This document shows, one piece after another, positions 1-64,000 of a stretch of 64,000 bases of DNA. Made by a program: the position numbers and the translations under genes. The notes beneath the pieces are model-generated. The model worked only from the letters and a program-made list of their open reading frames with translations, made no database searches and was not told the origin of the DNA. The stretch lies in the NCBI RefSeq assembly GCF_018263855.1, contig NZ_CP073318.1, forward strand, positions 4,712,001 through 4,776,000. Direction: 5' to 3'. The number at the start of each line of letters is the position of its first letter. Position 1 is the stretch's first letter. The DNA is from Kutzneria sp. CA-103260. Lineage in GTDB: Bacteria > Actinomycetota > Actinomycetes > Mycobacteriales > Pseudonocardiaceae.

Positions 1-139
1 GACCTACGCCGACGTGGCCCACACCTACCTCCCCGATCCCTACCAGGCGATCGACTCGATGCCGCCCGGCCCCATCGAGCTGGTGGCCAACTACACCGCG
101 TTCCGGGACCTGAAGACGGGGTTGAGCAATGGTTCGTGA
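1..139 (+). CDS. murT: MurT, C-terminal end (lipid II isoglutaminyl synthase, ligase-like subunit)
   Basis: Only the last 45 codons are present; the gene enters from the left edge in frame 2 and stops with TGA at 137-139. The visible tail contains ELVANYTAFRDL, which I recognise as the C-terminal DUF1727 end of MurT. MurT works with GatD to amidate the D-glutamate of lipid II to isoglutamine, using ATP and glutamine-derived ammonia. The gatD start codon at 129 overlaps the last codons of this gene, so the two are translationally coupled. The assignment rests on a short tail plus the gatD neighbour. Confidence 0.8.
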   Translation, partial: TYADVAHTYLPDPYQAIDSMPPGPIELVANYTAFRDLKTGLSNGS

Positions 140-878
140 CTCTGTCGTGCGCATCGGCCTGGTGCTGCCGGACGTGCTGGGCACCTACGGCGACTCCGGC
201 AACGCCACCGTGCTGGAGAAGCGGTTGCAGTGGCGCGGCTACAAGGCCGAGATCGTGGACCTCGCGGTCGGCGAGACCGTGCCCAACTCCCTGGACTTCT
301 ACCTGCTGGGCGGCGGCGAGGACCGGGCGCAGACGCTGGCCGTCTCGCACCTGACCGCCAACCCGGGCATGCAGGAGGCGGCCTCCCGCGGCGCGGTCGT
401 GCTGGCCATCTGCGCCGGCCTGCAGATCCTGGGCCACGACTTCACCGGCACCGACGGCGTCACCCACCGCGGCCTCAGCATGCTGGACGTGCGGACCACG
501 CCCGGCACCGGGGCCCGGGCCGTCGGCGAGCTGCTGACCACGCCGGACCCGGCGCTGCTGCAGGCGTCCATGACCGGCTTCGAGAACCACCAGGGGCACA
601 CCCAGGTCGGCCCGGGATCGCGGCCGCTGTCCAAGGTCGTCTACGGCACGGGCAACGGCGACGGGGCCGACGGGGCGTACGCCGGGCACGTGGTCGGCAC
701 CTACATGCACGGCCCGGTGCTGGCCCGCAACCCGGCGTTCGCGGATCTGCTGCTGAGCTGGGCGGTCGGCGAGCCGCTGGCCCCGCTGGACATCCCGGTG
801 ATCGAGAAGCTGCGCGACGAGCGACGGCGGGCCGTGCAGGCGATGGCCGCCCGGCGCAAGCGGCTGCTCAAGTTCTGA
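129..878 (+). CDS. gatD: GatD, glutamine amidotransferase subunit of MurT/GatD
   Basis: A 249-aa class I (CobB/CobQ-like) glutaminase domain. The nucleophile cysteine lies in AICAGLQILG near residue 95, and the catalytic histidine in GTYMHGPVL near residue 195. It hydrolyses glutamine and passes ammonia to MurT for amidation of the lipid II stem peptide at the cytoplasmic membrane. Length and motifs fit stand-alone GatD rather than cobyric acid synthase, which has an extra N-terminal domain. It overlaps murT by 11 bp and reads as one operon with it. The following GntR gene begins 16 bp downstream. Confidence 0.9.
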   Translation: MVRDSVVRIGLVLPDVLGTYGDSGNATVLEKRLQWRGYKAEIVDLAVGETVPNSLDFYLLGGGEDRAQTLAVSHLTANPGMQEAASRGAVVLAICAGLQILGHDFTGTDGVTHRGLSMLDVRTTPGTGARAVGELLTTPDPALLQASMTGFENHQGHTQVGPGSRPLSKVVYGTGNGDGADGAYAGHVVGTYMHGPVLARNPAFADLLLSWAVGEPLAPLDIPVIEKLRDERRRAVQAMAARRKRLLKF

Positions 879-894
879 TCTCGCTGGAGTCCTG

Positions 895-1629
895 ATGTCG
901 TTGGAGGGGGTCCGGCCGGCGCTGCCGTCACTGGGGTTGAGCCCGCTCAGCCCGGTGTCCAGCCGGGCCGATCTGGTGGCCGAGGCCATCCGGTCGGCCA
1001 TCCTGGCCGGCCGGATCCGGCCCGGGGACACGCTGGTCGAGCGCCGGCTGGCGGCCGAGCTGGGCGTGTCCAAGACGCCGGTGCGGGAAGCGCTGATCAT
1101 GCTGGCGGCCAGCGGCCTGGTTGTGCTGACCCCGACCCGCGGCACCTCGGTGCGGCTGCTGGACGCCGACGACCTGCGCAAGATCCAGGAGGTCCGGCTG
1201 CTGCTGGAGCCCTGGGCCGTGGCCGCGACGACCCGGCTGGGCAACGACGACGCGGTGGTTCAGGCGCGGGCGGCGCTGGCCCGGTCGGCGGGCAGCCTGG
1301 ACACCGTGGACCACGGCGAGCTCAGCGTGGCCAACCGGGACTTCCACCGGGCCCTCTACGCCGGTTGCGGCAACGAATTCGTGGTGGGCAGTCTGGACGG
1401 CGTAAGGGATCTGGCCGCGTTGGCGGCGGTGAGCCTGTTGTGGCCGCACTGGCCGACCTGGCGTGAGGAACACGTCGAACACGAACGGATCCTGGAGGCC
1501 GTGGCGGCCGGCGACGCCGAATCCGCGCAGCGGCTGACCCGCCGGCACATAGAACTGTCCGGACAGCGCGCGGTGGAAGTCGCGGCCTCGACGGCCCAGC
1601 TCGCTGGTCCGTTCGACTCAGGGCGTTGA
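895..1629 (+). CDS. GntR-family (FadR/FCD) transcriptional regulator
   Basis: 244 aa. The N-terminal winged helix (about residues 20-90) shows ERRLAAELGVSKTPVREAL, the GntR signature. The rest is a helical FCD-type ligand-binding domain ending in RHIELSGQRAVE. Proteins of this class usually repress a neighbouring catabolic or biosynthetic gene and release DNA on binding a small acid. The likely target is the dihydrodipicolinate-synthase-family gene at 2035-2949, whose promoter carries a TGGTATACCA palindrome. It follows gatD by 16 bp, so it may be cotranscribed with the cell-wall pair. Confidence 0.85.
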   Translation: MSLEGVRPALPSLGLSPLSPVSSRADLVAEAIRSAILAGRIRPGDTLVERRLAAELGVSKTPVREALIMLAASGLVVLTPTRGTSVRLLDADDLRKIQEVRLLLEPWAVAATTRLGNDDAVVQARAALARSAGSLDTVDHGELSVANRDFHRALYAGCGNEFVVGSLDGVRDLAALAAVSLLWPHWPTWREEHVEHERILEAVAAGDAESAQRLTRRHIELSGQRAVEVAASTAQLAGPFDSGR

Positions 1630-1688
1630 CCGGCAATTCTTCCGTGTTAATCTTCCCCGTCCGAGCGGCGCTTTTCGGGGGGACACCG

Positions 1689-2051
1689 ATGGCCGACATG
1701 TGGATGCTGTCCGTCGCGGCGGCGCTCATCGAGCACGTCCAAGACGCCGATTCGCCGGCCCTGGCCGCGCTGGAGAAGGCGGCCCGTTCCGCGCCCAATC
1801 TCGGCGACGCCCTGGACGCGGCCCGCGCCGCCGGCGACGACGACCGGATTCCGCTGGCCGAGGCCCTGGCCGACGGCCTGAAGGCCGTTTACGACCAGGG
1901 CGGCGCATTCGCGATCCTGCTCGACACGCTGTGGCCCGAGGTGTTGTTCGGGCCCCGGGCGAACCGTGGCGGCAACGTCGTCATCGGCGATATCACCGGG
2001 CACCTCGTCCAGGCCGACTCCATCGTCGGCCACATCAACTTCCCGAGCTGA
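1689..2051 (+). CDS. Small protein with C-terminal GDIxGHxVQAxxIxGHxxF motif
   Basis: 120 aa from ATG 1689, preceded by a GGGGGGAC ribosome-binding stretch. An upstream start at 1626 would overlap the GntR stop and adds nothing conserved-looking. Residues 1-90 are alanine-rich and predicted helical. The tail reads VIGDITGHLVQADSIVGHI, resembling the short beta-strand 'GxVxGxVVQAxxIxGGVxF' tail seen in many actinobacterial multidomain signalling or effector proteins. I do not recognise a function. Its 3' end overlaps the convergent gene at 2035-2949 by 17 bp. Confidence 0.6.
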   Translation: MADMWMLSVAAALIEHVQDADSPALAALEKAARSAPNLGDALDAARAAGDDDRIPLAEALADGLKAVYDQGGAFAILLDTLWPEVLFGPRANRGGNVVIGDITGHLVQADSIVGHINFPS

Positions 2052-2949
2052 CCGCCTTGAGCCAGGCGGCCACCTCGGCCTGACCGGCGGCCGGCAGCTC
2101 GCTGATCGGCGGGCGCACGGTCCGGCCGCACAGGTCGAGCTGGGCCAGCGCCTCCTTGACCACGGTGACGTTGTCGGCGCTGCCGTTGGCCGCGCGCAGG
2201 TCCTCGAACGGCTTGAGCAACCGCCACAGGTCGCGGGCGGCGTTGTGGTCGGTGCGCAGCGCTGCGAGCAGCCGCAGCGACAACTCCGGGGTCACGTTGG
2301 CCAGGCCGGAGGTGAATCCCTCGGCGCCGACCGGCCAGAAGAACGGGGCCCAGGTCTCGGCCAGGCCGCAGATCCAGGCCAGCCGGTCGGCGCCGGCGGC
2401 GTCCTCGACCACCGTGACGGCCTGGCCGAAGGCGACCGGGTCGGGCACGGCGTACTTGACGCCGACGAAGTTGGGGGCGACCCGGGCCAGCTCGGCCAGC
2501 GCGCCGGCCGGGATGTGCGGGCTGCGCAGATAGCAGACGAGACCGAGCTCCGGCACCGCCTCGGCGACGGCCCGGTGGTAGTCGACCCAGCCGGCGGCCG
2601 ACAGATACGGGTGCACCGGCTGGTGCACCATCACCGCGCCGGCGCCGGCGGCGCGCGCGGAGACCGCCGAGTCCACGGCGGTCCGCACGTCGTAGCCGAC
2701 GCCGGCGACCACCAGTGCCCGGCCCGTGGCCTCCTGGACGGTCAACGCCAGCGCCTGGTCCCGCTCGACGGCGGTGAGCGAGTAGAACTCGCTGGTGTTG
2801 CCGTTCGGGGTGACCACGTCGATCCCCGCGTCCAGGGTCCGCCGCAGCACCGACCGGTAGCCGGGGCCGTCGATCTGCCCGGCGCCGTCGAACGGGGTGA
2901 CGGTGATCATCACCACGGCGCGCAGCGCCCTCTTGACGTCCTCCAGCAT
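2035..2949 (-). CDS. Dihydrodipicolinate synthase (DapA/NAL) family protein
   Basis: 304 aa, the normal length for this TIM-barrel aldolase/dehydratase family. The Schiff-base lysine is visible in NFVGVKYAVPD, the conserved tyrosine in LGLVCYLRS, and the substrate-loop GNTSEFYSLT replaces the usual GTTGE. Members condense or cleave pyruvate-type keto acids through a lysine imine. The altered loop and isolated context argue against the housekeeping lysine-pathway enzyme and for a catabolic member such as a sugar-acid dehydratase or lyase; the exact substrate cannot be read. Its promoter has a GntR-type palindrome, and the divergent lsr2 lies beyond. Confidence 0.8.
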   Translation of the reverse strand: MLEDVKRALRAVVMITVTPFDGAGQIDGPGYRSVLRRTLDAGIDVVTPNGNTSEFYSLTAVERDQALALTVQEATGRALVVAGVGYDVRTAVDSAVSARAAGAGAVMVHQPVHPYLSAAGWVDYHRAVAEAVPELGLVCYLRSPHIPAGALAELARVAPNFVGVKYAVPDPVAFGQAVTVVEDAAGADRLAWICGLAETWAPFFWPVGAEGFTSGLANVTPELSLRLLAALRTDHNAARDLWRLLKPFEDLRAANGSADNVTVVKEALAQLDLCGRTVRPPISELPAAGQAEVAAWLKAVSSGS

Positions 2950-2964
2950 GACCGCCCCTTCTCG

Positions 2965-2983
2965 TTGGTATCTGGTATACCAA
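2965..2983. promoter_or_regulatory. GntR-type operator
   Basis: The stretch TTGGTATCTGGTATACCAA sits 16-34 bp upstream of the ATG of the dihydrodipicolinate-synthase-family gene. Its core TGGTATACCA (2973-2982) is a perfect 10-bp palindrome, and an extra half site TTGGTAT precedes it. FadR-class GntR proteins bind TGGTnnnACCA-like sites, and one is encoded about 1.3 kb away at 895-1629. The pairing is inferred. Confidence 0.6.
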
Positions 2984-3156
2984 CATAGACGACCTGCCCG
3001 GCGGCGGCAATATGGACGTCGAATGGCGCATTGCTGTCAGACCAACGCATGCACCTATCCGTGGTATTCAGTCGGCGAGTCCGCCCCGAAACCGCCGGCC
3101 GTGCGATACCGTGGGAATCGAGCTTGGAATATTGGCATACGTCAGGTGGAGCAACG

Positions 3157-3492
3157 ATGGCACAGAAGACGATCGTCGAACTCGTCGACGATCTGGACGG
3201 CGGTGTTGCCTCCGAGAGCGTCGCATTCGGCCTCGACGGCATCGAGTACAGCATCGATCTGTCCACGGAGAACGCGAAACGACTGCGAGAAACGCTGTCG
3301 ACCTATGTGGACAGCGCACGCAGGGTGGGTGGCCGCAAGCAGCGCGCGATCGGTCGGCCCACCGGCCGAACCGGCGACAAGGCGCAGAACCAGGCCATCC
3401 GGGAATGGGCGCGCAGCCAGGGCGAGAAGATCTCCGACCGCGGCCGCATCCCCGCCGAACTGGTGACCCGTTTCCAAGCAGCTAACGGCTGA
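3157..3492 (+). CDS. lsr2: Lsr2, nucleoid-associated xenogeneic silencer
   Basis: 111 aa from ATG 3157 (MAQKTIVELVDDLDG), preceded by AGGTGGAG; earlier in-frame starts are not needed. The N-terminal half is the Lsr2 dimerisation domain. The C-terminal half carries the DNA-binding helix pair with the RGR element in SDRGRIPAELVTRF, the AT-hook-like motif that inserts into the minor groove. Lsr2 coats AT-rich and often foreign DNA and represses secondary-metabolite clusters, as H-NS does in enterobacteria. It stands next to the siderophore cluster, but lsr2 is a core gene, so location alone does not imply a dedicated role. Confidence 0.93.
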   Translation: MAQKTIVELVDDLDGGVASESVAFGLDGIEYSIDLSTENAKRLRETLSTYVDSARRVGGRKQRAIGRPTGRTGDKAQNQAIREWARSQGEKISDRGRIPAELVTRFQAANG

Positions 3493-3516
3493 ATGGGGTG
3501 AGGTGTGCCCTGGCAA

Positions 3517-3670
3517 GTGGGCGAGGTGTGCGGGAACGCTGACGCGCCCGCCACCTCGCTCGCTGTATTTTGTGGGGCTCGCGCCCCACAAGCGAGTGGG
3601 CGAGGTGTGCGGGAACGCTGACGCGCCCGCCACCTCGCTTGCCGTGTTTTGTGGGGCTCGCGCCCCACAC
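3517..3670. repeat. Two tandem copies of a 79-bp intergenic repeat with internal hairpin
   Basis: A unit beginning GTGGGCGAGGTGTGCGGGAA at 3517 recurs at 3596 with a 79-bp period and only a few substitutions (ATTTT versus GTTTT and near neighbours). Each unit ends in the palindrome GTGGGGCTCGCGCCCCAC (about 3572-3589 and 3651-3668). The block lies between lsr2 and the ABC exporter in a 328-bp non-coding gap. It looks like a dispersed actinobacterial REP-like element and may also terminate lsr2 transcription. Confidence 0.75.
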
Positions 3671-3775
3671 CCCCAGGCAGGGCGGGCTTCGCCCCCCTGC
3701 ACCCCCCAACACGGCGCGGCGAATGCGGCACGCTCACCCAGAGTCGCCAGCTGGCCATGTTCGCGGGCTGCTCAC

Positions 3776-3794
3776 TTAGTCTAGCCTTACCTTA
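3776..3794 (+). promoter_or_regulatory. Iron box (IdeR/DmdR-type) upstream of ABC exporter
   Basis: TTAGTCTAGCCTTACCTTA matches the degenerate actinobacterial iron box TWAGGTWAGSCTWACCTWA at 17 of 19 positions by eye. It lies 27 bp before the GTG start of the exporter operon. Binding of an Fe(II)-loaded IdeR/DmdR repressor here would switch the exporter off when iron is plentiful. Confidence 0.8.
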
Positions 3795-3820
3795 CCCACG
3801 ACAGGGACAGGGAGGCGCGG

Positions 3821-5491
3821 GTGAGCACGACCGGACGGGAAGTCCTCCGCCGTTCGATCGCCGGGCAACGACGATCGGTGACGTTGGCATCGCTGCTGAC
3901 AGCGGGCCACCAGGGCGGCGAGGCACTGGTGCCGGTGGTGATCGGCGTGATCATCGACCAGGCCGTCGCCGGCGCCTCGGTGCTGACACTGGTGCTGTGG
4001 CTGGCGGTGCTGGGGGTGCTGTTCGCCGCGCTGTCGACCAGCTACCGGCACGGCGCGCGGTTCGCCGAGCGGGCGGGTGAAAGGGCCGGGCACGAACTGC
4101 GCCTGGACATCGCCCGCCGGGTGCTGCACCCCGGTGGCGGCGCGGAGGCCGGCAACCTCGCGGGCGAACTGGTCAGCATCGGCACCTCGGACGCCAAGCG
4201 GGTCGGCCAGGTCAACCAGGTGCTGCCGTTCGGCGCGGCCGCGCTGGCCGGCCTGCTGGTCACGGCGATCGCCCTGCTCACCCGGTCGCTGCCGCTCGGC
4301 CTGCTGGTCCTGCTCGGCACGCCGCCGATGCTCTATCTGGCCCACCTGATCGGCAAGCCGCTGGAGCGGCGTAGCGAGGCCGAACAGGAACGGTCGGCCT
4401 TCGCCTCCGGCGTAGCCACCGATCTGGTCGCCGGGCTGCGGGTGCTCAAGGGCATCGGGGCCGAGCGGGCGGCGATCGACCGCTACCGGCGGACCAGCCA
4501 GGACTCGCTGCGCGCGACCCTGCGGGCGGCGCGGGCCCAGGCCTGGCACAACGGGGCGCTGCTGGCGCTGACCGGGATCTTCATCGCGGTGGTGGCGCTG
4601 GTCGGCGGCAATCTGGCCGCGGCCGGGCAGATCAGCGTCGGCGACCTGGTGGCCGCGGTCGGCCTCGCCCAGTACCTGATCACGCCGTTCTCCATCTTCT
4701 CGTGGGTCAACGGCGAGCTCGCCCAGGGCCGGGCGTCGGCCGGGCGCATCGCCGACGTGCTCAACGCGCCGTCCTCGGTCGGGGCCGGCGAGGCCGAACT
4801 GCCGGTGCCCGCCTCCGGTCACGTCCGGGTCGACAGGCTGAGCCGGGGCGCGCTGCGGGACGTCGAGTTCGAGGCCCGGCCCGGTGAGCTGCTGGGCGTG
4901 GTCGCCACCGACGCCGCCGCCGCGACCGACCTGCTGGACTGCCTGGGCCGCGCCGCCGATCCCGCTGACGGCAAGGTTTTTGTCGACTCGGTCGACCTGT
5001 CCACTGTGGATCCGAGCCGGGTCCGGGAGGTGGTCCTGGTGGCCGCGCACGACGCCGACCTGTTCGCCGGCACGATCGTCGAGAACGTCGGCAACGGGCC
5101 GTTCGCCGACGAGGCGCTGACCGCTGCCGCCGTGGACGAGGTGGCCAGCGCACTTCCCGACGGCGTAAGCACTTCCGTCACCGAGCGGGGACGGTCGCTG
5201 TCCGGCGGACAGCGCCAGCGAGTCGCGCTGGCCCGAGCCCTCGCCGTGGACGCGCCGGTGCTCGTGCTGCACGATCCGACCACCGCCGTCGACACCGTCA
5301 CCGAGGCCAGAATCGCCGCCGGGCTGGCCCAATTACGGCGTGGGCGCACAACAATTCTCGTCACCACCAGTCCAGCCCTGCTGTCCGCCACCGATCGGGT
5401 CGTGTTGCTCGACGGCGGCCGGATCGTTGAGCAGGGCAGCCACGCCGAACTGGCCGTGCGGGCCGACTACCAGGCGGCGGTGCTGGCATGA
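3821..5491 (+). CDS. ABC exporter half-transporter A (degenerate P-loop, intact signature)
   Basis: 556 aa from GTG 3821 behind a GGGAGGCG site. Residues about 20-310 form the exporter-type six-helix membrane domain; about 325-545 form the ATPase domain. The Walker A position reads VVATDAAAATDLLDC with no GxxGxGK, Walker B reads LVLHDPTTAVD (DE replaced by HD), and the H-loop histidine is missing (LVTTSPA). The ABC signature LSGGQRQRVALARAL near residue 461 is intact. It must pair with the partner encoded 4 bp overlapping downstream. Behind an iron box in this locus, export of the siderophore is the likely job. Codon 505 is a rare TTA. Confidence 0.88.
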   Translation: MSTTGREVLRRSIAGQRRSVTLASLLTAGHQGGEALVPVVIGVIIDQAVAGASVLTLVLWLAVLGVLFAALSTSYRHGARFAERAGERAGHELRLDIARRVLHPGGGAEAGNLAGELVSIGTSDAKRVGQVNQVLPFGAAALAGLLVTAIALLTRSLPLGLLVLLGTPPMLYLAHLIGKPLERRSEAEQERSAFASGVATDLVAGLRVLKGIGAERAAIDRYRRTSQDSLRATLRAARAQAWHNGALLALTGIFIAVVALVGGNLAAAGQISVGDLVAAVGLAQYLITPFSIFSWVNGELAQGRASAGRIADVLNAPSSVGAGEAELPVPASGHVRVDRLSRGALRDVEFEARPGELLGVVATDAAAATDLLDCLGRAADPADGKVFVDSVDLSTVDPSRVREVVLVAAHDADLFAGTIVENVGNGPFADEALTAAAVDEVASALPDGVSTSVTERGRSLSGGQRQRVALARALAVDAPVLVLHDPTTAVDTVTEARIAAGLAQLRRGRTTILVTTSPALLSATDRVVLLDGGRIVEQGSHAELAVRADYQAAVLA

Positions 5492-7239
5492 CCCGCGAAC
5501 TCCTGCCCGTCGCCGACGGGCGCCGCGTCCGCGCGGTCGTCGGCGAACTGCTGGGCCAGGCCAAGGGCCAGACCGCGGCGGCGTTCGCCATGCTGGTGAT
5601 CGCCACCGCCATCGGGCGGTTCACCGCTCCCCTGCTGGGCCGGGTCGTCGACCTGGTCACCGAGCACCGGCCGGCTGTCGAGCTGGTGACTCCCGTGGTG
5701 GAGCTGGTGCTCGTCGCCGTGGGCCAGGCCATCGCCACCGCCATCGGCGTGTCGCTGGTCGCCCGACTGGGCGAGACCATCCTGGCCACGCTGCGCGAAC
5801 GCTTCGTCGAACGGGCCCTGGGTCTGCCGCTCGACCAGCTCGAACGGGCCGGCTCCGGTGACCTCACCAGCCGCGTCACCAACGACGTCTCGGTGGTCGC
5901 CGACGCCGTCCGCGAGGCGCTGCCCGAGCTGGGACAGTCGGTGCTGACCGTCGTGCTCACGCTCGGCGCGCTGGCCCTGCTGGACTGGCGGTTCCTGCTG
6001 GCCGCGCTGGTGGCTGTGCCGATCCAGGTCTGGACCGTGCGCTGGTATGTGCCGCGGGCCAAGCCACTGTACGCCAGCCAGCGTGAAGCCGTTGGCACGC
6101 AACAACAACAGCTGCTGGACACCATCGGCGGCGCGGCCACCGTGCGGGCCTTCCGGCTCACCGACACCCATCTGGACCGGGTGCGGCAGCGCTCCAGCAG
6201 CGCCGTCGACCTTGCCCTGCAAGGGGTTCGCCTGGTGACCCGGTTCTACGCCCGGCTCAACCTCGCCGAGTTCGTCGGGCTGTCGGCCATTCTGGCCATG
6301 GGTTTCCTGCTCGTCGGCGCGAACGCCGTCACTGTCGGCGTCGCCACCGCCGCGGCGCTGTACTTCCACAGCCTGTTCGGTCCGATCACCACCGCCTTGG
6401 CCCTCGTCGACGACGCCCAGGCCGCCACCGCCAGCCTGGCCCGGCTCATCGGCGTCGCCGATCTGCCCCCGGTCGCCGAGCCCTCGCAGCCGGCCCGACC
6501 GGTCGACGCCTCGGTGAAGACCGCCGGCACCGGTTTCTCCTATGTGGACGGACATCCTGTGCTGCGGGACGTCGACCTGGCCGTCGCCCCCGGCGAGCGG
6601 GTGGCCCTGGTCGGCGCTTCCGGGGCCGGCAAGACCACCCTGGCCAAGCTGATCGCCGGCATCCACCGGCCGTCCGCCGGCTCCATCACCCTCGGCGGTG
6701 TCGGCCTGGACGAGCTCGGTCCCACCGGTGTTCGTCAGATGGTGGCGTTGATCAGCCAGGAGGTGCACGTCTTCGCCGGTCCGCTGGCCGACGACCTGCG
6801 CCTGGCCCACCCTGCCGCCACCGACGCGGAACTCCTTGCCGCGCTGGAGAAGGTCGGCGCACTGTCCTGGGTGGACAGTCTGCCCGACGGCCTGGCCACC
6901 GTCGTGGGCGAGGGCGGCCACCAGCTCACCGTCACCCAGGCCCAGCAGCTGGCCCTGGTCCGCCTCGTGTTGGCCGATCCCCCCATCGCCATCCTCGACG
7001 AGGCCACCGCCGACGCCGGCAGCGCCGGCGCCCGAGTGCTGGAATCCTCCGCCGCAGCAGCGCTGGAGGGCCGCACCGCGTTGGTTGTCGCCCACCGGTT
7101 GACCCAGGCCTCCGCCTCCGACCGCATCGTGGTCCTGGACGCCGGTTCTGTCGTAGAGACCGGCACCCACGAGGAATTGGTCGCCGCCAACGGCCGGTAC
7201 GCCACACTCTGGGCCGCTTGGTCCGGCCAGCGGCCCTAA
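5488..7239 (+). CDS. ABC exporter half-transporter B (intact Walker motifs, degenerate signature)
   Basis: 583 aa, starting in an ATGA overlap with the previous gene. The membrane domain spans about residues 20-320 and the ATPase domain about 345-580. Walker A is canonical (GASGAGKTTL, near 376), Walker B is AILDEATAD with its catalytic glutamate, and the H-loop is VVAHRL. The signature is lost: HQLTVTQAQQLALVRL stands where LSGGQ should be. Together with its partner it makes one complete composite ATP site (its Walker A/B with the partner's LSGGQ) and one dead site. Heterodimeric exporters of this kind move siderophores, peptides or lipids. Confidence 0.88.
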   Translation: MTRELLPVADGRRVRAVVGELLGQAKGQTAAAFAMLVIATAIGRFTAPLLGRVVDLVTEHRPAVELVTPVVELVLVAVGQAIATAIGVSLVARLGETILATLRERFVERALGLPLDQLERAGSGDLTSRVTNDVSVVADAVREALPELGQSVLTVVLTLGALALLDWRFLLAALVAVPIQVWTVRWYVPRAKPLYASQREAVGTQQQQLLDTIGGAATVRAFRLTDTHLDRVRQRSSSAVDLALQGVRLVTRFYARLNLAEFVGLSAILAMGFLLVGANAVTVGVATAAALYFHSLFGPITTALALVDDAQAATASLARLIGVADLPPVAEPSQPARPVDASVKTAGTGFSYVDGHPVLRDVDLAVAPGERVALVGASGAGKTTLAKLIAGIHRPSAGSITLGGVGLDELGPTGVRQMVALISQEVHVFAGPLADDLRLAHPAATDAELLAALEKVGALSWVDSLPDGLATVVGEGGHQLTVTQAQQLALVRLVLADPPIAILDEATADAGSAGARVLESSAAAALEGRTALVVAHRLTQASASDRIVVLDAGSVVETGTHEELVAANGRYATLWAAWSGQRP

Positions 7240-7247
7240 TTCATGTC

Positions 7248-7356
7248 ATGAAGGGCCCCATCCTGACGTTCAACGAGAGGATTCGTCCCTCGATCTTCGC
7301 GGCGGCGTCATGAAGGGGTCCTTCATGACGTTGAACGCCAGGATGGGTCCCATGAT
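7248..7356. repeat. Nested inverted repeat downstream of exporter operon
   Basis: A 28-bp left arm (7248-7275, ending TGACGTTCAACG) is matched by an inverted right arm (7329-7356, starting CGTTGAACGCCAGGATGG) with a few mismatches. Between them lies a second palindrome, TCATGAAGG-GGT-CCTTCATGA (7308-7328). It occupies the start of the 358-bp gap between the exporter operon and the convergent mbtH. Confidence 0.65.
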
Positions 7357-7380
7357 CTTGAGGGACGGCTCCGGAACGCG

Positions 7381-7413
7381 ACGGCCCGCCGAGAAGAACC
7401 CTCGGCGGGCCGT
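7381..7413. terminator. Strong hairpin terminator
   Basis: A perfect 13-bp stem, ACGGCCCGCCGAG and its complement, with loop AAGAACC, followed by TTGTC. It lies between convergent transcription units (exporter operon, plus strand; mbtH/binding protein, minus strand), so it could act in both directions although no long U run follows. Confidence 0.75.
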
Positions 7414-7450
7414 TGTCATGCGGTGCTAGTCCGGAGAGTGCGAGGCCCCG

Positions 7451-7550
7451 CCGGTGCCTGGACTGTCGCCGGATTTCGGCCGCCGCCACCCGACGCAACC
7501 CACCACCCAAGCCGATGCGGCGGGCGAAATCCGGCTAAGGAAGGCACCGG
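7451..7550. repeat. Split inverted repeat beside mbtH 3' end
   Basis: CCGGTGCCT (7451-7459) pairs with AGGCACCGG (7542-7550), and inside it GCCGGATTTCG (7468-7478) pairs with CGAAATCCGGC (7525-7535). The structure is 47 bp beyond the mbtH stop and may serve as its terminator or be another dispersed palindrome. Nothing else is seen in the gap up to 7597. Confidence 0.5.
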
Positions 7551-7597
7551 TCACGAGGGGCCGAGCCGCGACGCCGAAGGCGGCGCCAAAAACACAG

Positions 7598-7807
7598 TCA
7601 GGAATCCATGACGTCGGCGAGGGACTTGGGCCGCATGTCGGTCCAGTTGGCCTCGACATAGTCCAGGCAGGCCTGGCGGGCGTCCGGGCCGAAGACGGTG
7701 GTCCAGCCGGCGGGCACGTCGACGGCGACGGGCCAGAGGCTGTGCTGGTTCTCGCTGTTGACCAGCACCAGGTAGGTGCCGTCCTGGTCCTCGAACGGGT
7801 TGGTCAC
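7598..7807 (-). CDS. mbtH: MbtH-like protein
   Basis: 69 aa from a GTG at 7807 behind GAGGAGG. The family signature is complete: [15 protein letters not shown] and WTDMRPKSL. MbtH-like proteins bind NRPS adenylation domains and are needed for their solubility and activity. This one should partner the 6,000-residue NRPS of the same locus. It starts 11 bp after the stop of the siderophore-binding-protein gene, so the two are cotranscribed from the iron-boxed promoter at 8864-8882. Confidence 0.95.
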
Positions 7808-7818
7808 GGCGGGCCTCC

Positions 7819-8844
7819 TCAGGCGACGATGTCGGTGCGGGCGTTCTTGACGACCTCGACCATCTTCTGGATGACCGGTGCGGCGAGCACCGGGTTGAAG
7901 CGGGGCTCGGTGGACCAGTCCGCGAGCTGGTTGGCCTTGACGGCCGGCAGCTGGGCCCAGGTGGGGATGGCCGCGAGCTGTTGACGTGACAACGCGAAGG
8001 TGCGGCTGTCGGTGAGGATCAGGTCGGCGGGGTACTTGCCGGCCTGCTCCCAGCTCAGCGTCTCGAAGTAGTCGTCGCTGCCGCCGCCGTTGACGAGGTC
8101 CATGCCCAGATCGCGGTAGTACGACAGGTCGGCGAAGAACTCGGGCTTGCAGACGTACAGGTTGTCCTTGTCGCTGGACACGACCAGGACCTTGAGGCCG
8201 GGCTTGGCCTTGATGGCGGCCTTCAGATCGTCCGACGCCTGCTGGAAGTCGGCCTTGGCCTTGGTGATCGCCGCCGAGTTGGCGTCGCCGCCGAGGGCAA
8301 CGGCCAGATCCTCGTACCGCTGCATGACCTTGGGCCAGGTGACCTTGTACTCGGACAGCGCGACGATCGGGGCGATCGCCTGCACCTTGGCGCCGAGGTC
8401 GTCCTTGAGCACCCACAGGTCGGTGGGCTTGGCGCCGGTGAGGCCGGTGACCACGAGATCGGCCTTGAGCGCGGCGAACTTCTCCATGCTGAAGTCGTCC
8501 CAGGCGTTGCCGATGGACGTCTCGGCGTTCAGGTCGACGTTGCCGACCTGAACCTCCTTCTTGCCGTCGGCGGTCTTCTGCGGCCCGAACACGCCCACCG
8601 GGTGCACGCCGTAGTCCCACAGCGCGGCGGCGGAGCTCGCGTAGGCCACGACCCGGGTCGGCCGCTGGTCGCGGGAGACCTTCTGGCCCCGGTCGTCGGT
8701 GAACGTCCACGGGCCGCTGGACGCGGCGGTGGTGGACTTGTCGCCAGTGCCGCACGCGGCGAGAGCCATTGCGGCCGCGACGCCGCCCGCCCCGACCAGG
8801 AATCCGCGCCTGCTCAGCCCGGCGGCACCTTGAAACACGGACAT
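7819..8844 (-). CDS. Ferric-siderophore ABC transporter substrate-binding lipoprotein
   Basis: 341 aa from ATG 8844 with an AGAGGTAA site; the longer open frame upstream would cross the iron box and is rejected. The N-terminus combines a twin-arginine motif (LSRRGFLVG) and a lipobox (ALAAC), so the protein is probably exported by Tat and lipid-anchored. The mature part is a FepB/FhuD-type periplasmic-binding-protein fold: [25 protein letters not shown], and a paired second lobe ending near ARTDIVA. It should capture the iron-loaded siderophore and hand it to the FecCD permeases encoded at 27517-29621. Confidence 0.9.
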
Positions 8845-8863
8845 GGTTACCTCTCGCCAGTTC

Positions 8864-8882
8864 TTAGGGTAGGCATACCTTA
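8864..8882 (-). promoter_or_regulatory. Iron box upstream of siderophore-binding protein
   Basis: TTAGGGTAGGCATACCTTA matches the iron-box consensus at 17 of 19 positions. It lies 20 bp upstream of the binding-protein ATG and just past the panD stop, giving the binding protein and mbtH their own iron-repressed promoter inside the longer minus-strand unit. Confidence 0.82.
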
Positions 8883-8894
8883 ACTCACGATCGG

Positions 8895-9305
8895 TCAACG
8901 CCGGCCGGAAATCTGGGCCCGCGCCCCCGGCACCGGTTCGGCCGGGTCGTGACCGAAGTGGACCTGCCGGTTGTCGGCGTCCACGTGCACCACGTTCGGC
9001 CGGTGGTCGGCCCGCTCCGCCTCGTCGACCTGGGCGTAGGTGATGATGATCACCAGGTCGCCGGGGTGCACGAGGTGCGCGGCCGCGCCGTTGACACCGA
9101 TCACGCCGGAGCCGGCCTCACCGGTGATGGCGTAGGTCTCCAGCCGGGCGCCGTTGGTGATGTCGACGATCTGGACCCGCTCGCCCTCCACGATGTCGGC
9201 GGCGGCCATCAGGTCGGCGTCGATGGTGAGCGAACCGACGTAGTGCAGATCGGCCTGGGTCACGGTGGCCCGGTGGATCTTGCCGTTCATCAGGGTGCGG
9301 TGCAT
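8895..9305 (-). CDS. panD: Aspartate 1-decarboxylase (pyruvoyl enzyme)
   Basis: 136 aa, full family length. The self-cleavage site Gly-Ser is visible in HYVGSLTID near residues 24-25; cleavage turns the serine into the pyruvoyl cofactor. The conserved active-site segment [14 protein letters not shown] is present. The enzyme converts L-aspartate to beta-alanine. It begins 6 bp after the NRPS stop on the same strand, so it is in the siderophore operon rather than with pantothenate genes. Module 4 of that NRPS has a beta-alanine-type specificity code, so this copy most likely feeds the assembly line. Confidence 0.93.
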
Positions 9306-9311
9306 CGACTA

Positions 9312-27383
<18,072 letters not shown>

Positions 27384-27432
27384 CGGTAGACCAGCCTCTC
27401 GCTGCTCGCGGTGCCCGCGACCGGGCACAAAC

Positions 27433-27451
27433 TTAGGCGACCCTAACAAAA
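27433..27451 (-). promoter_or_regulatory. Weak iron box upstream of NRPS
   Basis: TTAGGCGACCCTAACAAAA matches the iron-box consensus at only 14 of 19 positions, but it keeps both inner half-sites (TTAGG and CTAAC). It is 50 bp upstream of the NRPS GTG, in the divergent promoter region with the importer operon, and may be a second, weaker site. Confidence 0.45.
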
Positions 27452-27477
27452 GGAAGGTAAGGATGCACTCCTGTACC

Positions 27478-27496
27478 ATCGGTTAGCCTTACCTAA
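27478..27496 (-). promoter_or_regulatory. Iron box in NRPS / importer divergent promoter
   Basis: On the minus strand it reads TTAGGTAAGGCTAACCGAT, 17 of 19 matches to the consensus. It lies 95 bp from the NRPS start and 21 bp from the FecCD start, so a single repressor-bound site could control synthesis and uptake together. Confidence 0.85.
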
Positions 27497-27516
27497 ATTT
27501 CGTACCAATCGGAGGC

Positions 27517-28560
27517 GTGGTGCGGCCAGACCCCGAAGGCGTCGAGCTGGCGCGACGTCCGCCACAGCAGGCGGCCCGGGCGGTCGGCCTGGTGGCCGCC
27601 GTCGGCGTGCTGATCTTCCTGTGCCTGCTGAGCATCTGGCTGGGCAGCAAGGAGATCTCGTTCGGCGAGGTCTGGCGGGTGCTGCTGCACGACGACGGCT
27701 CGGCCGACGCCGTGATCATCCACAGTGTCCGGATGCCGCGGACCGCGCTCGCGGTGCTCGTCGGCGCGGCCCTGGGCCTGGCCGGCACGGTCATGCAGGC
27801 GATCACCCGCAACCCGCTGGCCGATCCCGGCCTGTTGGGCGTCAGCGCCGGGGCCGCGTTCGCCATCGTGTTCTCGATCACCGCGCTCGGCGTGAGCTCG
27901 CTGTACGGCTACATCTGGTTCGCCTTCGCCGGCGCGCTGGCCGCCACCGCCGTCGTCTACTTCCTCGGTACCCGCGGCCAGGCCGGGTCCAGCCCGGTCA
28001 AGCTGACCCTGGCCGGCGCCGCCGTGACCGCGCTGCTGGGCTCGTTCACCAGCGCGATGGTGCTGACCGATCCGGTGGCGCTCAACCGCTTCCGGTTCTG
28101 GTCGGCCGGCTCGCTGACCGGTGTGGACGCCGGGGCGCTGCTCCAGGTGCTGCCGTTCATGCTGATCGGCATGGTGCTGGCGATCGCCAGCGGCCCGGCG
28201 CTCAACAGCCTCGCCCTCGGCGACGACGTCGCGGTCGCGCTCGGCCGGCGGCTCGGCCCGCTGCGGCTGCGCGGGGCGCTGGCGATCACCCTGCTGACCG
28301 GGGCCGCGGTCGCCGTCGCCGGGCCGATCGTGTTCCTGGGCCTGCTGATCCCGCACGCGGTGCGGTTCGCGATCGGCCCCGACCACCGCTGGCTGCTGCC
28401 GTACTCCGCGGTGCTCGCGCCGTGCCTGCTGCTGGCCGCCGACATCCTGGGCCGGATCCTGGCCCGCCCCAGTGAGATCCGGGCCGGCGTGATCGTCGCG
28501 TTCCTCGGCGCGCCGTTCTTCATCTACCTGGTCCGCCGGCGCAAGCAGCTGGAGTCCTGA
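27517..28560 (+). CDS. FecCD-family ferric-siderophore permease
   Basis: 347 aa integral membrane protein of the BtuC/FecCD fold. The family segments are clear: RMPRTALAVLVGAALGLAG, ITRNPLADPGLLGVSAGAA, and GPIVFLGLLIPHAVR near the C-terminus. Eight to ten hydrophobic segments are visible. A GTG at 27517 or 27520 can be the start; GGAGG at 27511-27515 fits the second slightly better. It is the first gene of a tightly packed importer operon (2-bp gap to the next permease) behind an iron box. It should form the membrane channel with that permease. Confidence 0.92.
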   Translation: MVRPDPEGVELARRPPQQAARAVGLVAAVGVLIFLCLLSIWLGSKEISFGEVWRVLLHDDGSADAVIIHSVRMPRTALAVLVGAALGLAGTVMQAITRNPLADPGLLGVSAGAAFAIVFSITALGVSSLYGYIWFAFAGALAATAVVYFLGTRGQAGSSPVKLTLAGAAVTALLGSFTSAMVLTDPVALNRFRFWSAGSLTGVDAGALLQVLPFMLIGMVLAIASGPALNSLALGDDVAVALGRRLGPLRLRGALAITLLTGAAVAVAGPIVFLGLLIPHAVRFAIGPDHRWLLPYSAVLAPCLLLAADILGRILARPSEIRAGVIVAFLGAPFFIYLVRRRKQLES

Positions 28561-28562
28561 CC

Positions 28563-29621
28563 ATGAGCCTGCCCCTGCTGCGGCGCGACCGCGTCACCGT
28601 CCGCCTGGCCAAGCCGCCGGTGTCCGCCCGGATCCGGCCGCGCCTGGTGCTCGTCTGCCTGATCCTGGCCGTGCTGGTGTTCCTGTTGGGCTGCCTGGGA
28701 ATGACCATCGGCGACGTGCCGCTGGGCCTGTCCGACGTGCTGTCCGCGGTGTTCGGGGCCGGTGACGCCGGCACCACGTACATCGTGCAGGACCTGCGGA
28801 TGCCCCGGGCCCTGACCGGACTGCTGGCCGGACTGGCCTTCGGCGCGTCCGGCGCGGTGTTCCAGACCATCACCCGCAATCCGCTGGCCAGCCCGGACAT
28901 GATCGGCATCAACGCCGGCGCGGCGACCGCGGTGGTGGCCGGCATCGGGTTCGGCTTCGGCGACGGCCTCGGCACCACCACGCTCGGCCTGGCCGGCGGC
29001 CTGCTCACCGGACTGCTGGTGTACGTGCTGGCCTGGCGGCGCGGCACCACCGGATACCGCATCCTGTTGGTGGGCATCGGTGTCTACGCCATGGCCACCA
29101 GCCTGACCGACTACCTGCTCAGCCGGGCCAACATCACCGACGCGCAGGCGTCGGTCGGCTGGCTGGTGGGCAACCTGGCCAATCGCGGCTGGGAGAACGT
29201 GGTGCCGCTGCTGGTCGCGTTCGCGGTGCTGTTCCCGTTAGCGCTGGGCCTGTCCCGCCTGATGGGCACGCTCCAGCTCGGCGACGAGGTCGCCGCCGGC
29301 CTGGGCACGCCGGTGCAGCCGGTGCGGCTGGGCCTGATGCTGGCCGGCGCCGGACTGGTCGCCTTCGCCACGGCGTCGGCCGGTCCCATCGCCTTCGTCG
29401 CGCTGACCGCGCCGCAGATCGCCCAGCGGCTGGCCCGGCTGCCCGCGCCGCCGGTCACCGCCTCCGCCCTGGGCGGCGCGGTCCTGGTGCTGGGCAGCGA
29501 CGTCATCGCCCGCGTGATCACGCCGTCCGGGGTGCCGGTCGGCATCGTGACCGGGGTGCTCGGCGCACCGGTCCTGCTCTGGCTTCTGGTCAGGGCCAAC
29601 CGATCCGGCTCCGGAGGCTGA
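28563..29621 (+). CDS. FecCD-family ferric-siderophore permease, second subunit
   Basis: 352 aa, paralogous to the preceding gene: DLRMPRALTGLLAGLAFG, ITRNPLASPDMIGINAGAA and GPIAFVALTAPQIAQRL. Adjacent unequal permease pairs form heterodimeric channels in siderophore importers of the FepDG type. Codon 226 (29238-29240) is TTA, a leucine codon that is very rare in this DNA. The gene starts 2 bp after its partner's stop and ends 3 bp before the ATPase gene. Confidence 0.92.
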   Translation: MSLPLLRRDRVTVRLAKPPVSARIRPRLVLVCLILAVLVFLLGCLGMTIGDVPLGLSDVLSAVFGAGDAGTTYIVQDLRMPRALTGLLAGLAFGASGAVFQTITRNPLASPDMIGINAGAATAVVAGIGFGFGDGLGTTTLGLAGGLLTGLLVYVLAWRRGTTGYRILLVGIGVYAMATSLTDYLLSRANITDAQASVGWLVGNLANRGWENVVPLLVAFAVLFPLALGLSRLMGTLQLGDEVAAGLGTPVQPVRLGLMLAGAGLVAFATASAGPIAFVALTAPQIAQRLARLPAPPVTASALGGAVLVLGSDVIARVITPSGVPVGIVTGVLGAPVLLWLLVRANRSGSGG

Positions 29622-29624
29622 CAC

Positions 29625-30452
29625 ATGACATCTCCCAACACATCCCCGGCGGACACGCCATCGCTGCGGGTGCAGGGGCTGCGGGTCGCCTACGACGACC
29701 GGGTTGTCATCGACGGGCTGGACCTGGAGATCCCGCCTGGGCAGATCACCGTCATCGTCGGCGCGAACGCGTGCGGCAAGTCCACGCTGCTGCGCACCCT
29801 GGCCCGCCTGCTCACGCCGCGTGCCGGCGGGGTCTACCTGGACGGCAAGTCGATCCACTCGCTGCCCACCCGCCAGGTCGCGCAGCGGCTCGGCATCCTG
29901 CCGCAGTCCCCCATCGCGCCCGAGGGCATGACCGTCTCCGATCTCGTCAGCCGCGGCCGGGCCCCGCACCAGAACTGGTGGCGGCAATGGTCCACTTCGG
30001 ACGAGGGGGCCGTGAAGGCCGCCTTGGCGGCAACGGAGATGACCAATCTGGCTGACCGCCGGGTCGACGAGCTGTCCGGCGGGCAACGGCAGCGGGCCTG
30101 GATCGCCATGGCCGTCGCGCAGGGCACTCCCGTGCTCCTGCTGGATGAGCCGACGACGTATCTGGACCTGGCGCATCAGATCGACGTGCTGGACCTGGTC
30201 GTGGACCTCAACCGGGACGAGGGCCGGACGGTGGTGATGGTGCTGCACGACCTGCCGCAGGCCTGCCGCTACGCCGACCATGTGATCGCCATGAAGGACG
30301 GGCGGATCGCCGCCGCCGGCCGACCGTCGGAGGTCATCACCGAGGAGCTGGTGGACGCGGTCTTCGGCGTCCGCTGCCAGATCACCCCGGACCCGGTCAG
30401 CGGCACCCCCATGGTGATCCCCATCAGCCGCCACCACCGCACCCCAGCCTGA
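29625..30452 (+). CDS. FecE-type ferric-siderophore ABC ATPase
   Basis: 275 aa ATPase subunit. Walker A is GANACGKSTLL near residue 45, the signature is LSGGQRQRAWIAMA, Walker B is LLLDEPTTYLDL, and the H-loop is VVMVLHDLPQA. The YLDLAHQ sequence after Walker B is typical of the FecE/FhuC/FepC group. It powers the two FecCD permeases encoded immediately upstream. Operon transcription ends at the perfect hairpin at 30473-30515. Confidence 0.94.
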   Translation: MTSPNTSPADTPSLRVQGLRVAYDDRVVIDGLDLEIPPGQITVIVGANACGKSTLLRTLARLLTPRAGGVYLDGKSIHSLPTRQVAQRLGILPQSPIAPEGMTVSDLVSRGRAPHQNWWRQWSTSDEGAVKAALAATEMTNLADRRVDELSGGQRQRAWIAMAVAQGTPVLLLDEPTTYLDLAHQIDVLDLVVDLNRDEGRTVVMVLHDLPQACRYADHVIAMKDGRIAAAGRPSEVITEELVDAVFGVRCQITPDPVSGTPMVIPISRHHRTPA

Positions 30453-30472
30453 CGCCCCTCCCCCAACGTCGT

Positions 30473-30515
30473 GAAAGGACCATTCCTCTCATCCAACGAG
30501 AGGAATGGTCCTTTC
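30473..30515. terminator. Perfect 18-bp hairpin between convergent genes
   Basis: GAAAGGACCATTCCTCTC and its exact complement flank the loop ATCCAAC. It sits between the importer operon (plus) and the N-hydroxylase gene (minus), so it can terminate both: the arms begin and end with runs that give A-rich and U-rich flanks in either direction. Confidence 0.85.
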
Positions 30516-30551
30516 CAAACAACAAAGGGTTGACAGGTGGGCGGGATGGGA

Positions 30552-31871
30552 CTAGTGGGCGCTGATGGCGTACTCCGCTGATGGGGTCTGGACGGTGCGG
30601 CGGTCCACAATGGATGCCAGGATCTCGCCGACGCGGACGGCGGTGTTGGACAGCAGCGACGACGTGATGCCGTGGGTGTGCTCAGTGCCGCCCTGGAGGT
30701 AGATGCCGCCGCGCACCTCGGGCTCGGTGGTGATGCGGTAGTCCCGCTCCACGCACAGCCGGCCCTCGGCGTCGCGAACGCACTGCGGGCCGAGCTCGCC
30801 GAGCAGCGGCGTGGGATCGGCCGGACGGTAGCCGGTGGCGTAGATGACGGCGTCGGCGTCGAGCACGGTCCGCTCGCCGGTGGTCAGCGACTCGACGGCG
30901 GCGGTGACGGTCGAGCCGGTGTCGACGACCTCGACCGGCCGGGACACGTTGAGCAGCCGCAGCCGCTGCACGCCGAGCACCCGCTCCCGGTACATCCGGC
31001 GGTAGAGCTCGTCGATCAGGTCCACGTCCACGGCGGAGTAGTTGGTGGAGCCGTGGTAGCGCATCAGGCGGTCCTTGACCGGCTCACCGGCCCGGTAGAA
31101 GTGGTCCACCGCCTCCGGGTCGAAGATCCGGTTCGCGAACGAGCTGTCGTCGGCCGGGCTGTAGCCGTAGCGGGCGAACACCGCGCACACCTCGGCTCGC
31201 GGGAACTCGTCGTGCAGCAGGGCGGCCACCTCGGCCGCGCTCTGCCCGGCCCCCACCACGACGAAACGCCGGGGATCGGCGCCGCGCAGGCGTTCCACGC
31301 GGTGCAGCAGCTCGCTGTTGTGCCAGATCCGCGGCCCGACCTCGACACCGGCGGGCAGCTGCGGCCGAAGACCGGTGCCCATCACCAGGTTGCGGGCCCG
31401 CAGCGTGCCGCCGTCCGACGTGGTCACGTCGAAGAAAGCGATTTCCCGGCCGTCCCGCACGGGTTTCACCGACACCACCTCGACGCCGTAGGAGACGACG
31501 TCGTCGACCTTGGCCGCGGCCCACTCGAAGTAGTCGTGGAACTCGACCCGCAGCGGGAACAGGTTCTTGTGGTTGATGAAGTCGACCAGCCGGCCCACCG
31601 AGTGCAGGTAGTTGACGAAGCTGAACTCGCTGGTCGGGTTGCGCATGGTGACCAGGTCCTTGAGGAAGGAGACCTGCATGGTGGCGGTGTCGATCAGCAT
31701 GCCGCGATGCCACCCGAACCGCGGTTGGCGTTCCAGGAAGTGCGCCGTCACCGGCTCGGCCGTGCTCGCGTTGTGCTCGGCGAGCGCGATCGCGAGCGCC
31801 AGGTTCGACGGCCCGAACCCCACCCCTACAACGTCGTAGATCGGGACCTGTTCGCCGGCCTCAGCAGTCAT
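30552..31871 (-). CDS. L-ornithine/L-lysine N-monooxygenase (siderophore hydroxylase)
   Basis: 439 aa, standard length for the SidA/PvdA/IucD flavoprotein family. The FAD site is VGVGFGPSNLALAIAL at residues 16-31; the substrate segment MQVSFLKDLVTMRNPTS is typical; the NADPH site is VVVGAGQSAAEVAALL; the C-terminal ATGYRPADPTPLL is conserved. It hydroxylates the side-chain amine of ornithine (or lysine) to give the N-hydroxy amino acid used for hydroxamate iron ligands. Which amino acid is used cannot be settled from the sequence, but ornithine is commoner in actinobacterial NRPS siderophores. Its own iron box lies at 31918-31936. Confidence 0.92.
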   Translation of the reverse strand: MTAEAGEQVPIYDVVGVGFGPSNLALAIALAEHNASTAEPVTAHFLERQPRFGWHRGMLIDTATMQVSFLKDLVTMRNPTSEFSFVNYLHSVGRLVDFINHKNLFPLRVEFHDYFEWAAAKVDDVVSYGVEVVSVKPVRDGREIAFFDVTTSDGGTLRARNLVMGTGLRPQLPAGVEVGPRIWHNSELLHRVERLRGADPRRFVVVGAGQSAAEVAALLHDEFPRAEVCAVFARYGYSPADDSSFANRIFDPEAVDHFYRAGEPVKDRLMRYHGSTNYSAVDVDLIDELYRRMYRERVLGVQRLRLLNVSRPVEVVDTGSTVTAAVESLTTGERTVLDADAVIYATGYRPADPTPLLGELGPQCVRDAEGRLCVERDYRITTEPEVRGGIYLQGGTEHTHGITSSLLSNTAVRVGEILASIVDRRTVQTPSAEYAISAH

Positions 31872-31917
31872 GTCGCTCCCTAGACTGTCCCCACGGTTCA
31901 GGGAACCCTAACCTAAC

Positions 31918-31936
31918 TTAGGTGAGCCTATCCTAG
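31918..31936 (-). promoter_or_regulatory. Iron box upstream of N-monooxygenase
   Basis: TTAGGTGAGCCTATCCTAG matches the iron-box consensus at 16 of 19 positions. It begins 47 bp upstream of the monooxygenase start. An overlapping inverted copy of the half-site (CCTAACTTAGG, 31912-31922) makes the region a possible tandem site. Confidence 0.78.
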
Positions 31937-32044
31937 AACACTCGTGGTGATGTTCATCCCGCCGGCAGTGAAGAGTTAAGGCATCCGGCGCAGCGTCCGG
32001 CGGCGGAGAATCAACGGCGGACGACCGCCGCGTCAGGGAGTACC

Positions 32045-32551
32045 GTGCCGACGATTCCCGCCCCCAGAACCACCTGCGACCCACCGGATGCCGCCGACAC
32101 CTTCATCGTCTCGCTGCACACCGTCGTCCACGCGCCCCGCCAGACCGCCCGCACCCGGGCCGTGCTGCGAGCCCGCCGTGACGGCGTGGACCGGTTCCTG
32201 CCGGGCATCGAGCCGGGCGCGCGGGTGATCGACACCCGCAACTGCCGGGCCGCCGGATCCGTTCTCCTGCTGGACAACCCGCTGCTGACCGGCGAGACGT
32301 GCATCGTCGAGTACGAGCAGAACCGGCTGCCGGCCGACCACTGGGAGCAGGTCCTCACCACGCCGGCCTGGGACCTGGTCATCCAGGTCCGCTTCCACCC
32401 GGCCGCCCCGCCCGCGCGATGCCTGGGGTATCAGGGAATCGGCACCCGGATGGTGGAGACGCCCATCGCGCTGACCGGGGACCTCTCAGCGCACACGGTC
32501 ACCCTCGACGCCCGGCCCGGGGTGCACGGCATCCGCTGGGAGTGGACGTGA
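32045..32551 (+). CDS. Hypothetical protein
   Basis: 168 aa from GTG 32045 behind AGGGAG. No signal peptide or membrane segment is visible. The middle part (ARVIDTRNCRAAGSVLLLD, then LTGETCIVEYEQN) looks like a beta-rich domain that I associate loosely with C-terminal regions of some actinobacterial helix-turn-helix proteins, here without the DNA-binding part. I do not recognise a function. It lies between the siderophore hydroxylase promoter and a convergent aminotransferase, and its promoter shares the 173-bp gap with the iron box. Confidence 0.6.
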   Translation: MPTIPAPRTTCDPPDAADTFIVSLHTVVHAPRQTARTRAVLRARRDGVDRFLPGIEPGARVIDTRNCRAAGSVLLLDNPLLTGETCIVEYEQNRLPADHWEQVLTTPAWDLVIQVRFHPAAPPARCLGYQGIGTRMVETPIALTGDLSAHTVTLDARPGVHGIRWEWT

Positions 32552-32575
32552 ATCGGTTTCGTCAGTTCGGTGTGC

Positions 32576-32595
32576 CGGAGAGCGTGACTCGCGGG
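32576..32595. repeat. Degenerate half copy of the GCGAGTCCCGCTCTC repeat
   Basis: CCGGAGAGCGTGACTCGCGG resembles the right end (CCTGAGAGCGGGACTCGCGG) of the palindromic repeat found whole at 36076-36153 and 47609-47686, with two differences. It fills most of the 46 bp between two convergent genes. Confidence 0.5.
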
Positions 32596-32597
32596 GG

Positions 32598-33746
32598 TCA
32601 GCGCAGGGCGTCGCGGATGCGGTCGAGGTGGGCGGCGATCCAGGGCAGGGCGGTGGGGTTGTCGCTGCGCAGGGCCTGTTCCTTCTGGGCGTCGGTGTCC
32701 CCGTAGAGCTGGCTGGTGGCGACCCGGATCATGCCGGCCGACGGGTCGTCGCCGAACTCGGCGCCGGGCAGCACGACGATTCCGTTGCGGGCCAACAGGT
32801 GGTCGGCGAGCTCGCGGTCGGTGCGGAAGCCGGGGACGTGCGGGTAGAGGTAGAAGGCGCCGTCGGGGGTTGGGGTGTCGAAGAGCTGGGCGACGGCGGC
32901 GGCCACGGCCAGGTGGAGTTTTCGGCTCTGGGCAACGCGTTCCACGAGCGCGGGCGGTTCGGTGAAGGCGAGCGCCGCGGCGTGCTGAACCGGGCGGGAC
33001 GGGGCGGACCAGACCTCGCTGGCGGTGTCGACGACCGTGTCGCGGAGGTGGTCGTCGGTGAAGCGGGCGACGCCGAGACGCCAGCCGCCCAGCGCCAGAC
33101 TCTTGCTGAGGCCGGAGGTGACGACGGTGCGATGCGGCACGAGCTCGGCCGGACTGAGGAATTCCGCGTCGGTGAGGTCGCGGTAGATCTCGTCGGAGAT
33201 GATGAGCAGGTCACGGCGCTCGGCGACCTCGCACAGCTCCCGGATCACCGCCGGCGAAGCCAGCCGGCCGGTCGGGTTGTCCGGCAGGGTGACGATCACC
33301 GTGGACAGCCGCAGAGCCGCTGCCACAGCGTCAAGTTCAGCCGGATCGGGCACGCCGCCGAGGCTGCGGATCCGCACGGTGTCGAGGCCGTGCATGGCGG
33401 CCTGCGCCGCGTAGCTGACCCAGCTTGGCCTGGGCAGCGCGACGCCGCCACGCCGAGCGCCGAGGATCGCCCACAGCAGCGGCTTGCTGCCCGGCGCGGC
33501 GACGACCTGGGCCGGCGAGGTCGGCAGCCCGCGCCGGCTCCAGTAGCCGGCGGCCGCCTCGCGAAGCTCGGGAATGCCGGCGACCGGCCCGTATCCGGCG
33601 CTGCCGGCGGCCTCGCCCAGCGCGGCGGTGAGCATCGGGTGCACCGGCAACCCGGCTTCGCCGAAGCCGAGCGGCACTACCGGCAGGCCCTCGGTGCGGC
33701 GGCGGGCGATCACGTCGTTGGCGGCGAGCGTTGCGGAGACGGCCAT
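32598..33746 (-). CDS. PLP-dependent aminotransferase, class I/II fold
   Basis: 382 aa from ATG 33746. Fold-type I features are present: GYGPVAGIPELREAAAGYW, the PLP-stacking region PSWVSYAAQAAM, NPTGRLASP, DEIYRDL, and the Schiff-base lysine in SGLSKSLALGGWRLG. These enzymes move an amino group between an amino acid and a keto acid; the substrate is not readable. It is divergent from the LysR gene 71 bp away, which probably controls it. A connection to the siderophore locus is possible but not shown. Confidence 0.88.
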   Translation of the reverse strand: MAVSATLAANDVIARRRTEGLPVVPLGFGEAGLPVHPMLTAALGEAAGSAGYGPVAGIPELREAAAGYWSRRGLPTSPAQVVAAPGSKPLLWAILGARRGGVALPRPSWVSYAAQAAMHGLDTVRIRSLGGVPDPAELDAVAAALRLSTVIVTLPDNPTGRLASPAVIRELCEVAERRDLLIISDEIYRDLTDAEFLSPAELVPHRTVVTSGLSKSLALGGWRLGVARFTDDHLRDTVVDTASEVWSAPSRPVQHAAALAFTEPPALVERVAQSRKLHLAVAAAVAQLFDTPTPDGAFYLYPHVPGFRTDRELADHLLARNGIVVLPGAEFGDDPSAGMIRVATSQLYGDTDAQKEQALRSDNPTALPWIAAHLDRIRDALR

Positions 33747-33817
33747 GGCCCCCACCGTGCCGCCGGACGAGCATCACGTACAGCGCGAATCGTCGACGCC
33801 GAGCATAAGCTCTACCG

Positions 33818-34642
33818 ATGCTCGATCTGCACCGTCTCTCCCTGCTGCACCGGTTCGCCGCCCTCGGCAGCATCGCCGCCGTCGCCACCGCCACGGGCTA
33901 CTCGGCCTCAGCGGTGTCGCAGCAGCTCGCCGTGCTGGAACGGGAAGCCGGCGTGGCCCTGCTGGAACGCACCGCCCGCAGCGCCACCCTCACCGAGGCC
34001 GGCCACCGCCTGGCTGTGCACGCCGGCACGGTGCTCGACGCCGTGGAGGCCGCGGAGTCCGACCTGGCCCACGCGGCCAACGACACCAGCGGCCGGATCG
34101 TCATCAGCACCATTCCCACCGTGGCCCTGTCCATCGCCCCCGGTCTGCTCGACCTGAGCGGTCCTCGGGTCGTGCTCCGCCAGCACACCGACGACGCACA
34201 GGCCCTGGACCGGCTGCGGGCCCGCGAGGTCGACATCGCCATCATCGACAGCTGGCGGGACGTTCCCCCGCAGCCCGACCTGGTCCGCACCCGGCTGCTG
34301 GTCGACCCGGTGGTCATCGCCGGCCCCGTCGACCACACCACCTGGCTGGTCGCGCCGGACGACCAGCCGTCCCGCCGGGTCGCCGAGGAGGTGATGGCCG
34401 AGCTCGGCGTCGAACCCGACTCCCGCTGGGAGTTCATGGGCCTGTCCACGATCGCCGGGCTGGTGGCCGCGGGCGTCGGCGCCGCCGTGCTGCCGCGGCT
34501 CGCCCTCCAGCACGTGGACGTGCCGACCACTCCGACCGACCGCTCGCGCAGCATAGACGCGGTCGTGCGGGCAGGGTCCCGAACCAGACCCGCGATCGGC
34601 GCGGTGCTGGCCGCGCTGGCTGGTATACGGTCGTCGCCGTGA
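33818..34642 (+). CDS. LysR-family transcriptional regulator
   Basis: 274 aa. The helix-turn-helix is at residues 1-60 (LHRFAALGSIAAVATATGYS, then SAVSQQLAVLEREAG), followed by a LysR-type substrate-binding domain (RIVISTIPTVALSIAPGLL; VAAGVGAAVLPRLAL). LysR proteins usually activate or repress a divergent neighbour, here the aminotransferase. The stop codon overlaps the first base of the DUF1345 gene, so the regulator and that membrane protein are cotranscribed. Confidence 0.88.
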   Translation: MLDLHRLSLLHRFAALGSIAAVATATGYSASAVSQQLAVLEREAGVALLERTARSATLTEAGHRLAVHAGTVLDAVEAAESDLAHAANDTSGRIVISTIPTVALSIAPGLLDLSGPRVVLRQHTDDAQALDRLRAREVDIAIIDSWRDVPPQPDLVRTRLLVDPVVIAGPVDHTTWLVAPDDQPSRRVAEEVMAELGVEPDSRWEFMGLSTIAGLVAAGVGAAVLPRLALQHVDVPTTPTDRSRSIDAVVRAGSRTRPAIGAVLAALAGIRSSP

Positions 34643-35229
34643 TGTCTCGGATGACCCTGCGCCTGTTCGAGCTGGCCCTGTTCGTGTTCGGTGTGCTCGT
34701 GTTCTTCTCGGAGAACCTGACCTATCTGGCAACCTGGGTGTTGCTCGCGATCGCCTACGTGGTGCTGTCCGCGTGGCGGGTGGCCCGCTCGGCCGGTGGC
34801 ACCGAGCTCGTGCCGGTCAGCGGCGGGGTGTTCGCCCGGCTCGGGCTGCTGTTCACCATCTTCACCAGCCTGGTCGGCGTCGGCGCGGCCATCGCCATCG
34901 TCGTCAACGGCACGCTGGAGGACAAGTTCATCGGCGTGCCGGCCGTGCTGCTGGCGTGGGCCATCCTGCACTTCGGCTACGCCGAGCGCTACGCCACCGC
35001 GTACTACGCGGCCCTGCCGACCAAGCAGTTCCAGTTCCCGGAGACCGACAAGCCGAGTTTCGCCGACTTCGCCTACTTCGCCTTCACCGTGGGCACGACG
35101 TTCGCGGTGTCCGATGTGGAGACCCGCACTCCCGTCGCCCGGTTCCGGGTCCTGTCGCACAGCGTGCTGAGCTTCCTCTACAACACCGCCACCGTGAGCA
35201 TCGCGATCGGCGTGATCGCCGCCAACTAG
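34642..35229 (+). CDS. DUF1345 family membrane protein
   Basis: 195 aa from ATG 34642, overlapping the LysR stop by one base; GTG 34639 and ATG 34651 are alternatives. Four or five hydrophobic helices are visible, and the family-typical segment DFAYFAFTVGTTFAVSD precedes the last helices. The function of DUF1345 is unknown; the charged loop ETRTPVARFRVLSH resembles the central loop of the family. Confidence 0.82.
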   Translation: MSRMTLRLFELALFVFGVLVFFSENLTYLATWVLLAIAYVVLSAWRVARSAGGTELVPVSGGVFARLGLLFTIFTSLVGVGAAIAIVVNGTLEDKFIGVPAVLLAWAILHFGYAERYATAYYAALPTKQFQFPETDKPSFADFAYFAFTVGTTFAVSDVETRTPVARFRVLSHSVLSFLYNTATVSIAIGVIAAN

Positions 35230-35241
35230 CGTTCCCCCGGC

Positions 35242-36033
35242 TCAGAAGCCGGGGAACACCCGGCGCAGGTCGTCCAGCGTGACGGATCCCTTGACCTGCA
35301 AGGATTCCGGCGTGTTGGCGGCGTCGTGCCGGCCGGCGAACAGGCGGATCAGGTACTCGGTCGGCGCGGTGATCTCCGCGTCGGCGCCGGCCGGCACGTC
35401 GTCGGTCAGGCTCACCGTGTCGGCGATGGTCAGCCCGAACGAGCGGCTCGGGTCGAGGGCCTGCACGGCGATGGTGACCGAGCCGTCGATCTGGTCGGCC
35501 TTGCCGGCGAAGCGCAGCAGCGGGGCGATGGCGTCCACCAGCAGCGCCGCCGCGTCCGCGTCGATGGTCGCGGCCGGGTCGAACGCCACGGCCACATCCC
35601 AGGAGTGCAGCGCCAGCTCGGTGAGGCGCAGGCTGGCGAACCCGGCCACGTCCAGCGGCTGCGGCATGAAGCCGACGTCGATCCGCAGCTCCCGCAACGC
35701 CTTCTCGTCCAGCGCCTCCAGGGCCGCGACCAGTTCCTCGTCCACGCCCGGGAACTCGGCCACCTGCTCGGCCGGCGCCATGCCGTCCCAGCGGGCCCAC
35801 ACCGCCTTGTTGGCCTCCATGCCGCCGGGGCCGGTGCCGGCGAGCGCGCCGCCCAGGGTCGTCCTGCTGATCACGGCTCCGCTGCCGAGGTGGCTGACCA
35901 CCTGGGCCACGGTCCACTCCTTCGAGCCCGACGGGCGCACGATGTCGTCCGTTCCGAGCGCGGCCAACCGGCCGGCGAGGCTGTCGTGCCCACCGCGCAG
36001 CGCGGCGATGATCTGGGCGGCCCGACTGGTCAT
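35242..36033 (-). CDS. Maleylpyruvate isomerase-fold, mycothiol-dependent (DinB-like) protein
   Basis: 263 aa from ATG 36033 behind GGAGGTGGGAG; a longer frame upstream runs into repeat DNA and is rejected. The N-terminal half is the MDMPI metal-binding four-helix bundle (SKEWTVAQVVSHLGSGAV; LTELALHSWDVAVAF supplies the third histidine), and the C-terminal half is an SCP2-like lobe ending SLQVKGSVTLDDLRRVF. Family members use mycothiol as a cofactor in isomerisation or detoxification. The substrate is unknown. Confidence 0.8.
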   Translation of the reverse strand: MTSRAAQIIAALRGGHDSLAGRLAALGTDDIVRPSGSKEWTVAQVVSHLGSGAVISRTTLGGALAGTGPGGMEANKAVWARWDGMAPAEQVAEFPGVDEELVAALEALDEKALRELRIDVGFMPQPLDVAGFASLRLTELALHSWDVAVAFDPAATIDADAAALLVDAIAPLLRFAGKADQIDGSVTIAVQALDPSRSFGLTIADTVSLTDDVPAGADAEITAPTEYLIRLFAGRHDAANTPESLQVKGSVTLDDLRRVFPGF

Positions 36034-36075
36034 CTCCCACCTCCATGAGTCGGCGACAACGCTAGCCCCAACCCC

Positions 36076-36153
36076 CCGCGAGTCCCGCTCTGGGGCAAGC
36101 GAATGTCGAGTTCCGGAACTCGACACGTGGTTGCCTGAGAGCGGGACTCGCGG
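36076..36153. repeat. Dispersed palindromic repeat, full copy A
   Basis: A 78-bp element with inverted ends CCGCGAGTCCCGCTCT and AGAGCGGGACTCGCGG, and a central perfect 22-bp palindrome (36104-36125: TGTCGAGTTCC joined to its complement). It lies between the LLM oxidoreductase stop and the next gene's promoter, and may terminate the former. The second full copy is at 47609-47686, with halves at 32576, 52112 and 61057. Confidence 0.85.
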
Positions 36154-36156
36154 CTG

Positions 36157-36996
36157 CTAGGCGTGCAGGCGGTTGCCCATCTTGGTCAGGAAGCCCAGGG
36201 CGGTGGCCTCGTCGGCGTCGGGCACACCGATGACGATCTCGTCCACGCCCAGGGCCGCGAGATGCTCGATGCGGTCGGGGGTGGCCCGGTCCAGGGCGAC
36301 GATGTAGGGCTTGCCGGTACGGCCGGCCTTGGCCCAGCGCTCGGTCAGCAGCCGCACGCTGCCGTCGACGTCGCCCTCCTGCGGGGTGGTGATCCAGCCG
36401 TCGGCGTTGGCGGCGATCCAGTCGAAGGTCCGCTCGGTGCCGCCCGCGCCGATCAGCAGCGGCAGGTGGGCCTGGACCGGCTTCGGGTAGGCCCAGCTGT
36501 CCCCGAAGGACACGAACTTCCCAAGGTAGGACGCGATGTCCTCGGTCCACAACGCCCGCATCGCCTCCATGTACTCGCGCAGGGCGGTGTAGCGGAACTT
36601 GCCGGGCACGCCGTGGTCGGCCAGCTCGTCGGTGTTCCAGCCGAAGCCGGCCCCGAGCGTGACCCGGCCGCCGGACAGGAAGTCCAGGGTGGCGATGGTC
36701 TTGGCCAGGGTGATCGGGTCGGACTCCACCGGCAGCGCGACGGCCGTGGCCAGCCGGATGGTGGAGGTGACCGCGGCGGCGGCGCCGAGGCAGACCCACG
36801 GGTCCAGGGTCCGCAGGTAGCGGTCGTCGGGCAGGTCCGCGCCGCCGGTGCGGGGATGGGCCGCGTCCCGCCGCACCGGGATATGCGTGTGCTCGGGCAC
36901 GTAGAAGGAGTGGAAGCCGGCCTCCTCGGCCGCCTTCGCGCACACGGCCGGCCGGACGCCCCGGTCGCTGCTGAACAGCACCACCCCGAACCTCAT
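36157..36996 (-). CDS. F420-dependent LLM-class oxidoreductase
   Basis: 279 aa luciferase-like TIM-barrel protein. Recognisable stretches are FHSFYVPEHTHIPV, VTSTIRLATAVALPV, FLSGGRVTLGAGFGWNTDEL and LLIGAGGTERTFDWI. Short proteins of this class in actinobacteria use coenzyme F420 to reduce or oxidise small organic substrates; the substrate cannot be read. The 18-bp palindrome upstream (37016-37033) matches the KstR operator pattern, suggesting steroid- or lipid-linked control. Confidence 0.85.
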   Translation of the reverse strand: MRFGVVLFSSDRGVRPAVCAKAAEEAGFHSFYVPEHTHIPVRRDAAHPRTGGADLPDDRYLRTLDPWVCLGAAAAVTSTIRLATAVALPVESDPITLAKTIATLDFLSGGRVTLGAGFGWNTDELADHGVPGKFRYTALREYMEAMRALWTEDIASYLGKFVSFGDSWAYPKPVQAHLPLLIGAGGTERTFDWIAANADGWITTPQEGDVDGSVRLLTERWAKAGRTGKPYIVALDRATPDRIEHLAALGVDEIVIGVPDADEATALGFLTKMGNRLHA

Positions 36997-37015
36997 GGCA
37001 CCTCGCAGACTAGAA

Positions 37016-37033
37016 ACTAGAACGCGTTCTAGT
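37016..37033. promoter_or_regulatory. KstR/TetR-type operator
   Basis: ACTAGAACGCGTTCTAGT is a perfect 18-bp palindrome 20-37 bp upstream of the LLM oxidoreductase ATG. Its core TAGAACGCGTTCTA fits the KstR pattern TnnAACnnGTTnnA at every fixed position. KstR represses sterol-catabolism genes in mycobacteria and rhodococci; another TetR-family protein could use the same site. Confidence 0.65.
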
Positions 37034-37041
37034 CCACGGTA

Positions 37042-37686
37042 TCAGCGGACGGCGATCGCCGTCACCACATAGCCGTCGCGAATCAAGTACCGGCCGTCAA
37101 AACCGGTCAGCGGCGTGCCACGCACCAGCGGTGGCTCAACCAGCAGCTCGACCGAGAACTTGTTCTCGTCCAGATGGAAGGTCAGCCGCGCGTCGTCGAA
37201 GCCCAGCCACTTGTGGGTCAGCGGGAACCACGCCTTGTACACGCTCTCCTTGGCGCTGAACAGGATCCGGTCCCAGTGCGTGCCGGCCGGCAGCCCGGCC
37301 AGCATCTCCCGCTCCTCGGGCAGCGTGACGATGCCCAGCACGCCGTCCGGCAGCACCTCGTGGGTCTCGGCGTCGATGCCGACGGTCAGCATCTCGTCGG
37401 CCCGCGCCACCGCCGCCGCGTAGTAGCCCCGGGTGTGCGTGATGCTGCCGACGATGCCCTCCGGCCACAGCGGCTGCCGCTTGGCCCCGCGCAGGATCGC
37501 CACCTCGGGCAGACCGAGCTTGCCCAGCGCCCGGCGGGCGCAGCTGCGGGCGATGGTGTACTCGCGCACCCGCTTCTCGACGGCCTTGGCGACCTCGGGC
37601 TCCTCCTCGGGCAGCAGCCGGGCGTCGGGGTCGTCGCCGAGCACGTCCGCGGAGACCACCTCGGCGGGCAGCAAGTCCTCGATCAC
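37042..37686 (-). CDS. 4'-phosphopantetheinyl transferase, EntD/Sfp type
   Basis: 214 aa from GTG 37686. The three family motifs are present: GSITHTRGYYAAAV, VGIDAETHEVL and FSAKESVYKAWFPL, with the metal-binding Asp/Glu pairs. The N-terminal RSCARRALGKLG and KRQPLWPEG are also typical of the EntD group. It transfers phosphopantetheine from CoA to the T-domain serines of carrier proteins. The NRPS at 9312-27383 is the obvious client, although the gene lies 5 kb from the nearest siderophore gene and may serve other pathways. Confidence 0.93.
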   Translation of the reverse strand: MIEDLLPAEVVSADVLGDDPDARLLPEEEPEVAKAVEKRVREYTIARSCARRALGKLGLPEVAILRGAKRQPLWPEGIVGSITHTRGYYAAAVARADEMLTVGIDAETHEVLPDGVLGIVTLPEEREMLAGLPAGTHWDRILFSAKESVYKAWFPLTHKWLGFDDARLTFHLDENKFSVELLVEPPLVRGTPLTGFDGRYLIRDGYVVTAIAVR

Positions 37687-37696
37687 GGTCGTGACG

Positions 37697-39634
37697 TTAC
37701 CGTTCCTGCCGGAAGATGAGCGCCAGCACTCGGAGGACGAGCACAGCGCTAATGATCAGCAAGCTGTAGCCGCACAGCCGCGGCAGCGTGAGCTGCGAGG
37801 TCCCGGTGTCGGCGGTGAGCAGGATCACGGCCATCACGCCGGCGGTCGCGCCCAGCGCGGTCAGCAGCACCTGGTGCAGCAGCCCGGTCACGTGCTCGCG
37901 GTCGCGCTGGTCGGCGAACAGCCGGATGTTCAGGCTCAGCCGCCCGTTCTCCAGCGCGCCGGCGATCCGCTCGATCCGGCGCGGCAGCCGCCGCAGCATC
38001 GGCACCAGGGTCACCAACTCGTCCACCGCGGCCCGACGCAGGGAGTCCGCGTCCATGCTCTGGTTCACGTAGCCGGTGGCCACGCCACGGGCCTCGGCTA
38101 CCATGTCGAAGCCCGGCGACAGCTGGGTCAGCCCGCCCTCCAGGGTGGCCAGCGCGCGGAACACCGCCGCCACCTCGGGCGGCACCGACAGCCCGAAGTC
38201 GGCCACGATCCGGAACAGGTCGGTGAACATGCGCACCCCGGCCGCCGACCCGGCGCCGAGATGCCGGGCCACGAACTGGCCGACCGCCCGCTCCAGGCCG
38301 ACCTGGTCGATCTCGTCGGGCCGGCGCACCACCTCCAGCAGCGCGTCGGTCACGCCCAGCGTGTCGGCCTTGTCCATGGCCAGCAGCAGCCGTTGCAACG
38401 CCTCCCGCAGCGCGCCGTCCAAGCGGCCGACCGAACCGAAGTCGATCATGCCGAGACCGCCGTCGGCGAGCAGCAACACGTTGCCGGGATGGGGATCCGC
38501 GTGGAAGACGCCGTCCATCATGACCTGGCGGAGCATGGTGTCCAGCAGCGTGCGGGCCAGGCCCTCGCGGTCCGGCGTGTCCGGCCCGGCCTGGCTCAGC
38601 GACACGCCATCCAGCCGCTCCATGACCAGGATCCGCTTGCCGCTCAACGACTCGTGCGGCTCGGGATACCGAACCCCGGTATGGCTCCCGGCGGCCACGG
38701 CCACCATGTTCGCCGTCTCCACCCGGAAGTCCAGCTCCTCCCGCATGGCGTCGGCGAAGCCGGTCGCCAGCTCCCGCACGCCGAGCGTGCGCCCCCAGCG
38801 GGTCCGGGCGTGCAGGGTCGCCGCCAGCCGGGCCACGATGTCCAGGTCACGCTCCACCACCGAGCCGATGCCCGGCCGCTGCACCTTGACCACCACCCGC
38901 TCCCCCGACCGCAGCGTCGCGGCGTGCACCTGGGCGATGGAGGCGGCGGCCAGCGGCTCGCGGTCGAACTCGGCGAACACCTCCGCCACCGGGCGGCCCA
39001 ACTCCTCGGCCAGCACCGCCTCGACCTGGTCCCACGGCGCCGGCGTGACCCGGTCCCGCAGCCGGCTCAGCTCGGCCACGAACTCCGGCGGCAGCAGATC
39101 CCGGCGGGTGGACAGGATCTGGCCCAGCTTCACGAAGGTCACGCCGGCCTCGTCCAGGGCGACGGCCAGCGCGGCGGCCATCCGGGACCGGCCGCTGGGC
39201 AGCTCGAAGTCGGTTCGGCGGCGGCCGGACAGGTAGGGGCCGAGGCCGTGCCGGACGGCGATCCGGGTGATCTTCGAGTACCGCCGGGCCCGGGCCAGCC
39301 GGCCGCGCAGCCCGCGGACCAGGTCCACCGGGTACGGCAGTGAGCCGGTCGGCACCAGCACCTCGGCCAGCACCAGGAAGATCATCGCGCCCAGCACGCA
39401 GACGCAGAAGCCGAGCAGGCCGAGGAACAACTTCGTGGCCACGTCGGCGTTGGTGATGGTCGACCCCATCCCGTTGAGCACCGGGTCGAACAGCGCGATG
39501 GCGATCACGCCGGCGATCAGCCGCCGCACCAGCCCGAAGCCCATCCCCAGCAGCCGCGACATCATGGCCGCGAACAGCAGTGAGGTCGCCACCGTGAACA
39601 CCACGAACGCGATGGAGGTCAACACCGGTTGCAT
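37697..39634 (-). CDS. AarF/UbiB-family atypical kinase-like membrane protein
   Basis: 645 aa. An N-terminal stretch with three or four hydrophobic segments (residues 1-105) precedes the ABC1/UbiB domain: KLGQILSTRRDLLPPEF (the KxGQ motif), VVVKVQRPG, FHADPHPGNVLLL and MIDFGSVGRL. Two hydrophobic C-terminal helices (about 585-640) end the protein. UbiB proteins are membrane-anchored ATPases linked to quinone and lipid metabolism; the actinobacterial role is not settled. It lies 10 bp upstream of the phosphopantetheinyl transferase on the same strand and is probably cotranscribed with it. Confidence 0.88.
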   Translation of the reverse strand: MQPVLTSIAFVVFTVATSLLFAAMMSRLLGMGFGLVRRLIAGVIAIALFDPVLNGMGSTITNADVATKLFLGLLGFCVCVLGAMIFLVLAEVLVPTGSLPYPVDLVRGLRGRLARARRYSKITRIAVRHGLGPYLSGRRRTDFELPSGRSRMAAALAVALDEAGVTFVKLGQILSTRRDLLPPEFVAELSRLRDRVTPAPWDQVEAVLAEELGRPVAEVFAEFDREPLAAASIAQVHAATLRSGERVVVKVQRPGIGSVVERDLDIVARLAATLHARTRWGRTLGVRELATGFADAMREELDFRVETANMVAVAAGSHTGVRYPEPHESLSGKRILVMERLDGVSLSQAGPDTPDREGLARTLLDTMLRQVMMDGVFHADPHPGNVLLLADGGLGMIDFGSVGRLDGALREALQRLLLAMDKADTLGVTDALLEVVRRPDEIDQVGLERAVGQFVARHLGAGSAAGVRMFTDLFRIVADFGLSVPPEVAAVFRALATLEGGLTQLSPGFDMVAEARGVATGYVNQSMDADSLRRAAVDELVTLVPMLRRLPRRIERIAGALENGRLSLNIRLFADQRDREHVTGLLHQVLLTALGATAGVMAVILLTADTGTSQLTLPRLCGYSLLIISAVLVLRVLALIFRQER

Positions 39635-39724
39635 GGGGGGAGGCTACGGCGAACGGCCCTAGCGCGGCGGCCGGAGGGTCCCGCACCATGTGCACGGCTG
39701 CCACCACCACAATGGAGCAGCCAC

Positions 39725-41296
39725 ATGTTCAGACGCCTCACCCTGCCGGCGGCGGCCGCCCTGGCGATCGCGGCGATCGCCGCGGTCCCCGTCTCCGCCG
39801 CCACACCTGGCGCGGTCAGCGCCGACTTCACCCAGACCTCCACCTGGGGCGGCGGATACCAGGGCCAGTACACCGTCACCAACCAGAGCAACCACGGGAT
39901 CACCAGCTGGCAGGTCGAGTTCGACCTGCCCGCCGGGACCACCGTGTCCTCGTCCTGGGACGCCACCGAGACGGTCAGCGGCAACCACTACACGTTCACC
40001 AACAAGAGCTACAACGGCACCGTCGCCGCCGGCGCCACCGCCGCCTTCGGCTTCGTGGCCAGCGGTTCCGCGCTGCCGGGCAACTGTCTGCTCAACGGCG
40101 CCACCTGCGCCGGCGTCGTGGACACGACCCCGCCGTCGGCCCCCAGCGGTCTGAAGGCCGGCACCATCACCACCACCGGCGTCGCTCTGTCATGGTCCGC
40201 GTCCACCGACAACATCGGCGTCACCGGCTACGACGTCTACCAGGGTTCGACCAGGGCGCTGACCATCGCCGGCACCTCGGCGACCGTCACCGGGCTGGCG
40301 CCGTCCACCTCCTACACGTTCACGGTCAGGGCGCACGACCTCGCCGGCAACCAGTCGGCGGCATCTAACGCCATCACCGTCACCACCCAGGCCGGCTCCG
40401 GCAGCGGCAGCACCTGGCCGCTGAAGGTCGCCCCGTACGTGGACATGGGCTCCTGGCCGACGCCGGTGCTGACCGACACCGCCAACGCCTCCGGGCTGCA
40501 GAACTTCACCCTGGCCTTCGTCACCGGCAACGGCTGTAAGGCGACCTGGTTCAACGCCTACGACCCGACCACCGGCTGGGACCGGGACGACATCGACGCG
40601 CTGCGGGCCCAGGGCGGCGACGTGACGATCTCCTTCGGCGGCGAGGCCGGCACCGAGCTGGCCGGATCCTGCACCGACCAGGCCGCGATCCAGCAGCAGT
40701 ACCAGGCGATCGTGACGGCCTACTCGGCCAGCCGCATCGACTTCGACATCGAGGGCGCGGCGGTCGTCGACCACACGTCGGTGGACCGGCGCAACGCCGT
40801 GCTGGCCAAGCTCCAGGCGGCCAACCCCGGGCTGCAGGTCTCGTACACGCTGCCGGTGATGCCCTACGGCCTGACCTCCGACGGCACCTACATCGTGCAG
40901 TCGGCGGTGAACCACGGTGTAAACCTCAGCCTGGTCAACGTGATGGCCATGGACTACGGCCAGCACGACGGCGTGGACATGGGGCTCAAGGCGCAGCAGG
41001 CGGCGCAGGCCACCCACGACCAGCTCAAGGCGATCTACCCGGCGAAGACCGACTCCCAGCTGTGGGGCCTGGTCGGGGTGACGCCGATGCTCGGCGTGAA
41101 CGACGACTCGTCGACGTTCTCGCTGGCCGACGCCTCGTCGCTGGTCAGCTACGCCAACGGCCAGCACCTCGGTGAGCTGGCGTTCTGGGAGGTCACCCGG
41201 GACCGCAACGCGTGCCAGGGCAGCCTGACCGACTGCACCAACGTCACGCAGCAGCCGTGGGACTTCAGCAAGCGCTTCGAGGGCTTCACCGGCTGA
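39725..41296 (+). CDS. Secreted GH18 chitinase with CBM2 and fibronectin III domains
   Basis: 523 aa from ATG 39725 (MFRRLTLPAAAALAIAA), behind GGAG. Signal peptide 1-30; carbohydrate-binding module of family 2 at about 35-125 (STWGGGYQGQYTVTNQSNHG, two cysteines); fibronectin III at about 140-225; GH18 catalytic barrel about 235-520. The catalytic DxxDxDxE-type motif appears as SRIDFDIEGAAV with the acid/base glutamate. It should hydrolyse chitin outside the cell. An upstream start at 39629 would add an unlikely extension ahead of the signal peptide. Confidence 0.93.
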   Translation: MFRRLTLPAAAALAIAAIAAVPVSAATPGAVSADFTQTSTWGGGYQGQYTVTNQSNHGITSWQVEFDLPAGTTVSSSWDATETVSGNHYTFTNKSYNGTVAAGATAAFGFVASGSALPGNCLLNGATCAGVVDTTPPSAPSGLKAGTITTTGVALSWSASTDNIGVTGYDVYQGSTRALTIAGTSATVTGLAPSTSYTFTVRAHDLAGNQSAASNAITVTTQAGSGSGSTWPLKVAPYVDMGSWPTPVLTDTANASGLQNFTLAFVTGNGCKATWFNAYDPTTGWDRDDIDALRAQGGDVTISFGGEAGTELAGSCTDQAAIQQQYQAIVTAYSASRIDFDIEGAAVVDHTSVDRRNAVLAKLQAANPGLQVSYTLPVMPYGLTSDGTYIVQSAVNHGVNLSLVNVMAMDYGQHDGVDMGLKAQQAAQATHDQLKAIYPAKTDSQLWGLVGVTPMLGVNDDSSTFSLADASSLVSYANGQHLGELAFWEVTRDRNACQGSLTDCTNVTQQPWDFSKRFEGFTG

Positions 41297-41318
41297 CGCC
41301 CGCGGCGGCGGCCCCCGC

Positions 41319-42857
41319 TCAGCTCTGGCGGGGGTCGCCGTCGATCAGGATCTGGCCGTTGTAGCGAATCACCTTGATGTTCTTGTGCTGGGTGACCCCC
41401 GGCTGCCCGTTCTTGGTGTAAGTCACGTCTACCGGCACGTTGTCCGAGCCGTCCGGGTTGGCGGTGACGCCCATGGCGTTGTTGCCGACCACGTTGCTGT
41501 ACTGCGCCCAGTACTGGTTGAAGGCGTCCTGGCTGCCGAACAGGGCCTGCACGTTGGGCGAGAGCATGCCCCAGTTGCCGGTCGGGCCGTTGCCCTGGTC
41601 GAAGAAGTTGATCACCAGCTGGCCGGCCTGGCCGAAGTCGATGGGTCCGCCGCTGGGGTCGTTGGTGACGCTGCCCGGCGTGGTTGTCGTGGTGGTGGTC
41701 GTCGTCGTTGTCGTCGTGGTGCTGCTGGCCGTGCTCGACGACGTGGACGGCGCGTGCGAGGACGACGTGGTGCCCGCCGGCGGCGGGGCCTGGCCGGCGC
41801 TGGTCGCCGGCGGGTTGGTCGTGTTCACCGGCGGCGGCGTGTTGTCGTGGCTGTTGAGCCGCGCGATGATGATCAGGCCCGCGGCGATCACGAGCACCAC
41901 GACGACCGCGCCGATGATGACGGCGCGACGGTTGGCCGGCTTGTCCTCCGGCGGCAGCTGCACGTCCTGAGCGGTGGGCTGGTCGCTGGACATCACTGCG
42001 GTGGCCAGGAACAGCGACGGCGGCTCGGGATCGGCGCCCTCGGCCGCCAGCGCCGTGGTCTTGACGGTGGGCGTCCAGCCGGCGGGCCGGCCGGCGCCGA
42101 TCTCAGTCAACGCGTCGGCGGCCTCGCGCATGGTCGGCCGCGCCGTCGGCTCGGCGTCCAGCATGCCCATCAGCAGCGTGGTTGCCGGCCCGGCCTGCTT
42201 CGGCGGTGGCACCACACCAGTGGCCACGGCGTGCAGCAGTGCTAGGGGGTTCTGGCTGGTGCCGAACGGCGGCCGGCCCTCGACGGCGTTGTACAGCGTC
42301 GCCCCGAGCGAGAAGACGTCGGCGGCCGGGCTCGGGTCGTGCCCGCGGGCCACCTCGGGCGCGAGGTACGCGGGCGTGCCGGCGGAGATGCCGGTCTGCG
42401 TGACGGTGACGTCCCCGACGGCGCGGGAGATGCCGAAGTCGGTGATCTTGGCGGTGCCGTTCTCGGTGAGCAGGATGTTGGCCGGCTTCACGTCCCGGTG
42501 CACGATGCCGGCGGCGTGCGCGGCCGACAGCGCTGAGGCCACCTGGGCGCAGATCCGGGCCGCCTCCTCGGGCGTGAGCGTGCCCCGCTCGGCCAGCACC
42601 GAGGACAGGCTGCGGGACGGCAGGAACTCCATCACCAGGCACGGCTCGCCGTCGTTCTCGGCGACGTCGAACACGGTGATCGCGTTGGGGTGCTGCAGCC
42701 GCGCGGCGATCCGGGCCTCGCGCATGGCGCGCCGGCGCGCCTCGTCCCACTCCTGCTCGGACAGGCCCGGCTGGAGCACGAGCTGCTTGATCGCGACCAT
42801 GCGCTCGAGCCGCTCGTCCCTGGCCTGCCAGACGACGCCCATGGCGCCGCTGCCCAC
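41319..42857 (-). CDS. PknB-like Ser/Thr protein kinase with extracytoplasmic domain
   Basis: At least 512 aa. Kinase elements: GSGAMGVVWQARD glycine loop, VAIKQLVL lysine, HRDVKPANILL catalytic loop, TDFGISRAVGD and GTPAYLAPEV. A single transmembrane helix (IIGAVVVVLVIAAGLIII) is followed by a Ser/Thr/Pro linker containing 14 consecutive threonines, and a globular outer domain (INFFDQGNGPTGNWGMLSP). It should phosphorylate cytoplasmic proteins in response to an outside signal. GTG 42857 begins exactly at the glycine loop; the natural N-terminus probably starts near 42905 (IDTGQLIAGHYRLVERV), where no ATG, GTG or TTG occurs before an in-frame stop at 42912-42914. Confidence 0.88.
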   Translation of the reverse strand: MGSGAMGVVWQARDERLERMVAIKQLVLQPGLSEQEWDEARRRAMREARIAARLQHPNAITVFDVAENDGEPCLVMEFLPSRSLSSVLAERGTLTPEEAARICAQVASALSAAHAAGIVHRDVKPANILLTENGTAKITDFGISRAVGDVTVTQTGISAGTPAYLAPEVARGHDPSPAADVFSLGATLYNAVEGRPPFGTSQNPLALLHAVATGVVPPPKQAGPATTLLMGMLDAEPTARPTMREAADALTEIGAGRPAGWTPTVKTTALAAEGADPEPPSLFLATAVMSSDQPTAQDVQLPPEDKPANRRAVIIGAVVVVLVIAAGLIIIARLNSHDNTPPPVNTTNPPATSAGQAPPPAGTTSSSHAPSTSSSTASSTTTTTTTTTTTTTTPGSVTNDPSGGPIDFGQAGQLVINFFDQGNGPTGNWGMLSPNVQALFGSQDAFNQYWAQYSNVVGNNAMGVTANPDGSDNVPVDVTYTKNGQPGVTQHKNIKVIRYNGQILIDGDPRQS

Positions 42858-43046
42858 CCGTTCGACCAGCCGGTAGTGCCCGGCGATCAGCTGCCCCGTG
42901 TCGATGACCGATTACTCCTCGTGAACACCCGAACCCGCACACCCTCGATGGGTCACACAATAGCGACCATGCATTACTACGGGCAGTAGGTGTTGGCCAC
43001 ACCCGTAGCCGGTCCACTATGGACGTCCGACGGTACGTTGACCAGC

Positions 43047-43781
43047 ATGAGGACTGCAATCGTGACCGGCGCGGGCGCCGGCATCGGGGCCGCGGCGGCG
43101 GTGGCCCTGCTGGACGCCGGCTACCACGTGGCCCTGGTCGGACGGCGCGAGCAGGCACTGCGGGAGACGGCCGGCGATCGGCCAAACGCCCTGGTCGTGC
43201 CCACCGACGTGGCCGTCGAGGAGCAGGTGGACCACCTCTACGACATCGTCGACGACGCCTGGGGCCGGCTCGACCTCCTGTTCAACAATGCCGGCACGAA
43301 CGGTCGGGCGGCGCCGATCGAGGACATGCCGGTCGACATGTGGCGGAAGGTGATCGACGTCAATCTGACCGGCTCCTTTCTGTGCGCCCGTGCCGCCTTC
43401 CGGGTGATGAAGCGGCAGCGGCCGCAGGGCGGCCGGATCATCAACAACGGCTCGCTGTCCGCGCACGTGCCGCGGCCCAACTCGGCCGCCTACACCGCCA
43501 GCAAGCACGCCATCACCGGACTGACCCGGGTGCTGTCGCTGGAGGGCCGCCAGTACGACATCGCCTGCGGCCAGATCGACATCGGCAACGCCGAGACGGC
43601 GATGACCGCCCGAATGGCCGACGGTGTGCCGCAGGCCGACGGCTCCATTCGCGCGGAACCGCGTATGGACGTCTCCGCGGTGACCGACGCGGTGCTCTAC
43701 ATGGCCGGACTACCCTTGAGCGCCAATGTGCAGTTCATGACGGTGATGGCGACGTCGATGCCATTCATCGGACGCGGCTGA
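43047..43781 (+). CDS. Short-chain dehydrogenase/reductase
   Basis: 244 aa from ATG 43047 ([18 protein letters not shown]). The SDR signatures are all present: TGAGAGIG for NAD(P), NNAG in [10 protein letters not shown], the catalytic serine in [13 protein letters not shown], and YTASK for the Tyr-Lys pair. The substrate is unknown. It is divergent from the protein kinase gene and stands alone as a transcription unit. Confidence 0.9.
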
Positions 43782-43858
43782 CACAATCGCCGACCACTCA
43801 TGGGACGATCCCATCGTGCCCTGTCCGGACGAAGCTGAATACGACTCAACTTGTTACT

Positions 43859-43943
43859 CCGTTCAGTGGGCCCCATTTTTCGCATTTGCGGCTACCGTGG
43901 GTCGCACCCGCCCCCCAGTCGTGGAGTATTGGGAAGGACACCC
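43859..43943 (+). promoter_or_regulatory. Promoter region shared by the two DUF4360 genes (copy 1)
   Basis: CCGTTCAGTGGG (43859-43870), GCTACCGTGGG about 30 bp later, and AGTATTGGGAAGGA directly before the ATG recur in the same order and nearly the same spacing upstream of the paralogue at 58081. Conservation of non-coding blocks between two copies 14 kb apart marks them as the probable promoter and ribosome-binding region. Confidence 0.6.
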
Positions 43944-44579
43944 ATGCTGAAAGCGCTGGCCGCAACCGGTGTGCTTTTCTCACTGTTGCAAACTCCCCAA
44001 CCGTTTGCGTGGACCAACCCGCCGCCGCCCGACAAGATTGTCATCGACGTCGCGACGGTCAACGGCTCCGGGTGCCCGGCCGGCACGGCCGCGGTCGCCG
44101 TCGCCCCGGACAACACGGCGTTCACCGTGACCTACAGCAACTACATCGCACAGGTCGGGGTGGGCGCGCAGCCGACCGACCTGCGCAAGAACTGCCAGCT
44201 GAACCTGCGGGTTCACGTGCCGTCAGGATTCACCTACGCGATCGCCGAGGCCGATTACCGCGGCTTCGGCCATCTGGAAGCGGGTGCCTCCGGAACGGAG
44301 CGGGCGAACTACTACTTCCAGGGGAACGCCCCGACCGCGTACATTGCCCACAACCTGAACGGCGCTTTCGACGACGACTGGCAGTTCACCGACACGACCG
44401 ACATCGCGTCGCTGATCTGGGAGCCCTGCGGCCAGGAACGCAACTTCAACATTAACACTGAACTGCGGGTTGCCGCCGGAACGTCTAACACGAAGACGAC
44501 AACCAGCTTCTTGTCGATGGACTCGACGGACGGCAGCATCACCACCACTTACCACTTCGCGTGGAAGACCTGCCCCTAA
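43944..44579 (+). CDS. Secreted DUF4360 protein, paralogue 1
   Basis: 211 aa from ATG 43944 (MLKALAATGVLFSLL) with GGGAAGGA upstream. Signal peptide about 1-24; the mature protein starts near TNPPPPDKIVIDVATVNGSG. Typical DUF4360 features follow: GCPAGTAAVAV, FTVTYSNYIAQVG, RKNCQLNLRVHVP, FTYAIAEADYRGF, and a final cysteine in AWKTCP; the paired cysteines suggest disulfides. The function is unknown; DUF4360 proteins are secreted in actinobacteria and fungi. The paralogue at 58081-58707 shares the layout and the upstream region. Confidence 0.85.
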   Translation: MLKALAATGVLFSLLQTPQPFAWTNPPPPDKIVIDVATVNGSGCPAGTAAVAVAPDNTAFTVTYSNYIAQVGVGAQPTDLRKNCQLNLRVHVPSGFTYAIAEADYRGFGHLEAGASGTERANYYFQGNAPTAYIAHNLNGAFDDDWQFTDTTDIASLIWEPCGQERNFNINTELRVAAGTSNTKTTTSFLSMDSTDGSITTTYHFAWKTCP

Positions 44580-44612
44580 CCGTCGTAATCCCCGCGGTTC
44601 ACACGTTCACAT

Positions 44613-44651
44613 GAGTGGCTCACTTGGCCGCGCCGGCCAGGTGAGCCACTC
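44613..44651. terminator. Bidirectional hairpin terminator
   Basis: A 17-bp stem (GAGTGGCTCACTTGGCC with one G.U position) around loop GCGCC, 33 bp beyond the DUF4360 stop and 30 bp from the stop of the convergent HxlR gene. Confidence 0.7.
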
Positions 44652-44681
44652 ACGTGCGTGCTGACAACGGCGGCGCGATTG

Positions 44682-45320
44682 TCACGCGAGGTCGAGCAGG
44701 CGGCGGCAGCGCTGCACCGCGTCGGTCGGCCCGCTGATGGTCAGCTCCCCCGCCGCCAGGGCGTCGGCGGCGGTCATCTGGCCGGAGCCCAGGCGCACCA
44801 GGGTCACGGCGTCAGCGGTGGCCACGACGGTGGCCTGGCCGGGGGCCCGGCCGGCAGCGGCCTGCACCTGGCCGGCGCGGACCTCGAAGCGGAAGACCTC
44901 GTCGTCGACGTGGAACTCGTAGTCCTCGTCGACATCCCCGGCCCACTCGGCCCGCAGCCGGGTCTCGGCGGCGAGGAAGCCCCAGCGCGGGCGGACGGCG
45001 TCCACAGTGGACTTGTCCGGGGTGAAGCCGAAGCCCCAGCGGGTGAGGTCGAGCACCACCGGCCGCAGCAGGGCGCCGGCCTCGGTCAGCTCGTAGGCCG
45101 GTCGGCTCAGGCACTGCCGGATGACCCCCTTGTCGACCAGGAACTTCAGCCGGTCGGCCAGCAGGTTGGTGCCCAGTCCGGGCAGGTCGGCCAGCAGGTC
45201 GCTGTAGCGGCGCGGCCCCAGCAACAGCTCGCGGACGATCAGCAGCGTCCACCGCTCCCCCAGCACGTCCAGCGCCGACGCCAAGCCGCAGTACTGGTGA
45301 TAGGCACGCTTGATGTTCAA
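44682..45320 (-). CDS. HxlR-family winged-helix regulator with SCP2-like C-terminal domain
   Basis: About 212 aa. Residues 10-110 are the HxlR/MarR-like helix-turn-helix: YCGLASALDVLGERWTLLIV, LGPRRYSDLLADLPGLGTNL, VDKGVIRQCL. The C-terminal part (WAGDVDEDYEFHVDDEVF; LGSGQMTAADALAAGELTI) looks like a sterol-carrier-like lobe that may bind a ligand. A TTG at 45320 has well-spaced GGGGGAGGTGAGG upstream; the GTG at 45329 lies inside that site, so TTG is preferred. The targets are unknown. Confidence 0.8.
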   Translation of the reverse strand: MNIKRAYHQYCGLASALDVLGERWTLLIVRELLLGPRRYSDLLADLPGLGTNLLADRLKFLVDKGVIRQCLSRPAYELTEAGALLRPVVLDLTRWGFGFTPDKSTVDAVRPRWGFLAAETRLRAEWAGDVDEDYEFHVDDEVFRFEVRAGQVQAAAGRAPGQATVVATADAVTLVRLGSGQMTAADALAAGELTISGPTDAVQRCRRLLDLA

Positions 45321-45388
45321 GATCCTCACCTCCCCCGGATGTCACTGTAGCCGAAAGTTTGAGGGCACAACCTTATCGCCGGGAACGG

Positions 45389-45583
45389 TCACGGTCGGCG
45401 CAGGTGAGCCAGCTCCAGGTGTTCTTCCACGTATCGGTCGAAGAGGCGCAGGGCCACGCCTTCCGCGACGGCGATCCGCTCGTCGACGTCGTGCGGCACC
45501 AGGGAAGTGACGGTGTTGTCGGCCAACAGGGCCTTGTGCGCCAACGGGTCCCGGAATCCGCCGCCGAGGGTCGTCAGCCTCAT
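45389..45583 (-). pseudogene. Remnant of a GH4 6-phospho-beta-glucosidase gene
   Basis: A 64-codon frame starts MRLTTLGGGFRDPLAHKALL and continues VPHDVDERIAVAEG. This matches the NAD-binding N-terminus of family GH4 glycosidases, but the usual GGGG is shortened. After about 45 residues it runs into unrelated sequence and a stop, whereas a working enzyme is over 400 aa. It lies 17 bp beyond the ROK regulator, a common neighbour of such sugar genes, so a deletion most likely removed the rest. Confidence 0.55.
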
Positions 45584-45599
45584 GCCGACGACCCTGACG

Positions 45600-46817
45600 T
45601 CAGGCGGTGCGGCGCACGTGATCAGCGGGATTCTGCACGATCCGGTTGATCACCGAGCCGGCCGCGCCGCGCACGGCTGCTTCCCAGCCCAGCCGTGACA
45701 CCACCACCTGCGGCTCCGTCCACTCAGCGCCGAGCACGCGGGCCGACAACTCGGCCTGCACCGGTTCCCGCAGCCACGGGGCCAGCAGCGCGAACATGCC
45801 GCCCAGCAGCACGGCGTCCAAGTCGAGCAGATTCACCATGCTGGCCAACGCCATACCGAGGGCCTCGCCAGCCACCTCAACCGCGTCGACCGCCCGCTCG
45901 TCGCCGGACTCGGCCCGTTCCACCAGCCGCGCCAGCGGACCGGCCGGCGTGGCCAGGGTCGTGCCGGTGCGCGGCGGCAGGCCGGCCGCGCGCAGGATCG
46001 CCTCCTGCCCGGCGATCGCCTCCAGACAACCCCGCGCGCCGCAGCCGCAGACCGGCCCCTCCGGCCGGACCGTCACATGGCCGAGCTCGCCGGCGAAGCC
46101 GTTGCGGCCACGGAACAGCTCGCCGCCGACGATCACGCCGGCGCCGATGCCGATCTCCCCGGAGACGTGGATGAAGTCGGTCCTGGGCGGCTCGCCGAAC
46201 CAGAGCTCGCCCAGCGCGGCCAGGTTCGCCTCGTTCTCCACGCTCACCGGCGGCCACCCGTCCCGGGACAGCTCGGCCGCCACCGGCACCCGGTTCCAGC
46301 CCAGGTTCGGAGCCGACGCGAGCCACCCTTGCGACGTGCGGACCAGTCCAGGCACCGCCGCCACGACGCCGGCCGCCGGCAGACCGGCCGCCCTGGTGGC
46401 GTCCAGCGCCGCCTCGACCAGCCCCGCCGCCTCGGCCAGCACCTCGGCCACCGGGCGGTCCCGATTGTCCACCAGGGACACCGCCTGGTGCCGGGGCCGG
46501 CCGGACAGGTCCAGCACGCAGCAGGCCAGGTAGTCCACGTTGATCTCGACGCCGACGCCGACCGGGCCGTCCGGGTTGAGCCGCAGGGCCTGCCCGGGCC
46601 GGCCGACGCTGTTGCCGGCCAGGCCGGCCTCCACGATCAGCTCATGCCGGGCCAACTCGTCCACCAGGCTGGACACCGTCGCCTTGGTCAGCCCGGTGGC
46701 GGCCGCCACCTCGGCGCGGGACACACCCTCGCCGTCGGCGACGCAGCGCAGCACCACGCCCAGGTTGTGGTCGCGCATCCCCTGTTGGCGGACTGGGACA
46801 CCGGCCGTTTCGCTCAC
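45600..46817 (-). CDS. ROK-family transcriptional regulator
   Basis: 405 aa from GTG 46817. Residues 10-75 form a winged helix (GVSRAEVAAATGLTKATVSS), and residues 85-390 are a ROK sugar-kinase-like domain with GVGVEINVDYLACCVLDL, HVSGEIGIGAGVIVGGE and the zinc signature CGCGARGCLEAIAG. Such proteins repress sugar uptake or catabolic genes until they bind a sugar. The likely former target, a GH4 glycosidase, survives only as a fragment directly downstream. Confidence 0.9.
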   Translation of the reverse strand: MSETAGVPVRQQGMRDHNLGVVLRCVADGEGVSRAEVAAATGLTKATVSSLVDELARHELIVEAGLAGNSVGRPGQALRLNPDGPVGVGVEINVDYLACCVLDLSGRPRHQAVSLVDNRDRPVAEVLAEAAGLVEAALDATRAAGLPAAGVVAAVPGLVRTSQGWLASAPNLGWNRVPVAAELSRDGWPPVSVENEANLAALGELWFGEPPRTDFIHVSGEIGIGAGVIVGGELFRGRNGFAGELGHVTVRPEGPVCGCGARGCLEAIAGQEAILRAAGLPPRTGTTLATPAGPLARLVERAESGDERAVDAVEVAGEALGMALASMVNLLDLDAVLLGGMFALLAPWLREPVQAELSARVLGAEWTEPQVVVSRLGWEAAVRGAAGSVINRIVQNPADHVRRTA

Positions 46818-46949
46818 CGGACGAGTCTACGTAGTCGGTCGGGTGGCCGAAGGGCGCTGGCCCGATCGCCCGGATCTGGCGGCCGCCCGTAATCCCCCCG
46901 GCGGTCGAAGCGATGGGTCCCGTATGCGGCGAGGGACTAGGAGCCTGGG

Positions 46950-47606
46950 ATGAGCGTGGCGCGTCGGATTCAGCAGCAGCTGACCAACCCGAACAACCCG
47001 CGGTCGCTGTCCGCGCGGGCTCGGGCCAAGCGCTGGGACGAGCTGATGCGGCGGTTCCCGTCGCTGGCCGAGATGCGGGTGCTCGACCTCGGCGGCCTGC
47101 CCGACTTCTGGCGCAAGTCGGCCGTCCGGCCCGCCCACGTCACCACCGTCAACCTGTCCTCGGCCGACGCCGACGAGCCGTGGCTCAACCACATCGTCGG
47201 CGACGCCTGTGAACCGGCGGGCCTGGCCGGCACGGAGTTCGACCTCGTGGTGTCCAACAGCCTGCTGGAGCATGTCGGCGGTTACGCCCGGCGGCGGCAG
47301 CTGGCCGACGTAATCCACAGCTACGCCAAGCGGCACTGGGTGCAGACCCCGTACCGGTACTTCCCGATCGAGCCGCACTGGGCGTTCCCGGGCCTGCAGT
47401 TCCTGCCGGTGTCGGCGCGGGCCGCGGCGATCCGGGTGTGGCCGCTCGGACACGCCAAGGCCGAGGGCTGGGCCGCCTCGGCCGACGCCGTGCTGGCCAC
47501 GGAGCTGTTGTCGCTCACCGAGATGCGCCTGCTGTTCCCGGACTCCGACATCTGGCACGAGAAGGCCGCCGGCCTCACCAAGTCCCTGGTAGCCATCCGC
47601 CACTGA
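46950..47606 (+). CDS. Class I SAM-dependent methyltransferase
   Basis: 218 aa. The SAM-binding motif I is RVLDLGGLPDFW, motif II-like acid FDLVVSNSLLEHVGG, and an arginine/tyrosine-rich segment VQTPYRYFPIEPHWAFPG follows, all as in the methyltransferase-11/23 group. The substrate is not evident. An internal hydrophobic stretch is absent, so it is cytosolic. Transcription probably ends at the palindromic repeat 3 bp downstream. Confidence 0.82.
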   Translation: MSVARRIQQQLTNPNNPRSLSARARAKRWDELMRRFPSLAEMRVLDLGGLPDFWRKSAVRPAHVTTVNLSSADADEPWLNHIVGDACEPAGLAGTEFDLVVSNSLLEHVGGYARRRQLADVIHSYAKRHWVQTPYRYFPIEPHWAFPGLQFLPVSARAAAIRVWPLGHAKAEGWAASADAVLATELLSLTEMRLLFPDSDIWHEKAAGLTKSLVAIRH

Positions 47607-47608
47607 CC

Positions 47609-47686
47609 CCGCGAGTCCCGCTCTCAGACAACCGTGTGTCGAGTTCCGGAACTCGACATTCAGTTGCCCGAGAGCGGGACTCGCGG
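47609..47686. repeat. Dispersed palindromic repeat, full copy B
   Basis: 78 bp with ends CCGCGAGTCCCGCTCT and AGAGCGGGACTCGCGG and the same 22-bp central palindrome (47637-47658) as copy A; the ends and centre are identical, and the linkers differ at several positions. It fills the 85-bp space between two convergent genes, beginning 2 bp after one stop codon, which suits a terminator role. Confidence 0.88.
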
Positions 47687-47691
47687 GGGTG

Positions 47692-48666
47692 TCAGATCCA
47701 GCCGTTGCGCTTGGCGTGCAGGGCCAGCTGGAACCGGTTGGCCGCGCCGGTGCGCGACATCAGGCTCTCCAGGTGCCGGAACAGGGTCCGCCGGCTGATG
47801 CCCAGGGTGCGGGCCACCTGCTCGTCGCCGAGGCCGGCGGCGAGCAGCCCCAGCAGGCGACGTTCACTCGGCTGCAGGAACGGGCCGCCGGCCGAGTCGC
47901 CCAGAGCCAGCGGCAGCGCGGCCCGCCAGCACATCTCAAACAGCCCGATCAGCGCGGACAGCAGGCTGGACGGGCGGATCAGCAGCGCCGAGCCGCCCAC
48001 GTTGTCGGCCTCGGCGCTGGACAGCGACACCACCGCGCAGTCCGTGTCGAATATCAACAGTTTCACCGGCACGTCCGGCAGCGTGCGGGCCTCCTCGCCG
48101 GCCTTCACGCAGGGAACCACGTTGTCCGCCAAGTACTCCGAGCGATCCAGCGCCGTCTTGGCGTACACCGCGCGATAGCGGATGCCGGTGCCGAGATTGT
48201 CCAGTTCGGTCTGATTGACGTCGGCCCCGGTGTAGTACGGCGGCGAGTCCAGGCCGCGCACCTCGGCCCGGACCGACTGCTCCAGCTGCCGGATCCGGTC
48301 CTGCACGGCCGCCTCGTCGATGATCTCCAGGAGAGTGTCCACGCCGACCGAGACCCGTTGGCGCAGCAGGCGAAACGTGTCGGCGGCGGCCACTCTCGCC
48401 GCCGCCAGCTCGGCCTCTCTGCGCCGGGCCAGCAGGTCCAGCGCGGGGCCGGGCGGCATGGCGACCAGGTCGGAGCCGGACCGCCCGGCCAGCCCCACCT
48501 GGAGCAGTTCCTCTACGCTGCAACGGATCTGCTCCGGTCGGCGGCCGGCCGCGTCGGCCAGTTGGTCCAGTGTGGACGTTCCGAGGGCGGCCAGCGCGAG
48601 ATAGGCCCGGGCGGCCTGTTCGCCGAGTCCGAGGGTGACAAGGTGACCGGTGTCCGCCGAAACCAT
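47692..48666 (-). CDS. LuxR-type regulator with N-terminal TrmB-like helix-turn-helix
   Basis: 324 aa from ATG 48666 ([15 protein letters not shown]) with GGGAGA upstream. Residues 8-75 resemble a TrmB-type winged helix ([19 protein letters not shown]), the middle is a helical and PLD-like sensor region, and the last 65 residues are a GerE/LuxR helix-turn-helix ([20 protein letters not shown]). This domain pairing is common in Streptomyces and relatives. It is divergent from the sedolisin gene, whose promoter shares the 127-bp gap, so it may control it. Confidence 0.85.
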
Positions 48667-48793
48667 GGTTTCTCCCTGGGCTGGCGTTCGTTTCGGCACA
48701 TTAGTGCCACTGACACCGGTGCGCCACCGATTGACGCCGCGGCACGGTACACAACGAGCACGGCTTTCCCTCTACCCTGCCAGGGAGGAAACT

Positions 48794-50734
48794 GTGCGCA
48801 GTCCCAGTCGATGGCTGGCCGCTCTCACCGGAATGGCCGCACTGGCGCTGACCGCCGGCTCGGCGCTGGCGTCGGCGACCCCGATCGCCACCCCGTCCAA
48901 CCACCCCGTAACCCACGTCTGCGACCAGAACCCGAAGCCCGGCTTCGTGTCCTGCTTCGCCCTGCGCAGAACCGACGTCACCGCGTCCCCGAACACCCCG
49001 GCGCTACCCAGCGGCTACGGCCCGAGCGACCTGCGCAGCGCCTACAACCTGACCGCGTCCGGCAGCGCGTCGGCGACCGTGGCCATCATCGACTCCAACG
49101 ACGACCCGAACGCCGAGTCCGACCTGGCCACCTACCGGTCCACCTACGGGCTGCCGGCCTGCACCACGGCCAACGGATGTTTCAAGAAGGTCAACGAGAA
49201 CGGGCAGACCAGCCCGCTGCCCTCCGGCGACACCGGCTGGGCCGGCGAGATCTCGCTGGACGTCGACATGGTGTCGGCGATCTGCCCCGGCTGCCACATC
49301 CTGCTGGTGGAAGCCAACCAGCCGTCCATGAGCGACCTGGGCACGGCCGTGAACACCGCGGTGAGCATGGGCGCCAAGTACGTGTCCAACAGCTACGGCG
49401 GCTCCGAGGACGGCACGGAGAACTCCTCGGACTCCAGCTACTTCAACCACCCGGGCGTGGCCATCACCGCGAGCACCGGTGACAGCGGCTACGGCATCAG
49501 CTACCCGTCCTCCTCGGCGTACGTGACGGCGGTCGGCGGCACCTCGCTGAGCAAGGCCAGCAACAGCCGCGGCTGGACCGAGTCCGCGTGGAGCGGCGCC
49601 GGCTCCGGCTGCTCCAGCGACGTGGCCAAGCCGTCCTTCCAGAGCGGCGTCACCACCGGCTGCAACAACCGTGCCGACGCCGACGTGTCCGCGGTGGCCG
49701 ACCCGAACACCGGCCTGGCCGTGTACCAGACCTACGGCGGCAGCGGCTGGGCCGTCTACGGCGGCACCAGCGCCTCCTCGCCGATCATCGCCTCGGTCTA
49801 CGCCCTCGCCGGCGCCCCCGGTTCCAGCGACCGCCCGGCCGCCTACCCGTACGCCAACGCGAGCGCCCTCTACGACGTGACCTCGGGCAGCAACGGCAGC
49901 TGCTCCACGGCCGTGCAGTGCAAGGCCGGCGCCGGCTGGGACGGGCCGACCGGCCTGGGCACCCCGAACGGCACCGCCGCGTTCACCGCCGGCGGCACCC
50001 CGCCGCCGCCCGGCTCGCCGAGCGTCACCAACCCGGGCAGCCAGTCCGGCGTCGTCGGCACCGCGGCCAGCCTCCAGCTTTCGGCCACCGGCGGCACCGC
50101 GCCGTACACCTGGAGCGCCACCGGCCTGCCGGCCGGCCTGTCGATCTCCTCGTCCGGTCTGATCTCCGGCACGCCGACCACCGCGGGCTCGAACACCGTG
50201 ACCGCGACCGTCACCGACGCGGCCAGCAAGACCGGCAGCGCCTCGTTCTCGTGGACGATCACCACCGGCGGTGGCGGCGGCTGCTCCGGCCAGCAGCTGG
50301 GCAACGCCGGCTTCGAGTCCGGGACCGCGCCGTGGACCACGACCTCCGGTGTGGTCAACGCCAACGGCTCCGGCGAGACCGCCCACGGCGGCACCCACTT
50401 CGCCTGGCTGGACGGCTACGGCACCACCCACACCGACTCGGCCACCCAGTCGGTCGCCATTCCGGCCGGCTGCCACGCGACGCTGTCGTTCTACCTGCAC
50501 ATCGACACCGCCGAGACCACCACGACCACGCAGTACGACAAGCTGACCGTGAAGGTCGGCTCGACCACCGTGGCCACGTTCTCCAACCTCAACGCGAACA
50601 GCGGTTACGTTCAGCATTCGTACGACGTCTCGTCGCTGGCCGGCCAGACCGTCACCGTCTCATTCAGTGGGAGTGAGGACTCCTCACTGCAGACCTCTTT
50701 CGTGCTCGACGACACGGCGCTCACCTTGAGCTGA
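48794..50734 (+). CDS. Secreted sedolisin-like (S53) serine peptidase with Ig-like domain
   Basis: 646 aa from GTG 48794 behind GGGAGG. Signal peptide 1-28. The peptidase part (about 60-400) keeps the S53 pattern: Glu and Asp in [12 protein letters not shown], and the serine in [18 protein letters not shown] putative-Ig domain follows (about 415-495: [20 protein letters not shown]), then a C-terminal beta-rich domain ([13 protein letters not shown] ... [12 protein letters not shown]), commonly attached to actinobacterial secreted proteases. No long pro-domain is seen, which sets it apart from classic sedolisins. It should degrade protein outside the cell. Confidence 0.88.
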
Positions 50735-50747
50735 AAGGCCTTTCTAC

Positions 50748-50783
50748 GCCGGGGTGGAGCGCATGGGAGCGCTCCACCCCGGC
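50748..50783 (+). terminator. Rho-independent terminator of the protease gene
   Basis: A perfect 15-bp stem, GCCGGGGTGGAGCGC with its complement, loop ATGGGA, followed by TCTTTGTC, starting 14 bp past the stop codon. Confidence 0.88.
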
Positions 50784-50899
50784 TCTTTGTCATGATCGTG
50801 AGCATTCACTGTCACGATTCTGACGATTACCGACCGGAGTCAAAACGCGGTCCCGTGTGGCAGAATCGCCGAACACCTGACAGTTCTGGGGATGACGCC

Positions 50900-52108
50900 A
50901 TGAGAACGACCGCCGAACGGCTGCCCAGGGAATTGGCGACACTGATCCGACCTCAGCTGCCCCCGCTGGCCGAGGAGATCGTGCACGCCATTCGGGCGAC
51001 CATCCCGGAGTACGCGAAACCGCTGGACGGCTGCTACGGGCAGGCCATCCGGCTGGGCGTGAACCAGGCGCTGACGCAGTTCGTGGACCGCATCGCCGAC
51101 CCCGACCGGCCGCGCCCCGACTTCGCCGAGGTGTACCGCCAGCTCGGCCGGCTGGAGGCCAGCGAGGGCCGCAGCCTCGACTCGCTGCAGAAGGCCTACC
51201 GGCTGGGCACCCGGGTGGCCTGGCGGCACCTGATCCGGTTCCGGCAGCGCAGCGGCCTGCCCACGGCCATGATGTGGACGCTCGGCGAGGCCACCCTGGC
51301 CTATGCCGACGAGCTCATTGCGCTGTCCGTCGAGGGCTACGCCGACATGCAGGCCCGCAGCGAACAGGGCCGGCAACGACGGCGCAAGCGCCTGCTGCGG
51401 CTGCTGATCAGCGAGGACGACACGGCCAGGGCCGAGGCCGTCGAGCTGGCCACCGCCGCCCGCTGGCCGCTGCCCGACCGGCTGTGCGTGGTCATGGTCG
51501 ACCGGGCCGGCGGGCCGGCCGAGGCCGAACCCGAGCTGTCTGCCGAGATCCTGGCCGACTTCCAGGGCGCGGTCGGCTGTCTGATCGTGCCCGACTCCGA
51601 GGACTCCGACTGGTGGCCGCGGTGCGCCGCCGCACTCGCCGGCTGGCGGGTCGTGATCGGCCCGACCACCGCGCTGGCCGACGCCGCCAAGTCGCATCGG
51701 CACGCCCAGCTGGCCCGGGACCTGGTGCGCCGCAACACCATCGCCGAGACCTTCCCGGTGCGCTGCGCCGACCACCTGTCCACGCTGTGGCTGCTCACCG
51801 ACGAGTTCCTGGTCGAACAGCTCATCCGCACCCGGCTGGCCCCGCTCGCCCCGCTCACCGACAAACAGCACAAGCGACTGGGCGAGACCCTGCTGGCCTG
51901 GCTGGAAACCCGCGGCGGCGCCCCCGAGATCGCCGCCCGCCTCCGCGTGCACCCGCAGACCGTCCGCTACCGCATGCGCCAGGTCGAACGCCTCTTCGGC
52001 GACCAACTCCGCTGCCCCGACGCCCGCTTCGAACTGGAGGTCGCCCTCCGCGCCGCCTCCCTCACCGAGTCCACGCCCCAGGACCAGGACGACCAGCAAG
52101 CCGGCTGA
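50900..52108 (+). CDS. PucR/CdaR-family transcriptional regulator
   Basis: 402 aa from ATG 50900; a longer frame to 50792 overlaps the previous terminator's downstream region and is not supported. The last 60 residues are the PucR helix-turn-helix: LLAWLETRGGAPEIAARLRV, HPQTVRYRMRQVERLFGDQL. The N-terminal helical region (TLIRPQLPPLAEEIVHAIRA) and the middle GGDEF-related region fit the usual layout. The targets are unknown; there is no obvious operon partner. Confidence 0.87.
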   Translation: MRTTAERLPRELATLIRPQLPPLAEEIVHAIRATIPEYAKPLDGCYGQAIRLGVNQALTQFVDRIADPDRPRPDFAEVYRQLGRLEASEGRSLDSLQKAYRLGTRVAWRHLIRFRQRSGLPTAMMWTLGEATLAYADELIALSVEGYADMQARSEQGRQRRRKRLLRLLISEDDTARAEAVELATAARWPLPDRLCVVMVDRAGGPAEAEPELSAEILADFQGAVGCLIVPDSEDSDWWPRCAAALAGWRVVIGPTTALADAAKSHRHAQLARDLVRRNTIAETFPVRCADHLSTLWLLTDEFLVEQLIRTRLAPLAPLTDKQHKRLGETLLAWLETRGGAPEIAARLRVHPQTVRYRMRQVERLFGDQLRCPDARFELEVALRAASLTESTPQDQDDQQAG

Positions 52109-52111
52109 CCC

Positions 52112-52130
52112 CCGCGAGTCCCGCTCTCAG
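52112..52130. repeat. Half copy C of the dispersed palindromic repeat
   Basis: CCGCGAGTCCCGCTCTCAG, identical to the left end of copy B, starts 3 bp after the PucR stop. The centre and right end are missing; the following 70 bp show no similarity. Confidence 0.75.
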
Positions 52131-52204
52131 ACACATCGAAATGCGGTTTCCGATCGTGACGACGACGGCGAGGTCGCAGTCGCCGAGATCGCTGAAATGA
52201 CGGT

Positions 52205-52233
52205 GGGCCCCGGACATGGCCAGTCCGGGGCCC
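52205..52233. terminator. Strong hairpin downstream of the tRNA-mimic RNAs
   Basis: A perfect 11-bp stem, GGGCCCCGGAC and its complement, loop ATGGCCA. On the minus strand it lies 38 bp beyond the end of the second tRNA-like RNA; on the plus strand it lies 97 bp beyond the PucR stop. It could terminate either. Confidence 0.7.
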
Positions 52234-52270
52234 TGCTTGGCCGCCCAATTGCGCACACCGGCACGTTTAA

Positions 52271-52379
52271 GGGGACGGGTCAGTGTCAGGTCGCCGCGCT
52301 CTTCCGTTGAGCTACGGCCGCATGGTTGGCGCGGCCGGCTGGATTTGAACCAGCACCTCGACGATGGTCGCCCGTCCCC
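52271..52379 (-). ncRNA. Y RNA-like tRNA mimic 1 (circularly permuted tRNA shape)
   Basis: Read on the minus strand: arm GGGGACGGG (52379-52371); CGACCAT; anticodon-stem strand CGTCG (52363-52359); AGGT; T-arm GCTGG-TTCAAAT-CCAGC; acceptor strand CGGCCGC (52337-52331); G-CCA; ACCAT; acceptor strand GCGGCCG (52321-52315); TA; D-arm GCTC-AACGGAA-GAGC; G; anticodon-stem strand CGGCG (52296-52292); then arm CCCGTCCCC (52279-52271). All four tRNA stems pair fully (one G.U), but the order is permuted, so the RNA ends meet where the anticodon would be and no U33/anticodon is formed. Bacterial YrlA Y RNAs have this design. The end helix with GGGCGA opposite CUGACCC also resembles the Ro60-binding stem of Y RNAs. 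An ordinary tRNA is excluded. Confidence 0.72.
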
Positions 52380-52408
52380 GCGCGATCCGGTGTTCGGCGG
52401 AATGCTGA

Positions 52409-52582
52409 CGCTGGAGCGAGAGCTTGAGGTTGATTCCCGGCTGCCTCTGCCAGTTGGGCTACCCCGGCGCGGAAGTGCCGGGAGGAGGACTCGAACCTCC
52501 GCTGTGGCCGGGAGAAATCAGGCTGACGACTCAGTTTCAGCTTCACGCCCCGGTGTCCGGGGCGCGCCCCCGCGCTCCAGCG
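52409..52582 (-). ncRNA. Y RNA-like tRNA mimic 2 (circularly permuted tRNA shape)
   Basis: Minus-strand order: anticodon-stem strand CCGGC (52511-52507); CACAGC; T-arm GGAGG-TTCGAGT-CCTCC (52500-52484); acceptor strand TCCCGGC (52483-52477); A; CTTCCGC; acceptor strand GCCGGGG (52468-52462); TA; D-arm GCCC...AGGC; A; anticodon-stem strand GCCGG (52441-52437). The acceptor stem pairs 7/7 (one G.U) and the anticodon stem 5/5. Outside it the ends continue an imperfect helix: AATCA/TGATT after a TCT bulge, then CTCA/TGAG and AGCT/AGCT, and possibly an outer arm CGCTGGAGCG (52409-52418) with CGCTCCAGCG (52573-52582). The outer boundaries are uncertain because the upper arm also belongs to the terminator of the adjacent gene. 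It is similar in plan, not sequence, to mimic 1 at 52271-52379. Confidence 0.68.
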
Positions 52583-52586
52583 GGGG
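52567..52586 (-). terminator. Terminator hairpin of the 243-aa protein gene
   Basis: CCCCCGC-TGGAGC-GCGGGGG on the minus strand, 12 bp beyond the stop codon. A second hairpin, CCCCGG-ACA-CCGGGG, follows at 52548-52562. Confidence 0.65.
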
Positions 52587-52597
52587 AGTCTGTGACG

Positions 52598-53329
52598 CTA
52601 CCCGAACAGGTAGCCGAAAACGGCGTCGCCGACGCGCTGGTCGGTGACCTCGTGGCCGTTGGCCTCCTCGCGGGCGAACTTGACGGCCTGCTGGAGCTTC
52701 TCGACCCGGTCGAGCAGCTCGTTGACACGGCGGGCCGGCAGCGCGCCGGAGAACTTGACGGTGGTCCAGTAGCCCACCGGCACGTCCTCGTAGTACACCT
52801 CGACCTGGGCGGGGTGCTTCTCGGTGGCCTCGGCCTTCACGTGGTTGCGCGGCACCTTCTTGGTGCGGATGGTCCGCACCTGCTCGGTGCGCCAGTAGTC
52901 GGCGGACTCCTCGAAGTTCCACGACTCGGCGGCGTCGAGCAGCGGCAGCTTCTTCACGAAGGTGTGCAGGTCGACCAGCTGCTTCTCCAGGAAGAGCAGG
53001 TAGGAGACGGGCACATCGGCCAGCAGCGTGCGGCCGTCGACCACCACGTCTGCCCGGGCCACGCAGTTGGCCCAGTCCTTGGTCGCGGTGACGTCGAACA
53101 GGCGGGTGAGCACAGTCGCGGTACGCCGCAACACGTCCTCGGTCTTGACTTGGACGCGCGTCGACTCCGGCGGCAGGACCTCGCCGTCCTCGTCCTTCGG
53201 CTGGTAGGTACGGGAGATGCCGGCCAGCAGCGCGGGCTTCTGGAGGGCGTGGTGCGCATCGGTCAGGTCCCGGAGCGCGCCGCTCTTGACGCCCTTCTCG
53301 ACCGCGATGATCTGGTTCAGCTTCGTCAT
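52598..53329 (-). CDS. Conserved-looking 243-aa protein of unknown function next to tRNA-mimic RNAs
   Basis: 243 aa from ATG 53329 (MTKLNQIIAVEKGVKSGALR); the frame upstream is repeat DNA and is rejected. It is soluble, with no signal peptide, membrane segment or known catalytic motif that I can name. Notable stretches are ISRTYQPKDEDGEVLPPEST, DVTATKDWANCVARADVVVD, VSYLLFLEKQLVDLHTFVKK and VGYWTTVKFSGALPARRVNE. I recall proteins with this N-terminus in actinomycetes and their phages, annotated only as a DUF. Its stop lies 12 bp before a hairpin and about 90 bp before the first tRNA-like RNA on the same strand. Involvement in RNA handling is a guess from position. Confidence 0.8.
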   Translation of the reverse strand: MTKLNQIIAVEKGVKSGALRDLTDAHHALQKPALLAGISRTYQPKDEDGEVLPPESTRVQVKTEDVLRRTATVLTRLFDVTATKDWANCVARADVVVDGRTLLADVPVSYLLFLEKQLVDLHTFVKKLPLLDAAESWNFEESADYWRTEQVRTIRTKKVPRNHVKAEATEKHPAQVEVYYEDVPVGYWTTVKFSGALPARRVNELLDRVEKLQQAVKFAREEANGHEVTDQRVGDAVFGYLFG

Positions 53330-53465
53330 GATGGGGCGACGGTAGCGATGGGGTGCGGGTGGTCGCACCCGAATTTCGGGGTAGGCGCGCAGGACGTTCA
53401 GTCCATTGTGGATAGTCTGGCGAAAGTTGGGGCAGTGGCGGGGAGTTCTCGTGGTGGCTCCGGAT

Positions 53466-53577
53466 GGATTTTGCGTGGAGCCTCTGGGCGATGGCCTACG
53501 AGGGGCACTTCCGGGGCAGGCAGGCCTGCCCCTCTCGCGTACAAGCGAGGGCCATCGCCCCCCTCCACGCAAAATCC
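53466..53577. repeat. 112-bp inverted-repeat element
   Basis: GGATTTTGCGTGGAG (53466-53480) and GGGCGATGGCC (53486-53496) are matched exactly by GGCCATCGCCC (53550-53560) and CTCCACGCAAAATCC (53563-53577). A third palindrome, GGGGCAGGC-AG-GCCTGCCCC, lies at the centre. It occupies the middle of the 379-bp gap between two divergent genes. No open reading frame or target-site duplication is evident; it resembles a MITE or REP-type element. Confidence 0.75.
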
Positions 53578-53708
53578 ACCCTCCGATATTGGTGTGGTCG
53601 ATCATTGACCCAATGATCAGCGCAAGGTGATGAATAACTGCGATTATGCAGCAAATTTTCACTCGTTAGTGATTCGAGTTCGATCATGTGTGTGAGTATT
53701 CTGGAGGC

Positions 53709-54863
53709 ATGGAAGACCTCGCCCGCGAGATGGAGAGCATGGAACCGTCGGGGGCCATGTTGGACTTCTTTCTGGGTGCGGATCTGACCAGTCTCACACC
53801 GGAACTGCAAACCACTGCGACCATCTGTCTCCGCAAGATCAAGGCCTTTGCCGATCACGCGCTGTTGTCCATTCTTCAGTGCGTCGAGGACACCACTGAG
53901 CTCGCCATGGCCATTCACGAGCCTGAGCAGTCCGTGGTCCGTCAGAAGGATCAGGCCGAGGCTCTGGTCCGGCTGCCCCGACTCGCCGACCTGGTCCGGC
54001 GCGGCGAACTGGATCTACGCCGGCTCCAGGTCGTCGACGAGCGGATTGTCCACCTGGCCAGGCCCGACCTGGTCGCCCAGGTCGAAGACGCCCTGGTCGA
54101 CATCGCCCCCAGGCTCACCCGCACCCAACTGGCCCGCCTCACCACCAAGCTCGTCGCCGAGGCCGACCCCCTCGGCTACGACCAGCGCCGCCAGAAGGCC
54201 CGCGAGGACCGCCGGGTCGAGTTCATCCCGCTCCCCGACGGCATGGCCCAACTCCGCCTCACCCTCCCGGCCATCGACGCCCGCGCCGCCTATGAACTGC
54301 TGGTCCAGGACGCCCGCTCCCTCGCCAAAGACGACCGCACCACCGACCAGAAGCGGGCGGACGCCTTCCTGGACCGCTTCCTGGGCTACGGCGTGGATCG
54401 CAAGGTCAAGGTGCATGTCACCATCTCGATGGAGACGCTGATGGGGTTGACCGAGGACCCCGCCCTGCTCGACGGCTACGGCCCCATCGCCGCTGACGCC
54501 GCCCGCGAACTCGCCATGCACGGCCCCTGGAACGGTCTCCTTCTCGACGAGTACCGCCATGCCGCCGCCATCGGGACCCACACCTACCGCCCCAACGCCG
54601 AAACCCGCGCCTTCTCCACCCTCCGCGACGGCGGCACCTGTTCGGCCCCAGGCTGTATCAGTCCAATCAGGGAACTCGACCACACCGTTCCCTGGCCACA
54701 AGGTAAGACCAACGCCACCCAACTCAAGGGCTACTGCGCTCATCATCATCGCGTCAAGCACGGCAAATGCGGTAACTACACCGTGACCCTAGATTCTGAC
54801 GGAACGCTCCATTGGGTCACCCCGCAAGGCCGCCACTACACCACCCAGCCCCACCAGTACTGA
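53709..54863 (+). CDS. DUF222 / HNH endonuclease-domain protein
   Basis: About 384 aa. The N-terminal two thirds is the helical DUF222 (13E12-type) region; residues about 320-365 form an HNH domain with CSAPGCISPIRELDHTVPWP and CAHHHRVKHG, including paired cysteines for a structural zinc. Proteins of this family are numerous in actinobacteria; nuclease activity is presumed and their role is unsettled. GGAGG lies only 1 bp before ATG 53709, so the true start may be GTG 53688 or ATG 53730. No partner genes flank it. Confidence 0.82.
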   Translation: MEDLAREMESMEPSGAMLDFFLGADLTSLTPELQTTATICLRKIKAFADHALLSILQCVEDTTELAMAIHEPEQSVVRQKDQAEALVRLPRLADLVRRGELDLRRLQVVDERIVHLARPDLVAQVEDALVDIAPRLTRTQLARLTTKLVAEADPLGYDQRRQKAREDRRVEFIPLPDGMAQLRLTLPAIDARAAYELLVQDARSLAKDDRTTDQKRADAFLDRFLGYGVDRKVKVHVTISMETLMGLTEDPALLDGYGPIAADAARELAMHGPWNGLLLDEYRHAAAIGTHTYRPNAETRAFSTLRDGGTCSAPGCISPIRELDHTVPWPQGKTNATQLKGYCAHHHRVKHGKCGNYTVTLDSDGTLHWVTPQGRHYTTQPHQY

Positions 54864-54910
54864 CAGCCACACCGTTCTTTGACAATTCAACAGTGAAGCG
54901 GGCCCGCGAA

Positions 54911-55170
54911 CAACAATCTCTCACCCAACCACCCAAAAACAAGCATCCCTTCACACCGTAGAACCCCCACCCACAACCACAGGCCAACCCATCACCCTCA
55001 CCTCCACACTCCCCTCACCCTCCCTCCCGTCCTAAGCCCGCCCTAAACCCAGCCGCCCACCCAACCGCAACCGACCCACCCGAAGCACCCACCCACCTGA
55101 CCCCACCCCACCACCCTCCACCACCATCGCCACACCCCCGACAACCTCACAACAACCACCCCTTGCCACC
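54911..55170. other. G-poor, C/A-rich intergenic tract
   Basis: About 260 bp in which G is nearly absent on the plus strand (I count roughly one G per 15-20 bases) while C and A dominate, with many CCACC/ACCC runs. It lies in the 382-bp space between the HNH gene and the GH5 gene. No gene, hairpin or exact tandem repeat is seen. The skew begins in the 3' part of the HNH gene, where codons also become C-ending. Confidence 0.7.
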
Positions 55171-55245
55171 GGAACGGCCCCTTGACCGACTCCCCACCCC
55201 TCACTACCGTCGGTCGCGAATTTTTTTCACGTTATTGGGAGCGTG

Positions 55246-56988
55246 ATGAGGGCACTGGTTGCGGTGCTCGCGGCGGCGACGGCGGTGCTGGGCACGGCCC
55301 CCGCGGCGATGGCCGATGACGTCCGGGCACGCCAGCTGACTGTCCACAATGGAACATTCGTGGACGGTTACGGCCGCGAGGTGGTGTTGCGGGGCTTCAA
55401 CGTCTCGGGCGAGGTGAAGCTGGCGGAGAACGGTTTCCTGCCGTTCGCCAGCACGGCCGACGCGCAGTCGTCGGCGCAGGCGATGCGCCAGCTGACCGGT
55501 GCCAACGCGGTCCGCTTCCTGGTCTCCTGGGCCGGCGCGGAACCCACGCGGGGCCAGCTCGACCAGACGTACCTGGCCAAGCTCACCGACCAGATGCGGG
55601 CGTTCCTCGACGCGGGCATCGAGGTGCTGCCCGACTACCACCAGGACCTCTACTCCCGCTACCTGTTCAACACCGGCAGCTGGTACAGCGGCGACGGCGC
55701 GCCGAAGTGGGTCGTCGACCTCGGCCACTACCCGCAGGAGAACTGCGGCGCGTGTGTCCACTGGGGACAGAACGTCACCCAGAACGGCGCGGTGCAGGAC
55801 GCCACCAGCGACTTCTGGCACAACGCCAACGGAGTCCAGGACGAGTTCGTCAGCCAGGCCACGCAGACCATGCAGTACCTGCACGACCATCTGACGGCCG
55901 ACGAGTTCGCCGGTGTCGCCGGCATGGACCCGTGGAACGAGCCCTACGCCGGCCGCTACGACGCCAACCAGAACAGCCAGACCTGGGAGCAGAACACACT
56001 CTGGCCCTTCTTCCAGCGCTTCCGGCAGGCCATGGACACCGCCGGCTGGCAGGACAAGCCGGCCTTCGTGGAGCCGAGCATGTTCTGGAACGCCAACATC
56101 TCCTTCGAACGGCAGACCGGCGGCTTCCTCGACACCGGCGCGATCGGCTCGCGCTACGTCTTCAACACGCACTTCTACGACGAGCTGGCCCAGTCCGGCG
56201 TGCTCATGCCGGGCAAGGCCGGCGACGGCCAGTACAGCACCGACTTCGGCACGATCCGGGACCGGGCCCAGGCCCTGGGCACCACGGCGATCGTCACCGA
56301 GTTCGGGCATCCGCTGACCGGCTACACCTCGGACAAGACGCCGACCGTGGACAAGGCGATGTACCAGGCCCTGGATTCCCGGCTGTCCGGCGCGAACTGG
56401 TGGAGCCACCCCGGCCAGTCCGGCCCGGTGCTGTCCGGCACGCAGTGGCACTGGGACGTCTACAGCGGCCAGCACCACGAGCTGATGAACGACAATCCGA
56501 GCAAGGTGCAGACCATCGGCGACGGCTGGAACGGCGAGGACTACTCGTCGGTGCAAGGAAATCAGCTCCGCCAGGACCCGCGGCTGCTGGACCGGCTGTA
56601 CCCGGCGGCGGTCGCCGGCCACACGCTGGCGTTCACCTACGAGGACCGGTCCCGCGACGGCAGCCAGGTGCTGACCTGGAACTCGGTGCCGAGCTCGATG
56701 CCCGCCACGTCGGCGATCGTCGGCAGCGGCCGCTACGGCGTGCTGGTCTGGCAGGGCTCGGACCTGGCGGCGCCGACCGAACTGCACGTGCCGGCCGGCA
56801 TGAACGCGACGGTGGTCTCGGACGTGTCATCGACCCGCAGCGGCGACCAGCTGCTGCTGGCCGCCTCCCCCGGCCTGCACTACGCCCTGGTGGCCGAGCC
56901 GTCCGCGTCGCCTTCAGACAGCCAGCTCGCCGCGGCCCGGGCCGAACTCGCCCAATGGGCCCCGTCAGCCGCGACCGGAACGCCCTAG
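55246..56988 (+). CDS. Secreted GH5 glycosidase, endoglycoceramidase-like
   Basis: 580 aa from ATG 55246, GGGAG upstream (GTG 55243 possible). Signal peptide 1-24. The GH5 barrel spans about 30-450: VLRGFNVSGEVKLAENG, ANAVRFLVSWAGAEP, LPDYHQDLYSRY, acid/base glutamate in GMDPWNEPYAG, and nucleophile glutamate in AIVTEFGHPLTG. A C-terminal beta-sandwich (HTLAFTYEDRSRDGSQVLTW onward) completes the endoglycoceramidase layout. Members release oligosaccharide from glycolipids or sterol glucosides outside the cell; the substrate here is not certain. Confidence 0.88.
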   Translation: MRALVAVLAAATAVLGTAPAAMADDVRARQLTVHNGTFVDGYGREVVLRGFNVSGEVKLAENGFLPFASTADAQSSAQAMRQLTGANAVRFLVSWAGAEPTRGQLDQTYLAKLTDQMRAFLDAGIEVLPDYHQDLYSRYLFNTGSWYSGDGAPKWVVDLGHYPQENCGACVHWGQNVTQNGAVQDATSDFWHNANGVQDEFVSQATQTMQYLHDHLTADEFAGVAGMDPWNEPYAGRYDANQNSQTWEQNTLWPFFQRFRQAMDTAGWQDKPAFVEPSMFWNANISFERQTGGFLDTGAIGSRYVFNTHFYDELAQSGVLMPGKAGDGQYSTDFGTIRDRAQALGTTAIVTEFGHPLTGYTSDKTPTVDKAMYQALDSRLSGANWWSHPGQSGPVLSGTQWHWDVYSGQHHELMNDNPSKVQTIGDGWNGEDYSSVQGNQLRQDPRLLDRLYPAAVAGHTLAFTYEDRSRDGSQVLTWNSVPSSMPATSAIVGSGRYGVLVWQGSDLAAPTELHVPAGMNATVVSDVSSTRSGDQLLLAASPGLHYALVAEPSASPSDSQLAAARAELAQWAPSAATGTP

Positions 56989-56997
56989 AATCACCGG

Positions 56998-57396
56998 ATG
57001 GTCGAGGGCACGCCGCTGGACCGCAAGCTCGGCGTCAAGCCGGGTCACCGGGTGACACTGCGGCATGCCCCGCCGGGATGGACCCCACGGGAATGGGCCC
57101 TGCCGGACGTGGAACTGGTCGAGGACGACATCGCCGGGGCAGATGTCGTCCTCGCCTTCTACCGCCGCCACGCCGACCTCGGCGACGACGTCACCACCCT
57201 TGCGTCGGGACTGGCGGTGGCGTCGTCGCTGTGGGTCTGCTGGCCCCGCCGCGCCGGCGGGCACCGCAGCGACATCACCGACAACCTGCTGCGTGAACTT
57301 CTACTGCCGACCGGACTGGTGGACGTCAAGGTGGCCGCCCTGTCCGAGGACTGGTCGGGGCTGAAGTTCGTCTGGCGCAAGGAACTCAGGAAGTGA
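56998..57396 (+). CDS. DUF3052 family protein
   Basis: 132 aa from ATG 56998, 9 bp after the GH5 stop. The family pattern is clear: LGVKPGHRVTLRHAPPG, ADVVLAFYRRHADLGDDV, ASSLWVCWPRRAGGHRSDIT and SEDWSGLKFVWRKEL. DUF3052 proteins are small, soluble and of unknown function. It overlaps the convergent membrane-protein gene by 11 bp at the 3' ends. Confidence 0.85.
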   Translation: MVEGTPLDRKLGVKPGHRVTLRHAPPGWTPREWALPDVELVEDDIAGADVVLAFYRRHADLGDDVTTLASGLAVASSLWVCWPRRAGGHRSDITDNLLRELLLPTGLVDVKVAALSEDWSGLKFVWRKELRK

Positions 57397-57760
57397 CCTC
57401 GCGGTCGCGGTGGCGACCGGGCACCGTGGTCTCCTGCTCCCGCTGGGTGATCTCCTGCTGGGTGCTCAACTGCTCGGCGAGGCGGTCCCGCTCACGGCCG
57501 GCGTCGGCCGCTTCCCGGCGCGCGGCACGGAACTCGGCGCGCAGCGCCCGCCGCCGCTTGCCGGCCACCGACACCATCCACACACCCACGCAGAACACCA
57601 GGCCGATCACGATGCCGCCGACGAAGACCTGGGTCTCGTTGGCGTTCGTCACGTGCTGCCCGAACGCGGTGATCTCGTGGGTCGAACCGGCGCCGTTGAA
57701 CGCGACCGCCGCCACCCCGACGGCGACCGACAGCACGACCAGCACGATTCCGACGATCAT
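57386..57760 (-). CDS. Small membrane protein with coiled-coil tail
   Basis: 124 aa. Two hydrophobic helices (IVGIVLVVLSVAVGVAAVAF and VFVGGIVIGLVFCVGVWMV) are separated by a short polar loop. A basic, Glu/Gln-rich helical tail follows (RRALRAEFRAARREAADAGR), probably a cytoplasmic coiled coil. The plan resembles LapA-type or DUF-class two-helix proteins of actinobacteria; no function can be assigned. Confidence 0.75.
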   Translation of the reverse strand: MIVGIVLVVLSVAVGVAAVAFNGAGSTHEITAFGQHVTNANETQVFVGGIVIGLVFCVGVWMVSVAGKRRRALRAEFRAARREAADAGRERDRLAEQLSTQQEITQREQETTVPGRHRDREVTS

Positions 57761-57991
57761 GGCCGTTCACCTCCACTGGGCCCCGTCCGGCCCGATGGGA
57801 GCGGTTACCCGGTCGCTGCCGAGTCAAACGTCTCGGCCGAACGGAGCCATCGCGTTTCGGCGGTCGCAGCACCGACGTGAGCGTGTTCCGATAGCCCGTC
57901 CGCACTAAATCAGCCAATGCGGTTTCCGTCACGGAAACCAGCTGGCGTCAATTCATCCCACGATCGGACAACGGGGTGTTTTCATGTTGCA

Positions 57992-58080
57992 CCGTTCAGT
58001 GGGTGCCGCGTTGTTACGCTTGGCGCTACGGTGAGCGACGCGTGCGATCCTTGTCGTGAAAAGTATTGGGAAGGAAACCC
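57992..58080 (+). promoter_or_regulatory. Promoter region shared by the two DUF4360 genes (copy 2)
   Basis: CCGTTCAGTGGG, then GCTACGGTGAG about 31 bp later, then AGTATTGGGAAGGA before the ATG: the same blocks and spacing as upstream of the gene at 43944. The rest of the 320-bp gap from 57761 holds nothing recognisable. Confidence 0.6.
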
Positions 58081-58707
58081 ATGCTTACTACGATGGCGGC
58101 CACCGGTCTGGCTTTATCGATGATCACTTCCGGTGTTTCCGCTCCCGCTTCTCCGCCGCCTTCAAGCCCGATCACGGTCGACGTCGTCACGGTCAACGGG
58201 TCCGGGTGCCCCGCCGGAACCGCCGCCGTCGCCGTGGCCAGGGACAACACCGCGTTCACCGTCACCTACAGCAACTACTTGGCCCAGGTCGGCCCGCAGT
58301 CCTCGCCGACCGACATCCGCAAGAACTGCCAGCTGGCTCTGCGGATCCACGTGCCGCAGGGGTTCACCTACGCGATCGCCGAGGCCGATTACCGCGGCTT
58401 CGCCGCGCTGTCCTCGGGCGCGACCGGCATGGAACAGGCCAACTATTATTTCCAGGGCACGGCGCCGACGGCCCGGGTCCCCCACAAGTTCTCCGGACCG
58501 TTCCAGGATGACTGGGAGACGGTCGACGCGACCGATGTCGCGTCATTGGTGTTCGCGCCGTGCGGCGTCGACCGGCTGCTCAATGTCAACACCGAGCTGC
58601 GGGTGGCCGCCGGCAGCTCCGATCCGGCCAGCACGAGTTTCATGGAGATGGACTCGACGGACGGCAGCATTCACTCCACCTATCACTTCGAGTGGAAGCA
58701 GTGCTGA
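58081..58707 (+). CDS. Secreted DUF4360 protein, paralogue 2
   Basis: 208 aa from ATG 58081 (MLTTMAATGLALSMI), GGGAAGGA upstream. Signal peptide about 1-24. The mature protein matches its paralogue at 43944-44579 block for block: VNGSGCPAGTAAVAVARDNT, FTVTYSNYLAQVG, RKNCQLALRIHVPQGFTYAI, AEADYRGFA, LRVAAGSSD and a terminal cysteine. By eye the two share well over half their residues. It is a likely duplicate kept with its promoter. Function unknown. Confidence 0.85.
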   Translation: MLTTMAATGLALSMITSGVSAPASPPPSSPITVDVVTVNGSGCPAGTAAVAVARDNTAFTVTYSNYLAQVGPQSSPTDIRKNCQLALRIHVPQGFTYAIAEADYRGFAALSSGATGMEQANYYFQGTAPTARVPHKFSGPFQDDWETVDATDVASLVFAPCGVDRLLNVNTELRVAAGSSDPASTSFMEMDSTDGSIHSTYHFEWKQC

Positions 58708-58721
58708 TCTCCTCCCGTGGT

Positions 58722-58754
58722 GGTCGGTGGCGTCTCCCCTCGTCGCCACCGACC
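58722..58754 (+). terminator. Hairpin terminator after DUF4360 paralogue 2
   Basis: A perfect 11-bp stem GGTCGGTGGCG with its complement, 14 bp beyond the stop codon. The GNAT remnant on the other strand stops immediately beyond it. Confidence 0.75.
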
Positions 58755-58756
58755 GC

Positions 58757-59030
58757 TCAACGCCGGAAGTCGACGCTGCGCGCGTAGCCGGCGAACCCCA
58801 ACGCCCGGCACAGCGCCAGGGCGCCCGGGTACACCACGGCCTCTCGGGCGGCTCACCGCACGCACCGCACGCAGGGCCGTCAGGCACACCGCCCGCCCCG
58901 GCCCCAGCCGCCGGAACCGGGATCAGCGCCCACCGGCTCGATCAGGCCGACACCGTCAGCCCCGTCGAGCCAGACTCTCGCTCCCGGCCGGACGGCCTGG
59001 TGCACCGCGACCCGGCGCACCAGGCCGTCC
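58757..59030 (-). pseudogene. GNAT acetyltransferase, decayed C-terminal half
   Basis: Minus-strand reading gives RVWLDGADGVGLIEPVGADP in one frame, then GRAVCLTALRAVRAV in a second frame, then EAVVYPGALALCRALGFAGY ending SVDFRR and TGA (58757-58759) in a third. Together these form the acetyl-CoA-binding and C-terminal part of a GNAT-family acetyltransferase, interrupted by at least two frame changes and lacking its N-terminal half. It directly abuts the FAD monooxygenase stop codon. Sequencing error could explain one shift, but not the missing start. Confidence 0.6.
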
Positions 59031-59034
59031 GTCG

Positions 59035-60435
59035 TCACGCCGGCACCAGGCCAAACCACCGGGACAGCGCGTCGGCCAGCGGCCCTGGCTCCAGGCGGCC
59101 GTCGCGAGTCATCAGCCAGGCGACGTGCCCGTCGGGGCGGAGCAGCAGCGCGCCGACCGGCACGTCGTCCAGGGGTTCGGCCCTGATCACGTCGATCCGG
59201 TCCAGCGGCGGGTGGTCGGCCACGCCGAAGTCGAGCAGCACTCCCCGGCCGGACCGCAGCAGCCGGGCCACACTGGTCGGGCGGCCGTCGACGGCGACGG
59301 CGACATCCGGCGCCATTCGGCCAAGCCACGCATGTGAGGTGAATTCCCCCATGGGATAACAGGTTTCCACACCGGTGACGAGTTCCGCGAGATATTTTCC
59401 GACACCGTCGAGCTCGCTCAGTTCAACGAACAGCTCGCGCAAGGGACCGACACTGTCGCCGCCGAGCAACGCCTGCGCCTGCGTATGCATCAGGACCCGC
59501 GCACCGGCCGCATGCCGCTCGGAGTGGTACGTGTCGAGCAGTTCCGGCGTCGCCCAGCCCTGCACCGCGGCGGCCAGCTTCCAACCGAGGTTCATGGCGT
59601 CCGCGATGGCCAGGTTGACGCCCTGTGCGCCGGCCGGCGGGTGGATGTGCGCCGCGTCGCCAGCGAGCAGCACCCGACCACTGCGGTAGCGCTCCGCCTG
59701 CCGCACCGCATTGCCGAACCTGGTCACCCAACGGGGATTCGCCAGCTCGACATGCCGGCCAAGCGCCTCGTCCACAGTGGACTGCAGAATCTCCAGGGTG
59801 ATCGGCTCCGCGCGGTTGAGCACCGGATCCGCGACCGCGACGCGGACGTAACCGGTGCGCGGGATCACCAGCACGCCACCCTCGTGCTTGCCGAGTGCGA
59901 TGTCGGCCTCGACATCGCCGAACATGACGTAGCGGGTGGTCTCCGTGCCCGGGAAGCCGATTCCGGCGATCCTGCGGACCACGCTGCGACTGCCGTCGCA
60001 GCCGACTAGGTACTTCGCACGGATCGAGTCGTTGACGGTCACGCCGTCCTCGTCCTGCTCGAACGTGCGGATTTCCTCGCCCCGACGGACGTCCACGCCG
60101 AGCTCGACGGCACGTTCCTCCAGGATCTCCTCGACCCGGGTCTGTGGGATGCCGAGCGTGTACGGGTGGTCCCAGTCCAGCTGGCCGATGTCCAGCGGCG
60201 CCGGCAGGCCGAAGAAGGAGACCGGCACCTTCAGCCCCTCGTTGATGAACCGGTCGGCGATGCCGCGCCGGTCCAGCACGTCCAGGCTGCGCGCGTTCAG
60301 GTTGAACCCGCGGCAGAAGGCGGGCCTGGCCGCTTCCCGTTCCAGCAGCACGGTTTCCACGCCCGCGGTAGCCAGCTCGCAGGCCAGCATCAGTCCGGCC
60401 GGCCCGGCGCCGGCGATCACCACATCTGTGCGCAC
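59035..60435 (-). CDS. FAD-dependent aromatic hydroxylase-type monooxygenase
   Basis: 466 aa from GTG 60435 (VRTDVVIAGAGPAGLMLACE) with GGGGGAG upstream. PHBH-fold features: GAGPAG for the FAD ADP moiety, the DG-type motif in VGCDGSRSVVRRIAG, and the second FAD motif LLAGDAAHIHPPAGAQGVNL. A thioredoxin-like C-terminal domain follows, as in polyketide and rifamycin hydroxylases. It should hydroxylate an aromatic substrate with NAD(P)H and O2, possibly to inactivate a drug. It overlaps the PadR stop by one base (TAGTG), so the pair is coupled. Confidence 0.88.
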   Translation of the reverse strand: MRTDVVIAGAGPAGLMLACELATAGVETVLLEREAARPAFCRGFNLNARSLDVLDRRGIADRFINEGLKVPVSFFGLPAPLDIGQLDWDHPYTLGIPQTRVEEILEERAVELGVDVRRGEEIRTFEQDEDGVTVNDSIRAKYLVGCDGSRSVVRRIAGIGFPGTETTRYVMFGDVEADIALGKHEGGVLVIPRTGYVRVAVADPVLNRAEPITLEILQSTVDEALGRHVELANPRWVTRFGNAVRQAERYRSGRVLLAGDAAHIHPPAGAQGVNLAIADAMNLGWKLAAAVQGWATPELLDTYHSERHAAGARVLMHTQAQALLGGDSVGPLRELFVELSELDGVGKYLAELVTGVETCYPMGEFTSHAWLGRMAPDVAVAVDGRPTSVARLLRSGRGVLLDFGVADHPPLDRIDVIRAEPLDDVPVGALLLRPDGHVAWLMTRDGRLEPGPLADALSRWFGLVPA

Positions 60436-61010
60436 TAGAACTCCCCCGGTTTCGGCCAGGTGATCCCGCCGGCCGTCATCTCGGCCGCGGTCCGCCGCAG
60501 CCACTCCACTTCCGCACGGCGCATCGCCTGCGCGTACTCGACCTCGATGACGAACAACCGCGGCACCGGCACCGTCCTCATGTGCTCATCGGTCTCGTCG
60601 ATCGTCTTCGCCAACCGCTCGGCCCGCTCGGTCAGCGCGTCCACCGCGCCGTCCGGACCGAGCACTCCGACGTAGCTCACCGCCGCGATGAACTTCGGGT
60701 ACTCGTTGACCGGCACCCGCACCAGCTCGTCGATCCACTTCTGGAACTCGGCCAACCCCAGCTCGGTGTGCTCGTACACGGTGCGCTCCGGCCGGTTGCC
60801 CTCCCGCACCGTCTCCACCGAGCGGATCCAGCCGTCCCGTTCCAGGCCCTCCACCACGTCGTAGAGCGAGCCCGTGGTGACCTTGAAGCTTGTTCCCTTG
60901 TTCCGCTCCCGCAGCGTCTGCGCCATCTCGTACGGGTGCGACGCCCGCTCCATGAGCAGGCCCAGCACCGCCAGCGCGAGCGTGTTCCGACTTCTCCTGA
61001 CCACGTCCAC
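60435..61010 (-). CDS. PadR-family transcriptional regulator
   Basis: 191 aa. The N-terminal winged helix (LALAVLGLLMERASHPYEMA; KVTTGSLYDVVEGLERDGWI) and the C-terminal Vir_act_alpha_C-like coiled-coil domain (EFQKWIDELVRVPVNEYPKF onward) are both present. PadR repressors often control an adjacent efflux or detoxification gene and respond to aromatic compounds or drugs. The coupled downstream monooxygenase is the obvious target. A double TCGGATCCGACT site lies immediately upstream. Confidence 0.9.
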   Translation of the reverse strand: MDVVRRSRNTLALAVLGLLMERASHPYEMAQTLRERNKGTSFKVTTGSLYDVVEGLERDGWIRSVETVREGNRPERTVYEHTELGLAEFQKWIDELVRVPVNEYPKFIAAVSYVGVLGPDGAVDALTERAERLAKTIDETDEHMRTVPVPRLFVIEVEYAQAMRRAEVEWLRRTAAEMTAGGITWPKPGEF

Positions 61011-61013
61011 CCC

Positions 61014-61039
61014 TCGGATCCGACTGTTCGGATCCGACT
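61014..61039 (-). promoter_or_regulatory. Tandem operator upstream of PadR gene
   Basis: TCGGATCCGACT occurs twice, 61014-61025 and 61028-61039, with a 14-bp period. Each contains the palindrome TCGGATCCGA. The first copy begins 3 bp before the PadR start codon, fitting autorepression of the PadR-monooxygenase operon. Confidence 0.65.
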
Positions 61040-61056
61040 ATATGGCCGCTGTCAAC

Positions 61057-61092
61057 TCGCGAGTCCCGCTCTCAGGCAACCGAATGTCGAGT
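61057..61092. repeat. Left half copy D of the dispersed palindromic repeat
   Basis: CTCGCGAGTCCCGCTCTCAG followed by GCAACCGAATGTCGAGTT reproduces the left end and half the central palindrome of copies A and B, then stops at the 3' end of the Mce-associated gene on the minus strand. Confidence 0.75.
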
Positions 61093-61566
61093 TCAGAGCA
61101 CCGTGAGCCCGGTGATCCGCCAGCTGTCGCCGGTTCGGTGTGCAACCACGGTGAGCTGGGCGGATGTCGATGTATTGCCGTTGTCTCCCGTTCGTACGGC
61201 CTGCTGGTCCACGAAGACCAGCAGCGTCGCGTCGTCTCCCTTGAGCTCGCGGACGGCGATCGCCCGGACGGTGCTGACCAGCACCAACTGCTGCTCGGAG
61301 GCCTGCGTGCGAACCTTGGCGAACAACTGCTCGTACTCCCGCATGGCGTCGCCGACCAGCACCGCTTTGGCGGCCTTCTCGGTGCGGGCGGTGTCGGTGT
61401 AGTCGTAGGAGAACGAATTCTCGACCGCCGTCTTGACCTGCGCCTCGACCTGGCTCGTGGTCGTGGTGTCGACCAAGGCGGTGTTGGCCATCGGTGGCGC
61501 CTGGTTCAGCAGAAACCATCCCGTGGCCGCCAGTGCGACGACGATGACCGCGATGGCGGCCTTCAT
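61093..61566 (-). CDS. Mce-associated membrane protein
   Basis: 157 aa. One N-terminal transmembrane helix (AAIAVIVVALAATGWFLL) is followed by an extracytoplasmic domain of the Mce-associated (VirB8-like) type: DYTDTARTEKAAKAVLVGDA, REYEQLFAKVRTQASEQQLV and a closing beta strand SWRITGLTVL. Such proteins are encoded at the ends of mce operons and are thought to stabilise or assist the lipid-import complex. It overlaps the preceding gene by 4 bp. Confidence 0.82.
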   Translation of the reverse strand: MKAAIAVIVVALAATGWFLLNQAPPMANTALVDTTTTSQVEAQVKTAVENSFSYDYTDTARTEKAAKAVLVGDAMREYEQLFAKVRTQASEQQLVLVSTVRAIAVRELKGDDATLLVFVDQQAVRTGDNGNTSTSAQLTVVAHRTGDSWRITGLTVL

Positions 61567-62045
61567 TCGATCACCTGCACGGTGCCGGTCTTCCAGCCGT
61601 CCTCAGTCCTGGACAGCACCGCGTCCACCCGGCTCTTTCGCACCGAGGGCTGACCGTCAGCCTGCCTGATCGTCACCTCGACTGCGACAAGGACGGTCGC
61701 GGTGCCGGCCCTGCTGTCCAAGGTGCTGACCGCGGCGTCGATTATCTTGGCCGTGGACACTGTTTTCTGTGACTTGGTCGAGTTCACGTCGCTGTCGTGC
61801 TGATTGGTCAACTGGGTCAGCAGGTTGCCGGTCGTCACCCGCTGCCATTGGGTCAGGTCTTCATCCGCCTCGCGATAGTCGACCGTGTTCAACGTCTTGA
61901 TCTGATCGGAGGCCGCGGCCAGCACCAGGTCCCGGGCCTGGCCGTACGTCACGTCGTCGGAGTGCGCGGACTGCCACCAACTCCAACCAGCCCAGCCGGC
62001 CCCGAGCACGGCCAGCAAGGCGATAACCGAAAGGACCCGGCTCAT
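61563..62045 (-). CDS. Mce-associated membrane protein
   Basis: 160 aa. N-terminal helix VIALLAVLGAGWAGWSWW, then the Mce-associated domain (YGQARDLVLAAASDQIKTLN; LTQWQRVTTGNLLTQLTNQ; SRTEDGWKTGTVQVIE). It is a paralogue of the gene immediately downstream. Four-base overlaps on both sides show it is translated as part of the mce operon. Confidence 0.83.
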   Translation of the reverse strand: MSRVLSVIALLAVLGAGWAGWSWWQSAHSDDVTYGQARDLVLAAASDQIKTLNTVDYREADEDLTQWQRVTTGNLLTQLTNQHDSDVNSTKSQKTVSTAKIIDAAVSTLDSRAGTATVLVAVEVTIRQADGQPSVRKSRVDAVLSRTEDGWKTGTVQVIE

Positions 62046-63202
62046 CCCGGCAATCCCAGCAGCTGGGCCATGTTCGTCGGCGAGGGTGTGGTCTGAGTCG
62101 TCCCCAGCGCACCAGGGAGGCGCGGTGTGTTGCCCCGCGGCACGTTCTGCGAGCCACGGACGTCGATCGGGCTGCTGGGCGGCTCGGCGCAGTAGGCCTG
62201 GCTGTTCGCGGCCGCCGGGGCGGTGTTGTTCGCAGGGCGTTCCTGGGTCGTCTCATAGCCCTTGGTGCACGGGAACGGATTGAAGAAGTTCAGGATCAGA
62301 CCCAGGTGCCCGGTGCCGTCGGGCGACAAGCCCGGCGTGAACGCCGTGATCACCGGGTAGGCCACCAGCAGTTCCTCGATGCCGGCGGTGCGGGTCGAGG
62401 TGATGGCCGTGGTGGTGTAGAGATTGGCCAGCACCACACTGAGATTGCGGCCCGAGGAGCGCAGGATGTCGTCCACTGGTTGGGCGGCCGCCGGCGCGGC
62501 GGAGATCAGCGACCGGATGTCGGCGTCGGATCCCTTGAGCTGGCCGGCGATCTGGTTCAGCGAGGTCGCGAAGGAGGTGATGTCGGCCGCGTCCCGGTTC
62601 TGGGTGTCCAGCACCGTCTTGCCATCGGCCAGCAGCGCCTTGGTCTGCGGCAGGTGCTGCGCCGCGGCGGCGGTCAGATCACGGCTGGCGTCCAACAGCT
62701 TCTGCAGATCCGGACCCGTACCGGCGAACGTCTTGTCCAGCTCGTCCACCACCACCTTCAGCTTGTCCGCCGGCACGCTCTTCACCAACGAGTCCAAATT
62801 GGACAGCACTTCGTCCGGAGTCGGCGGCAGCGATGTCCGGTCCTGCGCGATGGTCGATCCCTGGGCCAGGTACGGACCTTTGTCGTCCGCCGGCTCCAGG
62901 TCGATGTACTGCTCCCCCACCGCCGACCGGTTCGCCACCACCGCCTTGGCACTGGCCGGAATCAGCGGGGCCGACGAATCGATGGTCAGCAGCGCCTGCA
63001 CGCCCGCCGGCGACAGCTTCAGCTGGTTCACCCGCCCGACCGTCACACCCCGGTACGACACCTCGGCGTTCGGGAACACCCCGCCGGAATCGCTGAGCTG
63101 CACGGTGATCTGATAGCCCGGCGTCTGGAGGAACCGGTACAGGCCGACGATGGCGACCAGGGCGATGACCAGGAAGACGGCCAGTTGGACGCGGAGCCTC
63201 AT
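62042..63202 (-). CDS. Mce family protein (last subunit, MceF position)
   Basis: 386 aa. A single N-terminal helix (VQLAVFLVIALVAIVGLY) anchors the protein; the MCE domain follows (VQLSDSGGVFPNAEVSYRGV, GRVNQL, SAVGEQYIDLEP), then a long helical needle-forming region and a Pro/Asn-rich tail from about 300. Mce proteins A-F assemble into a hexameric tunnel that imports lipids or sterols with YrbE permeases and an MceG ATPase. As the last Mce gene before the Mce-associated genes it is in the usual MceF position. Confidence 0.85.
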   Translation of the reverse strand: MRLRVQLAVFLVIALVAIVGLYRFLQTPGYQITVQLSDSGGVFPNAEVSYRGVTVGRVNQLKLSPAGVQALLTIDSSAPLIPASAKAVVANRSAVGEQYIDLEPADDKGPYLAQGSTIAQDRTSLPPTPDEVLSNLDSLVKSVPADKLKVVVDELDKTFAGTGPDLQKLLDASRDLTAAAAQHLPQTKALLADGKTVLDTQNRDAADITSFATSLNQIAGQLKGSDADIRSLISAAPAAAQPVDDILRSSGRNLSVVLANLYTTTAITSTRTAGIEELLVAYPVITAFTPGLSPDGTGHLGLILNFFNPFPCTKGYETTQERPANNTAPAAANSQAYCAEPPSSPIDVRGSQNVPRGNTPRLPGALGTTQTTPSPTNMAQLLGLPG

Positions 63203-64000
63203 CCCGCACCCCCGATGATCGGCGACTGCGGGCCCAGCAGCGAGCTCAGGTCCAGGTTGAACCGGATGTCCGAGTTGAAGTAGTCGCCCTTCACGTCGTT
63301 GGCCGCATAGTCGCTGAACGGGTAGGTGGCCAGGTACTCCAGCGCGGTCGGCAGCTTCGAGCCGGTCTCGGCCAACTTCTGCAACACCGGCTGCAACTGC
63401 TGGAGATCGCCGACCAGGTCATCGCGGCTGCGGTTGATCGTGTCGACGGCCACCGAGGACAGGTGGTCCAGGGCGTTGAGCATGCTGGTCAGCTCGTCGC
63501 GCTGCTGGGTGACGACCTGGAGGCCGGGGCCGAGCTGGTCGAGGGCGGTGGCGATGTTGTCGCGCTGGCCGGCCAGGGTGCCGGTGAGCCGGTTCATCGC
63601 GTCGATGGCCTTGACTATGCTGTCCTTCTGGCCGTCCAGGTCCCGCACCAGATTGTCCACTTGAGACAGGAACGAGCGGATCTGCGGCTCGTTGCCGGTC
63701 ATGGCCGCGTTGAGCTCCCGCACGATGTTCTGGATCTGGCCGATGTCGCCCCCGTTGAGCAGCAGCGACAGCGCCCCCAGCACTTCCTCGATCTCCGGGC
63801 TGCGGCCGGTCCGGTCCTTGGTGATCACCGCCCCGTCCCGCAACTGGCCACTGGGTTGCGCGGGCGCGGTCAGTTCCACGTACTTCTCGCCCAGCAGGCT
63901 GGACTGCCCCAGCTGCGCCCCGGCGTTGGCCGGCAGCCGCACCGAGCCGTTGATCAGCACGTCCACGAGGGCGGTTTTGTTGTCCGGCCCCAGGTCCACG
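63199..64000 (-). CDS. Mce family protein (MceE position), 5' end outside window
   Basis: The last 266 codons are present; the gene continues past the right edge. The MCE domain part (LPANAGAQLGQSSLLGEKYV; ITKDRTGRSPEIEEVLGALS) and helical region (VRDLDGQKDSIVKAIDAMNR; IATALDQLGPGLQVV) are clear. The N-terminal anchor or lipobox, which would tell MceE-type lipoprotein from a plain anchor, is not visible. It overlaps the next Mce gene by 4 bp. Confidence 0.83.
   Translation of the reverse strand, partial: VDLGPDNKTALVDVLINGSVRLPANAGAQLGQSSLLGEKYVELTAPAQPSGQLRDGAVITKDRTGRSPEIEEVLGALSLLLNGGDIGQIQNIVRELNAAMTGNEPQIRSFLSQVDNLVRDLDGQKDSIVKAIDAMNRLTGTLAGQRDNIATALDQLGPGLQVVTQQRDELTSMLNALDHLSSVAVDTINRSRDDLVGDLQQLQPVLQKLAETGSKLPTALEYLATYPFSDYAANDVKGDYFNSDIRFNLDLSSLLGPQSPIIGGAG

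What the first reader, a model, noticed from the sequence alone, without database searches (positions are those of the whole stretch)
52271..52582. Two tandem circularly permuted tRNA-shaped RNAs, probably Y RNA (YrlA)-like
Seen: on the minus strand two modules each place T-arm plus 3' acceptor strand before 5' acceptor strand plus D-arm. Acceptor stems pair 7/7 in both (GCGGCCG/CGGCCGC; GCCGGGG/TCCCGGC with one G.U). Anticodon stems pair 5/5 (CGGCG/CGTCG; GCCGG/CCGGC). T-arms are canonical. The transcript ends close by complementary arms (GGGGACGGG/CCCGTCCCC around mimic 1). No U33/anticodon is made at the junction. Known: bacterial YrlA Y RNAs are tRNA mimics whose paired ends replace the anticodon region and bind the Ro60/Rsr ring. 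Permuted tRNA genes are known from algae and archaea. Inferred: these are YrlA-like regulators or decoys for tRNA enzymes. Mimic 1 encodes G-CCA after its acceptor strand, so RNase P/RNase Z processing would leave a tRNA nicked exactly in the anticodon loop, which suits a sensor for an RNA-repair or anticodon-nuclease system. Two in a row, unlike in sequence, are unusual.
Basis: partly seen in the sequence, partly recalled or inferred. Interest (0 to 1): 0.9.

Follow-up and report, generated by a model that had tools for sequence, protein, structure and literature searches.

The report
Double tRNA-mimic RNA beside DUF7873 gene
Behind a protein gene of unknown function lies what looks like one conserved RNA with two tRNA-shaped heads whose halves are in swapped order; the same gene-plus-RNA pair recurs in actinobacteria and in viruses of very different bacteria, so it may be a new kind of RNA-protein particle that imitates tRNA.

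Summary
At least one permuted module follows DUF7873 in 87 of 87 actinobacterial loci (close relatives) and in 67 of 80 viral loci scanned strictly (shuffles: 0.005 hits per locus). Representatives occur in phages of Gordonia, Arthrobacter, Rhodococcus, Pseudanabaena, Rhizobium, Vibrio and Klebsiella. Module B has an unreported outer stem and strong covariation (35 of 38 pairs change on both sides), including the tertiary 15-48 pair of tRNA. A 6-nt repeat, NUNANN, precedes module A. The shape is that of YrlA Y RNAs, but the Rfam YrlA score is far below threshold, no Ro60 gene was found in the genome, and tandem tRNA genes score as well. Best explanation: a Ro60-independent, Y-RNA-like ribonucleoprotein with DUF7873 as probable partner, whose heads engage or decoy tRNA-handling enzymes. 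The anatomy and the association are shown; protein binding and function are inferred. The anticodon-nuclease sensor idea is neither shown nor excluded.

The parts
52598..53329 (-). DUF7873 protein gene (243 aa plus stop), probable protein partner
   Evidence: Pfam PF25283, E 3e-121, 404 bits; AlphaFold mean pLDDT 92.9, no fold match at E 0.001 or better
52205..52551 (-). whole proposed RNA: 5' stem, module A, linker, module B, 3' hairpin (ends not mapped)
   Evidence: conserved blocks in 46 nonredundant two-module units
52546..52551 (-). P_A 5' strand GGGGCG, pairs with 52418-52413 (6 pairs, one G.U)
   Evidence: in relatives own partners pair better than swapped ones (mean 4.80 vs 4.17), 0 of 2000 permutations; weak in the unbiased ranking (z 4.8); in the window it competes with a local hairpin
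52529..52546 (-). three NUNANN hexamers in phase (two more after a 1-nt slip, to about 52516)
   Evidence: period-6 UNA repeat: 23 of 46 relatives have at least 4 in a row, 0.07 of 46 expected from shuffles
52437..52511 (-). module A: permuted tRNA-like domain (anticodon-like stem, T-arm 52500-52484, acceptor 52483-52477/52468-52462, D-arm 52459-52443)
   Evidence: model R1 44.4 bits; anticodon-like stem 0 of 2000 permutations in relatives
52423..52434 (-). two NUNANN hexamers 3' of module A
   Evidence: 27 of 46 relatives have at least 2 in a row there, 6.5 expected
52413..52418 (-). P_A 3' strand CGCTCC
52387..52393 (-). P1 5' strand of module B (ACACCGG), pairs with 52261-52255
   Evidence: helix 1: 7 of 7 pairs change on both sides; 0 of 2000 permutations
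52380..52386 (-). internal loop, 5' side (AUCGCGC; consensus AUCGACC)
   Evidence: conserved block, alignment A3
52371..52379 (-). P2 5' strand GGGGACGGG, pairs with 52279-52271
   Evidence: helix 2: 9 of 9 pairs change on both sides
52292..52363 (-). module B: permuted tRNA-like domain (T-arm 52354-52338, acceptor 52337-52331/52321-52315, D-arm 52312-52298, GCCA in the acceptor loop)
   Evidence: Levitt pair 15-48 covaries in relatives
52278..52289 (-). two NUNANN hexamers 3' of module B (CUGACA CUGACC)
   Evidence: 27 of 46 relatives have at least 2 in a row there, 5.2 expected
52271..52279 (-). P2 3' strand CCCGTCCCC
52262..52270 (-). internal loop, 3' side (UUAAACGUG; conserved UUAAACG)
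   Evidence: alignment A3
52255..52261 (-). P1 3' strand CCGGTGT
52205..52233 (-). terminator-like hairpin, 11-bp stem, loop UGGCCAU; no U run
   Evidence: sequence; many relatives printed have a hairpin there with a similar loop such as GGAUAUG

Best explanation
A two-part cassette: a DUF7873 protein gene and, just downstream, one structured RNA with two circularly permuted tRNA-like heads. Shown: the association, the secondary structure, and a tRNA-type tertiary pair. Inferred: DUF7873 binds the RNA through the stems and loops outside the heads (internal loop AUCGACC/UUAAACG and the NUNANN hexamers), making a particle that works like the Ro60-Y RNA system without Ro60. The exposed tRNA-like heads (T-loop/D-loop elbow, acceptor stem) then bind tRNA-handling enzymes. 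In phages, where the cassette often sits among tRNA genes, the likeliest role is to decoy or recruit host enzymes or nucleases that act on tRNA and so protect the phage tRNA pool; the bacterial copies would be chromosomal versions of the same particle.
For: Association: 87 of 87 actinobacterial loci have at least one module within 900 nt 3' of the gene and 61 have two (close relatives, not independent). 67 of 80 viral loci by strict scan; 70 of 80 by covariance model at 50 bits or more, 68 of these 3' of the gene on the same strand; 15 of the 80 gave model rows. Reverse test from an RNA motif: 10 of 14 pattern loci carry the RNA and all 10 carry DUF7873; in the other 4 neither was found (only 2 of the 10 contigs are new). 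In 296 actinobacterial genomes, matches of 60 bits or more occur in 6, all DUF7873-positive (10 candidates scored per genome). Structure: 90.9% of cells paired vs 65.8% shuffled; covariation 0.684 vs 0.215; slid 0.13-0.17; the 36 top-ranked pairs are all head stems, P1, P2, the module B anticodon-like stem and the 15-48 pair; permutation tests with null controls. Heads keep A14 and GG in the D-loop; U8 and the T-loop were selection criteria. tRNA genes within 3 kb in 32 of the 60 viral loci given. Hexamer strands do not pair with each other (21 units tested), so they look like protein sites.
Against: No expression, binding or phenotype data. DUF7873 has no confident fold match, so RNA binding rests on genetic linkage alone. 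3 of 80 viral loci (L109, L110, L160) show no RNA in the flanks held, nor does the distant Lak-A1 homologue. In the Microcoleus phage the RNA-like region lies nearly 2 kb further on, behind another gene, and scores only 29 bits; the Klebsiella (34 and 39 bits) and Vibrio (28 bits) phage RNAs also score low. In L161 the RNA lies 5' of the gene and in L174 on the other strand. 28 of the 60 viral loci given show no tRNA gene nearby. RNA-repair genes are not a constant partner: TROVE 4, RtcB 3, RNA ligase 14 of 46 phage records.
Confidence: 0.55

Rival explanations
1. A true YrlA Y RNA pair of the Ro60 system, with Ro60 supplied from elsewhere.
For: Same architecture as the Rfam YrlA consensus. 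YrlA-like RNAs at TROVE(Ro60) genes exist as separate loci in 4 of 6 further DUF7873-positive genomes (genus g8, unnamed; Streptomyces by my inference), often two modules per locus.
Against: No TROVE match in this genome, in 2 of those 6 genomes or in 42 of 46 phage records (records may be fragments). YrlA scores of 28-30 bits are no better than those of tandem tRNA genes (32-38 bits at L195-L198). At L183 the RNA lies 5' of the probable start of the TROVE gene and its acceptor is closed by a very short loop.
Confidence: 0.12
2. Permuted or two-piece tRNA: RNase P and 3' maturation open the acceptor loop, giving a CCA-ended tRNA broken in the anticodon loop, used as a sensor of, or substrate for, RNA repair or anticodon nucleases.
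For: NCCA begins the acceptor loop in 24 (A) and 18 (B) of 46 units, against a 1.8% CCA background; position 74 is C in 81 of 92. Phage neighbours include PNKP (2) and RlaP (1) among 92 proteins.
Against: Some acceptor loops are 4-6 nt without CCA (TCGT, GCTCGA). The ends are joined by long extra stems rather than an anticodon loop. RtcB in only 3 of 46 phage records. Acceptor sequences vary widely while keeping their pairing, so no synthetase identity is visible.
Confidence: 0.2
3. The RNA is a cis element: a structured 3' UTR that controls stability or expression of DUF7873 mRNA.
For: In the window it starts about 50 nt after the stop codon; in 87 actinobacterial loci the first strict hit lies 83-324 nt (median 139) after the gene.
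Against: RNA 5' of the gene in L161 and antisense in L174; behind another gene in the Microcoleus phage; a promoter is annotated between gene and RNA in phage FBKp24; two tRNA-like folds are elaborate for a UTR.
Confidence: 0.12
4. Artefact of tandem or decayed tRNA genes.
For: Tandem tRNA genes do give partial matches to the permuted model (five loci checked: L195-L198 and L205, 34-51 bits). Other weak matches of 28-39 bits were not checked.
Against: The matches at those five loci do not reach P1 and ARAGORN finds the ordinary tRNAs. Here ARAGORN finds none, and P1, P2 and the anticodon-like stems covary.
Confidence: 0.01

Closest known systems
YrlA Y RNAs (Rfam RF02553) with Ro60/Rsr
   Same: Circularly permuted tRNA-like head with closed acceptor, anticodon-like stem leading to an inner stem, asymmetric internal loop and outer stem; reported from bacteria and mycobacteriophages (passage)
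   Different: Partner gene is DUF7873, nearly always 5' of the RNA; no Ro60 found in this genome; two heads in what looks like one conserved RNA; NUNANN hexamers; encoded NCCA in many members; below the Rfam threshold
GOLLD and ROOL RNAs
   Same: Large structured RNAs of phages and prophages, often near tRNA islands, function unknown (passages of PMC12286853)
   Different: No match to either seen in the window or at 28 related loci at gathering threshold (the 8 lowest of 158 matches are not shown); our RNA has permuted tRNA heads and a constant protein gene; GOLLD and ROOL form RNA-only cages
Permuted tRNA genes of algae and archaea (recalled; mentioned in a passage of PMC10085705)
   Same: 3' half encoded before the 5' half
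   Different: No anticodon is restored; long extra stems close the ends; acceptor often closed by a short loop
Two-piece (permuted) tmRNA (recalled; mentioned in a passage of PMC10085705)
   Same: Permuted acceptor domain with an excisable loop would give two pieces
   Different: No G3-U70 alanine identity in either window module (read from the sequence); a tag frame was not searched for

Membership tests
YrlA (RF02553) | Rfam covariance score at or above the gathering threshold (69 bits) | tested here: not met
   29.6 and 28.3 bits; TROVE-linked actinobacterial RNAs also miss it (34-56 bits), so the threshold is strict
YrlA (RF02553) | Permuted tRNA-like head on an outer/inner stem pair with an internal loop | tested here: met
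YrlA (RF02553) | Encoded in a genome with, and usually beside, a Ro60/Rsr (TROVE) gene | tested here: not met
   no TROVE match in the genome or in 42 of 46 DUF7873 phage records
YrlA (RF02553) | Bound by Ro60/Rsr | not testable with these tools
   needs binding data
Ordinary tRNA gene | Colinear cloverleaf with anticodon loop | tested here: not met
   ARAGORN 0 genes in the window
Permuted tRNA gene | Junction restores a 7-nt anticodon loop with U33 and anticodon | tested here: not met
   Strands continue into P2/P1 and P_A helices instead
Permuted tRNA gene | Circular RNA intermediate | not testable with these tools
   needs RNA data
GOLLD / ROOL | Rfam match | tested here: not met
   window and 28 related loci at gathering threshold
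DUF7873 (PF25283) | Pfam curated cut-off (27 bits) | tested here: met
   404 bits, positions 1-242 of 244
Cas7-like RNA backbone proteins | Confident fold match | tested here: not met
   Weak top ranks for the window model (E 0.0065, prob 0.33, TM 0.15); for a 40%-identical homologue only ranks 10-12 (prob 0.04 or less)

The most novel reading that the evidence does not exclude
DUF7873 plus its double-headed permuted tRNA mimic is an independent, Ro60-free class of Y-RNA-like ribonucleoprotein. It is carried by phages as a countermeasure that decoys or recruits tRNA-cutting or tRNA-processing enzymes, with the protein reading a 6-nt NUNANN repeat on the RNA.
Probability: 0.35. Interest if true: 0.9.

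Novelty: new variant of a known kind. Interest (0 to 1): 0.78.

Why it matters
It would add a second protein family, besides Ro60, that is tightly linked to permuted tRNA-mimic RNAs, and suggests that such mimics are more widespread than the YrlA family as catalogued in Rfam. The occurrence in unrelated phages and often next to phage tRNA genes makes it a testable candidate for tRNA-based phage-host conflict. It gives DUF7873, a family without function, a concrete RNA partner to test, and offers a covariance model for finding more. No paper naming DUF7873 was found, and none of the titles and abstract starts listed by the other paper searches (three of the lists were cut) describes this pair; the library holds open-licence papers only.

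Tried and rejected
Coding reading of the repeat strand (KLKLKL-like): rejected because related loci differ in the linker by 1-nt indels (L089 against L106, seen by eye). Base pairing between the hexamer strands: rejected, own pairs no better than swapped (1206 of 2000 permutations, 21 units). My first permutation test of P1 and P2 used misplaced windows and failed for P1 (1255 of 2000); with corrected windows both gave 0 of 2000. Cas7-like fold: dropped. KwaB: one weak PADLOC match (17.6 bits, E 4.5e-4) for the Vibrio phage homologue only, not for the window protein. Conserved neighbour genes: none in bacteria (at most 3 of 90 proteins share a family; first 25 of 42 families shown); in phages at most 2 of 92 (first 25 of 35 shown). 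A scan with the Vibrio phage protein confirmed no further viral locus. I first counted the Microcoleus phage as lacking the RNA; a second look found an RNA-like region nearly 2 kb further downstream.

Rows dropped: the 46-unit set was thinned from 102 two-module units at 80% similarity and for complete flanks. Alignment A3 holds the window plus 26 of the 29 units with short module B loops (L114, L133, L176 left out). A2 holds 73 proteins, not all loci. One search was given 60 of 80 viral loci, and the single tRNA call in L107 overlaps the RNA itself. Bacterial neighbours came from 17 of 80 loci, and A4 got 90 of the 115 ORFs found; A5 got 92 of the 183 viral neighbour ORFs selected from 399.

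Full report
Observation. The two minus-strand modules are present as described. Each puts the T-arm and 3' acceptor strand before the 5' acceptor strand and D-arm; acceptor stems pair 7/7, anticodon-like stems 5/5, and the closing arm of module B 9/9. ARAGORN calls no tRNA in the window and no Rfam family reaches threshold. In a targeted scan YrlA is the best match to both modules, but at 29.6 and 28.3 bits against a threshold of 69.

Neighbour. The gene immediately 5' on the same strand (52598-53329) is DUF7873, Pfam PF25283, 404 bits. In a phylum-wide sample 7 of 396 actinobacterial genomes have it, this one included.

Association. A simple permuted-module scan found at least one hit in 87 of 87 DUF7873 loci L002-L088; a recount placed it within 900 nt 3' of the gene in all 87, two hits in 61. 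One of the 87 is this genome itself, and L009-L088 are 82% or more identical in protein to the window's, so they are not independent. The diverse viral set is the better test: 67 of 80 loci have a hit within 900 nt 3' of the gene and 37 have two. Shuffled sequence gives 0.005 per locus, and the rest of the same loci gives 22 hits in 898 kb. With a covariance model of module B (R1), 70 of the 80 score 50 bits or more; 15 of the 80 had contributed model rows. Two of the 70 have another layout: in L161 the RNA is 5' of the gene, and in L174 it is on the other strand. Seven of the remaining ten have only weaker or cut-off matches near the gene, and three have none there (L109, L110, L160). Starting from the RNA instead, two motif scans of viral contigs gave 14 loci: 10 have the RNA and all 10 have DUF7873; in the other 4 neither was found. 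Eight of those ten contigs had been seen before.

Range. Permuted modules follow DUF7873 in Arthrobacter phage Racecar, Gordonia phages Phendrix and Keelan, Rhodococcus phage NiceHouse, Pseudanabaena phage Pam2, Rhizobium phage RHph_TM21B (one found), Vibrio phage D505 (one found, 28 bits) and Klebsiella phages KpLz-2_45 and FBKp24 (two each, 25-39 bits), and in Nonomuraea. In a Microcoleus phage a region with hexamer-like repeats and permuted-type heads lies nearly 2 kb further downstream (29 bits). None was found by the distant Lak-A1 homologue.

One RNA, not two. Forty-six nonredundant two-module units were aligned segment by segment. Besides the heads they share a 5' stem, hexamer repeats, a conserved linker and an internal loop (consensus AUCGACC opposite UUAAACG). 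Many loci printed also have a 3' hairpin with a recurring loop; in several phages an ordinary tRNA lies between module B and that hairpin. Transcript ends are not known, and that it is one transcript is inferred from the conserved linker.

Covariation. Without assuming a structure, the 36 top-ranked column pairs are all in the T, acceptor and D stems, the inner stem P2, the outer stem P1, the module B anticodon-like stem, or the tertiary pair between positions 15 and 48 (U-A 37, C-G 7 of 46). Stem P_A of module A ranks low there (z 4.8). The T, acceptor and D stems were partly selected for by the scan; P1, P2, the anticodon-like stems and the 15-48 pair were not. On the 27-row alignment of module B, 90.9% of cells pair against 65.8% when shuffled, 35 of 38 pairs change on both sides, and the covariation score is 0.684 against 0.215 shuffled and 0.13-0.17 when slid; the anticodon-like stem is the weakest helix there (71% paired). 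Own-versus-swapped tests gave 0 of 2000 for P_A, both anticodon-like stems, P1 and P2; two crossed controls gave 287 and 449 of 2000.

Hexamers. The strand before module A carries a period-6 repeat NUNANN: 23 of 46 units have four or more in a row (0.07 expected); none of seven other periods reaches four there. The window has three in phase. Two in a row follow module A in 27 of 46 units and module B in 27 of 46 (6.5 and 5.2 expected). The strands do not pair with each other (21 units), so I read them as protein sites; this is inference.

Controls against artefact. Tandem ordinary tRNA genes also score with the model: the five such loci checked have 34-51 bits and do not reach P1. In 296 actinobacterial genomes (10 candidates scored per genome, strict filters) matches of 60 bits or more occur in 6, all of them DUF7873-positive; 46 other genomes have only weaker matches, most of which were not examined. 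Four of six further DUF7873-positive genomes (genus g8, unnamed, Streptomyces by inference) also have, elsewhere, YrlA-like RNAs at TROVE genes; at L183 the RNA lies 5' of the probable start of the TROVE gene. So the Ro60 and DUF7873 versions are separate loci there.

Protein. Two AlphaFold models (window protein, and a cyanophage homologue about 40% identical) agree on the order of elements: helix, strand, helix, two strands, helix, small strands, a long hairpin, helices. Neither has a PDB match at E 0.001 or better, and the window model has none among viral models. The strongest by Foldseek's own probability are an uncharacterised protein of phage cr118_1 (prob 0.99, TM 0.46/0.60, E 0.095) and 3kdq, a protein of unknown function (prob 0.90, E 0.12). 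The strand-helix order resembles an RNA-recognition fold by eye only.

Function. No expression or binding data exist here. The heads keep the tRNA elbow and often an encoded NCCA (24 and 18 of 46), but their acceptor sequences vary widely while pairing, so a general tRNA-shape reader is likelier than one synthetase. In phages tRNA genes lie within 3 kb in 32 of the 60 loci given. Ro60, RtcB and RNA ligase are not constant companions (4, 3 and 14 of 46 records). I therefore prefer a Y-RNA-like particle whose heads decoy or recruit tRNA enzymes, at moderate confidence.

Literature seen. Passages of PMC7790460 (Salmonella rsr-yrlBA-rtcBA operon; it suggests YrlA could competitively inhibit an anticodon nuclease), PMC7824862 (TROVE in jumbo phages), PMC12282133 (Y RNAs reported from mycobacteriophages), PMC12286853 (GOLLD and ROOL), PMC9569102 and PMC8190616 (YrlA predictions in mycobacteria), and PMC10085705, PMC7765460 and PMC8058203. 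From the search listing only: PMC12803027, whose abstract calls a mycobacterial tRNA array a putative antidefense system. The primary YrlA paper (Chen 2014) and the 2020 review are not held, so what I say of them beyond these passages is recalled.

Noticed in passing
L231:3518-3597 (Klebsiella phage FBKp24): An annotated 'tRNA-Sup-TTA' overlaps module B of the permuted RNA and is probably a misannotation; a promoter is annotated at 3302-3333, just before the RNA.
   Followed up: partly
L181-L184, L200: YrlA-like RNAs at TROVE genes (L181-L184) score 34-56 bits with the Rfam YrlA model, below its threshold, so Rfam misses them. L200 (40 bits) carries two modules upstream of an ORF that looks Ro-like to me by recall only; Pfam did not match the fragment.
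   Followed up: partly
L102, L108, L116, L129, L132, L136, L142, L155: An ordinary tRNA gene lies directly between module B and a 3' hairpin.
   Followed up: partly
3' hairpin, window 52205-52233 and relatives: The 3' hairpin has a recurring loop motif (GGAUAUG, UGGACAUG, UGGCCAUG) and no U run in the window.
   Followed up: no
L229:5010-5490 (Microcoleus phage): Nearly 2 kb behind the DUF7873 gene: hexamer-like repeats and several permuted-type T-arm/acceptor units in a row, perhaps a multi-headed variant.
   Followed up: partly
L227/L231 and L092, module A: D-arm reads UGGCGGAAUUGGUAGACGC, like tRNA-Leu (recalled), unlike the actinobacterial copies.
   Followed up: no
L228 (Prevotella phage Lak-A1): A distant DUF7873 relative in a 541-kb phage, without a detectable permuted RNA.
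   Followed up: partly
window 53688-54863: DUF222 protein gene on the opposite strand, upstream of the DUF7873 gene.
   Followed up: no
phage neighbours in A5: Polynucleotide kinase-phosphatase (2) and RlaP (1) among 92 neighbouring proteins.
   Followed up: no
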